Assembly (NCBI RefSeq): GCF_008838325.1
Contig: NZ_CP042829.1
Coordinates: forward strand, 1,488,001-1,552,000
Source of the DNA: Tepidiforma bonchosmolovskayae
GTDB lineage: Bacteria; Chloroflexota; Dehalococcoidia; Tepidiformales; Tepidiformaceae
DNA length: 64,000 nucleotides
Direction: 5' to 3'
Of the stretch, positions 1-64,000 are shown in pieces. Under the pieces are notes generated by a model that worked only from the letters and a program-made list of their open reading frames with translations, ran no database searches and had not been told where the DNA came from. Each line of letters starts with the position of its first letter. The first letter of the stretch is position 1. The position numbers and the translations under genes were made by a program.

Positions 1-576
1 ATCGGCATCGGCCTCGATGCCGCCGCCCCCGGCATGATCCTCGGCCAGGGCATCGGCCGCATCGGCGACCTCATCAACGGCGAGCACATCGCCAAGCGCA
101 CCGACCTCCCCTGGGGCGTCAAGTACCTCCACCCCGACAGCCCCCAGTACCAGTACAACCTCCTCCACCAGGACCCGAACAACCCGCTCCGCCCGCTCGA
201 TACCTACGCCGTCCACCCCGTCGCCGGCGGCTACGAGCTCCTCGGCGACTTCATCATCCTCGGCATCCTCCTCTTCGTCTGCTACCGCGTCATCAAGGTG
301 CCGGGCTGGGTCTTCTGCTCCTACGTCGCCATGTACGGCATCATGCGCTTCTTCCTCTCCTACTTCCGCATCGATGAGCAGACCTTCGCCGGCATCCCCG
401 TGCCCCAGCTGACCGCGGCCATCACCCTCGGGATCGCAGTGATCGCCGCTGGCATCCTGTACAAGAAGCCCGGCCCCATCACCCCCGAGTACGCGCTCCG
501 CGTCTGGGGCCGCCTCCCCGACGACATCGCCCCGCCCCAGGGCGGCGCCGCCGAAGCCGAGCCCTCCCGCGCCTGA
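1..576 (+). CDS. lgt: Prolipoprotein diacylglyceryl transferase, C-terminal part
   Basis: Lgt transfers diacylglyceryl from phosphatidylglycerol to the lipobox cysteine of prolipoproteins in the cytoplasmic membrane. Only the last 191 residues are in the window; the frame is open from base 1 and the start lies upstream. The family signature GRIGDLINGE (usual form GRxGNFxNGE) is near residue 19, then the YELLGDF stretch and three hydrophobic helices follow (about residues 80-97, 107-122 and 140-155). The next gene starts one base after the stop, so the two are probably co-transcribed. Lipoproteins at 11806, 35137 and 43545 are likely substrates. Confidence 0.93.
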   Translation: MGIGLDAAAPGMILGQGIGRIGDLINGEHIAKRTDLPWGVKYLHPDSPQYQYNLLHQDPNNPLRPLDTYAVHPVAGGYELLGDFIILGILLFVCYRVIKVPGWVFCSYVAMYGIMRFFLSYFRIDEQTFAGIPVPQLTAAITLGIAVIAAGILYKKPGPITPEYALRVWGRLPDDIAPPQGGAAEAEPSRA

Positions 577-577
577 G

Positions 578-844
578 ATGCCCGGCCTCCTCGCCGTCAC
601 GCTCTACCGGGCCCCGGGCTGCGGCCTCTGCGACCGCGCCGAAGCGATCCTTGCCCGCCTCGCCCGCGAGCTCCCCATCGCCGTCACCGCCGTCGACATC
701 TCCAGCGACCCTGCCCTCGAAGCCCGGTACTTCCTCGAGATACCCGTCATCGAAGCCGACGGCCGCATCATCGCCCGGGCGCCCATCGCCGAGGCGGCCC
801 TCCGCGCCGAACTCGAAGCCCTCCTCGAGTCCCCGGCCCGCTGA
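578..844 (+). CDS. Glutaredoxin-like thiol protein
   Basis: This is an 88-residue thioredoxin-fold protein of the glutaredoxin-like DUF836 type. After the first beta strand (LLAVTLYRAPGC) it has a CGLC redox motif at about residues 15-18, followed by a helix, a VDISSD strand and a cis-proline-like IPVIEADG segment, as in small glutaredoxins. It probably reduces disulfides or mixed disulfides in the cytoplasm; the partner is unknown. The ATG comes one base after the lgt stop, which suggests translational coupling. Family and fold are clear; the substrate is not. Confidence 0.85.
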   Translation: MPGLLAVTLYRAPGCGLCDRAEAILARLARELPIAVTAVDISSDPALEARYFLEIPVIEADGRIIARAPIAEAALRAELEALLESPAR

Positions 845-923
845 GAACCGGCCGCCAGCTGACCCGTTCGACACCCCGCCCCCGCCCTGCCACCATGGAG
901 CCACCATCCCCGGGGGTGCACCC

Positions 924-1682
924 ATGGCCGGCAACGTCCAGGACCAGTTCGGGCCTGCCGCACACGCCTACGCCGCCTTCTCCTACCACGCCGCGGGCCC
1001 CGACCTCCCCGTCATCGTCGAGGCCGCCGCTCTCACCGGCGCCGAGACCGTGCTCGACCTCGGCACCGGCGCCGGCCACACCGCCATGGCCTGCGCCCGC
1101 CACGCCGCGGCCGTCGTCGCCCTCGATATCACCCCTGAGATGCTCGCCGCCGCCGCTGAACTCGCCGCCAGCCGCCGCATCGACAATATCACCTTCGAAC
1201 TCGGCGATGCCGCCCGCCTCCCCTTCCCCGATGCCGCTTTCGACGTCGTGACCTGCCGCGTGGCTGCCCACCACTTCCCCGACCTCCCCCGCGTCATCCG
1301 CGAGACGTGGCGCGTGCTCCGCCCCGGCGGCCGGTTCATCATCGCCGATACCATCGCCCCCGAAGACGCCGCCGCCGATACCTTCCTCAACACGATCGAG
1401 TTCCTCCGCGACCCCTCCCACGTGCGCGACTGCCGCGGCTCCGAGTGGCTCCGCCTGCTCCGCGCCGCCGGCTTCGAAGCCCAGATGGTCTTCCGCATGG
1501 TCCTCGCCCTCGACGGCGCCGACTGGGTCGCACGCCAGCGCACCCCGGCCGAGAAAGTCGGCGTGATCCGGCGCCTCCTCGACGAGGCGCCGCCCGCCAT
1601 CCGCGCCCAGTTCGAAATCCGCGACGACCCGTGGGGCTTCTCCCAGCCCATCGCCGTCATCCGCGCCGTCCGCCCCGCCTGA
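924..1682 (+). CDS. Class I SAM-dependent methyltransferase
   Basis: The product is a 252-residue Rossmann-fold methyltransferase of the UbiE/COQ5-like group. The SAM-binding motif VLDLGTGAGHTAM is near residue 38, an acidic ribose-binding end (VALDIT) follows, then DAARLPFPDAAFDVVTCR (motif II/III) and the post-motif RVLRPGGRFIIAD. The start at 924 is chosen because it gives the usual short N-terminus; the open frame extends further upstream but that part has no family similarity. It stands between the thiol protein and a convergent acetyltransferase gene. The methyl acceptor cannot be read from the sequence. Confidence 0.88.
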   Translation: MAGNVQDQFGPAAHAYAAFSYHAAGPDLPVIVEAAALTGAETVLDLGTGAGHTAMACARHAAAVVALDITPEMLAAAAELAASRRIDNITFELGDAARLPFPDAAFDVVTCRVAAHHFPDLPRVIRETWRVLRPGGRFIIADTIAPEDAAADTFLNTIEFLRDPSHVRDCRGSEWLRLLRAAGFEAQMVFRMVLALDGADWVARQRTPAEKVGVIRRLLDEAPPAIRAQFEIRDDPWGFSQPIAVIRAVRPA

Positions 1683-1685
1683 GCC

Positions 1686-2702
1686 CTACCGCCCCGCCCG
1701 GTCCTCCAGCCGCAGGCGCAGCACCTCGCGGGGAGCCCCGCCGAGCCGCCGCTTGTACTCCTCGCTCCCCCGCAGGAAGTCAAACCGCCGCAGCCCCCGC
1801 TCCAGCGCGTCGCGCAGCGTCCACGCCTTGCTCACCAGCCCCGCCGCCAGCGGCGCAAACGCCGGGTCGTAGCCGCTGTTGTAGAGGTACGCCGTCTGCC
1901 CGTCCTCGAACGCCAGCGTGACCGCCGCCGGCCGGCCGTCCAGCCGTGTCACGCCCAGCGACAGCATCCCCCGCCCGCCGAACTCCGCCGCCAGCGCGCC
2001 GAAGAACGCCTCCATCTCCGCCGTCAGGAACGCCGCCTTGTCCTCCCGGCTCGCCCGCATCAGCGCAAACAGGAGCGGCAGCGCCTCCGCGGCATCGGCC
2101 CCCGTGAGCCGCGCAAAGCCGGCCTCGCCCGCCGCCGCGAAGTTCCGCAGCTTCCGCCGCAGCTCGTGCCGGTCGTGCTTCCCCAGCCCCGCAAGGTACG
2201 TATCGAACGTTCCCGGCAGGTCGACCCCCGGGCAGACCGCCTCCGGCTCGGCCGCGAACGTCCACCCGTACTGCTCGGCTGCCCGCGCGAACGCCGCCGG
2301 CCACGGCCCGTCGGCCGCGATGCCCCACAGCTCGAGCCGTCCCGTGAAGTCCTCCCGGAGCCACTCGAGGATGCCGGCCGCCACCGCCTCCGCCTCGCCC
2401 GGCAGCGCGAGCGGCCCCCCGTAGTCGCGCACCTCCGGGTCGCCCAGCTCCCGCGCGCCCGCCGGCGAAAGGTCGAGCGCCGCCGCCCCGATGAGCCGCT
2501 CCTCGCGCCGGATCGAGAGAAACACCGCCTCGCCCGCCGGCCGGAAGACGCGCAGCCACGCCCGGTGCCAGCCCGGCAGGTGGAACGGTGTCGCCCCCGG
2601 CGCGTCCCGCGCCAGCGCCTCCCACTCCGGCGCCAGCGCCTCGAACTCCTCCGCCGTAATCAGCGGCAGCGGCGCGGGCCCTGCAGCCTCCGGCTCGTCC
2701 AT
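1686..2702 (-). CDS. GNAT/FemAB-like acetyltransferase (BcsL/CelD type)
   Basis: The 338-residue product resembles the CelD/BcsL group of acetyltransferases with a double GNAT fold. Landmarks are an N-terminal EWEALARDAPGATPFHLPGWHRAW region and a C-terminal LYNSGYDPAFAPL stretch ending in a KAWTLRDALERGLRRFDFLRG segment, where the family has its acyl-CoA-binding second GNAT domain. A second ATG 60 bases upstream is open, but the inner one leaves a 5-base gap to the small gene at 2708-2926, so I prefer 2702. It probably acylates a glycan or cell-surface molecule; the acceptor is unknown. Confidence 0.8.
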   Translation of the reverse strand: MDEPEAAGPAPLPLITAEEFEALAPEWEALARDAPGATPFHLPGWHRAWLRVFRPAGEAVFLSIRREERLIGAAALDLSPAGARELGDPEVRDYGGPLALPGEAEAVAAGILEWLREDFTGRLELWGIAADGPWPAAFARAAEQYGWTFAAEPEAVCPGVDLPGTFDTYLAGLGKHDRHELRRKLRNFAAAGEAGFARLTGADAAEALPLLFALMRASREDKAAFLTAEMEAFFGALAAEFGGRGMLSLGVTRLDGRPAAVTLAFEDGQTAYLYNSGYDPAFAPLAAGLVSKAWTLRDALERGLRRFDFLRGSEEYKRRLGGAPREVLRLRLEDRAGR

Positions 2703-2707
2703 CCTCG

Positions 2708-2926
2708 CTACCCGCGCAGCCCGGAGGCGCCCGGCCGCGGCCGCTCCTCCCACAGCCCGCACGTCGTCTCGGTCTCATCGAGGAACGGCCCCACGCACTC
2801 CCTGCCGTCCCGGACGATGTGCCGGCAGATATTGATCAGCCCCTGCCCCCGGCGGTGGTCCCCCATCGTCATCTGCAGGTAGAGGCAGCGGGCAGCAAGC
2901 CGCAGCGGTTCACCGTGTTCAATCAT
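2708..2926 (-). CDS. Small unknown protein, 72 residues
   Basis: This short gene ends 5 bases before the acetyltransferase start on the same strand, so the pair is very likely one operon. The product is basic, with four cysteines (about residues 14, 34, 43 and 55) and a well-mixed residue composition. It lacks the Ala/Arg/Pro-rich look of the shadow frames here. The first half (about residues 8-40) could form two amphipathic helices. The cysteine spacing might bind a metal, but there is no recognisable zinc motif. I do not recognise the family. Support comes from composition, spacing and shared strand only. Confidence 0.6.
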   Translation of the reverse strand: MIEHGEPLRLAARCLYLQMTMGDHRRGQGLINICRHIVRDGRECVGPFLDETETTCGLWEERPRPGASGLRG

Positions 2927-3001
2927 CGCCGACAACTGTACCGCCCCGGCCCGCCGTGCGCCCCCTTGGCGCGCGCGCTCCGCCGCGCTACCCTCCCGCC
3001 C

Positions 3002-4432
3002 ATGCCGCTCCCGGCCGGGTCGCCCGGCGCCGCTGCCGTCTACGAAACCGACGTCCTCGTCGTCGGCGGCGGCATCGCCGGCCTTTCCGCCGCCCTCGAA
3101 GCCCGCCAGCATGGCGCCGCGGTCATCCTCATCGAAAAAGCCCCGCGCGAACATCGCGGCGGCAATACCCGCTTCGCCGATGCCCAGATGCGCTTCCCCC
3201 ACGAAGCCGACGCCTACGGCCCGCGCGACTACACGGCCGACGACATGTTCGACGACCTGCTCCGCATCTCCCGCGGCCGCGCCAACCCGGCCCTCATCCG
3301 CACCCTCTGCGACAACGCCCGCGCCGCCGCCGAGTGGCTCACCGCCCTCGGCCTCGAATGGGAGGCCGGCTACCCCCATACCGCCGGCTACCGCCGCAGC
3401 CCCAGGGCTGGCGGGCAGGGCCTCGTCGACCTCCTCTACCGCCGCCTCGAAGGCCTCGGCGGCATCGTCAGCTATGAAACCGCCGCCGTCGACCTCCTCC
3501 TCGCGCCCGGCGGCGGCATCGCCGGCGTTCGCGCCCGCGGCCCCGAAGGCCTCATCGACCTCCACGCCCGCGGCGGCACCATCCTCGCCTGCGGCGGCTT
3601 CCAGGCCAACGTCGAGATGCGCGTCCGCTACCTCGGCCGCTTCGCCGATGCCCTCATCCTCCGCGGCAGCCGCTACAACACCGGCGAAGGGCTGATGATG
3701 GCCATCGCCGCCGGCGCCCAGCCCGCCGGCCAGTGGGGCGATTACCATTCCGCCGTCCTCGATGCCCGCTCCCCCCGCATCGAATGCGGCGTCACCGCCC
3801 TCTACAACTACCAGATGGGCATCTTCGTCAACCGCGAGGGCCGCCGCTTCCTCGACGAAGGCGAAGACTTCCGCGACCACACCTACGTCAAATTCTCCAA
3901 GCACATCGTCGAACAGGCCGGCGGCCAAGCCTGGTGCATTTTCGACCAGAAGGCCTTCCAGCGGGAGGAGTTCGCCCGCGCCTGGCGCCCCGTCGGCCCG
4001 CCGCTCCAGTCCGACACCCTCGAAGGCCTCGCCCGGCAGATGGACGTCCCGGCCGAGACCTTCCTCGAAACCGTCGCCGCCTTCAACGCCGCCGTCCAGC
4101 CCGGTGAGTACGACCTCGACCGCCTCGACGGCAAACGCACCCTCGGCATCCACCCGCCGAAGAGCAACTGGGCCCTCCCTATCGACGCGCCGCCCTACCT
4201 CGCCATCCCCGTCACTGGCGGCATCACCTTCACCTTCGGCGGCCTCAAGTGCGATACCTCCGCCCGCGTCATCGACACCCGCGGCCAGCCCCTGCCCGGC
4301 CTTTACGCCGCCGGCGAACCGATGGGCGAGTTCTTCTACGACAACTACCCCGGCGCCACCTCCGTCATCCGCGGCTGCGTCTTCGGCCGGATCGCCGGCG
4401 CGCACGCCGCTGGCCGCGCCCGCGGCGCCTGA
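3002..4432 (+). CDS. FAD-dependent oxidoreductase, tricarballylate dehydrogenase (TcuA)-like
   Basis: The 476-residue product belongs to the fumarate reductase/succinate dehydrogenase flavoprotein family, nearest in layout to TcuA. It has an N-terminal FAD-binding GGGIAGLSAAL motif (about residues 22-32), an EKAPREHRGGNTRFAD segment typical of TcuA, a GGTILACGGFQ strand, and near the C-terminus VTGGITFTFGGLKCD followed by GLYAAGEPMGEFF, which closes the FAD site. It would oxidise or reduce a C-C bond next to a carboxylate. No TcuB or TcuC partner is nearby, so the substrate is open; 3-ketosteroid dehydrogenases share this fold. A -10-like TACCCT lies 7 bases before the start. Confidence 0.85.
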   Translation: MPLPAGSPGAAAVYETDVLVVGGGIAGLSAALEARQHGAAVILIEKAPREHRGGNTRFADAQMRFPHEADAYGPRDYTADDMFDDLLRISRGRANPALIRTLCDNARAAAEWLTALGLEWEAGYPHTAGYRRSPRAGGQGLVDLLYRRLEGLGGIVSYETAAVDLLLAPGGGIAGVRARGPEGLIDLHARGGTILACGGFQANVEMRVRYLGRFADALILRGSRYNTGEGLMMAIAAGAQPAGQWGDYHSAVLDARSPRIECGVTALYNYQMGIFVNREGRRFLDEGEDFRDHTYVKFSKHIVEQAGGQAWCIFDQKAFQREEFARAWRPVGPPLQSDTLEGLARQMDVPAETFLETVAAFNAAVQPGEYDLDRLDGKRTLGIHPPKSNWALPIDAPPYLAIPVTGGITFTFGGLKCDTSARVIDTRGQPLPGLYAAGEPMGEFFYDNYPGATSVIRGCVFGRIAGAHAAGRARGA

Positions 4433-4475
4433 CCCCGCCCTGTTCGCGGCCCATCCTCCCGCCGATATTCCAGGC

Positions 4476-4742
4476 ATGAGGCACGTCTGGAACTGGGCCG
4501 TCTGCGCCCCGGCGCTTCTCCTCGCCGCCGCCTGCATCGCTGCCGGCTGGCGTGAGGTCCTCGAGCCGCCCCTCGCCTGGACCGGCGCCGCCTTCTTCGC
4601 CGTCATCGCCGAAGTCGCCTCCCGCCTCGCCCGCCGGGCCAGGCGCCGCGCAGAGAAGAAGCAGGCCGCCATTGAGGCCCTCGCCGCCACCGCACTCCTC
4701 CGCGAACAGCTCCGCTCCGTCCAGCACCGCCGCGCCGCCTGA
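4476..4742 (+). CDS. Small membrane protein of unknown function
   Basis: This 88-residue protein has two probable membrane helices (about residues 6-22 and 32-48), then a strongly basic cytoplasmic tail with an RRARRRAEKK patch and a short helix rich in Ala and Leu. The shape suits an inner-membrane anchor that contacts nucleic acid or acidic lipid, but no family is recognised. The ATG follows a GATATT element by six bases, consistent with a leaderless transcript. The opposite-strand frames here look like shadows. Confidence 0.6.
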   Translation: MRHVWNWAVCAPALLLAAACIAAGWREVLEPPLAWTGAAFFAVIAEVASRLARRARRRAEKKQAAIEALAATALLREQLRSVQHRRAA

Positions 4743-4780
4743 CTTTCCCGCCGGGCCGCGCCCGGCTACGCTACGCCGCA

Positions 4781-5086
4781 ATGGGCGCCCCGGGCTGGAC
4801 CTTCCTCACCAACCACGGCCACGTGCTCCTCTGCATCGCCAACGACCCCGGCATCCGCCTCCGCGATATCGCCGAGCGCGTCGGGATCACCGAGCGGGCC
4901 GCCCAGCGCATCGTCGCCGACCTCATCGAAGCCGGCTACATCACCCGCAGGCGCGTCGGCCGCCGCAACATCTACCAGGTCCACCCCGAGATGCCGCTCC
5001 GCCACCCGGTCGAGCAGGCGCACCCCGTCGGCGAGCTCTTCCGTCTCATCGAGCCGCTGACCGGCCGCTCCGAGACAGCCAGCTGA
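4781..5086 (+). CDS. Winged-helix (MarR-like) transcriptional regulator
   Basis: The protein has 101 residues and is little more than a winged helix-turn-helix. A first helix (TNHGHVLLCIANDP) is followed by the HTH pair LRDIAERVGITERAAQRIVADLIEAG (about residues 28-53) and a wing ITRRRVGRRNIYQV. The MarR/ArsR-type DNA-contact helix is therefore intact, but there is no separate ligand-binding domain. Its C-terminal tail, about 30 residues, may dimerise. Targets are unknown; it sits between a membrane protein gene and convergent mnmA. Confidence 0.82.
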   Translation: MGAPGWTFLTNHGHVLLCIANDPGIRLRDIAERVGITERAAQRIVADLIEAGYITRRRVGRRNIYQVHPEMPLRHPVEQAHPVGELFRLIEPLTGRSETAS

Positions 5087-5109
5087 GCCGGCCGTTCACT
5101 CGCCCCGCT

Positions 5110-6198
5110 TCAGCTCCGCCAGGCGCGCTCGATCGTCCCCCCGCCGAGCACCTCGTCGCCGCGGTAGAACGCGATCGCCTGCCCCGGCGTGAGCGCCCGC
5201 TGCCGCCGCTCGAACCGCACCACCGCCCGGCCCGGGCCCGCCTCCACCAGCTCCGCCGGCGCAGGCTCCGCCCGGTAGCGCGCCTTCGCCTCCAGCCGCT
5301 CGCCCGGGGCCGGCGCCTCCCCCGCTACCCACGTCACCTCCGCTGCCTCGGCCATATCAGCGAAGAGCGCCTCCTCCGGACCGATCACGACAACGTTCCG
5401 CTCGGCGTCGATCCCCGTCACATACCGCGGCTCCCCGGCCGCCACGCCCAGCCCCCGCCGCTGCCCGATCGTGTAGGCCGCAATCCCCCGGTGCCGCCCG
5501 ATGACCGCGCCGCTCTCGTCGAGCAGTTCGCCCGGCTCCTGCTGCACCCGCGCCTCCACGAACGCCCGGTAGTCGTTCCCCGGCACGAAGCAGATCTCCA
5601 CGCTGTCCGGCTTCGCGGCCACATCCAGCCCGAGCCGGGCCGCGTGCGCCCGTACCTCCGCCTTCGTCAGCCCGCCGACCGGCAGCAGCAGCCGCCGCAG
5701 CTGCTCCTGCCCCAGCATGTACAGCACGTACGACTGGTCCTTCGCCGGGTCGATGCCCCGCAGCAGCCGGTACCGCCCGTTCGCCGCATCGAAGACCACC
5801 CGCGCGTAGTGCCCGGTCGCCACGAATTCGGCGTCCAGCGCCGGGAGCCGCTCCAGCAGCGCCCGGTACTTGATGTGCTCATTGCAGCGCACGCACGGGT
5901 TCGGCGTCCGCCCCTGCGCATACTCCCGCACGAACCGGTCCACCACGTGCTCCCGGAACTCCCGCTCGAAGTTCATCACGTAGTGGCGGATTCCCAGCTG
6001 CCCGGCCACCCGCCGCGCATCGTCGATATCCTCGATGCTGCAGCACTGCTGATGCCCCCGGTACTCCTCCGGCCGCTCCTCCGTCCACAACCGCATCGTC
6101 ACGCCCACCACCTCGTAGCCCTGCTCGGCGAGCAGCGCTGCCGCCACGGAGCTGTCCACTCCGCCCGACATCCCGACCACAACCCGGGGACGTGCCAT
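5110..6198 (-). CDS. mnmA: tRNA 2-thiouridine(34) synthase MnmA
   Basis: MnmA adenylates uridine 34 of tRNA-Lys, -Glu and -Gln and inserts sulfur. The PP-loop SGGVDSS is at about residues 10-16 and the two catalytic cysteines sit in TPNPCVRCN and SVEICFVPGND. The tRNA-recognition CCSIEDIDDARRVA segment and the C-terminal beta-barrel (GQAIAFYRGDEVLGGGTI) are also present. The length, 362 residues, is typical. An ATG 15 bases further upstream is in frame, but its AAAGGA touches it directly, and 6198 matches family N-termini. It is divergent from rsfS, with about 50 shared bases. Confidence 0.95.
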   Translation of the reverse strand: MARPRVVVGMSGGVDSSVAAALLAEQGYEVVGVTMRLWTEERPEEYRGHQQCCSIEDIDDARRVAGQLGIRHYVMNFEREFREHVVDRFVREYAQGRTPNPCVRCNEHIKYRALLERLPALDAEFVATGHYARVVFDAANGRYRLLRGIDPAKDQSYVLYMLGQEQLRRLLLPVGGLTKAEVRAHAARLGLDVAAKPDSVEICFVPGNDYRAFVEARVQQEPGELLDESGAVIGRHRGIAAYTIGQRRGLGVAAGEPRYVTGIDAERNVVVIGPEEALFADMAEAAEVTWVAGEAPAPGERLEAKARYRAEPAPAELVEAGPGRAVVRFERRQRALTPGQAIAFYRGDEVLGGGTIERAWRS

Positions 6199-6248
6199 CG
6201 GCTGTGATACCATTCCTTTCGCCCGCAGCGGCGGGCAGGAGTTCGCGT

Positions 6249-6596
6249 CTGAGTCCCGAGACCCTCGCGCAACGCGCCGTCGATGTCCTCTCCGAGCACA
6301 AAGCGCTCGATATCGCGCTCATCGACATCTCGCGGACCGCGACCTTCACCTACTACTTTGTCATCGCCACGGCCCAGTCGCCACTCCAGTTCGCCGCCCT
6401 CGTCGAGTACCTCGAACGCGACCTCGCGCCCGAAGGCATCTTCCTCCGCCACCGCGAAGGCTCACCCGAAAGCGGCTGGGTCCTCCTCGACTTCGGCGAC
6501 ATCATCGTCCACCTCTTCACCGCCGACCAGCGCGCCTACTACCGCCTCGAAGAGCTCTGGGGCCGAACCTCCCCGGTCGTCCGCTTCGCCGACTGA
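6249..6596 (+). CDS. rsfS: Ribosomal silencing factor RsfS
   Basis: RsfS binds ribosomal protein uL14 on the 50S subunit and blocks subunit joining in starved cells. The family core is clear: ALDIALIDISRTATFTYYF, then VIATAQSPLQFAALVEYL, and the SGWVLLDFGDIIVHLF hallmark at about residues 77-92. I place the start at a CTG (6249) because AGGAG lies seven bases before it and it matches family N-termini. In-frame GTGs at 6192 and 6204 lack a Shine-Dalgarno and would add 15-19 odd residues that run into the mnmA promoter. The usual neighbours nadD and obg are absent. Confidence 0.9.
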   Translation: MSPETLAQRAVDVLSEHKALDIALIDISRTATFTYYFVIATAQSPLQFAALVEYLERDLAPEGIFLRHREGSPESGWVLLDFGDIIVHLFTADQRAYYRLEELWGRTSPVVRFAD

Positions 6597-6617
6597 GCCC
6601 GCCGCCGCGGGCGCTGC

Positions 6618-7496
6618 TCAGCCCCGCCCCTCGCGCGGCCGCTCGCCGTAATCGCCGAACGGCGCATCCCTCCGCCGGATCGTCTCCCGGAACCCAAGCT
6701 CCCGGAAACTCTCGACCCACCGCAGCGCCTCCTCGGTGTGCCGCGTGATGCCGTCGAACAGCGTCCCCAGCAGCTGCGTCGTTCGCAGCCCCATGTTTTC
6801 GAACGCCTGGTTGATGAGCAGCTTGTTCAGCGCCAGCTGGTTCGCCGGGATGTTCCGGAACCGCCGCGCGTACGCCTCCGTCCGCTCGCTCAGCTCCTCC
6901 GCCGGGTAGACGTGCGAAACGAGCCCAATCCGGTAGGCCGTCGCCGCATCGATCTGGTCGCCCGAGAGCAGGAACTGCTTCGCGTGCTCCAGCCCCAGCC
7001 GGTACACCCAGAGCATCGTGGTCGGCGTCCCGTAAATGCGCGACGGCGGGTAGCCGATGATCGCGTCCTCCGCCATGAAGATCAGGTCGGCGCAGAGCAG
7101 CAGGTCCGTGCCCCCGCCCAGCGCGTAGCCGTGCACCTGGGCGATGACCGGCTTCGGGCACTCCCAGAGCGTCATGAACCGCCGCATGTTGTGGCCCATG
7201 AACTGCAAATCGCGGACCGGGTCCCACGCGCCCGGGCGCGGCTCCGGGTGCGGGGCATCGAACCGCCGCGGCCAGGGCACCCCATCTGCCCCGGGATTCA
7301 GGTCGTACCCTGCCGTGAAGACCCGCCCGGCCCCGCGCAGCACAATCGCCGAAACCGCCGCCGACGCCGTCGCCCGCTCGATCGCGTCGGCAATCCCCTG
7401 GATCACGGCCTCGTTCAGCGTATTCAGCTTCTCGGGCCGGTTCAGCGTCACGATGGCGATGCCATCCCGTTCCTCATACAGCACCGGTTCAGCCAT
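6618..7496 (-). CDS. Enoyl-CoA hydratase/isomerase family protein
   Basis: This 292-residue crotonase-fold enzyme would hydrate or isomerise a trans-2-enoyl-CoA. The fold is shown by VTLNRPEKLNTL, the first oxyanion strand (AGRVFTAGYDL) and the second (PVIAQVHGYALGGGTDLLL). The usual catalytic glutamates of hydratases (the E-x and ExxG positions) are not conserved as such: the segment after GGG reads TDLLLCADLIF and IIGYPPSRIYGTPT. Isomerase, hydrolase or lyase chemistry is therefore equally possible. A second ATG lies four codons upstream. No beta-oxidation partner is adjacent. Confidence 0.85.
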   Translation of the reverse strand: MAEPVLYEERDGIAIVTLNRPEKLNTLNEAVIQGIADAIERATASAAVSAIVLRGAGRVFTAGYDLNPGADGVPWPRRFDAPHPEPRPGAWDPVRDLQFMGHNMRRFMTLWECPKPVIAQVHGYALGGGTDLLLCADLIFMAEDAIIGYPPSRIYGTPTTMLWVYRLGLEHAKQFLLSGDQIDAATAYRIGLVSHVYPAEELSERTEAYARRFRNIPANQLALNKLLINQAFENMGLRTTQLLGTLFDGITRHTEEALRWVESFRELGFRETIRRRDAPFGDYGERPREGRG

Positions 7497-7533
7497 GCCC
7501 GCGAGCATACACCGATGCGGGATGAGGGATGAG

Positions 7534-7792
7534 GGAGCCCCGTCTCTCCCTTCCTCCCCACCGAGGGAGGAGCCTGAAGCTGTTCCCAACCCGCCCGCCT
7601 CACCGCCCCGGGGCTGGAGCCTGGAGGCCGCAGCCCGGCGGAGCGGCCCCCCGCTCCCCGCTCCCTGGGGCGGCGGCGCCGGGCCGGGCGGTGCTCCCTC
7701 CTCCCTCGGGGCGGCGGCGCCGGGCCGGGGCGGTGCTCCCTCCTCCCTCCTCCCTGGGGCAGCGGAGCGGCCGGGGCTGGGCTCCCTCCTCC
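7534..7792. repeat. Intergenic pyrimidine-rich repeat region
   Basis: This stretch of about 260 bases lies between two minus-strand genes and has no gene of its own. It carries a duplicated block of about 41 bases (starting near 7667 and 7708; GGGGCGGCGGCGCC, then GCTCCCTCCTCCCT), with further GCTCCCN and CTCCCTC units to 7792. The same heptamer occurs at 12271 and 41499. It could form strong secondary structure or a G-quadruplex on the minus strand. Confidence 0.7.
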
Positions 7793-8647
7793 CTACTCCT
7801 CGAGGAACTCGTTCACCAGCTCCATGAACCGCTCGAACTGGTCGTGGTGCACCCAGTGCCCCGCACCCTCCACCTCCACCGCCCGGTAGTCGTGGAACGC
7901 CGAAAGGTCGGGCGGCCCGCCCGGGCGCGTCCCCCAGCTCTCCCGCCCCCAGATGATCAGCATCGGACAGCGGATCTGGTTCCAGAGGTCCCGGGCGTCC
8001 TCCATGTTGAACTCGTACGGCGACCCCGCGTGCGTGTAGTTGTCGAACTTCCACGTATAGCCCGCCTCCGTCGCGCGCACGCCGTGCTCCGTCAGGTGCC
8101 GCGCCAGCTCCGGCGAAAGGTGCCGGTTCGCCTCCTGCATCCGCCGTGTCGCGTCCTCGAGCGTCGGGTAGGTCCTCAGCTGGCGCCGCTCCAGCTCGCG
8201 CATGCTCTCCACCCACTGCCGCATCCGCCGGTGCGCCGGGCGCCGCTCCCGCTGCCAGCCGAGCCCGCCCAGCCCTTCGATCGTCACCAGCTTCCGCACC
8301 TTCTCCGGGAACGCGCCCGCGTACTGGAGCGCTACCCCGCCCCCGAGGCTGTGCCCGATGATCACGTACGGCGCCCGCCCGATCGCCTCCCCCAGCGCGT
8401 GGATATCCAGCGCGTAATCGATGATGGAGTAGTTCCCGCCGATCGCCCAGTCCGAATCGCCGTGCCCGCGCAGGTCCGGCGCATACACGCAGAACCGGTC
8501 CACCAGTGCCTGCGCCACGCGGTCCCACGAGCGGGCGTGGTCGCGCGTGCCGTGGATGAGGATGAGCGGCGGCTTCGACTCGTCGCCCCAGGTCAGGTAG
8601 TGCAGCTTCAGCCGCTGCGAGGTGTACCAGCGCGAGACGGGCTCCAT
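7793..8647 (-). CDS. Alpha/beta hydrolase
   Basis: The 284-residue enzyme has the classic single-domain fold. The oxyanion HGTRD segment is near residue 33, the nucleophile elbow GHSLGGG is near residue 98, the acid sits in the region around LIIWGRESWG, and the catalytic His is in GAGHWVHHDQ near the end. A cap rich in Arg and Glu (about residues 128-165) covers the active site. Esters, epoxides, C-C bonds or lactones are all possible substrates. The ATG is six bases after a CACGAT element, suggesting its own leaderless promoter. Function beyond the family is unknown. Confidence 0.87.
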   Translation of the reverse strand: MEPVSRWYTSQRLKLHYLTWGDESKPPLILIHGTRDHARSWDRVAQALVDRFCVYAPDLRGHGDSDWAIGGNYSIIDYALDIHALGEAIGRAPYVIIGHSLGGGVALQYAGAFPEKVRKLVTIEGLGGLGWQRERRPAHRRMRQWVESMRELERRQLRTYPTLEDATRRMQEANRHLSPELARHLTEHGVRATEAGYTWKFDNYTHAGSPYEFNMEDARDLWNQIRCPMLIIWGRESWGTRPGGPPDLSAFHDYRAVEVEGAGHWVHHDQFERFMELVNEFLEE

Positions 8648-8680
8648 GCCCGCATCGTGCCGCCCGGCGCCCCGTCCCGT

Positions 8681-9316
8681 CTACAGGCGCGGCAGCGGAA
8701 TGCCCAGCGCCTCCTCCAGCTCATCGATCGCCCGGGTCGTCTCGTCGACCTTGATCGTGTGCATCCCCAGCGCCTTCGCCCCCTTCAGGTTCGCCCCGAG
8801 GTCGTCGAGGAAGACCGCCTCCGGCGGCTCGATGCCGAGCTGCTCGCACGCGATCTGGTAAATCCGCGGCTCTGGCTTCCGCACCCCCACAATCGCCGAT
8901 TCGACCACCACATCGAACAGGCTGTGCACGTCGATGCCGCTCGTCCGCCGCTGGGCCGGCTCGTCGCGCGCCACGTTGTTCGTGATGCTGCCCAGCTTCA
9001 CCTTTCCGCGCAGGTGGCGCACCACCGCCACCATCTCCGGCCGCTCGCCGAACCCCTGGAAGAACCACTCGAGGAAGTACTTCCCTGTGGCCTGCGTGTC
9101 GATCCCGGCGATGTGCCGGTCGAACAGCTCCGCGAACCCCTCAGGCGGAATCTCGCTCCGTTCGAACCGCGACCACGGCCCGTCCTCCGGCGCGAAAATT
9201 GCCACGCGCACCTCGTCGGGGATCCCGTGCTCCCGGCAGAACTCCTTGATGCGGGTCACCGGCGAGTGCGTCAGCACCCCGCCGATATCGAAAATCGCTG
9301 CGCGAAAACGGCTCAT
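8681..9316 (-). CDS. HAD-superfamily hydrolase, subclass IA
   Basis: The product is a 211-residue phosphatase-like protein with AIFDIGGVL (motif I, with the second Asp replaced by Gly as in epoxide-hydrolase N-domain and ACAD10-type HADs), SITNN (motif II), VGVRKPEPRIY (motif III lysine) and FLDDLGANLKGAKALG (motif IV). The loss of the second motif-I aspartate is usual for this subgroup and points to a non-standard phosphatase. A TACAAT element ends exactly six bases before the ATG. The substrate is unknown. Confidence 0.85.
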   Translation of the reverse strand: MSRFRAAIFDIGGVLTHSPVTRIKEFCREHGIPDEVRVAIFAPEDGPWSRFERSEIPPEGFAELFDRHIAGIDTQATGKYFLEWFFQGFGERPEMVAVVRHLRGKVKLGSITNNVARDEPAQRRTSGIDVHSLFDVVVESAIVGVRKPEPRIYQIACEQLGIEPPEAVFLDDLGANLKGAKALGMHTIKVDETTRAIDELEEALGIPLPRL

Positions 9317-9406
9317 GGCCAAATTGTACGGAGCCCGGCCGCAAGGAGCCGTTCTCCGCGATCCCTGCTATCCTTCGCCGGCCGCTCCTGCGGACCGGGA
9401 GGTCGC

Positions 9407-10309
9407 ATGCCCCAGCCGTTCGATATCGTCTTCCTCGGCACCGGCAGCCCGCTTCCCAGCCCCGACCGCTGCGGCTGCGGGCACGTCATCGTCGCCGCCG
9501 GCCAGCACATCCTCGTCGACTGCGGCTGGGGCGCCGCCCGCCGGATTCTCGCTTCCGGCATCATGCCCTCCGCCATCGATACCGCCGTCTTCACCCACAT
9601 GCACACCGACCACATCACCGACTTCCCGGACTTCCTCTTCCTCCGCTGGACGTCCGGCGCACGCGTGCCGCTCCGCGTCTACGGCCCCGAGGGCACCGGC
9701 GAGATGGTCGAAGGCTTCCTCCACGCCCTCCGGCGCGATATCGGCTTCCGCCTCGCCCACCACGGCGACAAGCTCCACCCCGACGGCATCGTCGTCGAAG
9801 TCACCGAAATCTCCCCCTCGGCCCGTCCCGCGCCCTTCTTCGAACGCGACGGCCTCGTGCTCGAACGGTTCGAAGTCGACCACTTCCCCGTTGTCCCGGC
9901 CTTCGGCTACCGTGCCCGCTTCGATGGCCGGACCGCCGTTCTTTCCGGCGATACCTCCTTCTGCGAAAGCCTCCTCCATGCCGCGGAGGGCGCCGATATG
10001 CTCGTCTGCGAAGCGCTCAACACCCCCATGCTCAACGAGCGGATCGCCGCCCTCCGCGCCATCGGCCGCGACCTGCAGGCCTCCCTCTTCGAGGACGTCC
10101 CCAGCTACCACATCGACGTGAGCGATGTCGCCCGGCTCGCGCAGCAGGCCGGTGTCCGCCAGCTTGTCCTCAATCACCTCATCCCGCCCGTCCCCAACAG
10201 CGGCCCCGAACTCGACCGCTTCATCGCAGGCATGGCCGAGCGCTTCCGCGGCCCCATCCGCGTTGCCCGCGATACCGAACGCATCCCCGTTCCCGGAGCC
10301 CCCGCATGA
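9407..10309 (+). CDS. MBL-fold metallohydrolase (RNase Z/arylsulfatase-like)
   Basis: The 300-residue product has a metallo-beta-lactamase fold. Metal ligands are visible in THMHTDH (about residues 65-71), VDHFPV, SGDTSF and LNHLIPP. The opening FLGTGSPLPSPDRCG is that of the RNase Z-like group that includes metal-dependent hydrolases such as arylsulfatase AtsA. The exosite that binds tRNA in true RNase Z is not evident, so a small-molecule phosphodiester, sulfate ester or lactone is more likely. GGGAGG lies 5 bases before the ATG. It overlaps the next gene by four bases (ATGA). Confidence 0.87.
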   Translation: MPQPFDIVFLGTGSPLPSPDRCGCGHVIVAAGQHILVDCGWGAARRILASGIMPSAIDTAVFTHMHTDHITDFPDFLFLRWTSGARVPLRVYGPEGTGEMVEGFLHALRRDIGFRLAHHGDKLHPDGIVVEVTEISPSARPAPFFERDGLVLERFEVDHFPVVPAFGYRARFDGRTAVLSGDTSFCESLLHAAEGADMLVCEALNTPMLNERIAALRAIGRDLQASLFEDVPSYHIDVSDVARLAQQAGVRQLVLNHLIPPVPNSGPELDRFIAGMAERFRGPIRVARDTERIPVPGAPA

Positions 10310-10884
10310 GCCATGACGAGATGTTCGTCGCCTCCCTTCGCAACCGTATCCGCGCCATGAACACCCTCTGGGAGCGCGCCATCAGCGACATGACCCTCGA
10401 GCAGCTCAACCACCACGAGCGCGCCGGCGTCCTTCCCATCGCCTTCAGCTTCAGCCACTACATCCGCTCGCAGGACCAGTCGATCAGCGCCATCTTCCTC
10501 GGCGAACCCCCGCTCTGGCAGCAGGGCGGCTGGGCGGCAAAGGTCGGCGTCACTGTCGATGCCCTCGGCCGCGAGGAAACCGTCGAGCAGATGGAGCACC
10601 AGCGCTTCGGCGACCTCGACGCATGGAAGGCGTACCAGTCCGGGGTCATCGCCCGCACCACCCGCGTCCTCGAAACCCTCACCGCCGCCCGCCTCGCCGA
10701 GGTCGTCCTGCCGCAGCTCCCGCCCAACATGCAGAACATCTTCTGCGCCCTCGTCATCGGTCCCGGTGCGCCCCTCCGCCGCCTCGACGTGCTCGAGTGC
10801 TTCGTCTACCAGCACGGCCTCCGCCACATGGGCGAAGTCGAGCATGGCCGCGCCCTCGTCGGCCTCGGTGGCATGACCTCCTGA
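10306..10884 (+). CDS. DinB-family protein
   Basis: This 192-residue four-helix-bundle protein resembles the DinB/YfiT superfamily, whose metal-dependent members include thiol S-transferases. An FSFSHYIRSQDQSI segment (about residues 47-60) supplies the first likely metal His and a YQHGLRHMGEVEHGR segment near the C-terminus supplies two or three more. It starts inside the stop of the metallohydrolase, so the two are translationally coupled and may process the same compound. The substrate is unknown. Confidence 0.78.
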   Translation: MSHDEMFVASLRNRIRAMNTLWERAISDMTLEQLNHHERAGVLPIAFSFSHYIRSQDQSISAIFLGEPPLWQQGGWAAKVGVTVDALGREETVEQMEHQRFGDLDAWKAYQSGVIARTTRVLETLTAARLAEVVLPQLPPNMQNIFCALVIGPGAPLRRLDVLECFVYQHGLRHMGEVEHGRALVGLGGMTS

Positions 10885-10950
10885 CGCCATTTCAGGAATT
10901 TACCGAAACGCAGCTAGAAATCCTTTCACGCCGGGTCTAACATCGACCGT

Positions 10951-11319
10951 ATGACCGGCGAAGAAACGCCTGTCCGCCGCATCCTCGTGATCGACGACGA
11001 AGCCGCCGTCCGCAGCATGCTCACCCGCGCGCTCGCGCTCTGGCAGTTCGAAACCGTCGCCGTCCCCACCGCTGAAGAGGGTCTCGCCCACCTCCGCGCC
11101 GGCGAACGGTTCGCCTGCATCCTCCTCGACCTCACCATGCCCGGCATGGGCGGTGAGGCGGCCCTCCGCGAAATCGAGGCAGTCGCCCCCGGCACCCCGG
11201 TCGCCCTCATGAGCGGCTTCCCCCGCGACGACCTCGCCGGGCAGGGTCGCCACTTCATCGCCAAGCCGTTCGACCTCGAGACCCTCCACAGCCTCCTCGA
11301 ACGGCTCGCCGGGCCCTAG
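10951..11319 (+). CDS. Single-domain response regulator (CheY-like)
   Basis: The protein is just a 122-residue receiver domain. The acidic pair is Asp15-Asp16 (VIDDE), the phospho-acceptor is Asp60 in LLDLTMPGMGG, and the conserved Lys is in IAKPFD near residue 105. The T/S position is the Ser of LMSGF. No output domain follows, so it must act by protein contact or as a phosphate relay. No histidine kinase is in the window. A TAACAT element is seven bases before the start. Confidence 0.92.
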   Translation: MTGEETPVRRILVIDDEAAVRSMLTRALALWQFETVAVPTAEEGLAHLRAGERFACILLDLTMPGMGGEAALREIEAVAPGTPVALMSGFPRDDLAGQGRHFIAKPFDLETLHSLLERLAGP

Positions 11320-11364
11320 TGCGCCTGCGCGAACCAGCCTCCCCCCGGGTGGTATCCTGAGAAC

Positions 11365-11739
11365 GTGAGCACCGAAACGCACGGCGTCGTCGACGTCAGC
11401 CCCTACTGCCCGGCCTTCCAGCACACCGTCGAGCTCATCGGCCGCCGCTGGACCGGCGCCATCATCCGTTCGCTCCTCGCCGGCTCCTGCCGCTTCTCCG
11501 CCATCCTGGCCGCCATCCCCGGCCTCTCGGACCGCCTCCTCGCCGAGCGGCTCCGCGAACTCGAAGCCGAGGGCATCGTCAGCCGCACGGTCTACCCCGA
11601 GCACCCCGTCCGCATCGAGTACCGCCTGACCGAAAAGGGCCGCGAACTCGAGCGGATTGTCGCCGCCATCGATGCCTGGACCGCGCGCTGGTTCGACCCG
11701 GCGGCCCACGGCATCGGGCCCGGCGATCCCGCCGGCTGA
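11365..11739 (+). CDS. HxlR-family transcriptional regulator
   Basis: This is a 124-residue winged-helix protein of the HxlR/MarR-like type. CPAFQHTVELIGRRWT is the usual N-terminal helix with the conserved Cys (redox- or formaldehyde-sensitive in some relatives). FSAILAAIPGLSDRLLAERLRELE is the HTH, followed by the wing TVYPEHPVRIEYRLTEKG. The start is a GTG exactly six bases after TATCCT, so translation probably begins at the 5' end of the mRNA. Its target is unknown; such proteins often control a neighbouring reductase or thiol gene. Confidence 0.9.
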   Translation: MSTETHGVVDVSPYCPAFQHTVELIGRRWTGAIIRSLLAGSCRFSAILAAIPGLSDRLLAERLRELEAEGIVSRTVYPEHPVRIEYRLTEKGRELERIVAAIDAWTARWFDPAAHGIGPGDPAG

Positions 11740-11747
11740 GCGCCCGG

Positions 11748-11777
11748 TTTACAGCCCATCACGGAATTGCTTAGGCT
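11748..11777 (+). promoter_or_regulatory. Probable sigma-70 promoter
   Basis: TTTACA at 11748-11753 and TAGGCT at 11772-11777 are 18 bases apart, followed by AGGAGG at 11795-11800 and the ATG of the LysM lipoprotein at 11806. TAGGCT also serves as the likely -10 at 24432. Confidence 0.45.
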
Positions 11778-11805
11778 TCGTCGCGGGGGCCCACAGGAGG
11801 GTTCG

Positions 11806-12198
11806 ATGCGCACGATGCTCGCCGGCGTCGCCCTGGCCGCGTTCCTCGCGGCCGCATGCGGCGGAGGCGGCGGCGGGCCGGGCGGCAACCCCTTCGGCGA
11901 ACCGACCGCCGCCGGCACCCGGGCCGCCGCTACCGCCCCGGGCGGCGCCTCGCCCGCCGCCACGCCGGCAGCCGCCGGGACCGCCAGCCCGACGCCGTCG
12001 CCGGTCCCCGACACCTACACGGTCCAGGAGGGCGACACCCTCGGCGCCATCGCCGAGCGGTTCGGACTCACCATCGCCGACCTCGTTGCCGCCAACGCCC
12101 TCGCCGACCCCGACCTGATCTTCCCCGGCCAGGAGCTCCGTATCCCCAAACCCGGCACCGCTCCTTCCCCCTCCCCAACCGCGACCCCCACCCCCTGA
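11806..12198 (+). CDS. LysM-domain lipoprotein
   Basis: The 130-residue precursor has a signal peptide and the lipobox AAAC at about residues 16-19 followed by glycines, then a Pro/Thr/Ala linker, then one LysM domain (YTVQEGDTLGAIAERFG through PGQELRIP, about residues 69-112). LysM binds N-acetylglucosamine in peptidoglycan, so the mature protein should be membrane-tethered and wall-bound. AGGAGG lies 5 bases before the ATG. The C-terminal tail is Pro/Ser/Thr only, with no enzymatic domain. Confidence 0.88.
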   Translation: MRTMLAGVALAAFLAAACGGGGGGPGGNPFGEPTAAGTRAAATAPGGASPAATPAAAGTASPTPSPVPDTYTVQEGDTLGAIAERFGLTIADLVAANALADPDLIFPGQELRIPKPGTAPSPSPTATPTP

Positions 12199-12270
12199 CC
12201 CCGCCGCCCCGCCAACCCGGCCCCCGCTCGAAGCCTTGAGCCTGACCGGTCAGCCGCCCGCATCACACTC

Positions 12271-12366
12271 GCTCCCTCCTCCCCGCTCCCTCCTCCCTCG
12301 GCGGGGAGGAGCGGCCGGGCGGGGCTCCCTCCTCCCTGCTCCCCGCTCCCCGCTCCCTGCTCCCTC
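12271..12366. repeat. GCTCCCN-type repeat array with inverted repeat
   Basis: Multiple GCTCCCT/GCTCCCC heptamers and CTCCTCCC units fill the space before the permease. In the middle, CTCCTCCC and GGGAGGAG can pair around a 5-6 base loop. The array stops just before the TACCAT promoter element at 12370. Confidence 0.7.
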
Positions 12367-12381
12367 CCCTACCATGTCCCC

Positions 12382-13239
12382 GTGAGCGACTTCGCCAACA
12401 TCTTCCTCGCCCTCCTGCTCGAGGCCACGCCGTTCCTCCTCGCCGGCGTCATCGTCTCCGTCGTTGCGGGCCCGGCCGTCGAGCGCATCCTCGCCTCTGC
12501 CGCCTTCCGCAGCCCCGCCGCCAGCATCGCCGCCGGCGCAGGCGCCGGCCTCATCCTCCCCATGTGCGACTGCGGCAACCGCCCCCTCGCCCACCGCCTC
12601 GCGCTCGCCGGCCGCCGCGAGTTCGCCCTCGCCTTCCTCGTCGCCGCACCCGTCATCAACCCGATCGTCATCGTCACCACCTGGCTCGCCTTCCGCGATG
12701 CCGAACTCGTCGCCCTCCGGCTCGGCCTCACCGTCCTCGCCGCCGTTGCCGTCGCGCTGGTCGTCTCGCGCTTCCGCCGCGACATCGCCCTCCCGCTCGA
12801 AACCGAATTCCCTGCCGAAGCCGGTCCCCGGCCCCCCGCCGGCCCCGCCGCCTGGGCCCCGCGCGTCCTTGAGGAGTTCTTCGAGCTCTTCCAGTACCTC
12901 GTCATCGGCGCTGCCCTCGCCGCCGCCATCCAGGTCTTCGCCAGCCAGGAGGATTTCCTCTCCGCCAGCGGCGTCTTCCTCTCCATCGCCGCCCTCATGT
13001 TCCTCGCCTTCCTCCTGAGCATCTGCTCCAGCGTCGATGCATTCGTCGTCGCCGGTCTGGGCGGCGCCATCGGCCTCGGGCCCGCGCTCGCCTTCCTCGT
13101 CTTCGGGCCGCTCGTCAACCTCAAGTCCATCCCGATGTACCTGCGCCTCTTCTCCGGCCCGGCCGTCGCGGTCCTCGTCGTCATCTGCGCCCAGGTCGCC
13201 TTCGTCGGCGCCGCCGTCGCGGAGCTCCGCGCATGGTGA
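12382..13239 (+). CDS. DUF318 (COG0701) permease
   Basis: The 285-residue product is a multi-helix permease of the ArsP/YraQ family, with about eight hydrophobic segments in two halves. The first half carries PMCDCGNRPLAHRL, corresponding to the conserved cysteine region, and the second carries LSICSSVDAFV; each half has the F-G-P-L-x-N-x-K-like end motif (APVINPIVI; FGPLVNLKSI). The family exports organoarsenicals or other metal(loid)-thiol compounds, but this copy's cargo is unknown. GTG start, six bases after TACCAT. It overlaps its partner by seven bases. Confidence 0.88.
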   Translation: MSDFANIFLALLLEATPFLLAGVIVSVVAGPAVERILASAAFRSPAASIAAGAGAGLILPMCDCGNRPLAHRLALAGRREFALAFLVAAPVINPIVIVTTWLAFRDAELVALRLGLTVLAAVAVALVVSRFRRDIALPLETEFPAEAGPRPPAGPAAWAPRVLEEFFELFQYLVIGAALAAAIQVFASQEDFLSASGVFLSIAALMFLAFLLSICSSVDAFVVAGLGGAIGLGPALAFLVFGPLVNLKSIPMYLRLFSGPAVAVLVVICAQVAFVGAAVAELRAW

Positions 13240-13922
13240 GAGACGCCGACTACGCCCTCGCCGCCGCCGCGCTCGGCCTCCTCATCGCCTGGCGCCTCGC
13301 CGACGGCACCGCCCGCAACCTCGTCCAGGGGTGGTACGTGCCCATCCTCGCCGCCACTGCAGTCCTGCTGCTGGCCGCTGCCGCGCTCACCATCCCCGTC
13401 GCTCTGCGTGACGGCCTGGCCCGCTGGCGCAGGCCCTCCGCTGCCGGGTCTGTCGCCGCCGCAGCCATCGGCCTGCCGCTCGTCATCGCCGCCGCCTTCG
13501 AACCGCGCCCGCTCGCCTCGGCCAGCCTCGACCTCTCCGCTGCCGCCGCCCGCCAGTTCAGCGCCTCGGCCAGCGCCGCCGACCCCGCCCGCCGCAACAT
13601 CTACCAGTGGGCCTATGAGTTCGAAACCGCCGACCCCGCGGCCATCGCCGGCCAGCCCGTCGACGTCATCGGCTTCGTCTACCGCCGCGAGGGCGACCCG
13701 CCCGAACGGTTGCGCGTCGCCCGCTTCGTCGTCGCCTGCTGCATCGCCGATGCGCAGGGCTTCACCCTCCCCGTCCTTTGGAAGGACGCCAGCACGCTCG
13801 CCAACGACCAGTGGGTCCGCGTCACCGGCCGCGTCGGCATCGGCCCCGACGGCGCCCCCATCGTCCTCGCCGCGAGCGTAGCCCCCATCGAGGCACCCCA
13901 AAATCCGTACATTTATCCGTGA
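13233..13922 (+). CDS. DUF1980/TIGR03943-family permease partner
   Basis: This 229-residue protein has two N-terminal membrane helices (about 8-24 and 34-55), a third at about 70-88, and a soluble beta-rich domain (VDVIGFVYRREGD through WVRVTGRVGIG). It is the known partner of DUF318 permeases, together thought to form one membrane complex. The soluble part contains VACCIADAQGF, with a Cys pair that may bind metal or thiol. The overlap with the permease gene shows translational coupling. Its own stop overlaps a GTG that may start the next gene. Confidence 0.85.
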   Translation: MVRDADYALAAAALGLLIAWRLADGTARNLVQGWYVPILAATAVLLLAAAALTIPVALRDGLARWRRPSAAGSVAAAAIGLPLVIAAAFEPRPLASASLDLSAAAARQFSASASAADPARRNIYQWAYEFETADPAAIAGQPVDVIGFVYRREGDPPERLRVARFVVACCIADAQGFTLPVLWKDASTLANDQWVRVTGRVGIGPDGAPIVLAASVAPIEAPQNPYIYP

Positions 13923-14046
13923 CGAACGCCCCGCCCTCGCCGCCCTCGGCGCCGTCACCGCGGTCGCCCTCGGCATCCTGCTGGCGGTCCTCCTCCTCGG
14001 CGACCAGCGCCGCATCCGCGTCGTCCTCGCATCCCCCGACGCCGCC

Positions 14047-15261
14047 GTGCCCGCGCCCGTCACCCTCCGCGAAATCACCCTCGCCTTCGACCGCGAACCC
14101 GACCGCGCCGCCGTCGAAGCCGCCCTCGCCTTCGACCCCCCGCTCGAGGGCACCGTCCGCTGGCGCGGCCGGACGCTCGTCTTCGTGCCCGCCGGCCCGC
14201 TCGAACCCGGCGAGTACCGCATCCGCCTAGCGCCCGGCACGCTCGGCCGCCGCGCCGAACCCCTCCGCGAGCCGTTCGAACACCGCTTCACCGTCCGCGA
14301 ACCCGGCGTCGCCGTCGTGCAGGTTGCACCCGGCCGGACCGAAGAGCGCCTCGTCGAACTCCGGGCCGGCCAGGAGCCCCGCGTCCTCGCCCGCGCCCCG
14401 CGCATCATCGACTTCGCCGTCTCGCCCGACGGCGCCCAGGTCGCCGTTGTCACCGCGGGCCCTGACGGCCGCGGCAGCCTCGCCCTCGTCCGGGTGAGCG
14501 ACGGCGCGGCCACATCCCTCGTCTTCGACCCCGCCATCAACGTCGGCGGCGTCGCCTGGTCGCCCGATGGCGCGACCCTCGCCGTCGTCCGCCGCGATGC
14601 CCTCCCCGTCGGGGGCGAAGGCGTGCCCCGCGCCTGGCTTGTCCGCCTCTCCGGCGAATTCGTCGCCACCCTCGACCCCGAAGGCCTCCCCTCCCTCTAC
14701 CCGTCGTGGTCGCCCGATGGCCAGCACCTTGCCTATATCTCGCCGAGCGATGCCCGCCTCATCGTCGTCAACCTCGCCACACAGGAGCGCCGCGACCTCG
14801 GCCAGCCGCGCGGGGGCGCCGCCGCCTGGTCGCCCGACTCCCGCATCGTCGCCTTCGAAAGCGTGCCCCGGACAGCGGCCGGAGCCACTCCGCCGCAGCC
14901 CGTGCGCGTCGTGAGCCTCGATGCCGCCGTCGACCTCGTCCTCGGCAGGGAAGGCGAAATCCGCTCTGCTCCCCGCTTCCTCGACAGCGAGACGGTCGCC
15001 ACCCTCCGCCGCGTCATCGGTCCCCAGCGCACCGGCACCGACCTCGTCTTCGAATCCGTCCGCGACGGCCGCCAGCTCCGCGCCATCAACCTCGCTGCCG
15101 GCACGGACCTCGTCCTCCACTGGGACCTCGCCCCCGGCGGCCGCTCCATCGTCTACACCGTCCAAACGGCGCAGCAGTTCACCACCATCACCCTCGACCT
15201 CGAATCCGGCGACCGCACCCCGCTCGCAGTCGGCGGCGACCTCCCCCGCTGGCTCCCCTGA
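14047..15261 (+). CDS. Membrane-anchored Ig-like plus WD40/PD40 beta-propeller protein, N-terminus uncertain
   Basis: From 14047 (GTG) the product has 404 residues: an Ig-like Big_5/SbsA domain (about 1-85) and a TolB-like propeller with repeated SPDG motifs (FAVSPDGAQVAV, WSPDGATLAVV, WSPDGQHLAYI, WSPDSRIVAFE, then a final LAPGGRSIVY). It probably binds ligands outside the cell. In the same frame, bases 13921-14046 encode a clear membrane anchor (ALAALGAVTAVALGILLAV) but contain no ATG, GTG or TTG. A GTG at 13919, overlapping the previous stop as GTGA, is one frame off. A one-base shift in the C-rich stretch at about 13929-13938 would join them. See the finding. Confidence 0.75.
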   Translation: MPAPVTLREITLAFDREPDRAAVEAALAFDPPLEGTVRWRGRTLVFVPAGPLEPGEYRIRLAPGTLGRRAEPLREPFEHRFTVREPGVAVVQVAPGRTEERLVELRAGQEPRVLARAPRIIDFAVSPDGAQVAVVTAGPDGRGSLALVRVSDGAATSLVFDPAINVGGVAWSPDGATLAVVRRDALPVGGEGVPRAWLVRLSGEFVATLDPEGLPSLYPSWSPDGQHLAYISPSDARLIVVNLATQERRDLGQPRGGAAAWSPDSRIVAFESVPRTAAGATPPQPVRVVSLDAAVDLVLGREGEIRSAPRFLDSETVATLRRVIGPQRTGTDLVFESVRDGRQLRAINLAAGTDLVLHWDLAPGGRSIVYTVQTAQQFTTITLDLESGDRTPLAVGGDLPRWLP

Positions 15262-15268
15262 CCGGCCG

Positions 15269-15994
15269 CTACGCCGTCTGCTCCTCCAGCAACCGTGCCA
15301 GCTCGAGGAAGTCCCGCGCCGTAATGTCGAACGACGGCTCCGGCTCGAGGTCGGGCTGCACGTTCGGCCCCGCCTCCTTCGGCCGGGGGATGAACGCCGC
15401 CCGCAGTCCCGCAGCCTGCGCGGCCTTCAGGTCGGCCTTGTGGGCGGCCACCAGCATCACCTGCCCCGGCGCGTACCCAAGCAGCCGCGCCCCCGCAAGG
15501 TACGCCTCCGGCTTCGGCTTGAATGCCCCGAGCGCATCCGCACCGAGCACGCAGTCCCACGGCAGCCCTGCCCGCTTCGCCATGTGCACCAGCAGCGCCA
15601 CGTTCCCGTTCGAGAGCGTCGAAATGACGTACCGCTGCTTCAGCCGCCACAGCCCCGGCACGCTGTCCGGCCACGGGTCGAGCCGGTGCCATGCCCGGTT
15701 CAGGTCCTCCCGCTCCGCCTCCGGCATGCCGCCGAGCCCGTACTGCGGCAGCAGCTCGTCCAGCTTCCGCCGGTGCAGCGCATCGGTCGTCATGAACGGC
15801 CACTCGCCCCGGTTCACCTTCGCGATGCCGCCGAGATACCCCTCGTACCGCCACGCGTCGGCGAACGCGCCCCAGTCGGCCGAAACGCCGTACCGTGCAC
15901 CTGCCGCCTCCAGCTCCCGGATGACCGACGACCGCCAGTTGACCACCGTGCCGAAGACGTCGAACACCAGCGCGCGCACGTCCCGGAGTGCCAT
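15269..15994 (-). CDS. Haloacid dehalogenase, type II
   Basis: The 241-residue product shows the (S)-2-haloacid dehalogenase layout: the nucleophile Asp in VFDVFGTVVNWR (about residues 11-22), STLSNGNVALL (motif II), GAFKPKPEAYL (motif III lysine) and LVAAHKADLKAAQAAGLRAAF (motif IV in the AAHxxDL form typical of this family). It would hydrolyse 2-haloalkanoic acids to 2-hydroxy acids via an aspartyl ester. A TAGACT element lies eight bases before the start. Activity on a halogenated substrate is family inference. Confidence 0.88.
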   Translation of the reverse strand: MALRDVRALVFDVFGTVVNWRSSVIRELEAAGARYGVSADWGAFADAWRYEGYLGGIAKVNRGEWPFMTTDALHRRKLDELLPQYGLGGMPEAEREDLNRAWHRLDPWPDSVPGLWRLKQRYVISTLSNGNVALLVHMAKRAGLPWDCVLGADALGAFKPKPEAYLAGARLLGYAPGQVMLVAAHKADLKAAQAAGLRAAFIPRPKEAGPNVQPDLEPEPSFDITARDFLELARLLEEQTA

Positions 15995-16039
15995 GGCCCG
16001 AAAGTCTACCCGAAGGCCTGCATTCCCGGCGAAGCCGTT

Positions 16040-16477
16040 CTACTCGCCATCGCCGGCCGCCACGTTGACGATGCGCACCGGCGGCGGCGGGGTCGGCGTC
16101 GCACCGGCCGCCGAAACGCCGTCTTCGGCCGCCACCCCGTGGATGCGGATCGGCGGCACGGGCGTCGGCGTTGCCGACGGCTGGCTCGCCGCCCCCGCGT
16201 CGCCGCCCGCCGGCAGCACCTGCGCCGGTTCGGCTGCGAGCGACTCGGCAGCGCTCCCGGCGCCGCCCGCCAGCAGCCCTTCGAGCGAGGGCGCCGTGAC
16301 CGGCGCGCCAACGTCGATGACGATGACCCGCTGGGGCGGCTGCGGCTGCACGGTGGGCCGGAACGGACCCCACGCCGCCCGGTCGGCGAACGAAAGAATC
16401 AGGAGGCCGCTCGCCCCGATGCCGAACAGGAACGCAGCCAGCAGGAGCGGGGCTTTGCCTGCCATGCCTCGCATCAT
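16040..16477 (-). CDS. Hypothetical membrane-anchored Pro/Ala-rich protein
   Basis: The 145-residue product has one N-terminal membrane helix (about residues 9-28), a short polar region VQPQPPQRVIVIDVG, and then a disordered tail containing two near-repeats ending in PPIRIHGVAAEDG and PPVRIVNVAAGDG, which look like short beta units. GGGGAG lies six bases before the first of three closely spaced ATGs, so I use the longest form. No family is recognised; an extracytoplasmic location is likely. Confidence 0.65.
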   Translation of the reverse strand: MMRGMAGKAPLLLAAFLFGIGASGLLILSFADRAAWGPFRPTVQPQPPQRVIVIDVGAPVTAPSLEGLLAGGAGSAAESLAAEPAQVLPAGGDAGAASQPSATPTPVPPIRIHGVAAEDGVSAAGATPTPPPPVRIVNVAAGDGE

Positions 16478-16602
16478 GCCCGCTCCCCGTGAAAATTGCT
16501 ACCCGGTAACCGCCCGGTAAACGCACGCCCCCGCCCGCGCCGGCCAGCGCACACCGCCGAACCTGTTACCATGGAGCATTGGGTTCACCGCCTGCCCCCC
16601 GC

Positions 16603-16690
<88 letters not shown>

Positions 16691-16789
16691 CGTCATCCCT
16701 TCCCGCTTCCCGGCCCCTTCCCCGCTTCCGCTTGTGCCCCCCGTCCAGCTCCCGTAGATTCCTTCGCCAAACCCGAAGGAGATTCGACC

Positions 16790-17644
16790 ATGCAGGACCT
16801 GGCGGGAAAAGTCGCCGTCGTCACCGGGGCCGCGAGCGGCATCGGCCTCGCCCTCGCCACCCGCTTCGCTGAGGAGGGCGCCGCCGTCGTCCTCGCCGAC
16901 ATCGAAGCCGAGCCTCTCGCCATCGCCGAAGCCGGCCTCCGCCAGAAGGGCGCCCGGACCCTCGCCGTCCGCACCAACGTCCTCGCCGACGCCGACGTCG
17001 AGGCCCTCGCCGATGCCGCCTACCGGGCCTTCGGCGCCGTCCACATCCTCTGCAATAACGCCGGCGTCTCCGGCGGTGCCGGCGTTCCCATCTGGGAAGC
17101 TCCCCAGGCCGACTTCGACTGGGTGTTCGGTGTCAACTTCCACGGCGTCCTCCGCGGCATCCGCGCCTTCGTTCCCCGCATGATCGCCGGCGGCGAAGAG
17201 GGCCACATCGTGAACACCGCCTCGGCTGCCGGCCTCCTCACCGGCGCCGATGCCTACTCCATCTCCAAGCACGCCGTCGTCTGCCTCACCGAGGGGCTCT
17301 ACAAGCAGTTCCGGCTCATGAACCTGAAGCTCTCCGCCTCCGTCCTCTGCCCGGGCTGGGTCAACACCCAGATCCTCGATGCCGAGCGGAACCGCCCCGC
17401 CGAGTTCGGCCCCGCCCGCACCGCCGACCTCCCCGCAGAAGCCCGCCAGCGCCGCGCCGTCGTCGAATCCCTCCTCCGCCAGGGCTTCCCGCCCGAAGAG
17501 GTCGCCGCGCAGGTGGTCGACGCCATCAAGAACGACACCTTCTACATCTTCCCGATGCAGGACTACATCTGGCAGGCGGTCAGGCAGCGCTTCGAGGGCG
17601 TCATCAACCGCACGAACCCCGTCGCGACCGGTCCCCTCCGGTAG
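16790..17644 (+). CDS. Short-chain dehydrogenase/reductase
   Basis: The 284-residue classical SDR has the NAD(P)-binding TGAASGIGLA (about residues 12-21), NNAGVSGG, the catalytic Ser in VNTASAAG and the YSISKHA (YxxxK) motif near residue 158. The acidic residue after the second strand (LADIEAE) suggests NAD rather than NADP. The C-terminal ~50 residues (FPPEEVAAQVVDAI through YIFP) match the group of SDRs with a C-terminal membrane-proximal helix seen in lipid or steroid metabolism. AAGGAG lies eight bases upstream. The substrate is unknown. Confidence 0.9.
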   Translation: MQDLAGKVAVVTGAASGIGLALATRFAEEGAAVVLADIEAEPLAIAEAGLRQKGARTLAVRTNVLADADVEALADAAYRAFGAVHILCNNAGVSGGAGVPIWEAPQADFDWVFGVNFHGVLRGIRAFVPRMIAGGEEGHIVNTASAAGLLTGADAYSISKHAVVCLTEGLYKQFRLMNLKLSASVLCPGWVNTQILDAERNRPAEFGPARTADLPAEARQRRAVVESLLRQGFPPEEVAAQVVDAIKNDTFYIFPMQDYIWQAVRQRFEGVINRTNPVATGPLR

Positions 17645-17713
17645 CCGCCCTGCCGGCTGCGGCCCATCGGCCCCTTGCATTCGCCATAACGGTTGCGGCA
17701 GTATCAACGGCCC

Positions 17714-18589
17714 ATGCTGCCGCACACCCCGCCCGCGGCGGCGAACCGGGCGCCGTTCCTCCGCCGCATCCTCCTCGCGATGCTGGCGGCGGCCGCTGCT
17801 GCGCCACTCGCCGTCGCCAGCGCCCGCACCCACGAAGTCCAGCCCGGCGAAACCCTCTCCGCCATCGCCCTGCGCTACGGCGTCGATGTCGACGCCCTCG
17901 CCGCCGCCAACGGCATCGCCAACCCCGATCTCATCTTCGCCGGCCAGCTGCTCACCATCGCCGAATCGTCGCCCGCCGTCCCCCCGCCCGGCGGCGCCGT
18001 TGCCCCTCCGGCCGCCCGCAGCTACGTCGTCGAACCCGGCGATACCCTCTCCTCCATCGCCCTCGCCCATGGCACCACGGTCCACGCCGTCGCCGAGGCG
18101 AACGGCATCGACGACCACGACCGCATCTTCGCGGGCCAGCTGCTCGTGATCCCCGCGCCCACCCGCGCGCCCGCGGACCCCGCCGTCTCCCGCCCCGCCA
18201 TCGAGGCGCTCCTCCGCGCGGCCGCCGCCGAATACGGCATCCCGCCGTCCGTCCTTCTCGGGCTCGCCTGGCTCGAGAGCGGCTGGAACCAGGCGATGGT
18301 CAGCCCTGCAGGCGCCGTCGGCATCATGCAGCTCATGCCCGCCACCGCCGAGTGGGGCCTCGAATACCTCGCTCCCGGCGCCGTCAACTGGCGCACCGAG
18401 CCCGCCGACAACATCCGCCTCGGCGCCGCGGTCTTCGCCCACATGCTCTGGCAGGCCGGCGGCGACCTCAAAATCGCGCTCGCCTTCTACTACCAGGGCT
18501 GGTGGAGCATCGAGCAGTTCGGCATCTTCGACGAAACGCTCCAGTACGTCGCCAACGTCCTCGCGATTGCGTCCGGCTTCGACGACTGA
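17714..18589 (+). CDS. Secreted lytic transglycosylase with two LysM domains
   Basis: The 291-residue precursor has a signal peptide (hydrophobic LLAMLAAAAAAPLAVASA, about residues 19-37), two LysM domains (HEVQPGETLSAIALRYG and YVVEPGDTLSSIALAHG), and a C-terminal SLT domain. The SLT catalytic Glu is in LAWLESGWNQ, followed by SPAGAVGIMQLMPATA, the classical goose-lysozyme-like core. It would cleave peptidoglycan between MurNAc and GlcNAc, leaving anhydro-MurNAc, in wall turnover. The ATG at 17714 follows GTATCA closely; an upstream TTG (17693) is less likely. Confidence 0.9.
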   Translation: MLPHTPPAAANRAPFLRRILLAMLAAAAAAPLAVASARTHEVQPGETLSAIALRYGVDVDALAAANGIANPDLIFAGQLLTIAESSPAVPPPGGAVAPPAARSYVVEPGDTLSSIALAHGTTVHAVAEANGIDDHDRIFAGQLLVIPAPTRAPADPAVSRPAIEALLRAAAAEYGIPPSVLLGLAWLESGWNQAMVSPAGAVGIMQLMPATAEWGLEYLAPGAVNWRTEPADNIRLGAAVFAHMLWQAGGDLKIALAFYYQGWWSIEQFGIFDETLQYVANVLAIASGFDD

Positions 18590-18598
18590 CCGCCGGCC

Positions 18599-20161
18599 CT
18601 ACGCCGTCAGGACCCCGTACGCCTCCGGGATCCGGTCGGTCAGCGCATTCGTGCCCGGCGCCATGTCCTTCCAGCGCGTCATCGCCGGGTTCACCTGGGC
18701 CGCCATCGCCAGCCCGCTCCCCCGCGGGGCAATCGTCATCGGCGCCCCGTGCGGCGCCACGATGATCCCGGTCTCCGGCCCCGCGACCGCGGTGTAGACC
18801 CGGTTCTCGTCGCTCCGCGCCCGGGCCACCTGCTCCGTCATCGGCGCATCCGCGAAGTGCGTCCAGGCCAGCACCTCCGCGCCCTCGAGCATCAAGATGC
18901 GCGCCACCTCCGGCACGTACCCCTCCTCCCCGCAGAGGATGCCGACCCGCCCCGCAGGGGTTGCCACCACCGGCGGCAGCGTCTCGCCCGTCGCGATCCC
19001 CCGCCCGTGCGATGCCTCGTGCACCACTATCCCGCCCGGGTGCACGAGCACCGCCGTCTGCCGCGGCCGCCCGCCGTCGCCGGCAACGCCGAAGAGCACG
19101 CTCCCGCCGCGCTCCCGGACGGCCGCCTCCAGCCGGGGCAGCGCCGCCTCCCAGCCCTCCGCCGCCGGCGCCCCGCCGATGACCACCAGGTCTGCATCCT
19201 GCTCCCGCTGGTCCAGGTAGGCTGCCAGCACCGCCTCGGGGTCGAACGCCGGCCGCGAGGGCACCACCGCGACCCGCCGGCTCTCCGCCGGCGGCACCAC
19301 CGCCTGCCCCAGCAGCTCCATCACCGGCAGTGACGCCGTCGGCTCGGTCAGTCGCCGGTACAGCCCGGGACGGCGTGCGGGGCGCTCGACGCGCATCGGC
19401 TCGATCTCGAACACCACCGTGGTCCCCACATCGGCCGGCGCGCAGAACCGCGTCACCCCCTCCGGGTCGTACACCGATGACCGCCCGGCGTACACCAGCG
19501 ACGTGCCCTCCGGGCCGTACCGGTCGGCCGCCGCAATCCACACGCCGTTCTCGAACGCCCGCACCGGCACCAGGTACTCGCACTGCGTGGTCGAAAGCTC
19601 CGCCATCGTCCGTCCCCACGCGACCCACGCGGTCAGGTCGAGGATCACCTCCGCCCCGTTGACGGCCAGCGCCCGGGCCACTTCCGGCTGGCGCGCGTCC
19701 GCGCAGATGAGGACGCCGAACCGGGCGAAGCCCGCATCCCACACCGGGAACTCCCGCCCTCGCCGGAACCAGCGCGCATCGAAATGCCAGAGGAAACTCT
19801 TGTCGTACCGCCCGCGAATCTCGCCGGCGGGGTCGAACACCAGCCCGCTGTTGGTCAGGCTGCCGTCCGGGTGCGGCACGGCGAGCCCCGCGGCCAGCCA
19901 GTACCCCCACTGCCGGCACTTCGCGGCCAGCGCCGCCGAGACCTCGGCAAACGGGCGCACCCCCGGCCGGTCGTACGGGCGCTCGTCGCGCACGTAGTAG
20001 GCCGGGTAGGAGCACTCCGGCAGCCCCACGAGCTGCGCGCCCTGGCGGCCGGCCTCATCGAGCGCCGCGAGGATCGCGGTCCAGTTCTCTTCCGCCCGCT
20101 CCAGCGGATACGCCGGCACCTGGCACAGTCCCACCCGAAACGGTTCCACGCTGCGAAGCAT
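18599..20161 (-). CDS. Nitrilase-superfamily protein with two tandem carbon-nitrogen hydrolase domains
   Basis: The product has 520 residues, about twice the normal length. The first half (about 7-260) is an intact carbon-nitrogen hydrolase with the catalytic triad Glu in LVGLPECSYPAYY, Lys in GRYDKSFLW and Cys in GVLICADARQPE. The second half (about 285-515) repeats the fold. Its Cys is retained in GILCGEEGYVPE, but the Glu position reads LVVIGGAPAAE and no matching Lys is visible, so it is probably not catalytic. The overall fold suggests hydrolysis of a nitrile, amide or carbamoyl bond. It is divergent from the glycosyltransferase, with 41 bases between starts. Confidence 0.82.
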   Translation of the reverse strand: MLRSVEPFRVGLCQVPAYPLERAEENWTAILAALDEAGRQGAQLVGLPECSYPAYYVRDERPYDRPGVRPFAEVSAALAAKCRQWGYWLAAGLAVPHPDGSLTNSGLVFDPAGEIRGRYDKSFLWHFDARWFRRGREFPVWDAGFARFGVLICADARQPEVARALAVNGAEVILDLTAWVAWGRTMAELSTTQCEYLVPVRAFENGVWIAAADRYGPEGTSLVYAGRSSVYDPEGVTRFCAPADVGTTVVFEIEPMRVERPARRPGLYRRLTEPTASLPVMELLGQAVVPPAESRRVAVVPSRPAFDPEAVLAAYLDQREQDADLVVIGGAPAAEGWEAALPRLEAAVRERGGSVLFGVAGDGGRPRQTAVLVHPGGIVVHEASHGRGIATGETLPPVVATPAGRVGILCGEEGYVPEVARILMLEGAEVLAWTHFADAPMTEQVARARSDENRVYTAVAGPETGIIVAPHGAPMTIAPRGSGLAMAAQVNPAMTRWKDMAPGTNALTDRIPEAYGVLTA

Positions 20162-20202
20162 ACCAGCCCGTGCGGTCCCAAATCCGGCACAATAGAACCC
20201 GC

Positions 20203-21471
20203 ATGCGTATCGCAATGGTCTCCGCCCACACCAGCCCCCTCGCGCCCCTCGGCGGCCGCGAGACCGGCGGCATGAACGTCTACGTCCTCGAACTCTCCCG
20301 GGAGCTCGCCCGCCTCGGCTACGAAGTCGATATCTTCACCCGCCTCGACGGCGACCTCCCGCCCGTCGAACCCGTCGCCCCCGGCCTCCGCCTCGTCCGC
20401 CTCCCCGCCGGGCCGGCCGCACCCATCGAAAAAGAAGCGATCGTCCGCCACCTCCCCGAGTTCGTCCGCGGCCTCCGCGCATTCGCCTTCAGCGGCCCCG
20501 GCTACGACCTCATCCACTCCCACTACTGGCAGTCCGGCTGGGCCGGCACGATCCTCGCCCGCCAGCTCCGCCTCCCTCACGTCGTCATGTTCCACACCCT
20601 CGGCGAGGTCAAGAACCGCGCCCGCTTCGGCGAGGCCGAGCCCACCCTCCGCATCCGCCACGAACGCACCATCGCCCGCCGCGCCACCGCCATCGTCACC
20701 GCCAGCGACCACGAACGCCAGCTCCTCGAACGGTACTACGGCGCCGACCCTGCCCGCATGCATACCGTCCCCTGCGGCATCGACCTCGACCTCTTCCGCC
20801 CCCTCCCCCGCGCCGAATCCCGCGCCAGCCTCGGCCTCCCCCTCGACCGGCCCATCCTCCTCTGGGTCGGCCGCCTCGAAAAGCTCAAGGGCCTCGAAAT
20901 CCTCCTCGATGCCGTCGCCGGCCTCGAACGCAACGACGCCCTCCTCCTCATCGTCGGCGGCGACGACCGCGCCGCGCCGCTTCGCGCCGAGCTCGAGGCC
21001 CAGGCCCGCGCCCTCGGCATCGCCGGCCGCGTCCGGTTCACCGGCGCCGTCGACCACGCCGCCCTTCCCCGCTACTACAGCGCCGCCGATGTCTGCGTCG
21101 TGCCCAGCTTCTACGAGAGCTTCGGCCTCGTCGCCGTCGAAGCCATGGCCTGCGGCACCCCTGTCGTCGCCTCCCGCGTGGGTGGCCTGGTCTCCACCGT
21201 CATCGATGGCGTCACCGGCTACCTCATCCCCTGGCGCTGCCCCGAGCCGTTCGCCGAAAAGCTCGATGTCCTCCTCGCCAACCCCGAGCTCCGCGCCAAC
21301 TTCGGCCGCGCCGCCCGCGCCAGCGTCGAACGGTTCCGCTGGAGCACCGTCGGCCTCCGCATTGCCGACGTCTACGATGCCGCCCGCGAACGGTTCGCCG
21401 CGCCCGGCGCCGCCCGCCCGCGCGCCATCGCCCCCGAAGCCTGGGAAGCCGCCATCATCGCCAGCAGCTGA
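20203..21471 (+). CDS. GT4 glycosyltransferase, MshA-like
   Basis: This 422-residue retaining GT-B enzyme opens with MVSAHTSPLAPLGGRETGGMNVYV, which strongly resembles MshA (UDP-GlcNAc:inositol-3-phosphate transferase) and related sucrose-phosphate synthases. The sugar-nucleotide site is in FYESFGLVAVEAMACGTPVV (the EX7E motif, about residues 305-313), preceded by WVGRLEKLKGLEILLDA. An inositol-3-phosphate synthase gene lies 3 kb downstream, which makes an inositol acceptor plausible, but the acceptor cannot be proved from sequence. Other GT4 enzymes make glycolipids or sucrose. Confidence 0.87.
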   Translation: MRIAMVSAHTSPLAPLGGRETGGMNVYVLELSRELARLGYEVDIFTRLDGDLPPVEPVAPGLRLVRLPAGPAAPIEKEAIVRHLPEFVRGLRAFAFSGPGYDLIHSHYWQSGWAGTILARQLRLPHVVMFHTLGEVKNRARFGEAEPTLRIRHERTIARRATAIVTASDHERQLLERYYGADPARMHTVPCGIDLDLFRPLPRAESRASLGLPLDRPILLWVGRLEKLKGLEILLDAVAGLERNDALLLIVGGDDRAAPLRAELEAQARALGIAGRVRFTGAVDHAALPRYYSAADVCVVPSFYESFGLVAVEAMACGTPVVASRVGGLVSTVIDGVTGYLIPWRCPEPFAEKLDVLLANPELRANFGRAARASVERFRWSTVGLRIADVYDAARERFAAPGAARPRAIAPEAWEAAIIASS

Positions 21472-21518
21472 CGCACCGCGCATCGACACCCCTCGCCCGG
21501 GCCGCCTACGATGGGATC

Positions 21519-22256
21519 GTGACCCCGCGCGCCATCTTCTTCGACCTCGACGATACGCTGCTCGATACCTCCGGCGGCGTGCAGGAAGCCTGGCGCAGCA
21601 CCTGCGCCGCCTTCGCACCCGAACTCGGCATCGAACCGGCCCGCCTCGAATCCGCCATCCGCGAACAGCTCATCAGCTTCTGGAAAGACGAAGCCGCCGT
21701 CGAACACTGGCGCACCCGCCTCCACGACGCCCGCCGCCACAACGTCGCCCTCGCCCTCCTGCGCCTCCAGCTCGACCCCGCCGCCGCGCCGCGCATCGCC
21801 GACCGCTACTGGGATGAGCAGGCCGCCCGCATGCGCCTCTTCGACGACAGCCTCGAAACCCTCTCCCGCCTCCGGGAGGCCGGCTTCCGCCTCGGCCTCC
21901 TCACCAACGGCCCCGCCGAGATGCAGCGCTGGAAGCTCAGCCGCTTCCCCATCGCCGAGCACTTCGACGTCATCGTCATCGAGGGCGAATTCGGCCACGG
22001 CAAGCCCCACCCGCGCGTCTTCGAACACGCCCTCGAGCAGGTCGGCGCCCGCCCCGCTGAAGCCTGGCACGTCGGCGATAACCTCTACGCCGATATCGGC
22101 GGCGCCCGCCGCGCCGGCCTCCACGCCACCTGGATCCATCGTGACCGCCTCGAGCTGACCGACGACGCCCCGGCCATCCCCGACCGCGTCATCGCCCACC
22201 TTGCCGAGCTCCGGGCAGCCCTCGACCTCGAGCCTGCCGCCCCCGCGAACCCGTGA
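21519..22256 (+). CDS. HAD-superfamily phosphatase, subclass IA
   Basis: The 245-residue product has all HAD motifs: FFDLDDTLLDT (catalytic Asp pair), LLTNGP, the Lys in GHGKPHPRVF and VGDNLYADIGGARRAG. It is thus probably a true phosphatase. Immediately downstream of the MshA-like glycosyltransferase, it could dephosphorylate that enzyme's product, since MshA makes a phosphorylated glycoside that needs a phosphatase. The GTG start is six bases after TACGAT, implying its own leaderless promoter, and its stop overlaps the next start (GTGA). Confidence 0.87.
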   Translation: MTPRAIFFDLDDTLLDTSGGVQEAWRSTCAAFAPELGIEPARLESAIREQLISFWKDEAAVEHWRTRLHDARRHNVALALLRLQLDPAAAPRIADRYWDEQAARMRLFDDSLETLSRLREAGFRLGLLTNGPAEMQRWKLSRFPIAEHFDVIVIEGEFGHGKPHPRVFEHALEQVGARPAEAWHVGDNLYADIGGARRAGLHATWIHRDRLELTDDAPAIPDRVIAHLAELRAALDLEPAAPANP

Positions 22257-23713
22257 ACGTCCTCGTCTTCGGCGCCACCGGCTACATCGGCAGCCACCTC
22301 GTCCCGCTCCTCGCCGAACGCGGCCACCGCGTCCGCGCCGCGGCCCGCCGCCTCGAGGTGCTCCAGGCGCGCCCCTGGGCCGGCATCGAAACCGTCGCCG
22401 CCGATGCCCTCCGCCCCGACACCCTCCCCGCCGCCCTCGCCGGCGTCGATGCCGCCTACTACCTCGTCCACTCCATGGGCGCCGGACGCGGCTTCGCCCG
22501 CCTCGACCACGAAGCCGCCCGCAACTTCCGCGATGCCGCAGCCGCGGCCGGCGTCAAGCGGATCATCTACCTCGGCGGCCCCCGGCCGCAGGGTCCCATC
22601 TCCGAGCACCTCGCCTCCCGCCTCGCCACCGGCGAAACCCTCCGCGCGGGGCCCGTCCCGGTCACCGAACTCCGCGCCGGGCTGATCGTCGGTCCCGGCT
22701 CCGCCGGCTTCGAAGTCATCCGCGACCTCGTCAACCACCTGCCGGTCATGATCACCCCCCGCTGGGTCCGCAACCGCACCCGGCCGATCGCCCTCGATGA
22801 CCTCCTCGCCTACCTCGTCGGGGTCCTCGAGCACCCCGAAACCGCCGGGCAGGTCTACGACGTCGCCGGCCCCGAGGTCCTCACCTTCCGCGACCTGATG
22901 GCCGGCTACGCCCGCGTCGTCGGCCGGCCCTTCCGCGCCATCGACGTGCCCTTCCTGACCCCGCGCCTCTCCTCCCTCTGGCTCGCCCTCGTCACGAGCG
23001 TCCCGTTCAACGTCGCCCGCCCCCTCGTCGAAGGCCTCCAGACCGACCTCCTTCCCGACGACTCCGCCATCCGCGCCGTCCTGCCCATCCCGCTCCACAC
23101 CTACGAGGAGGCCGTGCGCGCCGCGCTCGAGCGGGAGCGGCAGGAGCCCCTGCCCGCCCGCTGGGCCGAGGGCGCCCTCGCCTACCGCGGCTACAACCCC
23201 GATACCTCCTTCTACTCCAGGGGCGAAACCACGACCGTCCCGGTCGATGCCCCTGCCGAACTCCTCTGGGAGGTGGTGCGGGGCATCGGCGGCCGCACAG
23301 GCTACTACTACGCCGATACCCTCTGGTGGCTCCGCGGCCTGCTCGACCGCCTCGTCGGCGGTGTCGGCCTCCGCCGCGGCCGCCGCCATCCGACCGACCT
23401 CCGTGTCGGCGATACCCTCGACTTCTGGCGCGTCGTCGCCCTCGAGCCCGGCCGGCGCCTCACGCTCCTCGCCGAGATGCGCCTGCCCGGCGCCGCCGTC
23501 CTCGAGTTCGAAGTGCGCGAAAAGGGCCCCGGCCGCTCAGAGCTGGTCACCACGGCCCGCTTCCACCCCAACGGCGTCTGGGGACTGCTCTACTGGTACG
23601 CCCTCGCGCCCGCCCACTACTTCATCTTCCGCCGCATGCCCCGCGCGATGGCCCGCGCCGCCGAGCGCCGCGCCGCCGCAGCCGCAGCCGCTCCCGCCCG
23701 CGACATCGCCTGA
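22253..23713 (+). CDS. NAD(P)H-binding SDR fused to DUF2867 domain
   Basis: The protein has 486 residues. The N-terminal ~290 residues form an extended/atypical SDR (FGATGYIGSHL at about 6-16, LVHSMGAG, IIYLGG). The C-terminal ~160 residues are a DUF2867/START-like domain (YRGYNPDTSFYSRGETTTV, GYYYADTLWWLRGLLDRL, GGVGLRRGRRHPTDLRVGD, FHPNGVWGLLYWYALAPAH). This fused arrangement is known in many bacteria and probably acts on a hydrophobic molecule, perhaps a lipid or quinone, held by the second domain. The classic YxxxK is not conserved in this class. It is translationally coupled to the HAD gene. Confidence 0.87.
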   Translation: MNVLVFGATGYIGSHLVPLLAERGHRVRAAARRLEVLQARPWAGIETVAADALRPDTLPAALAGVDAAYYLVHSMGAGRGFARLDHEAARNFRDAAAAAGVKRIIYLGGPRPQGPISEHLASRLATGETLRAGPVPVTELRAGLIVGPGSAGFEVIRDLVNHLPVMITPRWVRNRTRPIALDDLLAYLVGVLEHPETAGQVYDVAGPEVLTFRDLMAGYARVVGRPFRAIDVPFLTPRLSSLWLALVTSVPFNVARPLVEGLQTDLLPDDSAIRAVLPIPLHTYEEAVRAALERERQEPLPARWAEGALAYRGYNPDTSFYSRGETTTVPVDAPAELLWEVVRGIGGRTGYYYADTLWWLRGLLDRLVGGVGLRRGRRHPTDLRVGDTLDFWRVVALEPGRRLTLLAEMRLPGAAVLEFEVREKGPGRSELVTTARFHPNGVWGLLYWYALAPAHYFIFRRMPRAMARAAERRAAAAAAAPARDIA

Positions 23714-23782
23714 CGCACCGGCTCGGTACCTTCCGCGCAAGGACCGCCGGGCCCCGGCCCGGCACGCAGCGGAGGTGCACAC

Positions 23783-24064
23783 GTGCGCCAGGCACTCTAC
23801 GGACTTGCCATCATCATCGCCGGCCTCGCCGAACTCGCCAGCACCCTCATCTACCTCGCCGCCTGGGGCGGCATCCTCGTCTACCTCTTCCTCAGCGGCT
23901 ACGTGCTCTGGACCGCGCTCTGGTTCATCTTCGGCCCGCTGCCGGTCGCGATCGGCGTCTCGCTGCTCCGCCTGCCGTTCATCCTCCTCGGCTACCTGCT
24001 GGCAGCACTCGCCGGCATGACGGGCGAGTACTCGGCCGCCCTCGAACAGATGAACGACCGCTGA
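23783..24064 (+). CDS. Small membrane protein of unknown function
   Basis: This 93-residue protein has three closely packed hydrophobic helices (about 4-20, 24-50 and 56-82) with an aromatic-rich middle (LWTALWFIFGPLP). Only about eight charged residues occur, near the two ends. GGAGG stands in front of the GTG start. The gene lies downstream of the SDR/DUF2867 gene, with a 69-base gap, and could be the last gene of that operon. No family is recognised. Confidence 0.65.
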   Translation: MRQALYGLAIIIAGLAELASTLIYLAAWGGILVYLFLSGYVLWTALWFIFGPLPVAIGVSLLRLPFILLGYLLAALAGMTGEYSAALEQMNDR

Positions 24065-24067
24065 CGC

Positions 24068-24283
24068 CTACCGCCGCAGCGCTGACCCCTTGAACGGCGC
24101 CCCCAGCACCGGCCCGATCAGGCAGACGTTCGCTGCCCCGGCCGCAATCGGCACCAGCCCGATGATCGCGATCACCCAGCCGGCCGGCCCGCCGACCACA
24201 ACGCCGACGATAACCAGGACGATCCCGAGCACCACCCGCAGCAGCCGCCCCGCCGTCGATGCCATGAACTTCGCCAGTCCCAT
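24068..24283 (-). CDS. DUF2892-family small membrane protein
   Basis: The 71-residue product resembles YgaP-type DUF2892 proteins: a short amphipathic start (MGLAKFMASTAGRLLR) and two hydrophobic helices separated by GGPAGW, the second ending in a NVCLIGPVLG segment with the family's usual Cys and Pro. These are predicted membrane proteins without a known function, sometimes paired with rhodanese domains. AGGAGGT sits about six bases before the ATG at 24283. It is convergent with the preceding gene and divergent from the inositol synthase. Confidence 0.8.
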   Translation of the reverse strand: MGLAKFMASTAGRLLRVVLGIVLVIVGVVVGGPAGWVIAIIGLVPIAAGAANVCLIGPVLGAPFKGSALRR

Positions 24284-24416
24284 CGCTGTACCTCCTGCCC
24301 GGCGCCTCGCTGAGCGCCGGCTGCTTACCATCCATACGAAGCTTGCTCCGTTGCTGATGACCCTGTCCAGCGGCCGTTGGGCCCCCGGATGCGGCCCCAC
24401 CGGTCCCCTCGACGGC

Positions 24417-24433
24417 TAACGAAATTTTCGTTA
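24417..24433. promoter_or_regulatory. Perfect 8-base palindrome before the inositol synthase gene
   Basis: TAACGAAA and TTTCGTTA are perfect inverted copies around one central T. In a genome of about 70 % GC this AT-rich block stands out. It covers the region just upstream of, and overlapping, the probable -10 TAGGCT (24432-24437), which ends six bases before the GTG start at 24444. It is therefore placed to act as an operator, most simply for the HTH domain in the next gene's own product. Confidence 0.7.
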
Positions 24434-24443
24434 GGCTTGCAGA

Positions 24444-25964
24444 GTGGACGACCGGCTCAACCCCGCCGAACGCATCATCCGGCGCTTCGGCGGCCAGAGC
24501 GCCCTCGCCGCCCTCCTCGGCAGGCGCCAGAGCACCGTCCAACACTGGGCGAAAACCGGACGCATCCCTGCCCAATGGCACGGCGTCCTCATCTCCCTCG
24601 CCCGCCAACGAGGTGTCATCCTGGAACCCAAAGATTTCGTTCAGCCCCAGCCCCGTCCCATCGAGCCCCCAACCGGCCGCCTCGGCGTCCTCCTCGTCGG
24701 CCTCGGCGCCGTCGCTACCACCTTCATCGCCGGCGTCGAGAACATTCGCTCCCGCGGCGCCGTGCCCGTCGGCTCCCTTACCCAGATGGGCACCATCCGC
24801 CTCGGCAAGCGCACCGAAAAGCGCTCGCCCCTCATCAAGGAGTTCGTCCCCCTCGCCAGCCTCGACGACCTCGTCTTCGGCGCCTGGGACCCCATCCCCG
24901 ATAACGCCTACGAGGCCGCCCTCAAGGCCGGCGTCCTCGACCGCCACGAGCACCTCGACCCCATCGCCGACTTCCTCCGCGGCATCGAACCGATGCCCGC
25001 CGCCTTCGACCAGCGCTACGTCAAGCGCCTCCACGGCACCAACGTGAAGTCCGGCCGCTCCAAGATGGAGCTCGCCGAAGCGATCCGCCAGGACATCCGC
25101 GACTTCAAGGCCCGCAACGGCTGCGACCGCCTCGTCATGATCTGGTGCGCCTCCACCGAGGTCTTCATGGAGCCCTCGGCCGAGCACGAAAACCTCGAAA
25201 ACTTCGAAGCCGCCCTCGAGGCCAGCTCCGACGCCATCGCCCCCTCTATGCTCTACGCCTACGCCGCCCTCATGGAGGGCGTCCCCTTCGCCAACGGCGC
25301 CCCCAACCTCACCGTCGATATCCCCGCGCTGGTCAAGCTCGCCAACGACCGCGGCGTCCCCATCGGCGGCAAGGACTTCAAGACCGGCCAGACGCTCGTC
25401 AAGACCGTCATCGCGCCCATGCTCAAGGCACGCATGCTCGGCGTCGCCGGCTGGTACTCCACCAACATCCTCGGCAACCGCGACGGCGAAGTCCTCGACG
25501 ACCCCGAGAGCTTCAAAACCAAGGAGGAATCCAAGCTCGGCGTCCTCGAGTACATCCTCCAGCCCGACCTCTACCCCCAGCTCTACGGCAACATCTACCA
25601 CAAGGTCCGCATCAACTACTACCCGCCCCGCGGCGATAACAAAGAGGGCTGGGACAACATCGATATCTTCGGGTGGCTCGGCTACCCGATGCAGATCAAG
25701 ATCGACTTCCTCTGCCGCGACTCCATCCTCGCGGCGCCCCTCGTCCTCGACCTCGCCCTCTTCTTCGACCTCGCCCAGCGCGCCGGCATGAAGGGCATCC
25801 AGGAGTGGCTCAGCTTCTACTTCAAGAGCCCCCAGCATGCGCCCACCGTCTACCCGGAGCACGACCTCTTCATCCAGCAGACCAAGCTGAAGAACACGCT
25901 CCGCTGGCTCATGGGCGAGGAGCAGATCACCCACCTCGGCATCGAGTACTACGAGGAGGAGTAG
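24444..25964 (+). CDS. Inositol-3-phosphate synthase with N-terminal HTH domain
   Basis: The 506-residue product has two parts. Residues 8-62 are a YdaS/Cro-type helix-turn-helix (GGQSALAALLGRRQSTVQHW, then IPAQWH) of the kind also called the carph-isopro domain. Residues 80-506 are a bacterial/archaeal myo-inositol-1-phosphate synthase: NAD-binding GLGAVAT (86-92), GGKDFKTGQT (308-317) and NILGNRDG (341-348), followed by a catalytic/dimer region. It converts glucose 6-phosphate to inositol 3-phosphate for inositol lipids, thiols or compatible solutes. It starts with GTG directly after a promoter with a perfect palindrome, so autoregulation by the fused HTH is likely. The enzyme is certain; the regulatory role is inference. 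Confidence 0.92.
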   Translation: MDDRLNPAERIIRRFGGQSALAALLGRRQSTVQHWAKTGRIPAQWHGVLISLARQRGVILEPKDFVQPQPRPIEPPTGRLGVLLVGLGAVATTFIAGVENIRSRGAVPVGSLTQMGTIRLGKRTEKRSPLIKEFVPLASLDDLVFGAWDPIPDNAYEAALKAGVLDRHEHLDPIADFLRGIEPMPAAFDQRYVKRLHGTNVKSGRSKMELAEAIRQDIRDFKARNGCDRLVMIWCASTEVFMEPSAEHENLENFEAALEASSDAIAPSMLYAYAALMEGVPFANGAPNLTVDIPALVKLANDRGVPIGGKDFKTGQTLVKTVIAPMLKARMLGVAGWYSTNILGNRDGEVLDDPESFKTKEESKLGVLEYILQPDLYPQLYGNIYHKVRINYYPPRGDNKEGWDNIDIFGWLGYPMQIKIDFLCRDSILAAPLVLDLALFFDLAQRAGMKGIQEWLSFYFKSPQHAPTVYPEHDLFIQQTKLKNTLRWLMGEEQITHLGIEYYEEE

Positions 25965-25987
25965 CCCTCCCCCGCGCAGCGCAGACG

Positions 25988-26011
25988 CGGCCCCGGCACA
26001 CGCCGGGGCCG
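25988..26011 (+). terminator. Hairpin terminator after the inositol synthase gene
   Basis: A perfect 10-base-pair stem (CGGCCCCGGC/GCCGGGGCCG) with an ACAC loop begins 24 bases after the synthase stop. It is followed by TTCGCGT, with no real U tract, then the next promoter. Stem strength and position favour a terminator. Confidence 0.6.
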
Positions 26012-26031
26012 TTCGCGTCATAATCGAATCG

Positions 26032-26991
26032 ATGCCCCGCTACGCCTCCATCCGCGAGCTCGCCGGCAACACCCCCGTCGTCGAACTCCGCTCCCTCTCG
26101 CCCCGCCCGGGCGTCCGCCTCTTCGCCAAGCTCGAAGGCCAGAACCCGACCGGCTCCATCAAGGACCGAATCGTCATCCGCATCCTCGAAGCCGCCCGCG
26201 CCAGCGGCGCCCTCGCCCCCGGCCAGCCGATCATCGAAGCCTCGACCGGCAACACCGGCGTCGCCCTCGCCCTCTGGGGCCGGCTCCTCGGCCACCCCGT
26301 TGAGGTCTGCGTCCCCGAATCCGTCTACCCCGAAATCGAGCAGCTCCTCGCCGTCTACGGCGCCCGCGTCCGCCGTGTCCCCCGCCAGGCCGGCATCAAA
26401 TCCGCCCGCGAAGCCGCCCGCACCATCGCCGCCGAGACCGGCGCCCACTACTTCGGCCAGTTCGACAGCGACGAAAACGTCCGCGCCCACGAAGAGTGGA
26501 CCGCCGGCGAAATCCTCGCCGATATGGCCGCCGTCGGCGGCGTCGATGTCTTCGTCGCCGGCATCGGCACCGGCGGCACCATCACCGGTGTCGGCCGCCG
26601 CCTCAAGGAGGCGAACCCCGCCTGTCAGGTCCTCGGCGTCGAACCCCGCCTCGGGGTCCATGTCCAGGGCCTCAAGTCCCTCGACGACGGCTTCATCCCG
26701 CCCATCCTCGATGAATCCGTGCTCGATGGCCGCATCCTTGTCGGCAACCGCCACGCCTTCTCCCACGCCCGCCGCGCCATGCTCGCCGAAGGCCTGTTCG
26801 GCGGTATCTCCAGCGGTGCCGTCCTCCATGCCGCCATGCGCGCTGCCTCCCGCCTCAGCCGCGGCAACATCCTCGTCATCTTCGCCGACGGCGGCTGGAA
26901 ATACCTCGGCACCGACCTCTGGGCCGCCGACGGCGAGCCCGCGCCGAACGGCCCCGACGACGACCCCCTCGACGACATCCTCTGGTGGTAG
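26032..26991 (+). CDS. Cysteine synthase-family PLP enzyme (CysM-like)
   Basis: This 319-residue fold-type II PLP enzyme has the cofactor Lys in NPTGSIKDR (about residues 37-45), the carboxylate loop STGNTGVAL, the phosphate loop GTGGTITGVG and a C-terminal FADGGWKYL. The layout and the AEGLFGGISSGA segment match cysteine synthases (O-acetylserine or O-phosphoserine sulfhydrylase) and the close relative cystathionine beta-synthase. The tail ends with an acidic DDDPLDD stretch. CATAAT ends seven bases before the ATG, so it has its own leaderless promoter. A role in making cysteine is likely; the exact sulfur donor is unknown. Confidence 0.9.
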   Translation: MPRYASIRELAGNTPVVELRSLSPRPGVRLFAKLEGQNPTGSIKDRIVIRILEAARASGALAPGQPIIEASTGNTGVALALWGRLLGHPVEVCVPESVYPEIEQLLAVYGARVRRVPRQAGIKSAREAARTIAAETGAHYFGQFDSDENVRAHEEWTAGEILADMAAVGGVDVFVAGIGTGGTITGVGRRLKEANPACQVLGVEPRLGVHVQGLKSLDDGFIPPILDESVLDGRILVGNRHAFSHARRAMLAEGLFGGISSGAVLHAAMRAASRLSRGNILVIFADGGWKYLGTDLWAADGEPAPNGPDDDPLDDILWW

Positions 26992-26994
26992 CGC

Positions 26995-27645
26995 TCAGCC
27001 CTCCGCCGGCGCCTTCCGCAGCAGAATCCCCACCCGCGGCACCGGCGGCAGCAGAAACGGCCCGGCGTTCACCAGGTCGATCGCGTCGTACCCCGCCTCG
27101 CTGAAGGTCGCCGCCAGCCTGCCCCACCCGCGCAGGTCCACCGCCGGGCATCCGCCGGAGACGAGCTTCGCGTGCAGCCGGTTCAGCAGCGGATTCACCA
27201 CCGGCGCAATTTCCATGACCAGCGCCCGGCCGCCCGGCGCCAGCACCCGCGCCAGCTCCCGGGCGAAGGCGTGGACCACATCGTCATCGAACCGCCGGAT
27301 GAAGTAGAAGCTCGAAATGCAGTCGAACGCCGCATCGCCGAACGGCAGCCGCTCCGGCCAGCCGATCACATCCACCGGACCCGGCCCGTGCGCGATATCG
27401 AGGCAGACCGGCGGCTCCTCGCAGCCCGCCCGGTCGCCGAGCAGGTGGGCGTAAGCCGCCGTCCCGCAGCCGATATCGAGGTACCGCTTCCCGGGCCCGA
27501 GGTCGAGCAGCTCAATCACCCGCCCGGCCCGCGGCGTCAGCAGCGCCTGCCCCGCCTGCGACCCTGCCGCCCGCGCCAGCAGCCGCCAGCGCCCCGTCAG
27601 CCAGCGCTCCCGCGCAGCAATCACCGCCCGGCGCCGCCGCATCAT
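26995..27645 (-). CDS. Class I SAM-dependent methyltransferase
   Basis: The 216-residue product has the SAM motif RYLDIGCGTAAYAHLLG (about residues 51-67), VCLDIAHGPGPVD and ERLPFGDAAFDCISSFYFIRRFDDD, then ELARVLAPGGRALVMEIAP. An N-terminal Arg-rich stretch (MMRRRRAVIAARERWL) and the KLVSGGCPAVDLRGWGRL insert differ from common UbiE enzymes. The start is fixed by an ATGA overlap with the upstream gene (stop at 27642-27644), so the pair is one operon. Substrate unknown; a membrane-lipid or quinone target would fit the basic N-terminus. Confidence 0.82.
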   Translation of the reverse strand: MMRRRRAVIAARERWLTGRWRLLARAAGSQAGQALLTPRAGRVIELLDLGPGKRYLDIGCGTAAYAHLLGDRAGCEEPPVCLDIAHGPGPVDVIGWPERLPFGDAAFDCISSFYFIRRFDDDVVHAFARELARVLAPGGRALVMEIAPVVNPLLNRLHAKLVSGGCPAVDLRGWGRLAATFSEAGYDAIDLVNAGPFLLPPVPRVGILLRKAPAEG

Positions 27646-28061
27646 AGCCGGTACACCATCCGCGCCCGCCTCCCGGGCGCACTTCGCAAAAAGCTGGCCG
27701 CCGCCCGCGCCTGCCCGGCGAGTCCCTCGGCCCCGCCCCGCCGCGCCACCGCCGCCGCGCCGGGGTCCGCCTCCAGCGCGCCCGCCAGCGCCTCGAGCGC
27801 TTCGGCAAGGCCCTCGCGGTCCTGCCACGCCAGCTCGAGCTTCTCGCGGTCCTCCGCGTCTTCGGCCACTTCGTCGTAGAACGTTGTCAACGGGCCCATG
27901 CGCACCCCGCGGTCCTGCAGCTGCTCGGCGAGCACAATCAGCGGGTGCACCGCCCCGAACCCGCGCATCGCCGCGAACGAGATGAACGCGACGAGCGCGG
28001 CCCCCTCGCCCGGCGGTACGAACGGCGCCGGCGCACCCTCCGCTTCGATCGTCAGCCGCAT
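27642..28061 (-). CDS. Unknown helical protein, 139 residues
   Basis: I do not recognise this protein. The N-terminal part (MRLTIEAEGAPAPFVPPGEG) looks like a short beta region, then a hydrophobic stretch AALVAFISFAAMRGFG (about 21-36), and finally long charged helices with heptad-like Leu/Ala spacing (about 63-130). It might be peripheral to a membrane. The stop overlaps the methyltransferase start, so it could hold or regulate that enzyme. A TACCCT element is eight bases upstream of the ATG. Confidence 0.6.
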   Translation of the reverse strand: MRLTIEAEGAPAPFVPPGEGAALVAFISFAAMRGFGAVHPLIVLAEQLQDRGVRMGPLTTFYDEVAEDAEDREKLELAWQDREGLAEALEALAGALEADPGAAAVARRGGAEGLAGQARAAASFLRSAPGRRARMVYRL

Positions 28062-28102
28062 CCGCTCCGAGGGTACGGCCCGGCGGCCCAACGGGCGATG
28101 CG

Positions 28103-28573
28103 TCAACGGCTCCGCTGCCGCTCCCGCGCGGTCAGCTCCCGCTCCGCCTTCGCCGCGATCCGCCCCAGCACCTCCGCCAGCGTCGCTGCGGCTGCCTCGT
28201 CCAGCTCGCTCGTGAAGTACTGCCGCACCCCGCGCAGGTGCCGCGGAGCCGCGTCGCGCAGCCGCTCGAAGCCTGCCGGCGTCAGCTCCACCCACCGGCC
28301 GCGCCGGTCCGTGTCGTCGAGGCAGCGGTGCACCAGCCCCTCCGCGACCATCCGGTCCACCAGCCGCGTCAGCCCGCTCTTGCTGATCAACACCCGCCGC
28401 GCGAGCTCCGTCATCCGCAGCCGGTGGCCTTCCGCCTCTTCGAGCTGGACCAGCACGTCGTACCACGCCAGCGGCAGCCCGCGCTCCCGGCGGAGGTCAT
28501 CTTCCAGCAGCGTGGTCACCCGGGCGTGCGCCTCGAGGAAGGCCCGCCACGCCCGCATCCGGAGGTCAGCCAT
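28103..28573 (-). CDS. MarR-family transcriptional regulator
   Basis: The 156-residue product has the MarR layout: an N-terminal dimerisation helix (MADLRMRAWRAFLEAHARVTTLL), the HTH LRMTELARRVLISKSGLTRLVDRMVAEG (about residues 52-80) and the wing RCLDDTDRRGRWVELTPAG, then a C-terminal helix that completes the dimer. MarR proteins are usually repressors released by a small aromatic or thiol ligand. It is upstream of the 28061-26995 operon on the same strand and divergent from the M20 peptidase gene, either of which could be its target. Confidence 0.9.
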   Translation of the reverse strand: MADLRMRAWRAFLEAHARVTTLLEDDLRRERGLPLAWYDVLVQLEEAEGHRLRMTELARRVLISKSGLTRLVDRMVAEGLVHRCLDDTDRRGRWVELTPAGFERLRDAAPRHLRGVRQYFTSELDEAAAATLAEVLGRIAAKAERELTARERQRSR

Positions 28574-28703
28574 CGTTCCCGCGCATCATCGGTTCTGCCG
28601 CTAAATGCAGCAACAATTCTGCTCACATCGGCGTCAGCCCTCCCCGCCCTCCGCCGCGGCTGCCCCGCTCCACGCGCGCCGCCGTATCCTCTACCATCCG
28701 CCC

Positions 28704-30026
28704 ATGCCGTCACACGCCATCGACTGGTCCGCCTTCGCCGACGAAGCTGTCGACCTCCTCTGCCGCTTCATCCGGGTCGATACCTCCAACCCGCCCGGCA
28801 ACGAACGGCTCGCCTGCGACTTCCTCGGCGACATCCTCCGCCGCGAAGGCATCCCCTTCGAGCTCTATGACGCCGGCAACGACCGCGTCTCCCTCCGTGC
28901 CGTCCTCCCCGGCGACGGCTCGAAGCGGCCCTTCATGCTCCTCAACCACACCGACGTCGTCCCCGTCGAGCGCGAATTCTGGGACGACGACCCCTTCGGC
29001 GGCGCCATCCGCGACGGCTACATCTGGGGCCGCGGCGCCCTCGATATGAAGGGCCTCGGCATCGCCCAGCTCATGACCTTCCTCACCCTCCGCCGGCTCG
29101 GCCTCCCCCTCGCCCGCGATGTCGTTTTCTTCGCCCAGGCCGACGAAGAAGCCGGCAGCGAGTACGGCATGCGCTTCATCCTGCGCGAACACCCCGAGAC
29201 GATGGACGCCGAGTACATCATCAACGAAGGCGGCGCCGCCACCACCGAGCTGTTCGGCGTCGAACGGCCCGTCTACAGCATCGCCGTCGCCGAAAAAGGC
29301 CCCCTCTGGCTCCGGCTCGTCGCCGAAGGCATGCCCGGCCACGGCTCCGTCCCCCACGACGACAACGCCCTCGACCGCCTCGTCCGCGCCCTCGCCCGCA
29401 TCCAGCAGTGGGAGCGGCCGCTCACCGTCTCGCCCGTCCTCGAAGAGTACTTCGCCCGCCTTGCCCGGGCCGGCATCTACCGCGGCGACCCCACCCCGCA
29501 GGGCCTGGCCGCCCGCGCCGCCGAAGACCCGCGCATCCGCGCCATGCTCACCAACACCATCAGCACCACCACCGCCCGGGCCGGCATCAAGCACAACGTC
29601 ATCCCCGCCCGCGCCGAGGCCACCCTCGATATCCGCCTCCTTCCCGGCGTCGACCCCGCCGAATTCCAGTCCGAACTCGAACGCGTCATCGACGATCCCC
29701 GCGTCCGCATCGAACAGGTCCACGTCCGCTCCTCCGACACCAGCCCGTACGACACCGAGCTCTTCCGCTGTATCGAACAGGTCATCCACGAGTTCACCGA
29801 AGACGCCGTCGTCGTCCCCGGCATGACCCTCGGCTTCACCGACAGCGCCGAAACCCGCAACCGCGGCATCATCTCCTACGGCTTCTCCGCCGGCCTCACC
29901 ACCCCCGAGGTCGCCCGCGGCGTCCACGGCCACAACGAACGGGTCAGCATCGAGGCCTTCACCCTCACCTGCCGCCTCCTCTGGGAGGTCACCCACCGGA
30001 TGTGCGTCCGCGAACCCGGCGCGTGA
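28704..30026 (+). CDS. M20-family metallopeptidase/deacylase
   Basis: The 440-residue enzyme has the M20 dizinc centre: His-Asp in LLNHTDVVP (about 75-83), Asp in GRGALDMKG, the DEEAGS general base and bridging Glu, and the C-terminal His in VHGHNERVS. A bacterial exopeptidase dimerisation domain lies at about 200-330 (GHGSVPHDDNAL). It would hydrolyse an N-acyl amino acid or a dipeptide. A TACCAT element ends exactly six bases before the ATG. It may be followed in one transcript by the next two genes. Confidence 0.9.
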   Translation: MPSHAIDWSAFADEAVDLLCRFIRVDTSNPPGNERLACDFLGDILRREGIPFELYDAGNDRVSLRAVLPGDGSKRPFMLLNHTDVVPVEREFWDDDPFGGAIRDGYIWGRGALDMKGLGIAQLMTFLTLRRLGLPLARDVVFFAQADEEAGSEYGMRFILREHPETMDAEYIINEGGAATTELFGVERPVYSIAVAEKGPLWLRLVAEGMPGHGSVPHDDNALDRLVRALARIQQWERPLTVSPVLEEYFARLARAGIYRGDPTPQGLAARAAEDPRIRAMLTNTISTTTARAGIKHNVIPARAEATLDIRLLPGVDPAEFQSELERVIDDPRVRIEQVHVRSSDTSPYDTELFRCIEQVIHEFTEDAVVVPGMTLGFTDSAETRNRGIISYGFSAGLTTPEVARGVHGHNERVSIEAFTLTCRLLWEVTHRMCVREPGA

Positions 30027-30070
30027 GCCGGCCGCTCCCGCCGCCGTCGGCGATCGCCTACCATGCGCGC

Positions 30071-30733
30071 ATGACCGCACCATCCGCAGCGACCTACCCC
30101 GGCGGCCTTTCCGAGCTCGATTTCGTCGAGGCGTACGCCCGCTCCGCCCTCAAGAAGCCCGAAGCCGCCGCCGACGCTGCCCTCGCCCGCCTCGTCTTCG
30201 CCGAAGCCGGCGACCGCGCCATCCTCGCCGGGCTCATCGCCCAGGAGCTCGCCGAGGCCTGCCGCCGTCTCGTCGCCGTCTACCGCGCCCTCGCCGACCG
30301 CACCCACCCCGTCGCCCGCCGCCTCCTCGAACCGCTCCCCGGCGTCCTCGAGTGGAAGCAGTTCGTTCAGGACGTCGCCGTCCTCTCCCCCGAGCAGGTC
30401 GTCCGCCACCTCTACCTCGGCGACGACGCCCTCGAATGGGCCCGCCTCCTCCGCAGCCAGGCCGATCTCTCTGACCTCACCGGCCTCGTCGCCGCCGCCG
30501 AGGAAGGGAACCCCATGCTCCTCATCCCCGACCTCGCCCGCCGCAAGGTCGCCGAGACCATCTGGCTCGCCGGGGTGAGCGCCTCCGGCGAACCGGTCGC
30601 CTCCTCCTTCGGCGCCGACGAGGCCAGCGCCACCACCCTCGCCGACCTCACCGCCGATATCGCCGGCATCGCCCGCGGCTTCCTCCTCTCCTACGTCAAC
30701 GCCCGCCGCACCGCAGGGAGGCCGCCTTCCTGA
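30071..30733 (+). CDS. Unknown alpha-helical protein, 220 residues
   Basis: The protein is rich in Ala, Leu, Arg and Glu and appears all-helical, with conserved-looking segments such as LSELDFVEAYARSALKK near the start, LLEPLPGVLEWKQFVQDV (about 84-101), HLYLGDDALEWARLL, and LADLTADIAGIARGFLLSYV at the end. No transmembrane helix or motif of a known family is evident. TACCAT lies six bases before the ATG, as for the M20 gene upstream. The stop is two bases before the next start, which implies co-transcription with the P1 peptidase. Confidence 0.65.
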   Translation: MTAPSAATYPGGLSELDFVEAYARSALKKPEAAADAALARLVFAEAGDRAILAGLIAQELAEACRRLVAVYRALADRTHPVARRLLEPLPGVLEWKQFVQDVAVLSPEQVVRHLYLGDDALEWARLLRSQADLSDLTGLVAAAEEGNPMLLIPDLARRKVAETIWLAGVSASGEPVASSFGADEASATTLADLTADIAGIARGFLLSYVNARRTAGRPPS

Positions 30734-30735
30734 CC

Positions 30736-31797
30736 ATGAGCGCCTGGCGCCACGGCCCGCGCAACGCCATCACCGACGTCCCCGGCATCCGCGTCGGCCA
30801 CTATACCGACCGCCGCGCAGCGACCGGCTGCACCGTCATCCTCTGCGCCGGCGCCCACGCAGCTGCCGTCGACGCCCGCGGCGGCGCACCCGGCACCCGC
30901 GAGACCGACGTCCTCGGCCTCGCCAACCTCGTCCGCACCTGCCACGCCGTCGTCTTCGCCGGCGGCAGCGCCTTCGGTCTCGCCGCGGCCGAAGGCGTCA
31001 TGCGCTGGTGCGCCGAGCACGACATCGGCGTCGCCACGACGAAGCGGAAGGTCCCCATCGTCTCCGCCGCCGTCCTTTACGACCTCGCCCTCGGCGACCC
31101 GCATGCCTTCCCCGGCCCGCAGGAGGGCTACCTCGCCGCAGTCCGCGCCCGCCGCGGCGCCGTCGCCGAAGGTTCTGTCGGTGCAGGCACCGGCGCCACC
31201 GTCGCCAAGCTGCTCGGCCCCGAGCGTGCCCTCAAGGGCGGCGTGGGCACCGCCAGCCTCGTCGGTCCACGCGGCTTCGTCGTCGGCGCGCTCGCCGTCA
31301 CCAACGCCGTCGGTGCCGTCTTCGACCCCGCCACAGGCGAGTGCGTGGCCGGTCCCCGCGGCGAGGCCCCGGGCGAGTTCCTCTCCGTTCCCGCCGCCCT
31401 CGAACGGCGCACCGCCGCCATGGACGCCCTCCTCCAGCAGCCGGGTGCCGCGCCGGCCGTCCCTGCACCGCCGGAGCCCGCCGGCACGCTCGAAAACACC
31501 ACCCTCATCTGCGTCGCAACCAGCGCCCGCCTCGAACCGCACGAACTCCAGCGCCTCGCCGTCCACGCCCACGACGGCTTCGCCCGCTGCGTCGTCCCCG
31601 CCCACACCCGCGGCGACGGCGACATCGCCTTCGCCCTCTCCATGGGCGAAACCCCGGCCGCGCCCGATGACCTCCTGCTCCTCGGCGCGCTCGCTGCCGC
31701 CGCCGTCGAGACTGCCGTCCTCCGCAGCGTCCAGCTCGCCCGGGGCCTCAAGGGCGTCCCCGCCGCCGCCGACTGGCGCCCCGGCGCCGACGGCTGA
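30736..31797 (+). CDS. P1-family peptidase (DmpA-type N-terminal nucleophile hydrolase)
   Basis: The 353-residue product has the DmpA/P1 fold. The N-terminal half carries ITDVPGIRVGHYTD, RGGAPGTRETDVL and AVVFAGGSAFGLAAAEGV. The nucleophile region is in LENTTLICVAT (about residues 252-262), where autocleavage would expose a Thr. It is followed by HDGFARCVVPAHTRGDGDIAFALSMG, the standard P1 ending. Such enzymes cleave beta-aminopeptide or amide bonds. The 2-base gap from the upstream gene suggests translational coupling. Substrate unknown. Confidence 0.9.
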   Translation: MSAWRHGPRNAITDVPGIRVGHYTDRRAATGCTVILCAGAHAAAVDARGGAPGTRETDVLGLANLVRTCHAVVFAGGSAFGLAAAEGVMRWCAEHDIGVATTKRKVPIVSAAVLYDLALGDPHAFPGPQEGYLAAVRARRGAVAEGSVGAGTGATVAKLLGPERALKGGVGTASLVGPRGFVVGALAVTNAVGAVFDPATGECVAGPRGEAPGEFLSVPAALERRTAAMDALLQQPGAAPAVPAPPEPAGTLENTTLICVATSARLEPHELQRLAVHAHDGFARCVVPAHTRGDGDIAFALSMGETPAAPDDLLLLGALAAAAVETAVLRSVQLARGLKGVPAAADWRPGADG

Positions 31798-31843
31798 GGC
31801 CGCCGTTCACGCCCGGAAGCCCGCCGCGCCCTATCCTTGTCAC

Positions 31844-32473
31844 GTGCCCACCGAAGTCCTCGTCATCCGCCACGCCGAAACGTACGGCAACATCGAAGGC
31901 CGCTTCTGCGGCCACTCCGAGACCGACCTCACCCCGCGCGGCATCGCCCAGGCCCGCGCCCTCGGCCTCCGCCTCCGCGGCCAGCAGTTCGATGCCGCCG
32001 CCTCCTCCGACCTCTCCCGGGCCATCCTCACCGCCCGCCACGCCCTCGAACACCACCCGGCCCCGCTCGACCCCCTGCCCGACCCGCGCCTCCGCGAGAT
32101 GCACTACGGCGAATGGGAGGGCCTGCCCGCCAGCGACATCGCCAAAACCCAGGCCGACCTCCTCCGCGAGTTCTTCACCGGCCGGCGCCACGCTGCGCCC
32201 GGCGGCGAATCGGTCCAGCAGCTCCGCGAGCGGACCGCAGCCGCCCTCCGCGACCTCGTCGACCGCTACCAGGGCGGGCGGCTCGTCGTCGTCTCCCACG
32301 GCAACGCCATCGCCGCGCTCCTCGCCGAGCTGCTCGGCATGCCGCTCGAACGCACCTGGGCATTCGCCGTGGCCAACACCTCGGTCACCCGGCTCACCTT
32401 CGGGCGGAGCGGCCGCGTCACGCTGGCCGCCTTCAACGACACCGCCCATCTCGAAGGCGTCGAACTCCCGTAG
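31844..32473 (+). CDS. Histidine phosphatase-family protein
   Basis: This 209-residue histidine phosphatase of the PhoE/cofactor-independent mutase-like type has the phospho-acceptor in VIRHAETYGN (about 7-16), the second Arg in SSDLSRAILTA, the Glu in MHYGEWEG and the second catalytic His in VVSHGNA (about 148-154). It would dephosphorylate a small metabolite, for example a sugar phosphate or alpha-ribazole phosphate; no cobalamin genes are near. The GTG start lies exactly six bases after TATCCT. It is convergent with the SWIM gene. Confidence 0.9.
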   Translation: MPTEVLVIRHAETYGNIEGRFCGHSETDLTPRGIAQARALGLRLRGQQFDAAASSDLSRAILTARHALEHHPAPLDPLPDPRLREMHYGEWEGLPASDIAKTQADLLREFFTGRRHAAPGGESVQQLRERTAAALRDLVDRYQGGRLVVVSHGNAIAALLAELLGMPLERTWAFAVANTSVTRLTFGRSGRVTLAAFNDTAHLEGVELP

Positions 32474-32505
32474 CGGGCCCGGCCGCGCGTCCCTGCCCGG
32501 CCGGC

Positions 32506-32763
32506 TCAGGCCCCGGCCAGCGCCGGAAGCTCCTGCCGCGGCACCATCCCCTCCAGGATCCGCTCAAGCGCCATCGTGTGGCTGCACACCGACCACTGCG
32601 CGAAGAAGTCGCAGTTGCAGTGCCACTTCCCGTCCACCAGCTCCACGAGGTGGTCGCTGTTCTCGCCGTGGAACGCGACCTGCAGGTTCTCCACGTGCAT
32701 CCGGTGCCGCTCCTGCGCGTAGACCTTCGCCTTCTCGATCTTGCCAATCAGGCTCGAATGCAT
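32506..32763 (-). CDS. SWIM zinc-finger protein
   Basis: The 85-residue protein consists of a basic helix (MHSSLIGKIEKAKVYAQERHRM), a small beta sheet (VENLQVAFHGENSDHLVELV) and a SWIM zinc finger with ligands in WHCNCDFF and SVCSHTM (CxC, 8 residues, CxH; about residues 50-63). SWIM fingers bind DNA or protein; this stand-alone form is known in several bacteria but has no defined role. AAGGAGG lies about six bases upstream. Its transcript has a stable hairpin in the leader and a good promoter, so it seems to be actively regulated. Confidence 0.85.
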   Translation of the reverse strand: MHSSLIGKIEKAKVYAQERHRMHVENLQVAFHGENSDHLVELVDGKWHCNCDFFAQWSVCSHTMALERILEGMVPRQELPALAGA

Positions 32764-32786
32764 GTCACCCTCCTTCGAGAAGCACA

Positions 32787-32814
32787 AACGGCGGCACCTT
32801 TCGGCGCCGCCGTT
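32787..32814 (-). promoter_or_regulatory. Leader hairpin of the SWIM gene
   Basis: On the minus strand AACGGCGGCGCC and GGTGCCGCCGTT form a 12-base-pair stem (one G-U pair) closed by a GAAA tetraloop. It sits between the promoter (32854-32883) and the Shine-Dalgarno, ending about 12 bases before the latter. It may stabilise the mRNA or act as an attenuator or protein site. A short TTTGTGCTT run follows it. Confidence 0.65.
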
Positions 32815-32853
32815 ACGGTCGGTGGATGCCCTTCGGTACATCCATACGCCCGC

Positions 32854-32883
32854 ACCCTACGCGTTCCGCGATCCCCCTGTCAA
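32854..32883 (-). promoter_or_regulatory. Sigma-70 promoter of the SWIM gene
   Basis: TTGACA (32883 to 32878) is 18 bases from TAGGGT (32859 to 32854) on the minus strand. Transcription would begin near 32846, leaving an 80-base leader that carries the hairpin. Confidence 0.65.
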
Positions 32884-32905
32884 CGAATTTTCACACTTCC
32901 GCATG

Positions 32906-33478
32906 TCAGGCCCGTTTCGCCGGCAGACCGTCTGCCAGCCAGTCCTCCGCCCGCATGAAATACGGCTCCCGCCCGTGAATCTCCGGCGGCACGATCACCC
33001 CCGCGTCCCGCGTCAGGATGTTCGCCACCACCCGCAGCCCTTCCTGCTTCTTCGGGTTCCACCGGTACGTGTCCACGCTCAGGACGATCGGCACGACCAG
33101 CCCCGCCGGCGCATCAAACCAGAGGAAAAACGGGTTCGTCTCCTCGTTCGTCGGCCTCGAGGGGTCGTACTCCGGGTTCTTCTCGGCGAACCGCGTTACC
33201 CCCGCGATGTACCCCTTGCCGAACGCCGTGTGGAACCACATCACCTGCGCCGCGCCATACTTCGTCGTCACCTTCTGCTTTGCGACCTCGAACGCCTCCG
33301 CTTCGCTCGCGCACGGCAGCTTCCCGTGCATCCGCCACAGGTGGAATTCCCGCGCGAATGCCGTCTTCGAAAGCGGGATGCGGACCGGGTTCCGCTCCGC
33401 ATACGGCAGCGTCACCGGCATCAGCTTTCCCGGCGAGGTCGGGATCTCTTCGCCGTCGATCGCCAGCTGCGTGCACAT
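32906..33478 (-). CDS. Unknown protein, 190 residues, in the tungstate-transport operon
   Basis: I do not recognise this protein. It is soluble and well mixed in composition. Noticeable segments are MPVTLPYAERNPVRIPLSKTAF (about 20-41), EFHLWRMHGKLPCASEAEAF, a central AQVMWFHTAFGKGYIAGVTRF and TNPFFLWFDAPAGLVVPIVLSV. Its start is 12 bases after the stop of tupC on the same strand with GGAGGAG before it, so it is part of the tup operon. It could relate to tungsten use or storage, but no metal-binding motif is clear (only two Cys). The context, not the sequence, suggests the link. Confidence 0.7.
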   Translation of the reverse strand: MCTQLAIDGEEIPTSPGKLMPVTLPYAERNPVRIPLSKTAFAREFHLWRMHGKLPCASEAEAFEVAKQKVTTKYGAAQVMWFHTAFGKGYIAGVTRFAEKNPEYDPSRPTNEETNPFFLWFDAPAGLVVPIVLSVDTYRWNPKKQEGLRVVANILTRDAGVIVPPEIHGREPYFMRAEDWLADGLPAKRA

Positions 33479-33490
33479 CGCTCCTCCAGC

Positions 33491-34441
33491 CTACTCCGCC
33501 AGCCGCCCGTCGTCGCCGTAGGTGAGCACCGCATCCGGCGGGGCCGAAGCCGCTGCCTCGTCTCCCGGCGCAGGCGGCGCTGCACCCGGCGGCACCGCCG
33601 CCCGCACCACCCGGCCCTCCGCCCGCCCCTCCGCTGCGAGCTGCGTTCCGAGGTCCACCACCCGCTCCACCGTGAACCGGATGACCGGCGTCCCGCCCCC
33701 CAGCGCCAGCGCCCCCGGCCGGATCGCCCGTCGCCCGACGACGGTGTACCCGAGGAACGCCGCAGCGGCCAGCGTCGGCGGCCGGCGGAAGACCTGCCCC
33801 GCCGGCCCCTGCGCTTCGACCCTGCCGCCGAGCAGCAGCACCAGCTCCTGCGCCAGCAGCAGCGCCTCGTCCCGGTCGTGCGTAACGAGCACCACCGTCG
33901 CCCGCGACGCCGCCAGCATCGCCGGCAGGTCGGCCAGCAGGCTCTCCCGCGACGGCCCGTCCAGCCCGCTGAGCGGCTCGTCGAGCAGCACGAGGTCCGC
34001 CTCCAGCGCCAGCGCCCGGGCAAGGTTCACCCGCTGGGCCTCGCCTCCGGAGAGGTGGAGCGCGTCCCGTTCGAGCAGCTGCCCGACCCCGCACAGCTCG
34101 GCCGCGCGGGCAATCCGTCGCCGCCGTTCCGCGGCATCTGCCCCGCGCAGCCGCAGCGCAAGGTCGAGGTTCTCCCGCACCGTCCCCCGCAGGAAGACGG
34201 CCCGCTGAAAGGCGAACGCCGCCCGCCGCGGCCCGGCCCGCTCCGCCGGCTCGCCGTCGAGCAGCACCTCCCCCCGCGCCGGCCGCTCCAGCCCTGCCGC
34301 CAGTCGCAGAAGGGTCGTCTTCCCTGCCCCGTTCGGGCCGAGCACCGCCGTCGTCGCCCGCCGCCCGAGCGCCAGCTCCGGCACCTCGAGCACCGTGCGC
34401 CCCTGTTTCCGCGTCTCGACCTCCCGGAAGCGGACTTCCAT
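33491..34441 (-). CDS. tupC: Tungstate ABC transporter, ATP-binding protein
   Basis: The 316-residue ATPase has Walker A GPNGAGKTT (about 39-47), the signature LSGGEAQRV, Walker B LVLLDEP and the switch His in VTHDRDE. After the nucleotide-binding domain there is a C-terminal extension of about 80 residues (RRPPTLAAAAFLGYTVVG through VLTYGDDGRLAE) resembling the regulatory TOBE-like part of molybdate/tungstate ATPases. Its start shares one base with the permease stop (TGATG), so the proteins are made in step. Tungstate rather than molybdate is inferred from the TupA-like binding protein. Confidence 0.88.
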   Translation of the reverse strand: MEVRFREVETRKQGRTVLEVPELALGRRATTAVLGPNGAGKTTLLRLAAGLERPARGEVLLDGEPAERAGPRRAAFAFQRAVFLRGTVRENLDLALRLRGADAAERRRRIARAAELCGVGQLLERDALHLSGGEAQRVNLARALALEADLVLLDEPLSGLDGPSRESLLADLPAMLAASRATVVLVTHDRDEALLLAQELVLLLGGRVEAQGPAGQVFRRPPTLAAAAFLGYTVVGRRAIRPGALALGGGTPVIRFTVERVVDLGTQLAAEGRAEGRVVRAAVPPGAAPPAPGDEAAASAPPDAVLTYGDDGRLAE

Positions 34442-35133
34442 CAGCGGGCCCGCTGCTGCACGCGCGTGAGTACGAGGTTCACCGCAAACGCCATCGCCAG
34501 CAGGATGATCCCCAGCGCGAGCGCCCGCTCGGTGTTCCCCCGGCTCGTCTCGGTCACAATCGCCGTTGTCAGCACCCGGGTCTGCCCCTGCAGATTCCCG
34601 CCCACGGCCATCGACGCGCCCACCTCCGACACGACCCCGCCGAACCCGGCCATCACCGCCGCCAGCAGCCCCAGCCGCGCCTCCCGCGCCAGCAGCCAGA
34701 GCCGCCGCAGCCGGCCCGCACCCAGCATCTGCAGAAGCTCCGGCAGCTCCGGCGGCAGCGCCTGCACCGCCGCCGTCGTAAACCCGATGACCAGCGGCGT
34801 CGCAATCAGGAACTGGGCGATGACCATCGCCTCCTTCGTATAGATCAGCTCCAGCCCGCCCAGCGGCCCCGACCGCACCAGCAGCAGCCACACCACCAGC
34901 CCAACCACGACCGGCGGCATGCCCATGCCGGTGTTCACCGCGCCCAGCACCAGCATCCGCCCGGGAAACCGGCTCCGCGCCAGCGCGTACCCGGCCGGCA
35001 CCCCGGCCAGCATCGCCAGCGCCGTCGCCGCCCCGGAGACGTACACCGTCCGCAGGGCGATCTCCCGCACCTCGCGGTCGCCCGAGACGATCAGCCGCAC
35101 GGCTTCGGCCAGGCCGGCCCAAAACTCGCCCAT
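34441..35133 (-). CDS. tupB: Tungstate ABC transporter, permease
   Basis: The 230-residue permease has five to six membrane helices and the ABC permease EAA-like loop in LPELLQMLGAGRLRRLWLL. The start region GEFWAGLAEAVRLIVSGDREV matches TupB-type permeases, which are shorter than ModB. It would form the homodimeric channel of the tungstate importer. The gap to tupA is 3 bases, and it overlaps tupC by one base. Confidence 0.9.
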   Translation of the reverse strand: MGEFWAGLAEAVRLIVSGDREVREIALRTVYVSGAATALAMLAGVPAGYALARSRFPGRMLVLGAVNTGMGMPPVVVGLVVWLLLVRSGPLGGLELIYTKEAMVIAQFLIATPLVIGFTTAAVQALPPELPELLQMLGAGRLRRLWLLAREARLGLLAAVMAGFGGVVSEVGASMAVGGNLQGQTRVLTTAIVTETSRGNTERALALGIILLAMAFAVNLVLTRVQQRAR

Positions 35134-35136
35134 GCG

Positions 35137-36054
35137 CTATCGCCCCAGGTCCTCGACCGATTTGCCGGCATCGGGCACGAACAGCGGCTCCCCGAACCGG
35201 TCCTTCCCGAACTCGCCGATGACCCGCTGCGTCTCCGGCGCAACCAGGAACTCGGCCCAGGCCCGCGCCTGCGCAGCGTTCACCCCGCGGTGTTTCCCCG
35301 GGTTCACCACGTACACGTGGTAGATGTTCAGCAGCGGCGCCGCTCCCTCGAACACTACCGCCAGCGAAAGCCGGTCCCGCAGCGCCAGGTACGTCGCACG
35401 GTCGGTCAGCGTGTAGGCCCTGCGCTGGTCGGCAATGTTCAGCGTCGCCCCCATCCCCTGGCCCGTCTCCTCCCGGCGCGGCACGCCCGCCGGGTCGATC
35501 CCCGCCGCCTTCCACAGGGCCAGCTCCGTGGCGTGCGTGCCCGAGTTGTCCCCCCGCGAAACGAACCCGCCGGAAGCCGCGATCCGCCGCATCGCCTCCT
35601 CGATGCTGCCCGCCCCGCGGACCCGCGCCGGGTCGTCCTTCGGCCCCACCAGGACGAAGTCGTTGTGCATGACGAGCCGCCCCTCGACCAGGTCGCCCCG
35701 CTCCACCAGCTCCTGCTCGGCGGCCGGCGAATGGCTCAGCACCGCATCCGCGTCGCCCTTCCGCGCCATCTCCAGCGCCGCCCCCGAGCCCACTGCGATC
35801 ACCTTCGCCTGCACCCCGGTCTGCGTCTCGAATAGCGGCACGAGCACGTCCAGCAGCCCGCTGTCCTGCGTGCTCGTCGTGGTCGCCAGGATCATGCTCC
35901 CGCCGATCTTCGCCGGCCCCCCGGCGGCCTCCCCGCCGCCCCCGCAGCCCGCCGCGATCAGCGCCAGCGCAAACGCCGCACCCAGCACCCCCCGGGCTGC
36001 CAGCCGCGCCCGGCTCCGCCAGCGCACGACGCGACGCGCTCCTTCGTTCGACAT
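35137..36054 (-). CDS. tupA: Tungstate-binding lipoprotein TupA
   Basis: The 305-residue precursor has an N-terminal signal with lipobox (AAGC at about residues 34-37, followed by glycines), then a periplasmic-type binding domain. ILATTTSTQDSGLLDVL at about residues 54-70 is the TupA oxyanion site, and FVSRGDNSGTHATELALW is the second ligand loop; both are distinctive for tungstate- rather than phosphate-binding proteins. A promoter lies just upstream (36064-36092). Tungstate would feed tungsten-dependent oxidoreductases, none of which is in the window. Confidence 0.92.
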   Translation of the reverse strand: MSNEGARRVVRWRSRARLAARGVLGAAFALALIAAGCGGGGEAAGGPAKIGGSMILATTTSTQDSGLLDVLVPLFETQTGVQAKVIAVGSGAALEMARKGDADAVLSHSPAAEQELVERGDLVEGRLVMHNDFVLVGPKDDPARVRGAGSIEEAMRRIAASGGFVSRGDNSGTHATELALWKAAGIDPAGVPRREETGQGMGATLNIADQRRAYTLTDRATYLALRDRLSLAVVFEGAAPLLNIYHVYVVNPGKHRGVNAAQARAWAEFLVAPETQRVIGEFGKDRFGEPLFVPDAGKSVEDLGR

Positions 36055-36063
36055 GTCCGCTGG

Positions 36064-36092
36064 AGCATATCGGTCCGCCGGCTGCGGCTCAA
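36064..36092 (-). promoter_or_regulatory. Promoter of the tup operon
   Basis: TTGAGC (36092 to 36087) and TATGCT (36069 to 36064) are separated by 17 bases on the minus strand, with tupA starting nine bases after the -10. There is no obvious operator in the gap. Confidence 0.55.
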
Positions 36093-36099
36093 CCGCCGC

Positions 36100-36966
36100 T
36101 CAGGCCGCGCCCAGCACCCGGTCCAGCCAGCCGATGATGTCCGCCGTCACCTGCTCGCGGTTAATCTCGTTCAGCATCTCATGGCGGCCGCCCGGGTAGA
36201 ACAGCCGGTCGATCCGCTTCACGCCTGCTTCGCGCCACCGCGCTTCGAGCAGCCGCAACCCTTCCAGGCCCCGGTTGATCGGGTCGGCATCCCCCGCCAC
36301 CAGCAGCACCGGCAGGTCCGGCCGGATCTGCGCCAGCACCTCCGCCGGCGGCAGTTCGAACACGTTCACCCGTTCCCGCCTGGCCGTCTGCTTCTCGAAT
36401 CCGCACCACGGGTCCGCGATGTACCGGTCAACCTCGGCCGGGTCGCGGCTCAGCCAGTCGTACGGCGTCCGTGCCGGTTCGAAGGCGGCGTTCGGGTTGA
36501 AGACCGGCGGGGCCTCCCCCGGCCGCGGCGGTTCCGTGGCCGAACTCCCCGAGAGCACCAGCGCCGCAATCTCCCGCGAGCCCTCCGGCGCCCACCGCTG
36601 CGCAATCCCGACGCCCATGCTGTGTCCGAACAGCACCGCCGGCCGCCCCGGGTGGGCCGCCTTCGCCGCCTCCACCACCTGCCCGACATCCGCGGCCATC
36701 GCCGCGAACGCGGCGGCTCCGTCGAGCCCGAAATCTCCCAGCCCGCCGGGGCCCGCCGACCGCCCGTGTCCGCGGTGGTCGATGCCCATGACCGCATACC
36801 CTGCCGATGTCAGCGCCGTCGCGAACCGGCGGTAGCGCCCGACGTGCTCCGCAGCCCCGTGCGCAATGACCACCGTCGCCCGCGCCGGTCCGTCAGGTTC
36901 CCACCGCGTGCCGACCAGCCGGAAGCCGTCGACCCGCGACCGCAGCTCGAATTCGCGTTCGTTCAT
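36100..36966 (-). CDS. Alpha/beta hydrolase, monoacylglycerol-lipase-like
   Basis: The 288-residue enzyme belongs to the lysophospholipase/monoglyceride lipase group. The oxyanion loop is VIAHGAAEHVGRYRRFA (about 34-50), followed by GIDHRGHGRSAGP. The nucleophile Ser is in FGHSMGVG (about 113-120), the acid is in VAGDADPI and the His is in YPGGRHEMLNE near the C-terminus. It probably hydrolyses monoacylglycerols or lysophospholipids. It stands just upstream of tup on the same strand but with its own gap. The start region has no clear -10. Confidence 0.88.
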   Translation of the reverse strand: MNEREFELRSRVDGFRLVGTRWEPDGPARATVVIAHGAAEHVGRYRRFATALTSAGYAVMGIDHRGHGRSAGPGGLGDFGLDGAAAFAAMAADVGQVVEAAKAAHPGRPAVLFGHSMGVGIAQRWAPEGSREIAALVLSGSSATEPPRPGEAPPVFNPNAAFEPARTPYDWLSRDPAEVDRYIADPWCGFEKQTARRERVNVFELPPAEVLAQIRPDLPVLLVAGDADPINRGLEGLRLLEARWREAGVKRIDRLFYPGGRHEMLNEINREQVTADIIGWLDRVLGAA

Positions 36967-37046
36967 GAGCCCTACACCTTAGGCAGCCCGCCGCGGCCCG
37001 TCAATGCTCCCGTCAGCCGCCGGACCGCTGCTATGCTTTTCCTGAT

Positions 37047-38033
37047 ATGAAAGTCCTCGCCATCGAATCCTCCTGCGACGAGACCGCTGCCGCCGTCGTC
37101 GAAGACGGCCGCGTGCCCCTGTCGTCCATCGTCTCTTCCCAAGTCGATCTGCACGCCAAATACGGCGGCGTTGTCCCCGAGGTCGCCAGCCGCCAGCACC
37201 TGCTGAAGATCGTCCCCGTCATCCAGGAGGCCCTCGCCGCCGCGAACTGCACCCTCGACGACATCGACGCCGTTGCCGGCACCCGCGGCCCCGGCCTCGC
37301 CGGCAGCCTCCTCGTCGGCTACAACGCCGCCCGCGCCATCGCCTTCGGCCGCGGCCTCCCCTTTATCGGGATCAACCACCTCGAAGGCCATATTTACGCC
37401 AACTGGCTCGTCGAAGGCCCGGAACCCGAGTTCCCTGCCCTCTGCCTGGTCGTCTCCGGCGGCCACACCGACCTCGTCTTCATGCGCGGCCACGGCCAGT
37501 ACGAACGGATCGGCGGCACCCGCGACGACGCCGCCGGCGAGGCGTTCGATAAGGCCGGACGTCTTCTCGGGCTGCCCTTCCCCGGCGGCCCCCACATCGC
37601 CCGAGCCGCCCTCGAAGGCGGGCCCTCCTCGCTCGAACTCCCCCGCGCCTGGCTGCACGGCACCTTCGACTTTAGCTTCAGCGGCCTCAAGACGGCCGTC
37701 CTCCACACCGTCCGCGAAGGCCGCTACCCCGTGCCCGAAATCGCCTGGGAGTTCCAGGAGTCGGTCGTCGATGTCCTCGCCGGCAAGACCGCCCGCCTCG
37801 CCCGCGAACTCGGCGCCCGCAACATCCTCGTCGCCGGCGGCGTCGCCGCGAATGCGCGCCTCCGCGAAGAACTCCTCCGCCGCTCGCCGGTCCCGGTGCG
37901 TATCCCCCCGCCGAAGTTCTGCACCGACAACGCTGCCATGATCGGCGCGGTCGCCGGCTTCCGCCTCGAACTCGGCGAGCGCACCCCGCCCGACGTCGAC
38001 ATCTTCACGACGAACGACTGGGCCGCCGTCTGA
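37047..38033 (+). CDS. tsaD: tRNA N6-adenosine threonylcarbamoyltransferase TsaD
   Basis: TsaD transfers threonylcarbamoyl from its AMP ester to A37 of ANN-decoding tRNAs, with TsaB and TsaE. The 328-residue product has the family start [18 protein letters not shown], the metal ligands His in [10 protein letters not shown] (about 111-120), the [12 protein letters not shown] strand, [23 protein letters not shown] and the final ATP-site segment [11 protein letters not shown]. It is complete and typical. A TATGCT element is nine bases before the ATG. The usual neighbours tsaB and rimI are not adjacent. Confidence 0.96.
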
Positions 38034-38054
38034 CACCCCGCCTCCGGCGCCCGC

Positions 38055-38753
38055 CTACCGTGTGCAGGCGCCCCGGCCTGAGCAGGTTTCCGGCGGCTCG
38101 TCCGCCGGGATGCGGGCGCGGCACAGCTCCGACGGGATGCACGCCTGGTCGGTCACCAGCCCCCAGTACTTCGCCAGCGCCTCTTCCGGCGTCTCCGGGC
38201 CGTAGCTGAACAGCACCCGGTCCAGGTCGCCGATGGTCACCGTGGCCAGCCCGTCGACTGGCACGCCGTTGGCAATGAACGACCACCGTTCGGTGCCGCT
38301 GTTGCACAGCTTTTCCCCCGAAGGGAGCTGCAGGCAGGTCCGGTCCGGGGTCACGCCCGGGAAGGATGGGTCCGTCAGGGTGAACCCGAGGCTCCGGAAG
38401 AACTCATCCCACGTCACGAGCGTCGAATGCACATGCACCACCGTGACGCGCGGCGCGTGGATATGCACGTGCTCGCTCAGTTCCCTGCCTTCCGCATCCG
38501 ACAGGAACTGCGGCTGCCCGAAATCGAACCGCTGGCCGCGGATCACCAGCGCGAAGTCCGCGTGCTCGTGCGTCGGCGCCCGGGGGCCTGCGGCTGTCCA
38601 CGGTGCGTCGGCCCGCCGCTCCGTGTCCTCCCCGCTGCCGTCCCAGCGCCAGGCCAGCAGCCCGCCGAGCACCGCCGCCGCCGCTGCCAGCACCACAGCC
38701 GCCCCCGCCCATATCCGTGCGCTCCCGGGCGCAGCGCCCACGAACCTCGCCAT
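38055..38753 (-). CDS. Secreted histidine-rich protein of unknown function
   Basis: The 232-residue product has an N-terminal membrane anchor or signal (about 13-35), then an extracytoplasmic domain. This contains THEHADFALVIRG, a second His cluster ELSEHVHIHAPRVTVVHVHST (about 95-115) and VTWDEFFRSLGF. Six cysteines occur in the C-terminal half, some likely disulfide-bonded (TCLQLPSGEKLCNSG; CIPSELC; CSGRGAC). Relatives are seen in archaea and other Chloroflexota, with no known role; the His clusters suggest metal or haem binding. A TAGGAT element is six bases before the start. Confidence 0.72.
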   Translation of the reverse strand: MARFVGAAPGSARIWAGAAVVLAAAAAVLGGLLAWRWDGSGEDTERRADAPWTAAGPRAPTHEHADFALVIRGQRFDFGQPQFLSDAEGRELSEHVHIHAPRVTVVHVHSTLVTWDEFFRSLGFTLTDPSFPGVTPDRTCLQLPSGEKLCNSGTERWSFIANGVPVDGLATVTIGDLDRVLFSYGPETPEEALAKYWGLVTDQACIPSELCRARIPADEPPETCSGRGACTR

Positions 38754-38835
38754 GGCGCCATCCTACCCGGCCGGCGCCGTTGACGCCCGGGACCCCCTGT
38801 CAGTAGCATGGTGCAACTCACTCTTGGAGGTCCCG

Positions 38836-39372
38836 ATGACCGCCCCCGGAACCGAAGCCGAGCGCATCCGCTCCTATCTCGTCTCCCAGGCCGCGAAGCT
38901 CACGATTCCCCAGCTCGTCGAAAAGGTGCGTGCCGACTGCCTCCCGCTCGCTGACGCCGCGCGTGCGGTTCCCCCGGCCCGCTTCCACGAGCCCCCGGCG
39001 CCCGGCGAGTGGTCGGCCGCTGAGGTCTGGCATCACATCCTTGAGATGAACGAAGCCGGCGCCGCCGCAATCGAGGCAATCCTGGATGGCCGCGAGCCCG
39101 CGAGCCGCTCCGTTGATGATCGCCTCGTCCCGGGCGGGAGCAGCCTCCAGGACGGGCCCTCGTGCTATGCCCGCTACCTCGAGCGCCGCGAACGCCTGCT
39201 CGCCCGCGTCGCCGCGGCGCGCGGCGATGAACACCTCGACCGTACGCTCCGCCATCCCGTGTTCGGCGAGCTCAACTGGCGAGAATGGTTCCTCTTCATG
39301 CGGGTGCACGACCTCGACCACCTGCGGCAGCTCCAGGCGATTGCTGCAGCCCTCGCGGAGCCGGCCCCATGA
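38836..39372 (+). CDS. DinB-like protein (DUF664 type)
   Basis: This 178-residue helical-bundle protein carries the DinB metal-ligand pattern: WSAAEVWHHILEMNEAG (about 55-71) and a final MRVHDLDHLRQLQAI (HxxxH-type). Relatives are metal-dependent S-transferases for bacillithiol or mycothiol, or damage-inducible proteins without known activity. It overlaps the LLM oxidoreductase by four bases (ATGA), so the two form one unit. GGAGG is six bases before the ATG. It is distinct from the DinB protein at 10306. Confidence 0.8.
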   Translation: MTAPGTEAERIRSYLVSQAAKLTIPQLVEKVRADCLPLADAARAVPPARFHEPPAPGEWSAAEVWHHILEMNEAGAAAIEAILDGREPASRSVDDRLVPGGSSLQDGPSCYARYLERRERLLARVAAARGDEHLDRTLRHPVFGELNWREWFLFMRVHDLDHLRQLQAIAAALAEPAP

Positions 39373-40454
39373 GCGCGCTCCGCGTTGCCATCGGCTTCGG
39401 CCCCGGCCCCGGCGGCTGGGACGAAGCGCTCACCTTCGCCCGCGAAGCCGAACGCCTGGGAGTGGACTCGGCCTGGACTTCCGAGGCCTGGGGATTCGAC
39501 GCCGTGACGCCGCTCGCGCTCCTCGCCGGTCGAACCGAGCGCCTGCGGCTCGGCACCGGCATCATGCAGGCCGGCACCCGCACGCCCGCGCTCGTTGCAA
39601 TGACCGCCCTGACCCTCAGCTCCATCTCCGGGGGCAGGTTCATCCTCGGTCTCGGCTCCAGCGGTCCCCAGGTCATCGAAGGCTGGCATGGAATCCCCTT
39701 CCGCCAGCCCCTCCAGCGCCTTCGCGAAATCGTCGAGATCGTCCGTCTCGCATGCTCCGGGGAGCGGGTCGCCTACTCCGGAACCGTGTACACCCTTCCT
39801 CTCCCCGGCGGCGAGGGCCGGGCGCTCCGCACCAGCGCCCCGCCCGCACCGGTGCCCATCTTCCTCGCGACCCTCGGGCCCCGCGCGCTTGAAATGACCG
39901 GCGAGCTTGCCGACGGGTGGATCGCCTCCTCCTTCATGCCCCGGCACTCCAGCGTCTTCCTCGAGCCCATCCGCCGCGGCGCAGCCCGCGCGGGCCGCTC
40001 CCTCGATGGCTTCGAGGTGGTCGCCGGCGGCGTTGTCGCCTTCGGCGACGACCTCGAACGTCTCGTCGCTCCCCGCAAGCCCGGCTTCGCCTTCGAAATC
40101 GGGGCCATGGGCTCCCCAACCCGCAATTTCTACAAAGATGCCTACGCCCGCCAGGGCTACGCCGACCTCGTCGACCGCGTCCAGGCCCTCTGGCTCGAAC
40201 GCCGCCGCGATGAAGCCGCCGCCCTCATCCCCGACGAGTTCGTCCTCGAGGCGAACCTCCTCGGAACCGACGAAATGGTCCGCGACCGCATCCGCGTCTA
40301 CCGCGACGGCGGCGTCACCACGCTCCAGGTCAGCCCCGCCGGGCACACCCTCGCCGAGCGGCTCGAAACCCTCGGCCGCTTCATGGAGCTCGTCCGCGAG
40401 GTCAACGCCGAACCCGCTCCCGAATCCCGCGGTCCGGAGGCTGCCGCCCCTTAG
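39369..40454 (+). CDS. LLM-class F420-dependent oxidoreductase
   Basis: The 361-residue luciferase-like TIM-barrel enzyme opens with RVAIGFGPGPGGWDEALTFAREAERLGVDSAWTSEAW. It has the GTGIMQAGTRTPALVAM and SGGRFILGLGSSGPQVIEGWHG segments typical of F420 rather than FMN members. The long PVPIFLATLGPRALEMTGELADGW is the coenzyme/phosphate loop. It would pass hydride from F420H2 to an aldehyde, alkene or nitro group, or the reverse. The 4-base overlap with the DinB gene indicates linked function. F420 genes are not in the window. Confidence 0.87.
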   Translation: MSALRVAIGFGPGPGGWDEALTFAREAERLGVDSAWTSEAWGFDAVTPLALLAGRTERLRLGTGIMQAGTRTPALVAMTALTLSSISGGRFILGLGSSGPQVIEGWHGIPFRQPLQRLREIVEIVRLACSGERVAYSGTVYTLPLPGGEGRALRTSAPPAPVPIFLATLGPRALEMTGELADGWIASSFMPRHSSVFLEPIRRGAARAGRSLDGFEVVAGGVVAFGDDLERLVAPRKPGFAFEIGAMGSPTRNFYKDAYARQGYADLVDRVQALWLERRRDEAAALIPDEFVLEANLLGTDEMVRDRIRVYRDGGVTTLQVSPAGHTLAERLETLGRFMELVREVNAEPAPESRGPEAAAP

Positions 40455-41362
40455 GGCGCCTTCGTCGGCGTTGGCGCCGGGCTCGCAGCGCCCGTCGGCG
40501 AAGCCGCCGGCGTCGCGGTCGACCCCGCCTGCGCCGTCGCCGTCGCCAGCTGCGCCTGCACCTGCTGGAAGAGGCTCCGCCACGCGTCCATATCGGCCGG
40601 AGTCCCCGCACCGAGCGGCTGCCCGTTCACGAGGAAGCCCGGCGTCCCCCGGATGCCGAACGAGCTCGCCGTCCGCTGCTGCTGCGTGACCTCGTCCAGG
40701 TGCTGCGAGCTGTCGAAACACTGGTTGAACTTCGCCGTGTCCAGCCCCAGCTCGGCCGCGTACTTCTTCAGGTTCTCGTCCGAGAACCGCCCGACGTTCA
40801 GCTTCTCATCGTCGGCCTGGCCGGCCTCCGCCTGCACGAGGAACAGCTTGTTGTGGTACTGCCAGAACTTGTTCTGGTCGGCCGCGCACATGCCTGCCAG
40901 GGCGGCCCGCACCGACTCCGGCCCGAGGATCGGCAGGTTCTGGTACTCGAGCTGCACGATGCCCGGCTTCACAAACTCCTCGATGATGTCGATCTCCTGC
41001 TCGCCCGTGAACTTCAGGCAGAACGGGCACTGGAAATCGGCATAGACCGTCAGCTTCACCGGCGCATCGTCCTTCCCGAGCTTCATCCCGTTCGCAAGGT
41101 CGGTCGGCAGGTCGTTCGCCTTCGCCTTCAGCCGGCTCGCAATCGTGTCGCTCGAACCCCCGCCCGAGGTGACCAGCACCGCCACGAGGATCGCCCCGAG
41201 CACGACGATGACCGCCGCGACGATCAGCACGAACGGCCGCGTGAAAATCTCGCTCCCGCCGCCCCCCGTCCGGCGCGGCGGCGGTGTCGAAGCGCGCGGG
41301 GCGCGCGGTGGTCGCGTCCCCTGCGTCCGGCTCATTTCGCGGCGTGCCTGGCGATTCGACAT
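40451..41362 (-). CDS. Membrane-anchored DsbA-like thiol-disulfide protein
   Basis: The 303-residue protein has a basic, Pro-rich cytoplasmic start, a single membrane helix (about residues 42-63), then an extracytoplasmic DsbA/BdbD-type thioredoxin domain. The active site is FQCPFC (about 109-114) and the cis-Pro loop is GIRGTPGFLVNG near 235. The insert (DEKLNVGRFSDENLKKYAAELG) is the helical domain of DsbA-like proteins. It should oxidise or isomerise cysteines of exported proteins. The C-terminal tail is Ala/Thr/Pro-rich. Its stop overlaps the end of the LLM gene convergently. Confidence 0.9.
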   Translation of the reverse strand: MSNRQARREMSRTQGTRPPRAPRASTPPPRRTGGGGSEIFTRPFVLIVAAVIVVLGAILVAVLVTSGGGSSDTIASRLKAKANDLPTDLANGMKLGKDDAPVKLTVYADFQCPFCLKFTGEQEIDIIEEFVKPGIVQLEYQNLPILGPESVRAALAGMCAADQNKFWQYHNKLFLVQAEAGQADDEKLNVGRFSDENLKKYAAELGLDTAKFNQCFDSSQHLDEVTQQQRTASSFGIRGTPGFLVNGQPLGAGTPADMDAWRSLFQQVQAQLATATAQAGSTATPAASPTGAASPAPTPTKAP

Positions 41363-41498
41363 GGGACTCTTCCTGTTCGAAAAGGTAGACTCACACGGCG
41401 GCCGACGGGCAGCGCCTGCCCGCCGGCTCAGCCCCGAGATTACCACCCGGCCCGCTACGGGATACGGAAGCCCCGTTTACGCTCGCTCCCCGCCCCCT

Positions 41499-41589
41499 GC
41501 TCCCCGCTCCCCGCTCCCGGCTCCCCGCTCCCCGCTCCCGGCTCCCCGCTCCCCGCTCCCGGCTCCCCGCTCCCTGCTCCCTGCTCCCC
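41499..41589. repeat. Tandem array of 13 GCTCCCN heptamers
   Basis: Thirteen consecutive seven-base units GCTCCCC, GCTCCCG or GCTCCCT run without a gap. The first eleven follow a higher-order 21-base pattern (C, C, G endings). The array begins after a looser GCTCCCC/CCCCCTG stretch at 41485 and ends one base before the permease stop codon on the other strand. It lies in the 228-base space between the DsbA-like gene and the transporter operon, where no other feature is seen. Confidence 0.9.
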
Positions 41590-41590
41590 G

Positions 41591-42508
41591 TCACCGTTCG
41601 CCGAGGCCGCTGCCCCGCAGGCGCGGGTCGAGCTCGTCGCGGAGCGCATCGCCCAGCAGGTTGAAGGCGAGCACCGTCAGGCTCAGCGCCAGCCCGGGGA
41701 AGACCGCCAGCCACCACGCCGTATTGAAGTAGGCGCGCGCCTGCGGCCCCAGGTCGTTCCCCCACGACGGCTCGCCCAGCGGCAGCCCAACGCCCAGGAA
41801 CGTCAGCGCCGATTCCGCGAGGATCGCCGCCGGCAGCGTTGTGCTCGCCACCACAATCACCAGCGGCCCGATGTTCGGCAGGATGTGCCGGAACATCACC
41901 CGCGCCTCCGAGCACCCGATGACCCGCGCCGCCTCGACATACACCCGCTGCCGTTCCACCAGCACGCCGCCGCGGATGATCCGCATGATCACCGGCGTGA
42001 AGATGATGCTGATCGCAATGATGACCGACCGCAGCCCCGGTCCCAGCCACGTCGCGACTACCAGCCCGAACAGGATCGCCGGGAACGAGAGCAGCACCTC
42101 CGACAGCCGGCTGATCAGCGTGTCCACGAATCTCCCGAGGTAGCCGGCCAGCAGCCCCAGCACCGTCCCGCCGACCACGCTGATCAGCACCGTTGCAGTG
42201 CCCACCATCAGCGACGGGCGCGCTCCATACACCACCCGCGAGTACAGGTCCTGCCCGTTCCGGTTCGTCCCAAACCAGTGGTCTGCGCTCGGCCCGACGA
42301 GAATGTCCGAGCCGAACTCCTTCGGGTCCGTCGTCCGCATGAACGGCGCATCGGCGAAGACCGCCATCAGCACCAGCCCCGCGATCACGACCGCCGAGGC
42401 CGTCCCCAGCGGCTGCCGCCGTGCGAACCGCCGGACCTTCCCGAGGCCGAAGTCGATCCGCCGCTGCCCGGGGACTGCCAGCACGCCAGCCTGCGCTTCC
42501 GTCGCCAT
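41591..42508 (-). CDS. ABC transporter permease, DppC/OppC type
   Basis: The 305-residue inner-membrane permease is of the peptide/nickel/opine transporter family. After the N-terminal amphipathic FGLGKVRRFARRQPLG it has the first TM helix (about 37-53), an extracytoplasmic loop WFGTNRNGQDLYSRVVYGARPSL, and four to five further helices. The EAA loop is in VYVEAARVIGCSEARVMFRHILPN (about 186-209), and DELDPRLRGSG is the C-terminal signature. It is the last gene of the operon; no ATPase follows. Confidence 0.92.
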   Translation of the reverse strand: MATEAQAGVLAVPGQRRIDFGLGKVRRFARRQPLGTASAVVIAGLVLMAVFADAPFMRTTDPKEFGSDILVGPSADHWFGTNRNGQDLYSRVVYGARPSLMVGTATVLISVVGGTVLGLLAGYLGRFVDTLISRLSEVLLSFPAILFGLVVATWLGPGLRSVIIAISIIFTPVIMRIIRGGVLVERQRVYVEAARVIGCSEARVMFRHILPNIGPLVIVVASTTLPAAILAESALTFLGVGLPLGEPSWGNDLGPQARAYFNTAWWLAVFPGLALSLTVLAFNLLGDALRDELDPRLRGSGLGER

Positions 42509-42529
42509 CGTTGCCTTCCTCCCGCGCCG

Positions 42530-43477
42530 TTACACCCGCAGCCGCGGGTCGGCCCACGCGTACAGCACGTCGACAATCAGCGTCACCGTCAGGAACGACG
42601 CTGCGATCACCACCGTCACCGCCTGGATCGTCTGGTGGTCCCGGTCGGCCACCGCCTTCGCCGCCATCGACCCCATCCCCGGGATGCCGAACAGCTGCTC
42701 AATCACAATCGACCCGCCGAGGATGAGCCCGAACTGCAGGCCGATCACCGTGAGCAGCGTCAGCACCGCGTTGCGGAACACGTGCACCCAGACAACGCTC
42801 TGCTCCTTCAGCCCCTTCGCCCGCGCCGTCCGCACGTAATCCGCGTAGAGCGCCTCAATCATGCTCGAGCGCACGATCCGCGCCACGTAGGCCGAGGCCC
42901 CGATCGCCAGCACCAGCGCCGGCAGGAGCAGCAGCGCAACATGCGTCACCGGGTCTTCCGTCAGCCCGCGCCACTGCTTCACCGGCGTCCACCCCCACCA
43001 GTAGGCCGGGAGGTAGATCACCAGCGTCCCCAGCCAGAAGTTCGGCACCGAGAGCCCCAGGATCGAAAAGAACCGCGCCGTGTAATCCGAGACCGAGTGC
43101 GCCCGGACCGCCGAAAGCGCCCCAATCGGCACCCCAATCGCCAGCGTGAAGAAAATGGTCACCAGCCCAAGCTGCAGCGTCGTGAAGAACCGGTCGCGCA
43201 GCTCCGGCGTGATCTCCCGGCGCGTCGCCGTCGAAAGTCCGAAGTCGCCGCGGAGCGCATTCCCCAGCCAGATCAGGTACTGCTCCGGCTTCGACTTATC
43301 CAGGCCCAGCTCCTTCTTGACGACCGCGATGCACTCTTCGCAGGCCGACCCCGAAGCGCCGAGCCGGATCGTCGCCGCATCGGCCGGCAGCGCCCGGATC
43401 AGCGCGAACGAAAGGATCGAGACGCCCAGCAACGTCACCGGAAAGAGCGCCAGCCGCCGCAGGATGTACGTCCGCAT
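42530..43477 (-). CDS. ABC transporter permease, DppB/OppB type
   Basis: The 315-residue permease has the DppB start MRTYILRRLALFPVTLLGVSILSF, six membrane helices, the EAA loop DYVRTARAKGLKEQSVVWVHVFRNA (about 230-254) and the final YAWADPRLRV. An extra-cytoplasmic loop after the first helix contains CEEC, which is unusual and may be a disulfide or metal site. It forms the channel with the 41591 gene. 21 bases separate the two. Confidence 0.92.
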   Translation of the reverse strand: MRTYILRRLALFPVTLLGVSILSFALIRALPADAATIRLGASGSACEECIAVVKKELGLDKSKPEQYLIWLGNALRGDFGLSTATRREITPELRDRFFTTLQLGLVTIFFTLAIGVPIGALSAVRAHSVSDYTARFFSILGLSVPNFWLGTLVIYLPAYWWGWTPVKQWRGLTEDPVTHVALLLLPALVLAIGASAYVARIVRSSMIEALYADYVRTARAKGLKEQSVVWVHVFRNAVLTLLTVIGLQFGLILGGSIVIEQLFGIPGMGSMAAKAVADRDHQTIQAVTVVIAASFLTVTLIVDVLYAWADPRLRV

Positions 43478-43544
43478 CGCATGCTTCTCCCATCGCGAAA
43501 GGGGGAAGGCCGGAACGGGGCGGTCCCGCCTTCCCCCCGCGGTG

Positions 43545-45341
43545 TCAGGCGTCCAGCCAGATGTCCTGGACGCGGAACGGCCCCGTGCCCGCGTTCGCGT
43601 ACATGAAGTCCTTCTCCGGGTAGTTCTTCACCCGGTCGCGGAAGGCCGCGTACTGGAACTCCGGCACCGGCAGCGGGATCGCCGGCCCGTACTCCTGGTG
43701 GATGACCCGCACGATCTCCTGGACCTTCTGCTTGCGCGCCTCCGGGTTCAGCTCCTGCGCCTGCGCGTTCCAGAGCTGCTGCATCCGCCCCGCGAATGCC
43801 GCCGTGTCCGACTTCGGCGAATCCGGCCGCAGGTTCCCGAAGATCGCGCCGTAGCCCACCGGCACGTAGTGCGCCAGCGCGTTGTAGTCCGGGATCGTCT
43901 GGAGCGAAAGCTCCCACGCGATGAACAGGTCCCACGGCTTCGGTGCCTTCTCGGCGAAGCCGGCCACCGCCCGCGCCACGTAGGTCGCAGGGTCGACCAC
44001 CTCCACCTCCACCTTCACGCCGAGGTTCTGCTCCAGCTGCTTCTTCACGAACTCGGTGGCCGTCGCGAAGATCGGGATCGCCTGCATCGTCACCATCTTG
44101 ATCGTCGGGAACGTCTGCGACCCGCTCGCCTCCTGCCACAGCTTCTTCGCATCCCCCGGGTTGAACGCCTGGAGCTTCTTCAGCTCCTCCTGCGAAAGGC
44201 CGTACCCCTCCTTCGCGAACTCCGAGGCCGTCGGCCCGCCGTACAGCCCCTCGCCCAGGTAGAGATTCTTGATGAACGCATCCCGGTCGATCGCCATCCA
44301 GACGGCCTGGCGGAGCCGTTTGTCCGTCCACTTGAAGTTGTCGAACTGCATGACCAGGTGGCCGTTCGCCGGCCCCTTCGCCACCTTGATCCCTTTCTCC
44401 CGCCCCAGCTCATCGGCCACCAGTTTGTCGATGTTCACGACCGTCAGGACGTCCAGCTCGCCCGCGAGGAACTTCGCCTTGATCGTCGCCGGGTCCGGGA
44501 TGATCGACTCCTCCCAGGCGTCGATGTACGGCCCTTCCTTCACGTAGGTCGGCGAGGGCGGGTCGTGCTGGAAGTAGTTCGGATTCCGCTCGTAGCGCGT
44601 CCCCGTCGGCTCGCGCTTCACCATCCGGTACGGCCCGCTCCCGGCGTTCATCACCTTCATCAGGTCGCCGCCGTTCGCCTCCACCACCTCCTTCGCCACC
44701 ACCGCGAAGGCGCTCGACCCCAGCGAAATCACGTTCGAGGCGAACGGGTTCTTCTGCTTGATGACGACCGTGTACTTGTCCGGGGTCTCGATCTTGTCGA
44801 TCCAGCCCCACTGGATCTGGTTCACCTGCGAACCCTTCGTCAGGGCCACCGGGAAGCGCGTGTACGAGTAAGCGATGTCCTCGGCCGTCAGCTCCCGGCC
44901 GTTCGCGACGTCCGCCTGGAACTTCACCCCCTGGCGGATCTTCACCCGCAGCGTCAGCGGGTCCACCTGCTCGTGCTCGAGCGCAAGGTCGTAGCACACC
45001 GTCTTCGTCGATGCCTGGTAGGTCCAGAGATGCGAGTACGCCTTCGCCGGGTGGATCGGGTTCGTCACGATGATGTGCGGGTCAAGCCCGGTGTCCGGCG
45101 AGGCCTTGGCGATGCGCATCGTCCCGCCCCGCTTGCCGGCCGGCGCCGGCGTCGGGCTGCCCGCCGGCTGCGTGGCGCCCCCTTGGGGCGCCGTGGCCGT
45201 CGCGCCGCCAGTATCGTCATCATCGTCGCCGCAGCCGACGCTCAGGCCGGCCGCGCCGAGGGCCGCCATCCCGGTCCCTGCCAGGAAGGCGCGCCGCCGG
45301 ATGCGTGCGCGCCAGTAGCGGCGCCAGTAGGTGGATTCCAT
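43545..45341 (-). CDS. ABC transporter solute-binding lipoprotein (SBP family 5), Tat-type signal
   Basis: The 598-residue extracytoplasmic solute-binding protein has a twin-arginine-type signal (RRRAFLAGTGMAALGAAGL) ending in the lipobox SVGC, then an Asp-rich spacer. Family 5 hallmarks follow: IRQGVKFQADVANGRELTAEDIAYS, the RLRQAVWMAIDRDAFI segment and the final AGTGPFRVQDIWLDA. Relatives bind peptides, nickel or glutathione, but also plant-derived or aromatic compounds. GGGAGGG lies about six bases before the ATG at 45341. The promoter has an operator (45392) just after the start of transcription. Confidence 0.92.
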   Translation of the reverse strand: MESTYWRRYWRARIRRRAFLAGTGMAALGAAGLSVGCGDDDDDTGGATATAPQGGATQPAGSPTPAPAGKRGGTMRIAKASPDTGLDPHIIVTNPIHPAKAYSHLWTYQASTKTVCYDLALEHEQVDPLTLRVKIRQGVKFQADVANGRELTAEDIAYSYTRFPVALTKGSQVNQIQWGWIDKIETPDKYTVVIKQKNPFASNVISLGSSAFAVVAKEVVEANGGDLMKVMNAGSGPYRMVKREPTGTRYERNPNYFQHDPPSPTYVKEGPYIDAWEESIIPDPATIKAKFLAGELDVLTVVNIDKLVADELGREKGIKVAKGPANGHLVMQFDNFKWTDKRLRQAVWMAIDRDAFIKNLYLGEGLYGGPTASEFAKEGYGLSQEELKKLQAFNPGDAKKLWQEASGSQTFPTIKMVTMQAIPIFATATEFVKKQLEQNLGVKVEVEVVDPATYVARAVAGFAEKAPKPWDLFIAWELSLQTIPDYNALAHYVPVGYGAIFGNLRPDSPKSDTAAFAGRMQQLWNAQAQELNPEARKQKVQEIVRVIHQEYGPAIPLPVPEFQYAAFRDRVKNYPEKDFMYANAGTGPFRVQDIWLDA

Positions 45342-45391
45342 CGCAGTCCCTCCCCTGTTTGGTCGCCCGGCAAACGCTTCGGTCCAAAACT

Positions 45392-45407
45392 TTGGCCATC
45401 TGGCCAA
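45392..45407. promoter_or_regulatory. Operator A (perfect dyad) before the transporter operon
   Basis: TTGGCC, four bases (ATCT), GGCCAA: a perfect 16-base dyad. It lies about 10-25 bases into the transcript of the minus-strand transporter promoter at 45424-45451, where a bound repressor would block elongation or initiation. A second palindrome CCAAA-AC-TTTGG (45384-45395) overlaps it. Five more copies of the dyad are at 45514, 52256, 53088, 60181 and 61562. Confidence 0.75.
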
Positions 45408-45423
45408 TCGCCGGGTCACGGGT

Positions 45424-45451
45424 AGTATAGGTGCGGCCGCGTCCATTGCAA
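45424..45451 (-). promoter_or_regulatory. Promoter of the transporter operon
   Basis: On the minus strand TTGCAA (45451 to 45446) and TATACT (45429 to 45424) are 16 bases apart. Nearly the same pair, TTGCAA and TATAGT with 17 bases, precedes the Rieske operon at 61526-61554. Confidence 0.65.
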
Positions 45452-45513
45452 GCATCGACGCCGCCGATACCACCCCTTCCCGAACCGCGCCGCCCGCGCT
45501 ACACTTTCCGCCG

Positions 45514-45529
45514 CTGGACGACCGGCCAA
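45514..45529. promoter_or_regulatory. Operator B before the P450 gene
   Basis: CTGGAC, four bases (GACC), GGCCAA, one mismatch from a perfect dyad. It starts nine bases after the -10-like TACACT (45500-45505) and ends 20 bases before the P450 start. Confidence 0.7.
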
Positions 45530-45549
45530 ATCCTTGCGGTGGTAGCCAA

Positions 45550-46791
45550 ATGCCGAGCCTCGCCGAAATCAACCCCCTCGCACCCGAAACCGCCGAGTGC
45601 CCCTTCCCCTTCTACGAAGCCATGCGCCGCGAGTGCCCCGTCTACCAGGTCCCCGGCGCCGGCTTCTTCATCGTCTCCCGCTTTGAGGACATCCTCCACG
45701 TCCTCCGCCACCCCGAAATCTTCTCCTCTAAGTCCGGCCCCGGCCTCCGGCCCGTTCCCGATGAAGAGATCCTCGCCATCATGCGCCAGGGCTGGATGCC
45801 CGTGAACACCCTCCTCACCCAGGACCCGCCCGCCCACTCCCGCTACCGCGCGCTCGTCAATAAGGCCTTCTCCGCCCGGCGCGTCGCCAGCCTCGAACCC
45901 TCCGTCACCGCAATCGCCAACGACCTCATTGACCGCTTCATCAACGACGGCGAGGTCGAGCTCGTCCGCCAGTTCGCCGTGCCGCTCCCCCTCACCGTGA
46001 TCGCCGATGCCCTCGGCGTCGACCGCGCCGATATGGACCGCTTCAAGCGCTGGTCCGACGACTCCGTCGCACCCCTCGGCGGCTTCCTCACCCGCGAACG
46101 CGAAATCGAGTGCGCGAAGTCGATCGTCGAGTTCCAGCACTATTTCGCCGAGCGGCTCGAAGAGCGGCGCACCAGCCCCCGCGACGATATCCTCACCGAC
46201 CTCCTCAACGCCCACATCGGCCTCGAGGGCGACGAATCCCGCCCGCTCGATATGGCCGAGATGCTCAGCATCCTCCAGCAGATCCTCGTCGCCGGGAACG
46301 AAACCACCACAAACCTCATCGCCTCCGGCATGATGCTCCTCATCCATCGTCCGGAGGTCATGGAGCGGCTCCGCGCGCAGCCCGAGCTCATTCCCAACTT
46401 CGTCGAAGAAGCCCTCCGCCTCGAATCGCCGGTCCAGGGCCTCTTCCGCCAGGCCGTCGTCGATACCGAAATCGGCGGCACACCCATCCCTGCCGGCGCC
46501 CGCATCCTCCTCTCCTACGCCTCCGCCAACCGCGACGAAGCCGAGTTCCCCCACGCCGACCAGATCGACCTCGAGCGCGAGGCACCCGAAGGCCACCTCG
46601 CCTTCGGCCGCGGCGTCCACTACTGCCTGGGCGCCGCCCTCGCCCGCCTCGAGGCGCGCGTTGCGTTCACCCTCCTCCTCAGCCGGCTCAAGAACATCCG
46701 CGCCGCCGAGGGCAAGAACGACTACACCCACGTCCCCAGCGTGATCCTCCGTGGCCTCAAGGCCCTCTACCTCGAGTTCGAACCCGCCTGA
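45550..46791 (+). CDS. Cytochrome P450
   Basis: The 413-residue bacterial class I P450 has the oxygen-activating I-helix motif AGNETTT (248-254), the K-helix ExxR in EALR (287-290) and the haem-binding FGRGVHYCLG with Cys359. The size and the start (MPSLAEINPLAPETAECPFPFYEAMR) suit the CYP hydroxylases of terpenoids, fatty acids or steroids. It needs a ferredoxin and reductase, which are not in the window. The next gene is 16 bases downstream. Operator B precedes it. The substrate is unknown. Confidence 0.95.
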   Translation: MPSLAEINPLAPETAECPFPFYEAMRRECPVYQVPGAGFFIVSRFEDILHVLRHPEIFSSKSGPGLRPVPDEEILAIMRQGWMPVNTLLTQDPPAHSRYRALVNKAFSARRVASLEPSVTAIANDLIDRFINDGEVELVRQFAVPLPLTVIADALGVDRADMDRFKRWSDDSVAPLGGFLTREREIECAKSIVEFQHYFAERLEERRTSPRDDILTDLLNAHIGLEGDESRPLDMAEMLSILQQILVAGNETTTNLIASGMMLLIHRPEVMERLRAQPELIPNFVEEALRLESPVQGLFRQAVVDTEIGGTPIPAGARILLSYASANRDEAEFPHADQIDLEREAPEGHLAFGRGVHYCLGAALARLEARVAFTLLLSRLKNIRAAEGKNDYTHVPSVILRGLKALYLEFEPA

Positions 46792-46807
46792 GGAGACCGC
46801 CCGCCGC

Positions 46808-47977
46808 ATGCAGCTCCGCGATACCCCCGAACAGGCCGCCTGGCGCGAAGAGGTCCGCGCCTTCATCCGCGAGAATCTCCCCGCCGAGATCCGCGGCGTC
46901 ACCGGCTACTTCTACGACCCCCGCACCAACCCCGCCTTCGGCCAGTGGCGCGATGCCCTCGTCCGCCGCGGCTGGATCGCACCCGCCTGGCCGAAGGAGT
47001 ACGGCGGCGCCGGCATGACCGTCGTCGAACAGTTCATCCTCAACCAGGAGTTCGCCGAGGCCGGCGCCCCCCAGCCCGGCGGCCTCGGCGTCATGATGCT
47101 CGGCCCCACCCTCATCACCCACGGCACCGAAGAGCAGAAGCGCGAACACCTCCCCCGCATCCTCAGCGGCGAGGTCATCTGGTGCCAGGGCTACTCCGAA
47201 CCCGGCGCCGGCTCCGACCTCGCCGGCCTCCAGACCCGCGCCGTCCGCGACGGCGACGACTTCATCATCAACGGCCAGAAGATCTGGACCTCCTTCGCCC
47301 ACTTCGCCGACTGGTGCTTCCTCCTCGCCCGGACCGACCCCGACGCCCCCAAGCACCGCGGGATCACCTACTTCCTCGTCGATATGAAGTCGCCGGGGAT
47401 CACCGTCCGCCCGCTGGTCAACATGGCCGGCGGCCACGACTTCAACGAGGTTTTCTTCGAAGACGTCCGCGTCCCCGCGCGCAACGTCGTCGGCGAGGTC
47501 AACCGCGGCTGGTACGTCGGCGCCACCACCCTCGACTTCGAGCGCTCCTCCATCGGCACCGCCGTCGGCCAGCGCAAGAGCATCGAACGGTACACCGCCT
47601 GGCTGCGCGACCACCGCGCCCAGCTCCCGCCCTCCACCGTCGCGGCCATACGCCTCGCCTGGGCCGACCGCGCCGTCGACGTGCAGGTCCTTACCCTCCT
47701 CGCCTACCGCATCATCAGCATGCAGGCGGCCGGCAAGATTCCTAACGCCGAAGCCTCCATCGCCAAGCTCTTCACCTCCGAGACCGGCCAGCGCATCGCG
47801 CATACCGCCCTCCGCATGCTCGGCACCGCCGGCGTGCTCATGGACCGCTCCGCGCCGTTCAAAGGCGAAGCCGCCCGCGCCTATCTCAACGCCGTCTCGC
47901 TCACCATCGCGGGCGGCACCAGCGAAATCCAGCGCAACATCATCGCCCAGCGCGGTCTCGGCCTCCCGCGCGACTGA
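46808..47977 (+). CDS. Acyl-CoA dehydrogenase family protein
   Basis: The 389-residue ACAD has WCQGYSEPGAGSDLAGLQTRA (substrate/FAD loop, about 122-142), FIINGQKIWTSFAHFADW, FFEDVRVPARNVVGEVNRGWYVG and the C-terminal SLTIAGGTSEIQRNIIAQRGLGLPRD, the standard FAD-binding end. The catalytic Glu of short-chain dehydrogenases is not at the usual TSEIQR-relative site, and the sequence looks like steroid/aliphatic side-chain ACADs (FadE-like). It is in one operon with the P450, which suggests hydroxylation followed by beta-oxidation-type desaturation. Confidence 0.9.
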   Translation: MQLRDTPEQAAWREEVRAFIRENLPAEIRGVTGYFYDPRTNPAFGQWRDALVRRGWIAPAWPKEYGGAGMTVVEQFILNQEFAEAGAPQPGGLGVMMLGPTLITHGTEEQKREHLPRILSGEVIWCQGYSEPGAGSDLAGLQTRAVRDGDDFIINGQKIWTSFAHFADWCFLLARTDPDAPKHRGITYFLVDMKSPGITVRPLVNMAGGHDFNEVFFEDVRVPARNVVGEVNRGWYVGATTLDFERSSIGTAVGQRKSIERYTAWLRDHRAQLPPSTVAAIRLAWADRAVDVQVLTLLAYRIISMQAAGKIPNAEASIAKLFTSETGQRIAHTALRMLGTAGVLMDRSAPFKGEAARAYLNAVSLTIAGGTSEIQRNIIAQRGLGLPRD

Positions 47978-48023
47978 TTCCGGCCTCTCCGCGGGCAGGG
48001 CGCTCCCTCCCGCCCTGCCCGCC

Positions 48024-48815
48024 TTACAGCAGCGGGTACTCGCCCTTTGCCCAGCGGATGCCCCGCCGCAGCAGCTCCACGTATTCCGGCACCTCCCACG
48101 AGCCCGGCTCGAACCGCGGGTACTCCGGGAACTGGAACCGCCCCGCCGCGCTCCCGAACGCCTGCCCGCCCGGTGCCACCAGCATGTCGTACTTCCGGCG
48201 CCGGTGCCCCGGCGTCAGGTAGAGCACCGCTCCCTCGCCGAACGGGTGCAGGTACAGCACCGGCCACTCCCGCTCCTCCGGCCACGACGATTCCGCGAAG
48301 CCCGGCGCCTCTCCCCCGAACCGCGTGGCCAGGAGCGGCCGCACCTCCCCGTGATACTCGCAGAGGTAGAGCTCCTCCCCATCGCCGGTCTCCCAGCGCC
48401 CCAGCCCCTCGACCAGCGGGTGCTCCGCCACCGGCCACACGGGGTACCGCCCGGTCGGCGGGTGCGCGATGAACTGGCTCCCCAGCGTCTCCATGTACCG
48501 CGGGAGAATCCGCGGGCTGTGCACGCCGTCCGGCTCCATCTCGAACACCGCGTTCGTCCCGTGCAGGGCGAACCACCGCCCGCCCCGCTCCACGAACCGT
48601 GCCAGGTTCTCCACCTCGGCCTCGCCCGGGCGCAGGTCGCACGTGTACGTCACCACGAACCGGCAGCCCGCGATTCCCTCGATGTCCCGGAAATCGCGCC
48701 CGACGAGCACCCGCACGTCCTCGTGCTCCGCCAGCAGCTCCAGCAGCCGCAGCCGCGGGTAGTCGAAGTCGTGCCAGTTGCCCCCGCACACCAGGTAGCC
48801 GTCAATCCGGCCCAT
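48024..48815 (-). CDS. ThuA-like domain protein
   Basis: The 263-residue protein has a class I glutamine-amidotransferase-like ThuA fold: the start YLVCGGNWHDFDYPRLRLLELL, the central GCRFVVTYTCDLRPGEAEVENLARFVERGGRWFALHGTN and the later PVWPVAEHPLVEGLGR. ThuA-like proteins act in trehalose or carbohydrate degradation, but several are linked to unrelated catabolic operons. It is the last gene of the minus-strand operon starting at 52172. The catalytic Cys of amidotransferases is absent. Confidence 0.82.
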   Translation of the reverse strand: MGRIDGYLVCGGNWHDFDYPRLRLLELLAEHEDVRVLVGRDFRDIEGIAGCRFVVTYTCDLRPGEAEVENLARFVERGGRWFALHGTNAVFEMEPDGVHSPRILPRYMETLGSQFIAHPPTGRYPVWPVAEHPLVEGLGRWETGDGEELYLCEYHGEVRPLLATRFGGEAPGFAESSWPEEREWPVLYLHPFGEGAVLYLTPGHRRRKYDMLVAPGGQAFGSAAGRFQFPEYPRFEPGSWEVPEYVELLRRGIRWAKGEYPLL

Positions 48816-48849
48816 CGCGCACCCCTCCTTCGCGCGCCGGCGCCCCGGG

Positions 48850-49608
48850 CTAGAAGTTCACCCGCTTCGTGAAACCGCCGTCGACGACCAGGTTCACCCC
48901 GGTAATCCACGAGGCCGCAGGGCTCGCCAGGAACGCTACCGCCCGCGCCACCTCCTCCGGCGTGCCCATCCGCCCCATCGGCTGCTGCTTCAGCGTCGCC
49001 TCATAGAACTGCGGCATCGCCTGCCTGATCATCGCCCACGGCCCGCCCTCGAAGTAAATCGGCCCCGGCGAGACCACGTTCACCCGGATCCCCTTCGACG
49101 CATAGGCCTGCGAGAGCGCATTCGCGTAGTTGATGAGCGCCGCCTTCATTGCACCGTAGCCGTTCGGCTGCCCGAACGTCTCCACGGCCGCCGTCGTGCT
49201 GATGAACACCACCGCCGGCGCCTCCGACTTCTCCAGGAACGGCCGGGCCGCCTCGAAACCGCGGACTGCGCCCAGCATGTCGACCTCGAAGTTCTGCACG
49301 AATCCCTGCTCGCCCGGCGCGGCGCCCCCGCTGGTGTTGCTCACGAAGATGTCGATCCCGCCGAGCTGCTCGCCGGCGCGCGCGATCCAGGCGATGTACT
49401 CGTCCCGCTTGCCCACGTCGACCGGCTCCGCCGCGACGGTCACGCCATGGCGCCGCAGCGCCTCCGCGGCAGCGTTCAGCCCGTCCGGCGTCCGCGCGCA
49501 GATGCCGAGGTGCACGCCCTCAGCCGCCAGCGTCTCCGCGATCGCCCGGCCGATGCCGCGGCTCGCACCCGTGATCAGCGCACGCTTCCCCTGCAGTCCA
49601 AGGTCCAT
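48850..49608 (-). CDS. Short-chain dehydrogenase/reductase
   Basis: The 252-residue SDR has [13 protein letters not shown] (about 13-25), the VSNTSGG replacement for NNAG, Ser in FISTTAAV and the YGAMKAA active motif (about 155-161), then [15 protein letters not shown]. It resembles 3-oxoacyl-ACP/3-hydroxyacyl dehydrogenases with an altered NNAG loop. It is in the 52172-48024 operon, so it probably acts in the same pathway as the other SDR there. Cofactor and substrate are unknown. Confidence 0.9.
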
Positions 49609-49657
49609 CTCATCGAACTCCTTCCCGGGATTCGCTCCCGAAACGATACCGATTGGT

Positions 49658-51373
49658 TCACGCCAGGGTGACCGTCCCCGTATCCCCGTCGACCGTCACC
49701 ACCTGGCCGTCGCGGATGACCCGCGTGGCGTACTTCGCCCCGACGACCGCCGGGATGCCGTACTCCCGCGCCACAATCGCCGCGTGGCTCAGCATGCCGC
49801 CGGTCTCCACCACCAGCGCCGCGGCCGGCACGAACAGCGGCGCCATCGGCGCATCGAACACCGGCAGCACGAGCACCTCGCCCGGCTGGACCTCCGTCTC
49901 GAGCGCCGCATCAGCGCTGGCGATGACCCGCGCCGGGCCGGTCGCCTTCCCGGGGCTGACACCCTGCCCGCTCAGCGCCGCCGCGCCCGGGCCGGCCGCC
50001 TCGCCCGCGGGGACGAGCTGCGTCGGCAGCTCGAACACGCCCCCCGGCAGCCGGTAGCCCTCCAGCCGGCGGTACTCCTCCTGACGCTCCCGCACCGCCG
50101 CCTTCGCGGCTGCCGGGTCCAGCGTCTCGAACTGGCGCACCTCCGCCAGCCGCAGGAAGAACACGTCCTCCGTCTGCTCCAGCGCGCCCCGCCGCACCAG
50201 CCGCCGGCCAATCTCCAAAAGCGGCGGCCGGAACGCCCGGCAGGCCCGCGCCCAGTTCGCCTTCGTCCCTTCGCGGCCGCGGTTGAGCCGCTGCGCCATC
50301 ACCAGCGTCTCCCGGAACTGTCGCCGCACGCGGTTCGGCAGCAGGCTCTCCACCCGCGCCTCGAGCCGCTCCCGCGCCGCAGCCGCCCGCGCCTCCTTCC
50401 GGTGCGGGTCCGCCGAGGCCGGCGCCGCCATATCGGCCCGGAGCGCCCCCAGCAGGAACCCCGGCGCCTCGTCCCACGTCGACGTCGACGGGTCGGTCTC
50501 CCGCTGCCCGCGGTACCCGTACTCCCGGATCAGCTCCCGGTACCGCGTCGCGAACGCCTCCCAGGCCGGCGACACCGGTGCCGCCAGCCGCGCCAGCAGC
50601 GCCTCCGTCGGCAGCTCCGCGAACGCCGCCGCAATCACCGCGCTCTGCCGCCCGGCCCGCGCAAGGTCCCACGTCGCCTTTCCCGGCTTCGCGCTCTCCA
50701 CATCGCGGAGCGCGCTCGTCAGCGTCGTCACCCACGTCGGCGGGTGCTTCGGCACGTGCTGGTCCAGCATGGCGCCCAGGATGCCCGTGTACTCCGCGCC
50801 CCCGACCGACACGATCACGTGCGAGACGAACAGCCCGGCGACAGCCTCGATGTTCTCGTCGATCGCGTGCAGCAGGTCATCGGCCCCCAGCCGCGGATAC
50901 TCCCGCGCCCATGCCTGCCGGTATGCCTTCGTCGAAATCTCCGCGCCGCGTGCGATCTCCCGCTCGGCGTTCCGCCAGCGCGCCATAATCCGCCGGCGCG
51001 CCGCCTTCGCCCGCTTGATGTCCTGCGCCTGGCCGGCCGTCAGCCCCTCGCCTTCGACGAACTGCTGGAGCATGTCCGTCCCGCCGCCCACCTGGTACGT
51101 CGAGGTGATCGCCATCGACCACGCCACCCCCAGCGTCCACCGGCCGCCGACCACCCCGAGCACGTTCATCGCCGGTGGCGGCGCCGTCGGCACCAGGTCG
51201 AGCACGCCCAGCTCCTCCGCCATCCGCGTCGTGAACCGGTAGTCCCACTGGTTGATCAGGTCCGCCGTCAGCGGCTTGATCACCCCCGGCAGCACCTCCT
51301 CAACGTTCCCGGTCGTAACCAGCCGGTAGCGCGGGTTCGGCTCCGCATCCCACGAGCAGAGTTTCTCCGTCAT
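49658..51373 (-). CDS. PEP-utilising-enzyme mobile-domain protein without ATP-grasp domain
   Basis: The 571-residue protein ends in the phosphohistidine swivelling domain of PEP synthase, phenylphosphate synthase and rifampicin phosphotransferase: [30 protein letters not shown], then [21 protein letters not shown] with His at about 529, and ITRDGQ-type end. The N-terminal and central helical ~450 residues match the middle region of those multidomain proteins, but the ATP-grasp module that phosphorylates the His is missing from this gene and neighbours. It could need a partner encoded elsewhere, as in split phenylphosphate synthase. GAGGAGGG precedes the start. Confidence 0.8.
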
Positions 51374-51386
51374 CCTTCCGCCCTCC

Positions 51387-52172
51387 TCAGTACTGCGCCG
51401 TCCCGCAATCGACCGAGATGCACGCGCCCGTGATCCCGGCCCCGGCCTCGCTCGCCAGCAGCAGCGCCACGGCGGCCACCTGCTCGACCGTGTTGATCTC
51501 CCCGGTCGCCGTCTTTGCCTTGAAGATCTTCTCCACCATCTCGTCCAGCCCAGAAAGGCCCATCGCCTTCGCGGTCGCATCGCCCGACTCCCGCACCGCG
51601 TCGGTGATGATGAGCCCCGGGCAGATCGCGTTGCAGGTGATCCCCAGCCGCCCGACCTCGAGCGCCGTGGTCTTCGTCAGCCCGTTCACGCCGTGCTTCG
51701 CCGCCACGTACCCCGCCATCCCGGCGGCCCCCTGCTTCCCCTCGACCGACGAGATGTTGATGATTCGGCCCGAGCCGCGCGGGATCATCTGCTGGAGCGC
51801 CCACTTCGTCCCGTAGAACACCCCGCCCAGGTTCCAGCGGATGTCGTTCTCCCACGCGTCGTCATCGAGCTGGGCGATCGGCGCCGGCCGCGTAATCCCG
51901 CCGGCGTTGTTCACCATGATGTCCAGCCGGCCCCACCGCTCGACCGCCGTGTCGACCAGCCGCTTCACGTCGGCGCTGTTCCGGGCATCCCCCTGCACGA
52001 AGACCGCCCGGACGCCCGCGCCCAGCTCGGCGAGCGCCTGCTCGCCCTTCTTCTGGTCCCTCCCGTTGAAGGCGACCATCGCGCCTTCGCGCAGGAAGGC
52101 CTCGACCAGCCCCCTGCCGATGCCGCGGCTCCCCCCGGTGACCGCGGCCACCTTCCCTTCGAGCATCTGCAT
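51387..52172 (-). CDS. Short-chain dehydrogenase/reductase
   Basis: The 261-residue classical SDR has TGGSRGIGRGLVEAF (about 13-27), NNAGGITRPAP, Ser in IINISSVEGKQG and the YVAAKHG active motif (about 162-168). CNAICPGLIITDAV and a C-terminal TGACISVDCG are those of 3-hydroxybutyrate/3-oxoacyl dehydrogenase relatives. It is the first gene of the operon that runs to 48024, and operator C lies upstream of it. ATGGAGGGACGC before the start contains the Shine-Dalgarno. Substrate unknown. Confidence 0.92.
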   Translation of the reverse strand: MQMLEGKVAAVTGGSRGIGRGLVEAFLREGAMVAFNGRDQKKGEQALAELGAGVRAVFVQGDARNSADVKRLVDTAVERWGRLDIMVNNAGGITRPAPIAQLDDDAWENDIRWNLGGVFYGTKWALQQMIPRGSGRIINISSVEGKQGAAGMAGYVAAKHGVNGLTKTTALEVGRLGITCNAICPGLIITDAVRESGDATAKAMGLSGLDEMVEKIFKAKTATGEINTVEQVAAVALLLASEAGAGITGACISVDCGTAQY

Positions 52173-52255
52173 CTGCGTCCCTCCATCTGCCGTCGGGCGC
52201 GCTGAACCCGCGCCCTGCGCTGCTGCCGGACGCTTTTACCACATTGCCCGAAAGT

Positions 52256-52271
52256 TTGGAAGAGCGGCCAA
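52256..52271. promoter_or_regulatory. Operator C before the dehydrogenase/PEP-mobile-domain operon
   Basis: TTGGAA, four bases (GAGC), GGCCAA: one half-site deviates from the consensus. It lies between tetR (end 52309) and the SDR start at 52172, where it could overlap the -35 of the operon's own promoter. Confidence 0.65.
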
Positions 52272-52308
52272 GGAACTGGCCGCGGGAGGTTCCCGGCCGT
52301 CCCCTCCC

Positions 52309-52962
52309 TCAGCCGTCGAGGCTCGCGGCGACCGGCGTTGCAGCGCCCGTCACCGGGTCCACCCCCTCCGCCACGAGGTACCGCATCAGCATGTCGATCG
52401 TCTGGCGCTCCGTCTCCTCGAAGTCGAACGCCCCCGGCTCGAGCAGCCACTGGAGCGCCACCCCGGTCACCGCGCCGATGTGCCGCGCCGCCGCCGCGTC
52501 CGCATCGAGGTCGGCGCGGAACTGCCCGGCCCGCTGGCCGGCCCGGATCGCCGCCGCCGTCGCCCGCCGGAATCCCTCCCACAGCGCGCGCACCTCGTCC
52601 CCCAGCCGCGGGTCCCGCTTCGCGCTCGCCGTGAACTGGACGAACACCTCATACGGCACCGGGTTCACCTTCGCCAGCTCGATCCCGATGCGCGTCACCG
52701 CCCGCATCGTCTCGACCGGGTTCTGCCCTTCTTTCTGCGCCTGCGCCACCGACTCATTGAAAATCTCCTGGCAGCGCGCCAGCACCCCCGAGAGGAGGTC
52801 GGCCTTGTCCTTGAAGTGGTACGAGACCAGCCCGCGGCTGACCTCCGCACGCCGCGTCGCTTCGTCGATGGAGGTCTCCGCCCAGCCCTTTTCGGCCATG
52901 ACCGCCACGGCCGCGTCAATGATCTGCCGTCGTCGAATTGCGTTGATGTCCAAGCGTGCCAT
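52309..52962 (-). CDS. TetR-family transcriptional regulator
   Basis: The 217-residue product has the TetR N-terminal HTH (IRRRQIIDAAVAVMAEKGWAETSIDEATRRAEVSRGLVSYHFKDKADLL, about residues 9-57) and a helical ligand-binding domain with a hydrophobic VFVQFTASAKRD core. It is the only TetR gene in the window and lies in the middle of the six dyads, divergent from the dehydrogenase-complex operon and upstream of the SDR operon. It is the natural candidate for the repressor that binds them, and for autoregulation through operator F. A 6-base-pair GGGGG/CCCCC hairpin (52978-52994) is in its leader. Confidence 0.92.
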   Translation of the reverse strand: MARLDINAIRRRQIIDAAVAVMAEKGWAETSIDEATRRAEVSRGLVSYHFKDKADLLSGVLARCQEIFNESVAQAQKEGQNPVETMRAVTRIGIELAKVNPVPYEVFVQFTASAKRDPRLGDEVRALWEGFRRATAAAIRAGQRAGQFRADLDADAAAARHIGAVTGVALQWLLEPGAFDFEETERQTIDMLMRYLVAEGVDPVTGAATPVAASLDG

Positions 52963-52977
52963 CGGTCAACGTCCTCG

Positions 52978-52994
52978 CGGGGGCAGTTCCCCCG
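52978..52994 (-). other. Leader hairpin upstream of tetR
   Basis: CGGGGG and CCCCCG pair around a five-base loop, 16 bases before the tetR start on the minus strand. It could be a weak attenuator or simply chance in GC-rich DNA. Confidence 0.4.
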
Positions 52995-53087
52995 TGGTGT
53001 CTGCCTGTCTAACTTTTAGGCTAGCAGGCCGAAGCCCTGTACGCCCCTTCCGCTCCTCCCCCGGTTTCGGTACAGTTACGCGCGCAC

Positions 53088-53103
53088 TTGGACGGACAGC
53101 CAA
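53088..53103. promoter_or_regulatory. Operator F between tetR and the dehydrogenase-complex operon
   Basis: TTGGAC, four bases (GGAC), AGCCAA. It begins 12 bases after the -10-like TACAGT (53071-53076) of the plus-strand operon and ends 14 bases before its first start. It also lies upstream of tetR, so it could serve both directions. Confidence 0.7.
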
Positions 53104-53117
53104 ATTCCCTTCCGGTG

Positions 53118-54092
53118 ATGCCAATGACCCCCTCGCCCGAAACCCTCCTCGACCTCCACCGCCGCATGCTCCGCATCCGCCTCTTCGAAGAGGAGGCCGG
53201 CAGGCTCTCCGAGGCCGGCCGCATCCCCGGCGCCCTCCACCTCTACGTCGGCGAGGAGGCCGTCGCTGCCGGCGTCGCCGCCCACCTCGGCCAGGGCGAC
53301 CAGGTCACCTCCACCCACCGCGGCCACGGCCACCTCGTCGCCGTCGGCGGCGACTTCCGCCGTATGTTCGCCGAGCTCTTCGGCCGCGCCACCGGCTACT
53401 GCCGCGGCAAGGGAGGCTCCATGCACATCGCCGACATGGACCTCGGCATGCTCGGCGCCAACGGCATCGTCGGCGGCGGCCCGCCCATCGCCGTCGGCGC
53501 CGCCTTCTCCAACAAGTACCGCAAAACCCAGAACGTCACCGCCTGCTTCTTCGGCGACGGCGCCTCCAACGAGGGCAGCTTCCACGAAGCCGCCAACATG
53601 GCCGGCCTCTACCGCCTCCCCCTCATTTTCGTCTGCGAAAACAACGGCTTCGGCGAGTTCACCCGCCAGGACCGCCACCAGGCGATCCGCGACATCGCCG
53701 ACCGCGCCGCCGGCTACGGATTCCCCGGCGTCGTCGTCGACGGCATGGACGTCATTGCGGTCTACGAAGCCGCCGGCGAAGCCATCGCCCGCGCCCGCCG
53801 CGGCGAGGGCCCTACCCTCCTCGAGTGCAAAACCTACCGCTTCTACGACCACGTCGGCGTCCGCGGCATGGGCGTCGTCTACCGCTCCGACGACGAAGTC
53901 CGCGCCTGGCGCGAACGCGACCCCATCACCCTGCTCGAGCGCCGCCTCGCCGAACTCGGCATCCTCGATGCGCCCGGCGCCGCTGCCGTCCGCGACCAGG
54001 TCCACGCCGAGGTCCGCGAAGCCGTCGCCTTCGCCGAGGCGAGCCCCTTCCCCGACCCCGCGACCCTCACCGAAGACGTCTACGCCAGCTAG
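53118..54092 (+). CDS. 2-oxoacid/acetoin dehydrogenase E1 component, alpha subunit
   Basis: The 324-residue alpha subunit of a thiamine-diphosphate-dependent E1 has the family motif for ThDP (GDGASNEGSFHEAANMAGLYRLPLIFVCENN, about 158-188), RGHGHLVAVGG, KGGSMHI and a C-terminal part like AcoA/PdhA. It decarboxylates a 2-oxoacid (pyruvate, branched-chain oxoacid or acetoin-like cleavage) together with the beta subunit 18 bases downstream. AcoX in the same operon points to the acetoin-type complex. A second ATG two codons on is possible. Confidence 0.93.
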   Translation: MPMTPSPETLLDLHRRMLRIRLFEEEAGRLSEAGRIPGALHLYVGEEAVAAGVAAHLGQGDQVTSTHRGHGHLVAVGGDFRRMFAELFGRATGYCRGKGGSMHIADMDLGMLGANGIVGGGPPIAVGAAFSNKYRKTQNVTACFFGDGASNEGSFHEAANMAGLYRLPLIFVCENNGFGEFTRQDRHQAIRDIADRAAGYGFPGVVVDGMDVIAVYEAAGEAIARARRGEGPTLLECKTYRFYDHVGVRGMGVVYRSDDEVRAWRERDPITLLERRLAELGILDAPGAAAVRDQVHAEVREAVAFAEASPFPDPATLTEDVYAS

Positions 54093-54110
54093 CCCCACGG
54101 AGCCAGAGCC

Positions 54111-55112
54111 ATGACCACCGCAACCGCCCAGCGCCAGCTCCCCGTCGTGATGGCCATCAACGAAGCGATCCGCCAGCTCATGCAGGAAGACCCGAACGTC
54201 TTCCTCGCCGGCGAGGACGTCGCCCTCTACGGCTCCGTCTTCGGCTTCAGCCGCGGCCTGCTCGATGAATTCGGCCCCGAGCGCGTCGTCGATACCCCCA
54301 TCTCCGAAGCCGCCCTCGTCGGCCTGGGCGTCGGCGCCGCCGCCACCGGCCTCCGCCCCATCATCGACATCATGTTCATGGACTTCATGGGCGTGGCCAT
54401 GGACCAGCTCGTCAACCAGGCCGCCAAGATGCGCTACATGTTCGGCGGCAAGGCCCGCCTCCCTCTCACCATCCACACCATGGCCGGCGCCGGCCTCAAC
54501 CTCGCCGCCCAGCACTCCCAGAGCCTCGAAGCCTGGTTCTGCCACGTCCCCGGCCTCAAGGTCGTCATGGCCTCCGGCCCCTACGAGGCCAAGGGCCTCC
54601 TCATCGCCGCCGTCCACGACGACAGCCCCGTCATCGTCGTCAACAACAAGGCGCTCCTCGGCCTCGCCGGCCACGTCCCCGAGGAGATGTACGAGATCCC
54701 CCTCGGCCAGGCCGCCGTCGTCCGCCCGGGCACGAACTTCACCATCATCGCCACCGGTCGCATGGTCCAGGAGAGCCTCGCCGCCGCCGAAAAGCTCCTC
54801 GAGCACGGCATCGACGCCGAGGTCATCGACCCCCGCTCCCTCGTACCCCTCGATACCGCGACCCTCGTCGAATCCGTCCGCAAGACCCACCGCGCCCTCG
54901 TCGTCCACGAGGCCGTCCGCTTCGCCGGCTTCGGCGCCGAAATCGCCGCCCAGCTCCAGGAAGCCGCCTTCGACTACCTGGATGCCCCCATCGGCCGGGT
55001 CGGCGCGCCCTTCTCCCCGGTCCCCTTCAGCCCCGCCCTCGAAGCCCACTACGTCCCGAACGCCGACCGCATCGCCGGCGAAGTCCTCCGCCTCCTCGGA
55101 CGCTCCGGCTGA
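54111..55112 (+). CDS. 2-oxoacid/acetoin dehydrogenase E1 component, beta subunit
   Basis: The 333-residue beta subunit has LAGEDVALYGSVFGFSRGLLDEFGPERVVDTPISEAALVG (about 29-68), the ThDP-site IDIMFMDFMGVAMDQLVNQAAKMRYMFGG and the C-terminal transketolase-type VIDPRSLVPLDTATL region. It completes the E1 heterotetramer with the alpha subunit. GGAGCCAGAGCC precedes the start. It matches AcoB/PdhB-type proteins; the substrate is not fixed by sequence. Confidence 0.94.
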   Translation: MTTATAQRQLPVVMAINEAIRQLMQEDPNVFLAGEDVALYGSVFGFSRGLLDEFGPERVVDTPISEAALVGLGVGAAATGLRPIIDIMFMDFMGVAMDQLVNQAAKMRYMFGGKARLPLTIHTMAGAGLNLAAQHSQSLEAWFCHVPGLKVVMASGPYEAKGLLIAAVHDDSPVIVVNNKALLGLAGHVPEEMYEIPLGQAAVVRPGTNFTIIATGRMVQESLAAAEKLLEHGIDAEVIDPRSLVPLDTATLVESVRKTHRALVVHEAVRFAGFGAEIAAQLQEAAFDYLDAPIGRVGAPFSPVPFSPALEAHYVPNADRIAGEVLRLLGRSG

Positions 55113-55114
55113 CC

Positions 55115-56122
55115 ATGGAGCCCGGCATCCTCGGGGTCATCGCCAACCCGGCATCCGGCAAGGATATCCGCCGCCTCATCGCCCACGCTGCCGTCGTCAG
55201 CGACGCCGCCAGGCGCGGCATCCTCCGCCGCCTGCTCATCGGCGCTGCCGCCGCCGGCGCCCGCCGCGTCCACTACCTGCCCGGCCCGCACCGCCTCGTC
55301 GAAGATGCCCTCGACGGCCTCGACCTCGCCCTCGAGGCCGAGGCGCTCCCCGTCGACTTCACCGGCTCGGCGCTCGATACCCGCTCCGCCGCCCGCCTCC
55401 TCCGCGAGCGCGGAGCCGCTGCGGTCGTTGTCCTCGGCGGCGACGGTACCTGCCGGGCCGCGGCCGCAGCCTGGCCCGGGCTGCCCATCCTTCCCCTCTC
55501 GACGGGCACGAACAACGTCTTCCCCTTCGCTTGCGAGCCCACCGTCGCCGGCCTCGCCGCCGGGCTCGTCGCCGCCGGCCGCGTTCCGCTCGACGATGCC
55601 GCCAGCCGGTGCCCGCGCATCCACGTCGAGGTCGAGGGCGAACCGCCCGACCTCGCCCTCGTCGATGCCGCCCTCGTGAACGACCGCTTCGCCGGCGCCC
55701 GCGCCGTCTGGAAGCCCGCCGAGCTCACGGCCGTCCTCCTCCTGCGCTCCGACCCCGCCGTCACCGGCCTCGCCGCCATCGGCGGGATGCTCGGCCTGCC
55801 CGTCCCCGAGGGCGCCGCCCTCGCCATCGACCTCGGCGAGCCCGGCCGCTCCGTCCGCGTTCCGCTCGCTCCCGGGCTCGTTGTTCCCGTCGCCGTGCGC
55901 GGCCACCGGCCGGTGCCCTTCGGCGAGCCCGTCGAGTGGTGCGGCCCCGGCATCCTCGCCCTCGACGGCGAGCGCGAGCGTCGCCTCCTCCCCGGCCAGC
56001 GCGCCCGCCTCGTCGCCTTCCCCGACGGCCCCCTCGTCCTCGAACCCGGCCGCATCCTCGCCCGCGCCGCCGAGGCCGGGCTCTTTATCGAAGTCCCCTG
56101 CGGAGCAGCCCATGCCGACTGA
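55115..56122 (+). CDS. acoX: AcoX-like ATP-NAD kinase-family protein
   Basis: The 335-residue product has the diacylglycerol/NAD kinase fold with VVLGGDGTCRAAA (about 108-120) and PLSTGTNNVF, plus the start GVIANPASGKDIRRL. It matches AcoX, a protein of unknown biochemical role found in acetoin dehydrogenase operons between E1 and E2. The gap from E1 beta is only two bases and it overlaps E2 by 11 bases. It may phosphorylate NAD or a cofactor, but this is unproved even for the family. Confidence 0.85.
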   Translation: MEPGILGVIANPASGKDIRRLIAHAAVVSDAARRGILRRLLIGAAAAGARRVHYLPGPHRLVEDALDGLDLALEAEALPVDFTGSALDTRSAARLLRERGAAAVVVLGGDGTCRAAAAAWPGLPILPLSTGTNNVFPFACEPTVAGLAAGLVAAGRVPLDDAASRCPRIHVEVEGEPPDLALVDAALVNDRFAGARAVWKPAELTAVLLLRSDPAVTGLAAIGGMLGLPVPEGAALAIDLGEPGRSVRVPLAPGLVVPVAVRGHRPVPFGEPVEWCGPGILALDGERERRLLPGQRARLVAFPDGPLVLEPGRILARAAEAGLFIEVPCGAAHAD

Positions 56123-57482
56123 CGTCCTCATCCCCAAGCTGGGCATGACGATGACCGAGGGCACCGTCGCCGAATGGCTCGTGCCCGACGGCGCCCCCGT
56201 CCGCGCCGGCGACATCGTCTACCGCCTCGAGACCGAGAAAATTGAGTTCCAGGTCGAAGCCGAGTCCGACGGCATCCTCCGCCACGCCGTCCCTGCGGGC
56301 ACCACCCTCCCGCCCGGCTCGGTCGTCGGCTACATCCTGGCCCCCGGCGAGGCCCCGCCCGCCGGCGCCCCCGCAGCCGCCGCTCCGCAGGGCGCCCCCG
56401 GCGCCCCGCCCCCGCCGCCCGAAGCCGGCCGCGTCCCGGCATCGCCGGCCGCCCGCCGCCTCGCCGCTGAACTCGGCGTGGCGCTCGAAACGGTCCTCGG
56501 CACCGGCCCCGGCGGCCGCATCACCGAGGAGGACGTGCGCCGCGCCCATGCCGCCGCAGCCCGCCCGGCCGCCCCTGCAGCCCCGCCTCCCCTCCCCGCC
56601 GAACCGCCGCCCGCCACCCCGGTCGCCCGCGCCCTCGGCCGCGAACTCGGCATCGACCTCGCCGCCGTCCGCGGCACCGGCCCCGGCGGCCGCATCACGA
56701 AAGAGGACGTCGAGGCTGCCGCCGCAGCCCGCCCGGCCGCCTCGCCGCCTTCGGCGCCCCCGGTCCCGGCCCCTGCTGCTGCGGGGGCCGCCCCCGGCCA
56801 GCGCATCCCCCTCCGTGGCATGCGCAAGACCATCGCCGAGCGGATGCACCGCAGCCTCCAGGAGATGGCCCAGCTCACCCTCGGCATGCGCGTCCGCATG
56901 GACGATGCCCTTCGCCTCCGCGAGCAGCTCATCGCCGAGTGGCAGCCCGAGGGCATCCGCCCCTCCATCACCGACCTGGTCATCCGCGCTGTCGCCCGGG
57001 CCCTGCGCCAGCACCCCGCCCTCAACGCCCGCGTCGAGCCGGACGCCATCGTCCTCGAGCCGGAGGTCCACATCGGCATGGCCGTCGCCCTCGACGCCGG
57101 GCTCGTCGTGCCCGTGATCCGCAACGCCGATACCCTCCACCTGCGCGACCTCGCCCGCGAAACCGCCCGCCTCGCCGAGGCTGCCCGCGCCGGCACCCTC
57201 GGCCTCGATGACTATGCCGGCCAGACCTTCTCCGTTACCTCCCTCGGCATGGCCGGCGTCGAGTTCTTCACGCCGATCATCAATCCGCCCAACGTCGCCA
57301 TCCTTGGCGTCGGGCAGGTCGTCGACGACATCCGCTGGGACGGCGACCGGCCCCTCCGCGCCCGGACCCTCACACTCTCCCTCACCATCGACCACCGCGC
57401 GGTCGACGGCGCCCCCGGCGCGGCCTTCCTCGGCACCGTCCGCGACCTCCTCGAAGCCCCCTACCGGCTCCTCCTGCCATGA
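56112..57482 (+). CDS. 2-oxoacid dehydrogenase E2 (dihydrolipoamide acyltransferase)
   Basis: The 456-residue E2 has one lipoyl domain (lipoyl Lys43 in RLETEKIEFQ), then two peripheral-subunit-binding domains (VPASPAARRLAAELG near 110-145 and ATPVARALGRELG near 170-205, each followed by GTGPGGRIT). The catalytic domain has the active-site motif DHRAVDG (His at about 428). Pro/Ala linkers separate the parts. Most E2 proteins have one binding domain; two are less common. It transfers the acyl group to CoA. It overlaps E3 by four bases. Confidence 0.94.
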   Translation: MPTDVLIPKLGMTMTEGTVAEWLVPDGAPVRAGDIVYRLETEKIEFQVEAESDGILRHAVPAGTTLPPGSVVGYILAPGEAPPAGAPAAAAPQGAPGAPPPPPEAGRVPASPAARRLAAELGVALETVLGTGPGGRITEEDVRRAHAAAARPAAPAAPPPLPAEPPPATPVARALGRELGIDLAAVRGTGPGGRITKEDVEAAAAARPAASPPSAPPVPAPAAAGAAPGQRIPLRGMRKTIAERMHRSLQEMAQLTLGMRVRMDDALRLREQLIAEWQPEGIRPSITDLVIRAVARALRQHPALNARVEPDAIVLEPEVHIGMAVALDAGLVVPVIRNADTLHLRDLARETARLAEAARAGTLGLDDYAGQTFSVTSLGMAGVEFFTPIINPPNVAILGVGQVVDDIRWDGDRPLRARTLTLSLTIDHRAVDGAPGAAFLGTVRDLLEAPYRLLLP

Positions 57483-58852
57483 GCACCGCCCGCCGCTTCG
57501 ATGTCGCCGTCATCGGCGGGGGCGCCGCCGGCGTCGCCGCCGCCCTCGAAGCCGCCCGCCTCGGCGCCTCGGTCGCCCTGGTCGAGGCCGAGCGCCCCGG
57601 CGGCTCCTGCGTCCACTTCACCTGCATCCCCACCTCCATCCTCCTCGACGCCGCCGAGGGGTTCGTCCGCGCCCGCGAACTCGCCGTCGCCGGGGTCCTT
57701 GCCGCCGGCGAGACCCTTCAGCTCGGCCGCGCCAACGACCGCGCCCGCGCCCTCGTCCGCTCCCTCGCCGCCGGGCTCGAAACCTCCCTGCGCCGCGCCC
57801 GCGTGGAGGTCGTCGCCGGCCACGCCAGCTTCCGCGAGCCCGGGCTGCTGACCGTCGCCGGCGCCGGCGAGCTCGCCGCCGATGCCATCGTCATCGCCAT
57901 CGGCGCCCGCTGGGAGCCGCCCGCCATCCCCGGCCTCCCCGCCGACCGCCTCGTCACGCCCGATGTCGTCCAGTCGTGGCGCGAGCCGCCGCCCTCCTGC
58001 CTCGTCCTCGGCGGCGGGCCATCCGGCGGCGTCTTCGCCCTCGAGTACGCGACGCTGCTGGCCCTTGCCGGCTCCGCGGTCACCCTCGCTGCCCCCGGCC
58101 CGGGCATCTTCGCCGGCTTCGATGCGGACCTCCAGCCGCTCCTCGCCGACCTCCTCCAGCCGCTCGGCATCACCGTCGCCACCGGCGCCTCGCCCCTCCG
58201 CGCCGAAGGCGAAGCGGTCATCCTCGCAACCGCCGCCGGCGAGCGCCCGGTCGCAGCGGCCTGCGTGCTCGCCGCCGACCCGCGCGTTCCCTCGGCCCGC
58301 GGCCTCGCCCTCGACCACGCCGGGCTCGCCCCCGGTGCCGACGGCGCCATCCCGGTCGACGAGGGCTGCGCGACCGCCGTGCCCGGCATCTACGCCGCCG
58401 GCGATATCACCGGCCGGGGCATGCTCTCGTCAACGGCCGCCGTGCAGGGCCGGGTCGCCGGGGCGAATGCCGCCGGGGACCGCCGCCGTGCCCGCATATC
58501 GGCCGTCCCGGTGCTCGTCCACACCGTCCCGCCCGTCGCCGCCGTCGGGCGCACGGCCTCCGACGCGCAGGAGGCCGGCATCCCCCTGGCGACTGCCACG
58601 CTCGGCTTCGAAGGCACCGCCGCGTCCGTCGCCCGCGGCGGCCACCCCGGCCTCCTCCGCCTCCACGCCGACCGGCGAACCGGCGAAATTGTGGGCGCCC
58701 AGGCCGCCGGCCCCGGTGCGCACGAACTCGTCAGCGCCGCCGCCGCGCTCATGCAGGCCGAGGCGACGGCCGACCAAGCCGCCGCCCTCGTCGCCTGGCA
58801 CCCGTCGCCCCTGGAGCTCCTCGCCGAAGCGGCCCGCCGCCTGGCCGGCTGA
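57479..58852 (+). CDS. Dihydrolipoamide dehydrogenase-like FAD/NAD protein, altered C-terminus
   Basis: The 457-residue flavoprotein has the FAD motif GGGAAGVAAALEAARLGA (about 13-30), the redox disulfide CVHFTC (Cys44 and Cys49), an NAD-binding GGGPSGGVFALEYA and AGDITGRGML. It would reoxidise dihydrolipoamide in the complex. However, the His-Glu pair of the interface (family HPTxSE-like, as in HAHPTLSE) reads HPSPLELL, so the catalytic base is missing or replaced. Electron transfer may differ, or another E3 serves the complex. It overlaps E2 (ATGA). Confidence 0.85.
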   Translation: MSTARRFDVAVIGGGAAGVAAALEAARLGASVALVEAERPGGSCVHFTCIPTSILLDAAEGFVRARELAVAGVLAAGETLQLGRANDRARALVRSLAAGLETSLRRARVEVVAGHASFREPGLLTVAGAGELAADAIVIAIGARWEPPAIPGLPADRLVTPDVVQSWREPPPSCLVLGGGPSGGVFALEYATLLALAGSAVTLAAPGPGIFAGFDADLQPLLADLLQPLGITVATGASPLRAEGEAVILATAAGERPVAAACVLAADPRVPSARGLALDHAGLAPGADGAIPVDEGCATAVPGIYAAGDITGRGMLSSTAAVQGRVAGANAAGDRRRARISAVPVLVHTVPPVAAVGRTASDAQEAGIPLATATLGFEGTAASVARGGHPGLLRLHADRRTGEIVGAQAAGPGAHELVSAAAALMQAEATADQAAALVAWHPSPLELLAEAARRLAG

Positions 58853-58854
58853 CC

Positions 58855-59286
58855 TTACGCCCGGAGCGCATACACCTCGTAGGTCACGCCGTTCGGCCCC
58901 GTGCTCCCGACGGCGACCGCCTGCACGGTGTTCAGCCACGCGTACTTCTCCGCGCCCGTCTCGAACAGCGGCGTCGAGTACACCTTCGTGCTCCCGTCGG
59001 CGGCCCGCGCGCCGATGCCCGTGTACGTCACCAGGATGTGCGCCCCGTCGTCCGTCTGCAGGGTCAGCCGCACGTCCAGCTTCATGCTCCCGTCCGGCCG
59101 CAGCGTCACCCAGTCCCCGCCCGAATGCGGCACAATCGTGCCCTTCAGCTTCGGGCCTTCGAACGTGCCGCCCGGCACGCTCACAATCAGCCGCGACCCC
59201 TGCGGGCCGCCCTGGATCATCGTCGGCGCCCCAACGTTCGCCGTCATCGTAAAGAGGAACTCAACCGGCAGACTCTCCAGCGGCAT
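58855..59286 (-). CDS. DUF3237 (UPF0311) family protein
   Basis: This 143-residue beta-barrel-like protein begins LPVEFLFTMTANVGAPTMIQGGPQGSRLIVSVPGGTFEG and has VPHSGGDWVTLRPDGSMKLDVRLTLQTDDGAHILVTYTG, the characteristic DUF3237 pattern. The family is often found in aromatic- or terpenoid-degradation clusters without a proven role. It converges with the E3-like gene (two-base gap) and lies downstream of the SDR at 59365 on the same strand, 78 bases away. Confidence 0.88.
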   Translation of the reverse strand: MPLESLPVEFLFTMTANVGAPTMIQGGPQGSRLIVSVPGGTFEGPKLKGTIVPHSGGDWVTLRPDGSMKLDVRLTLQTDDGAHILVTYTGIGARAADGSTKVYSTPLFETGAEKYAWLNTVQAVAVGSTGPNGVTYEVYALRA

Positions 59287-59364
59287 CTCGAACTACCTTC
59301 CTTTCCCTTCGATGTGCGTCCACGGCCGCGGAGTCGGGCGTACCCGTCCGCAGCGCGGCCGACC

Positions 59365-60129
59365 CTACCCGCCCGCCGCGGGCTGTGTGCTCTCGTGCAT
59401 CACCACGCTCACCTCCCCGGCGAGCGCGTCATCACGGATGAGCCGCACCACCTCGTCGGCGATCCGCTCCGGCTGGAGCAGCACCGCACCCTCCAGCGAC
59501 GGCTCCAGCCACCTCGCCGGCCGCGTCCCGTCGCCCGTCTTGGCGATGATCGGCGTATCGACCATCCCCGGCGCCACGGCGTTCACCCGCACGTTCTCCA
59601 GCTCCTTCAGGATCGCGCACGACTTCGTGAAGTGGATGACGGCCGCCTTCGAAGCCGCGTACACGGGGTCGAACGGCAGCGGCCCCAGCCCCGCGATGCT
59701 CGCCGTGTTCACCACCACGCCGCCCTCGCCGTGCTCCCGGAACGCCTCCACGGCCGCCCGCGTCCCCATGATCACGCCCGACGTATTCACCGAAATCACC
59801 CGGTGCACCTTCTCAAGCGGCGCATCCGGCCAGCCCGGCGTGTCGCCCGTCATGATTCCCGCGTTGTTGTGCACGATGTCGAGCCGCCCGAAGACCCGCT
59901 TCGCCGCCCGGAACGTCTCCGCGATGCCCTCCGGCGACCCCACGTCGCCCTGCACGAACGCCGCCTCGCCGCCCGCCGCGGCAATCCGCCGCACCGTCTC
60001 CTCCCCGCCCGCTGCGTCGATGTCGACGACGATAACCTTCGCCCCTTCCCGCGCCAGCCGCTCCGCGCACGCCCGGCCGATGCCCGACCCTGCGCCGGTG
60101 ACCAGCGCAACCTTGCCCGCGATCTCCAT
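59365..60129 (-). CDS. Short-chain dehydrogenase/reductase
   Basis: The 254-residue classical SDR has TGAGSGIGRACAERL (about 11-25), NNAGIMTG, Ser in VNTASIAG and the YAASKAAV active motif (about 158-165), then NAVAPGMVDTPIIAK. It is a 3-hydroxyacyl-CoA- or secondary-alcohol-dehydrogenase-like protein. GGGAGGG precedes the ATG. Operator D lies 52 bases upstream, shared with the divergent AhpD-like pair. The substrate is unknown. Confidence 0.92.
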   Translation of the reverse strand: MEIAGKVALVTGAGSGIGRACAERLAREGAKVIVVDIDAAGGEETVRRIAAAGGEAAFVQGDVGSPEGIAETFRAAKRVFGRLDIVHNNAGIMTGDTPGWPDAPLEKVHRVISVNTSGVIMGTRAAVEAFREHGEGGVVVNTASIAGLGPLPFDPVYAASKAAVIHFTKSCAILKELENVRVNAVAPGMVDTPIIAKTGDGTRPARWLEPSLEGAVLLQPERIADEVVRLIRDDALAGEVSVVMHESTQPAAGG

Positions 60130-60180
60130 GCAACCCTCCCGAAATCGAGTCGCCGGGAGTTTATCCTGCTGGACAAAGCT

Positions 60181-60196
60181 TTGGCCAATAGTCCAG
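60181..60196. promoter_or_regulatory. Operator D in the divergent promoter region
   Basis: TTGGCC, four bases (AATA), GTCCAG. It lies between TGGACA (60170-60175) and CAGTAT (60194-60199), which are 18 bases apart and form the probable plus-strand promoter, so binding would hide it. CAAAGCTTTG (60174-60183) is a second overlapping palindrome. Confidence 0.7.
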
Positions 60197-60205
60197 TATT
60201 CCCGC

Positions 60206-60652
60206 ATGCCGCAGTCCGTCATCCCCGGGCCCCTCGCCGGCCGCCTCGCGCCCATTCCCGCCCTCCGCGACGGCTTCGAACAGTTCCTCGCCGCCTGCTT
60301 CGATACGGCCGCCGTGCCCGCCGCCACCCTCGAGCGCTGCCGGCGCCTCGTCGCCGCGCTCCACGGCGCCGACCCCGCAGATTGCGGTCCCGCCCTCGCG
60401 GACCTGCCGGAGTCCGAGGCCGAGCTCCTCGCCCGCGCCGAGGTCCCCTCCGGCCTCCCCCGCGCCGATGCCCTCGCGCTCGATATCGCCCGCTGCATCC
60501 CCTGGAGCCACCACGACCTGCCCGACGCTCCCGTCCTCGCCTTCCGCGGCGAGTGCGGCGACCGCGCGACCGTCACGCTCCTCGCCGCCCTCGCCATGTT
60601 CGATGCCGTCTGCCGGATGACCCTCGTCGCCCGCCGCCTCGAAGGAGCCTGA
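60206..60652 (+). CDS. Unknown AhpD-like helical protein, 148 residues
   Basis: The protein is helical with a C-terminal segment GDRATVTLLAALAMFDAVCRM (about 118-138) like the end of carboxymuconolactone-decarboxylase/AhpD folds, but it has no CxxC. The four cysteines lie apart (about residues 26, 40, 55 and 90). It is followed two bases later by a true CMD-family gene, so the pair may be a duplicated or split fold. The ATG follows CAGTAT by six bases, and operator D covers this promoter. Family only tentative. Confidence 0.6.
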   Translation: MPQSVIPGPLAGRLAPIPALRDGFEQFLAACFDTAAVPAATLERCRRLVAALHGADPADCGPALADLPESEAELLARAEVPSGLPRADALALDIARCIPWSHHDLPDAPVLAFRGECGDRATVTLLAALAMFDAVCRMTLVARRLEGA

Positions 60653-60654
60653 CC

Positions 60655-61203
60655 ATGTCCACCGTCCCCCGCGTCCCCTCCGCCGTCCCCGGCCAGCCGC
60701 CCGCCTTCCACACCGTCCTCGCGCACGCGCCCGCCATCCAGCAGCGGTTCGCGGACCTCTACGGCGCGTTCTGGATGGACTCGGCCCTCTCCCAGCGCGA
60801 CAAGGAGATCGCCCGCATCCGCAACGCCCGCGTCACCGCCTGCGGCTTCTGCCGCCAGGTCCGCTTCTCCCTCGCCCGCGAGGAAGGGCTCGACGAAGCC
60901 ACGCTCGACCTCGTCACCGACGCCTACCTCGATGCCCCGCTCAGCCCGCGCGAGAAGCGCATCCTCCAGTTCACCGACGCCATCATCGGCGACCCCTCCC
61001 GCGCTGACCCCGCCCTCGGCGCCGCCCTCGGCGACGAACTCGGCGACGCCGGCCTCGCTGAGCTGACCCTCGGGGTTGGGCTCTTCCTCGGCCTCGCGAA
61101 GGTGCTCATCACCCTCGGCCTCGAACCGGAGGAGATGCCCGTCACCGTCCTCCCGACGCCGGGTTCGGCGGCCTACAGTCCCCAGGCGGCCGCTGCCGGC
61201 TAA
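60655..61203 (+). CDS. Carboxymuconolactone decarboxylase (AhpD-like) family protein
   Basis: The 182-residue product carries the AhpD-type active site CGFC in NARVTACGFCRQVRFSLAREEG (about 55-76), preceded by LSQRDKEIARIRNA and followed by LSPREKRILQFTDAI. The CxxC would act in peroxide or disulfide chemistry rather than in ring decarboxylation. GGAGCC is near the start. It overlaps the convergent 61200 gene by four bases at their stops. It belongs to the same regulon by position. Confidence 0.87.
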   Translation: MSTVPRVPSAVPGQPPAFHTVLAHAPAIQQRFADLYGAFWMDSALSQRDKEIARIRNARVTACGFCRQVRFSLAREEGLDEATLDLVTDAYLDAPLSPREKRILQFTDAIIGDPSRADPALGAALGDELGDAGLAELTLGVGLFLGLAKVLITLGLEPEEMPVTVLPTPGSAAYSPQAAAAG

Positions 61204-61481
61204 CCCCGCAGGACCTTCGGTGGCGCACCCAGCCCGAAGAGCGTCCCCTTCCCCGTCACGGCGTCGAAGCTCTCCACCATCACTTCCAGCTCGTCGCCGG
61301 TGTCGAGCGTTACCACGCCCCGCCCGATCGCCGGCACCACCAGCGGCTCCGCCCGGAACGCACCGCCCCAGCCCTGCACCTTCCCGGGCGGCGTCGGCTT
61401 CGTGAACAGCTCGAGCCGCACCCGCCGCCGGTAGCCTGCCCGCAGCACCTCCAGCTCGGCCTCGCCCTCCCAGCGTCGCAT
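61200..61481 (-). CDS. Unknown small beta-rich protein
   Basis: The 93-residue protein has alternating hydrophobic/polar beta strands (EAELEVLRAGYRRRVRLELFT, EPLVVPAIGRGVVTLDTGDELEVMVESFD), which suggests a small beta barrel of about six strands. There is one GKVQGWGGAF loop and no cysteine. AGGAGGG precedes the ATG at 61481. It is divergent from the Rieske operon and may share its promoter region. No family recognised. Confidence 0.65.
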   Translation of the reverse strand: MRRWEGEAELEVLRAGYRRRVRLELFTKPTPPGKVQGWGGAFRAEPLVVPAIGRGVVTLDTGDELEVMVESFDAVTGKGTLFGLGAPPKVLRG

Positions 61482-61525
61482 CGTTCCCTCCTGCGATTTC
61501 CCCCGTCGATAGCCGGGAGAAACCG

Positions 61526-61554
61526 TTGCAATCGATCTCCGCGCACAGTATAGT
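61526..61554 (+). promoter_or_regulatory. Promoter of the Rieske oxygenase operon
   Basis: TTGCAA (61526-61531) and TATAGT (61549-61554) are 17 bases apart, a strong sigma-70 pattern for this sequence. Transcription would start near 61561, at the left edge of operator E. Confidence 0.7.
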
Positions 61555-61561
61555 CGCGACA

Positions 61562-61577
61562 CTGGCCAATCAGCCAA
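61562..61577. promoter_or_regulatory. Operator E before the Rieske oxygenase operon
   Basis: CTGGCC, four bases (AATC), AGCCAA. It lies at about +2 to +17 relative to the expected transcription start. The flanking CCAAA-AA-TCTGG (61574-61585) extends the symmetry as at operator A. Confidence 0.72.
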
Positions 61578-61599
61578 AAATCTGGCAGGGACGATAGCC

Positions 61600-61881
61600 A
61601 TGGCCGACGCACCAGCCGAGTCCGCACCCGCCCTCAACCGTCCGCCCCGCAAGAAGCGGCACCCCCTTTCCGGCGCCATCTACGAAGAGCTCCCCGGCAA
61701 CCGCGTCCGCGTCACCAAGGGCGAGAGCTGGGGCATCTTCGATGGCTTCACCACCCGCCACATCGAGGGCCCCCTCACCTACGCCGACCCCCACATGATC
61801 ATCTGGGTCGGCGGCAAGCCGGTCGAAGGCCTCGGCCACCGCGCCGAGCGCGCCCGCGGCCTCGAAATCGTCCACGACTGA
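61600..61881 (+). CDS. Unknown 93-residue protein of the Rieske operon
   Basis: The product has a basic, Pro-rich start (PRPPRKKRHPLSG-like), then a compact middle YEELPGNRVRVTKGESWGIFDGFTTRHIEGPLTYADPHMIIWVGG (about 28-72) and a short charged end. It has no cysteine and no membrane helix. The GGCAGGGACG before the ATG and its place 23 bases before the Rieske gene show that it is co-expressed and may be a small subunit or accessory. I do not recognise a family. Confidence 0.7.
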   Translation: MADAPAESAPALNRPPRKKRHPLSGAIYEELPGNRVRVTKGESWGIFDGFTTRHIEGPLTYADPHMIIWVGGKPVEGLGHRAERARGLEIVHD

Positions 61882-61904
61882 CCCTTCCCACGGAGGCATC
61901 CACC

Positions 61905-63290
61905 ATGGCACTCAAGACCGTCGGCGACCAGGGCCGCCTCACCGAAGCCGGCTACCGCTCCGCCGGCACTCTCTACCAGGAGCTCCTCGACCAGGATTCC
62001 CGCCCGGTCCCCGAAGTCCTCCGCCTCGAATCCCCCATCGAGCCCGGCGTCACCCGCGTCCCCGCCGAACAGTACTACAGCAAGGCCATCCACGACCGCG
62101 AGGTCGAGAAGGTCTGGAAGCGCGTCTGGCAGATGGCCTGCCGCGAGGAAGACATCCCCGAAGTCGGCGACTACATCGTCTACGACATCGCCCACCTCTC
62201 CTTCCTCGTCGTCCGCAGCGCGCCCGACCGCATCCAGGCCTTCCATAACGCCTGCCTCCACCGCGGCCGCCAGCTCCGCGAATTCGACGGCCGCGGCGCC
62301 CAGGAGTTCCGCTGCCCCTTCCACGGCTGGTGCTGGGAGATCGACGGCTCCCTCAAAGAAGTCGTCTGCCAGTGGGACTTTCCCGAAGTCAACGAGCGCG
62401 ACTACCACCTTCCCGAGGTGAAGGTCGGCACCTGGGGTGGCTTCGTCTTCATCAACCCCGACCCCAACGCCGAGCCCCTTGAGCAGTTCCTCGGCGACCT
62501 CCCCCGCCACTTCGAACGGTGGGACCTCGCCAACCGCTTCAAGCAGGCCCACGTCGCCAAGATCCTCCGCTGCAACTGGAAGGTCGCCCAGGAAGCCTTC
62601 ATGGAGGCCTACCACGTCGTCGCCACCCACCCCCAGCTCCTCAACGGCATCGGCGACTCCAACTCCCAGTACGACGTCTTCGGCAACTTCTCCCGCGCCA
62701 TCACCCCGAACGGCACCCCGAGCCCCCACCTGCGCGAGGTTCCCAGCCAGCAGGACATGCTCGACGCCATGTTCGACCGCAACCTCGATACCCCGCCGCT
62801 CGCCGAGGTGCCGCCCGGCATGGGCGCCCGCCAGTTCGCCGCCATGCTCAGCCGCGAAGGCATGCGCGCCGTCATCGGCGACGAGGCCGATACCTACTGC
62901 GACGCCGAATACCTCGACTCCTTCTACTTCACCGTCTTCCCCAACTTCCACCCCTGGGGCGCCTTCAACCGCATCACCTACCGCTTCCGCCCCCACGGCG
63001 ACAACCCCGACGAGTGCATCATGGAGTGCATGTTCCTGGCGCCCTGGCCGAAGGGCGAGCCGAAGCCCCCGGCCGCGCCCATCCACTGGCTCGGCCCCGA
63101 TGACGACTGGGCCGACGCCCCCGAACTCGGCATGCTTGCCCGCGTCTTCAACCAGGACACCTTCAACATCCCGAAGGTCCAGCTCGGCCTCAAGACCATG
63201 AAGCGGCCGGAAGTCGTCTTCGCCAGCTACAACGAAACGAAGATCCGCCACTTCCACCAGCTCTACGACCGCTGGATGGAGCTCGAATAG
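61905..63290 (+). CDS. Rieske non-haem iron oxygenase, alpha subunit
   Basis: The 461-residue product is the catalytic subunit of an aromatic-ring-hydroxylating or related Rieske oxygenase. The Rieske cluster is bound by CLHRGRQL (Cys117, His119) and CPFHGW (Cys137, His140). The mononuclear iron ligands are His237 and His242 in EAYHVVATHPQ, with the Asp probably in FNQDTFNIPKVQ near 425. The size and the linked regulon suggest a monooxygenase or demethylase rather than a two-subunit dioxygenase, since no beta subunit follows. It needs a reductase that is not in the window. GGAGG is before the ATG. Confidence 0.94.
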   Translation: MALKTVGDQGRLTEAGYRSAGTLYQELLDQDSRPVPEVLRLESPIEPGVTRVPAEQYYSKAIHDREVEKVWKRVWQMACREEDIPEVGDYIVYDIAHLSFLVVRSAPDRIQAFHNACLHRGRQLREFDGRGAQEFRCPFHGWCWEIDGSLKEVVCQWDFPEVNERDYHLPEVKVGTWGGFVFINPDPNAEPLEQFLGDLPRHFERWDLANRFKQAHVAKILRCNWKVAQEAFMEAYHVVATHPQLLNGIGDSNSQYDVFGNFSRAITPNGTPSPHLREVPSQQDMLDAMFDRNLDTPPLAEVPPGMGARQFAAMLSREGMRAVIGDEADTYCDAEYLDSFYFTVFPNFHPWGAFNRITYRFRPHGDNPDECIMECMFLAPWPKGEPKPPAAPIHWLGPDDDWADAPELGMLARVFNQDTFNIPKVQLGLKTMKRPEVVFASYNETKIRHFHQLYDRWMELE

Positions 63291-63295
63291 CTGCC

Positions 63296-63805
63296 ATGCC
63301 CGCGCCCTGCGCGCTCGCCTGGCTCGATGAACCGCCCGCCCCGGCCGACCTGGCCGGGGCGCTCGCCCTCGCCGGCGCCGCCACCCCCGCCGACGTCGAC
63401 GCCCTGCTCGACGCGCTGGAGGCCGCCCGCACCGCCCTCGAGGCGCTCGCCAGGGAGGCCTTCGCCCGCGCGCCCATTAGCCGCTCCACCGCGGCGTTCC
63501 ACAGCGCCCTGCCCGACCTCCGCCCCTTCGTCCTCTACCGCCTGCCCGGCCTCCTCCGCGAAGCCGGCCTCTACACCGCCGCGGAGCTCCGCGCCCTCGC
63601 CGCCGACGCACAGCCCGCCTGGCTCGCCCGCGAGGCCACCCGCCAGCTCGCCATCCTCGCCGCCGTCCGCGCCGCCGTCCGCCGGCTGGAATCCGGCGAC
63701 CTCGCCCCGGCCGACTTCCCCGCCGCCATCCGCCGCGCCGCCCGCGAGGCCGCGGCCGTCCAGCCGGCGCCGCAGCCAGCACACCTCCCGGAGGACCTCG
63801 AATGA
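63296..63805 (+). CDS. Unknown Ala-rich helical protein of the Rieske operon
   Basis: The 169-residue protein is Ala/Leu/Arg-rich and helical, with LPDLRPFVLYRLPGLLREAGLYTAAELRAL in the middle and a Pro-rich tail. It has one cysteine near the start. It begins five bases after the Rieske stop and overlaps the CoA-transferase start (ATGA), so it belongs to this operon. It might be a chaperone or small subunit. No family is recognised. Confidence 0.65.
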   Translation: MPAPCALAWLDEPPAPADLAGALALAGAATPADVDALLDALEAARTALEALAREAFARAPISRSTAAFHSALPDLRPFVLYRLPGLLREAGLYTAAELRALAADAQPAWLAREATRQLAILAAVRAAVRRLESGDLAPADFPAAIRRAAREAAAVQPAPQPAHLPEDLE

Positions 63806-64000
63806 CCGCACCCGCAACCCGCCGCTACTCCGACTGGCGCGACGAGTTCGAGTCGCGCAAAAAGAGCCCCGCCGAAGCCCTCGAGGTTGTGCAGAACGGC
63901 CACCTCGTCGGCCTCGGCATCCTCTGCCCCGGCGTCCTCAGCCAGGCGCTCCTCGAACGCGCCCGCCAGCTCGAGCGCGTCGATATCCGCTGCCTCGCCC
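63802..64000 (+). CDS. CoA-transferase family protein, N-terminal part
   Basis: Only the first 66 residues are in the window. SDWRDEFESRKKSPAEALEVVQNGHLVGLG, followed by LCPGVLSQALLERARQLERVDIRCLA, matches the start of acetyl-CoA hydrolase/4-hydroxybutyrate CoA-transferase-type proteins (Cat1/Cat2). A glutaconate-type CoA-transferase is also possible. It would activate the acid to a CoA ester or move CoA to it. It is coupled to the upstream gene through ATGA and is the last visible gene of the operon. Confidence 0.75.
   Translation, partial: MTAPATRRYSDWRDEFESRKKSPAEALEVVQNGHLVGLGILCPGVLSQALLERARQLERVDIRCLA

What the first reader, a model, noticed from the sequence alone, without database searches (positions are those of the whole stretch)
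49658..51373. PEP-utilising mobile domain without its ATP-grasp partner, in a dehydrogenase/ThuA operon
Seen: the swivelling phosphohistidine domain [10 protein letters not shown] is present, but no ATP-grasp domain is in this gene or its neighbours. Family knowledge: phenylphosphate synthase and rifampicin phosphotransferase need both modules, sometimes as separate genes. Here the protein could phosphorylate an alcohol or phenol on the pathway intermediate, a route seen for anaerobic phenol but unexpected beside P450 and Rieske oxygenases.
Basis: partly seen in the sequence, partly recalled or inferred. Interest (0 to 1): 0.5.

Follow-up and report, generated by a model that had tools for sequence, protein, structure and literature searches.

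The report
Kinase half that lost its partner
This gene is the substrate-binding and phosphate-carrying half of a two-part enzyme; related bacteria encode the ATP-using half elsewhere in the genome, whereas this heat-loving genus has lost it and altered the phosphate-carrying domain, which makes it a test case for how such an enzyme changes its phosphate source.

Summary
Window 49658-51373, MINUS strand, encodes 571 aa: the acceptor-binding body and phosphohistidine (swivel) domain of a rifampin-phosphotransferase/HpeH-type dikinase, without ATP-grasp, in an operon TetR-SDR-H-SDR-ThuA (genus Tepidiforma). In 12 of 12 sampled relatives outside the genus that carry this subfamily, plus one further syntenic relative, a stand-alone HpeI-like ATP-grasp gene exists; it was unlinked wherever examined. 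One single-contig relative has two such subunits and one ATP-grasp gene, so supply in trans seems the norm. The window's genus (6 genomes) has no stand-alone ATP-grasp. In the five genus members that hold the gene, the swivel motif A..T...WT is replaced (A503L, T506F, W510M/L, T511A) and the swivel evolves as fast as the body, while three paralogs in the same genomes keep motif and slow swivel. His530 and acceptor-site R367/E368/K371 remain. Best reading: a two-component dikinase subunit that lost its ATP feeder and probably uses another phosphoryl donor through His530. An ATP-grasp borrowed in trans (a PPDK-derived half) and a decaying relic are live rivals. Donor and substrate are inferred.

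The parts
49658..51373 (-). acceptor-binding + phosphohistidine (swivel) subunit of a two-component small-molecule dikinase, 571 aa (P0002)
50009..51373 (-). acceptor-binding body, residues 1-455, like the RIF-binding domain of rifampin phosphotransferase
   Evidence: profile of 13 relatives matches RPH 5fbs over profile positions 154-570, E 9.8e-53
50261..50275 (-). R367-E368-G-T-K371, equivalent of RPH-Lm Arg666-Glu667-Lys670 (acceptor-site residues), conserved
   Evidence: alignment; conservation; role of Arg666/Glu667 from PMC4844700 passages
49676..49888 (-). PEP-utilizers mobile (swivel) domain PF00391, residues 496-566
49841..49867 (-). residues 503-511: genus-specific replacement of A..T...WT (A503L, T506F, W510M/L, T511A)
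49784..49786 (-). His530, the phospho-accepting histidine (GGMLSH), conserved
51387..52172 (-). short-chain dehydrogenase upstream in the operon
   Evidence: order kept in L014, and a homolog beside the gene in four genus-g4 loci
48850..49608 (-). short-chain dehydrogenase downstream in the operon
48024..48815 (-). ThuA-like protein, last gene of the operon
   Evidence: PF06283 45.1 bits; kept in L014
52309..52962 (-). TetR-family regulator, first gene on the strand
   Evidence: ORF; aligns with ORFs in relatives at 31-40%
46751..47977 (+). acyl-CoA dehydrogenase

Best explanation
The gene encodes the H-type subunit (acceptor-binding body plus swivel phosphohistidine domain) of a two-component small-molecule dikinase of the HpeHI/CreHI/PpsAB kind. 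SHOWN by sequence: family, missing ATP-grasp, intact His and acceptor-site residues; relatives have one unlinked stand-alone HpeI-like ATP-grasp gene; the window's genus has none; the A..T...WT stretch of the swivel domain is replaced in all five genus copies and the swivel is less constrained there. INFERRED: in relatives that single ATP-grasp protein charges the H subunits in trans (ATP to His~P to the hydroxyl group of a pathway intermediate). After the feeder was lost in Tepidiforma, the subunit was freed from ATP-grasp docking and now moves a phosphoryl group through His530 from another donor, for example a phosphorylated metabolite; HpeH alone is reported to do such an exchange. The acceptor is probably an oxidised aromatic or alicyclic intermediate handled by the flanking SDRs.
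For: Family: profile match to RPH over body and swivel, E 9.8e-53. Partner in relatives: the top 12 genomes for the 317-aa ATP-grasp protein are exactly the 12 non-genus genomes, of 245, with the >=40% subfamily, and it matches HpeI (PDB 9GOJ) at 2.4e-43. No H gene was recognised beside it in the 9 loci listed. In single-contig G077 the only PF00391 genes are PPDK and two copies of this subfamily, with one stand-alone ATP-grasp. After the pattern was seen, the genome of L014 (51% identical, syntenic, motif intact) was checked and has the partner too. Loss: 0 of 6 genus genomes has it; the genus clade is nested among partner-bearing copies. Altered swivel: of 52 sites identical in 21 non-genus rows, 6 are changed in all five genus copies, 4 of them within 503-511 (random clustering 389 of 100,000). 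Swivel/body divergence 0.95-1.74 in the genus, 0.00-0.84 in the other clades. In the same five genomes the orphan H583, the H577 and the RPH-like paralogs keep TD..WTP and a slow swivel (0-7 of 108 differences against 5-26). Catalysis kept: H530, R367, E368, K371 in all five; purifying selection, omega 0.08-0.33. ATP-free exchange by HpeH alone is reported in PMC12167813 (abstract).
Against: No structure: the AlphaFold model was poor (mean pLDDT 42.3), so that residues 503-511 face the ATP-grasp docking site is inferred from the family mechanism, not seen. The swivel core (496-566) is still 86-97% identical among genus members. Three other genes with ATP-grasp domains in the genome could supply phosphate in trans. 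No phosphorylated metabolite donor is identified. Carboxylase or phosphatase genes of the Hpe or Cre pathway were not looked for. omega is higher than for the SDR neighbours (0.04-0.13), which also fits relaxed selection and decay.
Confidence: 0.5

Rival explanations
1. Still ATP-dependent, with a borrowed partner: the PPDK-derived half (725 aa: ATP-grasp, swivel, extra C-terminus; G000:C1:1275253-1277430), or the ATP-grasp of the fused RPH-like protein or of PEP synthase, charges the subunit in trans.
For: Within the 19 sampled genomes of the family, those with orphan H genes have either the stand-alone ATP-grasp (9) or the H577/PPDK-half pair (8); the two without orphan H genes have neither (the PF00391 inventory was not run on three of the nine). 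The PPDK-half matches PPDK over residues 17-514 (E 4.6e-109) and keeps the PPDK_N and PF00391 domains. A plasmid region pairs an H protein with a 502-aa 'pyruvate, phosphate dikinase'.
Against: H577 and H583, the subunits most likely served by it, keep TD..WTP and a slow swivel in the same genomes, so working with this donor does not need the changes seen. The Thr at the place of T506 is also present in the PPDK-half swivel (read by eye from the sequence).
Confidence: 0.27
2. Decaying or non-catalytic relic: after losing its ATP-grasp the protein is kept only as a binding protein, or is on its way out.
For: Partner lost; a normally invariant swivel stretch replaced; swivel constraint relaxed; omega above that of the SDR neighbours; one genus genome, G249, lacks the gene, but it is 72% complete.
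Against: Intact reading frame in 5 of 5 genus copies; His530, the GG loop, R367, E368 and K371 are kept, and 46 of 52 universally conserved sites are unchanged in all five; the replacements F506, A511 and L503 are fixed in all five rather than drifting.
Confidence: 0.15
3. Ordinary two-component kinase whose stand-alone ATP-grasp gene was simply missed or lies in an assembly gap.
For: The partner is unlinked in relatives, so it is easy to overlook; draft genomes exist in the genus.
Against: Three genus genomes are single contigs, and 0 of 6 has it by family search; the best match of the partner in G000 is PEP synthase at 36%. The swivel changes remain unexplained.
Confidence: 0.04

Closest known systems
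HpeH of HpeHI (Rhodococcus rhodochrous GD02), PMC12167813
   Same: Same architecture as described in the paper: RIF-binding-like body plus swivel, ATP-grasp as a separate protein; the relatives' ATP-grasp protein matches HpeI 9GOJ.
   Different: The ATP-grasp gene is unlinked in relatives and absent in this genus; swivel stretch changed; substrate unknown.
Rifampin phosphotransferase RPH (5FBS), PMC4844700
   Same: Body and swivel align over profile positions 154-570; Arg666/Glu667/Lys670 and His825 have equivalents.
   Different: RPH is one chain with its own ATP-grasp; no evidence of rifampin as substrate; T and W of its TDPSWTP stretch are replaced here.
CreHI and PpsAB (4-methylphenol and phenol kinases)
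   Same: Two-component phenol kinases, known here only from PMC12167813 passages.
   Different: Sequences not compared directly; partner absent here.
VadK (Rv1127c), PMC13400623
   Same: PPDK-derived half kinase that autophosphorylates on His (abstract and passages); resembles in architecture the 725-aa PPDK-half of this genome, a possible donor.
   Different: A possible donor type, not the protein of the finding; VadK is described as a regulatory kinase of the methylcitrate cycle. Its sequence was not compared.

Membership tests
RPH/HpeH-type small-molecule dikinase superfamily | swivel domain with phospho-accepting His | tested here: met
   PF00391 82.8 bits; H530 in 63 of 63 distinct swivel domains
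RPH/HpeH-type small-molecule dikinase superfamily | RIF-binding-like acceptor domain with Arg/Glu/Lys that position the phosphate | tested here: met
   profile alignment to 5fbs, E 9.8e-53; R367/E368/K371
Two-component dikinase (HpeHI/CreHI/PpsAB) | separate ATP-grasp subunit encoded in the genome | tested here: not met
   0 of 6 genus genomes has a stand-alone PPDK_N gene; met in 12 of 12 non-genus relatives in the class sample and in G245
Two-component dikinase (HpeHI/CreHI/PpsAB) | conserved swivel TD..WTP stretch of the wider family | tested here: not met
   A503L, T506F, W510M/L, T511A in 5 of 5 genus copies. That this marks the family is our reading of the alignments, not a published criterion
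Two-component dikinase (HpeHI/CreHI/PpsAB) | ATP-dependent phosphorylation of a phenol or alcohol | not testable with these tools
   needs purified proteins
Rifampin phosphotransferase (NCBIfam RIF_Ptrans_rph) | score above the curated cut-off, full length with ATP-grasp | tested here: not met
   133.6 bits against cut-off 999; no ATP-grasp
PEP synthase / PPDK | PEP/pyruvate-binding domain and ATP-grasp | tested here: not met
   Pfam finds PF00391 only

The most novel reading that the evidence does not exclude
In these Chloroflexota one stand-alone ATP-grasp protein acts as a hub that charges several unlinked acceptor subunits, like Enzyme I of the PTS; in Tepidiforma one such subunit has cut loose from ATP altogether and works as an ATP-independent phosphohistidine transferase, with a rebuilt donor face on its swivel domain.
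Probability: 0.3. Interest if true: 0.75.

Novelty: new variant of a known kind. Interest (0 to 1): 0.52.

Why it matters
Two-component dikinases were described as pairs in which both parts are needed. Here is a natural series: partner present but unlinked (12 relatives plus one), one partner for several subunits, and partner gone with the phosphate-carrying domain altered. That makes two questions directly testable: whether one ATP-grasp protein can serve many acceptor subunits, and what a phosphohistidine domain does when its ATP site disappears. It also warns annotators that 'PEP-utilizing enzyme' genes without ATP-grasp are not necessarily broken, and it points to possible acceptor subunits for PPDK-derived half kinases such as VadK.

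Tried and rejected
Tried without use: the AlphaFold2 model from 5 sequences was poor (pLDDT 42.3), so no fold search was made. Paper searches for tertiary-alcohol phosphorylation and for PEP-utilizing/steroid found nothing. A remnant of the ATP-grasp gene was looked for in the window: no match below E 0.29. The M20 peptidase that precedes the ATP-grasp gene in G195 and G245 has two equally similar homologs in G000 (48% and 47%), so the site of loss cannot be named.

Rejected: PEP synthase, PPDK or RPH proper; assembly gap as the reason for the missing partner (three single-contig genomes); pure decay as first choice (46 of 52 universal sites kept in all five copies). A genus-wide mutation artefact is rejected because three paralogs in the same genomes are not affected. 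Adaptation to the PPDK-half as the cause of the motif change is disfavoured because H577 and H583 keep the motif.

Limits: G100 (class member) has a 630-aa acceptor-half ORF, and its only PPDK_N match lies in a 765-aa frame like PEP synthase, so a stand-alone or PPDK-half donor is not universal. G031 has the stand-alone ATP-grasp (45%) without the >=40% subfamily, and G207 a weaker match (41%). The class sample is 245 genomes, and only the best five candidates per genome were scored. Relatives are related, so 12 of 12 is about six lineages. Of 26 known subfamily copies (25 plus L014), 20 had their surroundings searched for ATP-grasp, some on short contigs; six (G152, G216, G233, two each) were not fetched. 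Alignment rows: L095 (cut by a contig end) was left out of the conservation counts; L099 (34% identity) was counted with the paralogs. The tree left out Rhod_H1 and G100 and used the body only. Linkage of the stand-alone gene to H genes was read from ORFs called by a simple script in 9 loci, one of them a 4.5-kb contig, and from G245; the loci of G216, G152 and G242 were only searched for the gene itself.

Full report
WHAT IS THERE. The finding's coordinates hold one gene on the minus strand, 571 aa. Pfam sees only the PEP-utilizers mobile domain at the C-terminus. A profile of 13 relatives matches rifampin phosphotransferase (5FBS) over profile positions 154-570 with E 9.8e-53, so the N-terminal part is not unknown: it is the acceptor-binding half of that enzyme. 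The missing piece is the ATP-grasp domain. The gene lies in an operon TetR, SDR, H, SDR, ThuA. The order of these genes is kept in L014, at 51% identity of the H protein, and in L098 of the same genus. The search for related loci places the genus as Tepidiforma, thermophilic Dehalococcoidia reported to be active on aromatics (PMC10284905, abstract and passages).

THE PARTNER IN RELATIVES. Among 245 genomes of the class, 17 carry this subfamily (at least 40% identity over nearly the whole length, one copy cut by a contig end): five of the window's genus and twelve others. The twelve others are exactly the top twelve genomes for a 317-aa stand-alone ATP-grasp protein, which matches HpeI, PDB 9GOJ, with E 2.4e-43. 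No H gene was recognised beside this gene in the nine loci listed. No ATP-grasp was found near any of 20 subfamily copies. In single-contig G077, PF00391 finds only PPDK and two copies of this subfamily, and PF01326 finds PPDK and one stand-alone ATP-grasp. One feeder for two subunits is then the simplest reading. H and ATP-grasp genes do stand side by side elsewhere in the class (coordinates, for example G001:C3 and G051:C3), so being unlinked is a property of this subfamily, not of the whole group.

THE PARTNER IN THE WINDOW'S GENUS. Six genomes of the genus are held. None has a stand-alone ATP-grasp; five have the subfamily gene, and the sixth is 72% complete. The window's genome has six PF00391 genes: PEP synthase, the window gene, H583 (orphan), H577 directly followed by a PPDK-derived half of 725 aa, that half itself, and a fused RPH-like protein. 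In a tree of the body part the genus clade sits inside partner-bearing copies (100/100 at the 15-row node), so the partner was probably lost rather than never present. The genome of L014, whose copy keeps the usual motif, was searched after the pattern was seen and has the stand-alone ATP-grasp (54% identity to that of G184).

THE SWIVEL DOMAIN CHANGED. Of 52 sites identical in 21 non-genus rows (14 of this subfamily and 7 paralogs or RPH-like), six are changed in all five genus copies: N82G, F281L, A503L, T506F, W510M/L, T511A. Four lie within nine residues; random choice from the 52 sites clusters that much in 389 of 100,000 draws. T506 is T in 58 of 63 distinct swivel domains and F only in the five genus copies; H530 is H in all 63. 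The swivel domain, normally slower than the body, is about as fast or faster in the genus: ratios 0.95-1.74, against 0.00-0.84 in four other clades. With pairs of similar body divergence the difference has z between 2.4 and 3.6 (the pairs share sequences and are not independent). The best control is inside the genomes: H583, H577 and the RPH-like protein of the same five genomes keep TD..WTP and show 0-7 swivel differences of 108, against 5-26 for the window gene. H583 is also an orphan, so lack of a neighbouring ATP-grasp gene is not by itself the cause.

HOW IT MOST LIKELY WORKS. RPH acts in two half reactions: ATP-grasp phosphorylates the swivel His, then the swivel carries the phosphate to the acceptor site, where Arg666 and Glu667 are essential (PMC4844700, passages). 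The window protein keeps the second half (H530, R367, E368, K371). The changed stretch, by exclusion, most likely concerns the first half, docking to ATP-grasp; this is inference, since no usable structure was obtained. HpeH alone moves a phosphate from 4-phosphoacetophenone to acetovanillone (PMC12167813, abstract). I therefore think it most likely that the protein still transfers phosphate through His530 but from another donor. The main rival is a borrowed ATP-grasp, with the PPDK-half as candidate: within the family of 19 sampled genomes, orphan H genes occur with either the stand-alone ATP-grasp (9) or the H577/PPDK-half pair (8), and the two genomes without orphan H genes have neither (PF00391 was not run on G152, G216 and G233). 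Against it, H577 and H583 did not change their motif. A relic without catalysis is possible but must explain why 46 of 52 universal sites stay fixed in all five copies.

COMPARISON. The architecture is that of HpeH/CreH/PpsA and of the C-terminal two thirds of RPH. The CreH, HpeH and PpsA sequences themselves could not be obtained, so kinship with them rests on the RPH alignment, on the HpeI match of the partner and on the paper's description. The protein fails the test of having a separate ATP-grasp subunit in its own genome. It should be called a derived member of the RPH/HpeH superfamily, not a two-component kinase.

NOVELTY. Paper searches for two-component RPH-like systems, for dikinases with orphan parts and for Tepidiforma returned the HpeHI, RPH and PTS papers and a Tepidiforma physiology paper; a term search in that last paper found no mention of PEP-utilizing genes. 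No description of unlinked or lost ATP-grasp partners was seen in these listings and passages. The library lacks most subscription journals.

Noticed in passing
L016:7519-11431 (G000:C1:1273518-1277430); also G206:C62, G162:C12, G092:C122, G025:C26: A PPDK-derived half kinase (ATP-grasp + swivel, VadK-like in architecture) is directly preceded by an RPH-type acceptor half. This suggests that such half kinases have acceptor subunits, which the VadK passages read do not mention.
   Followed up: partly
G042 (0.8 Mb genome, 85% complete): Seven acceptor-half genes, one stand-alone ATP-grasp and one PEP synthase in a very small genome: an extreme one-to-many ratio.
   Followed up: no
L112 (Rhodococcus pyridinivorans plasmid pA, NZ_CP113799.1): Acceptor half, 502-aa 'pyruvate, phosphate dikinase', P450, aldehyde dehydrogenase, SDR and SurE phosphatase in one region, reminiscent of a cre pathway with a PPDK-half as ATP module.
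   Followed up: no
window 28605-30026; L103:7902-10189; L126:1647-3586: An M20 peptidase gene directly precedes the stand-alone ATP-grasp in G195 and G245; two M20 homologs in G000, one in the window, are followed by other genes.
   Followed up: partly
L105:9037-9762, L108:8826-9551, L111:10308-11039: In genus g4 the stand-alone ATP-grasp gene stands next to a gene whose start reads like a formylglycine-generating-enzyme (SUMF1-type) protein; the name is recalled from motifs, not tested.
   Followed up: no
L086, L088, L090, L092: A second subfamily copy in genus g4 lies near a Rieske oxygenase homolog of the one at window 61905-63290 (45-61% identity).
   Followed up: no
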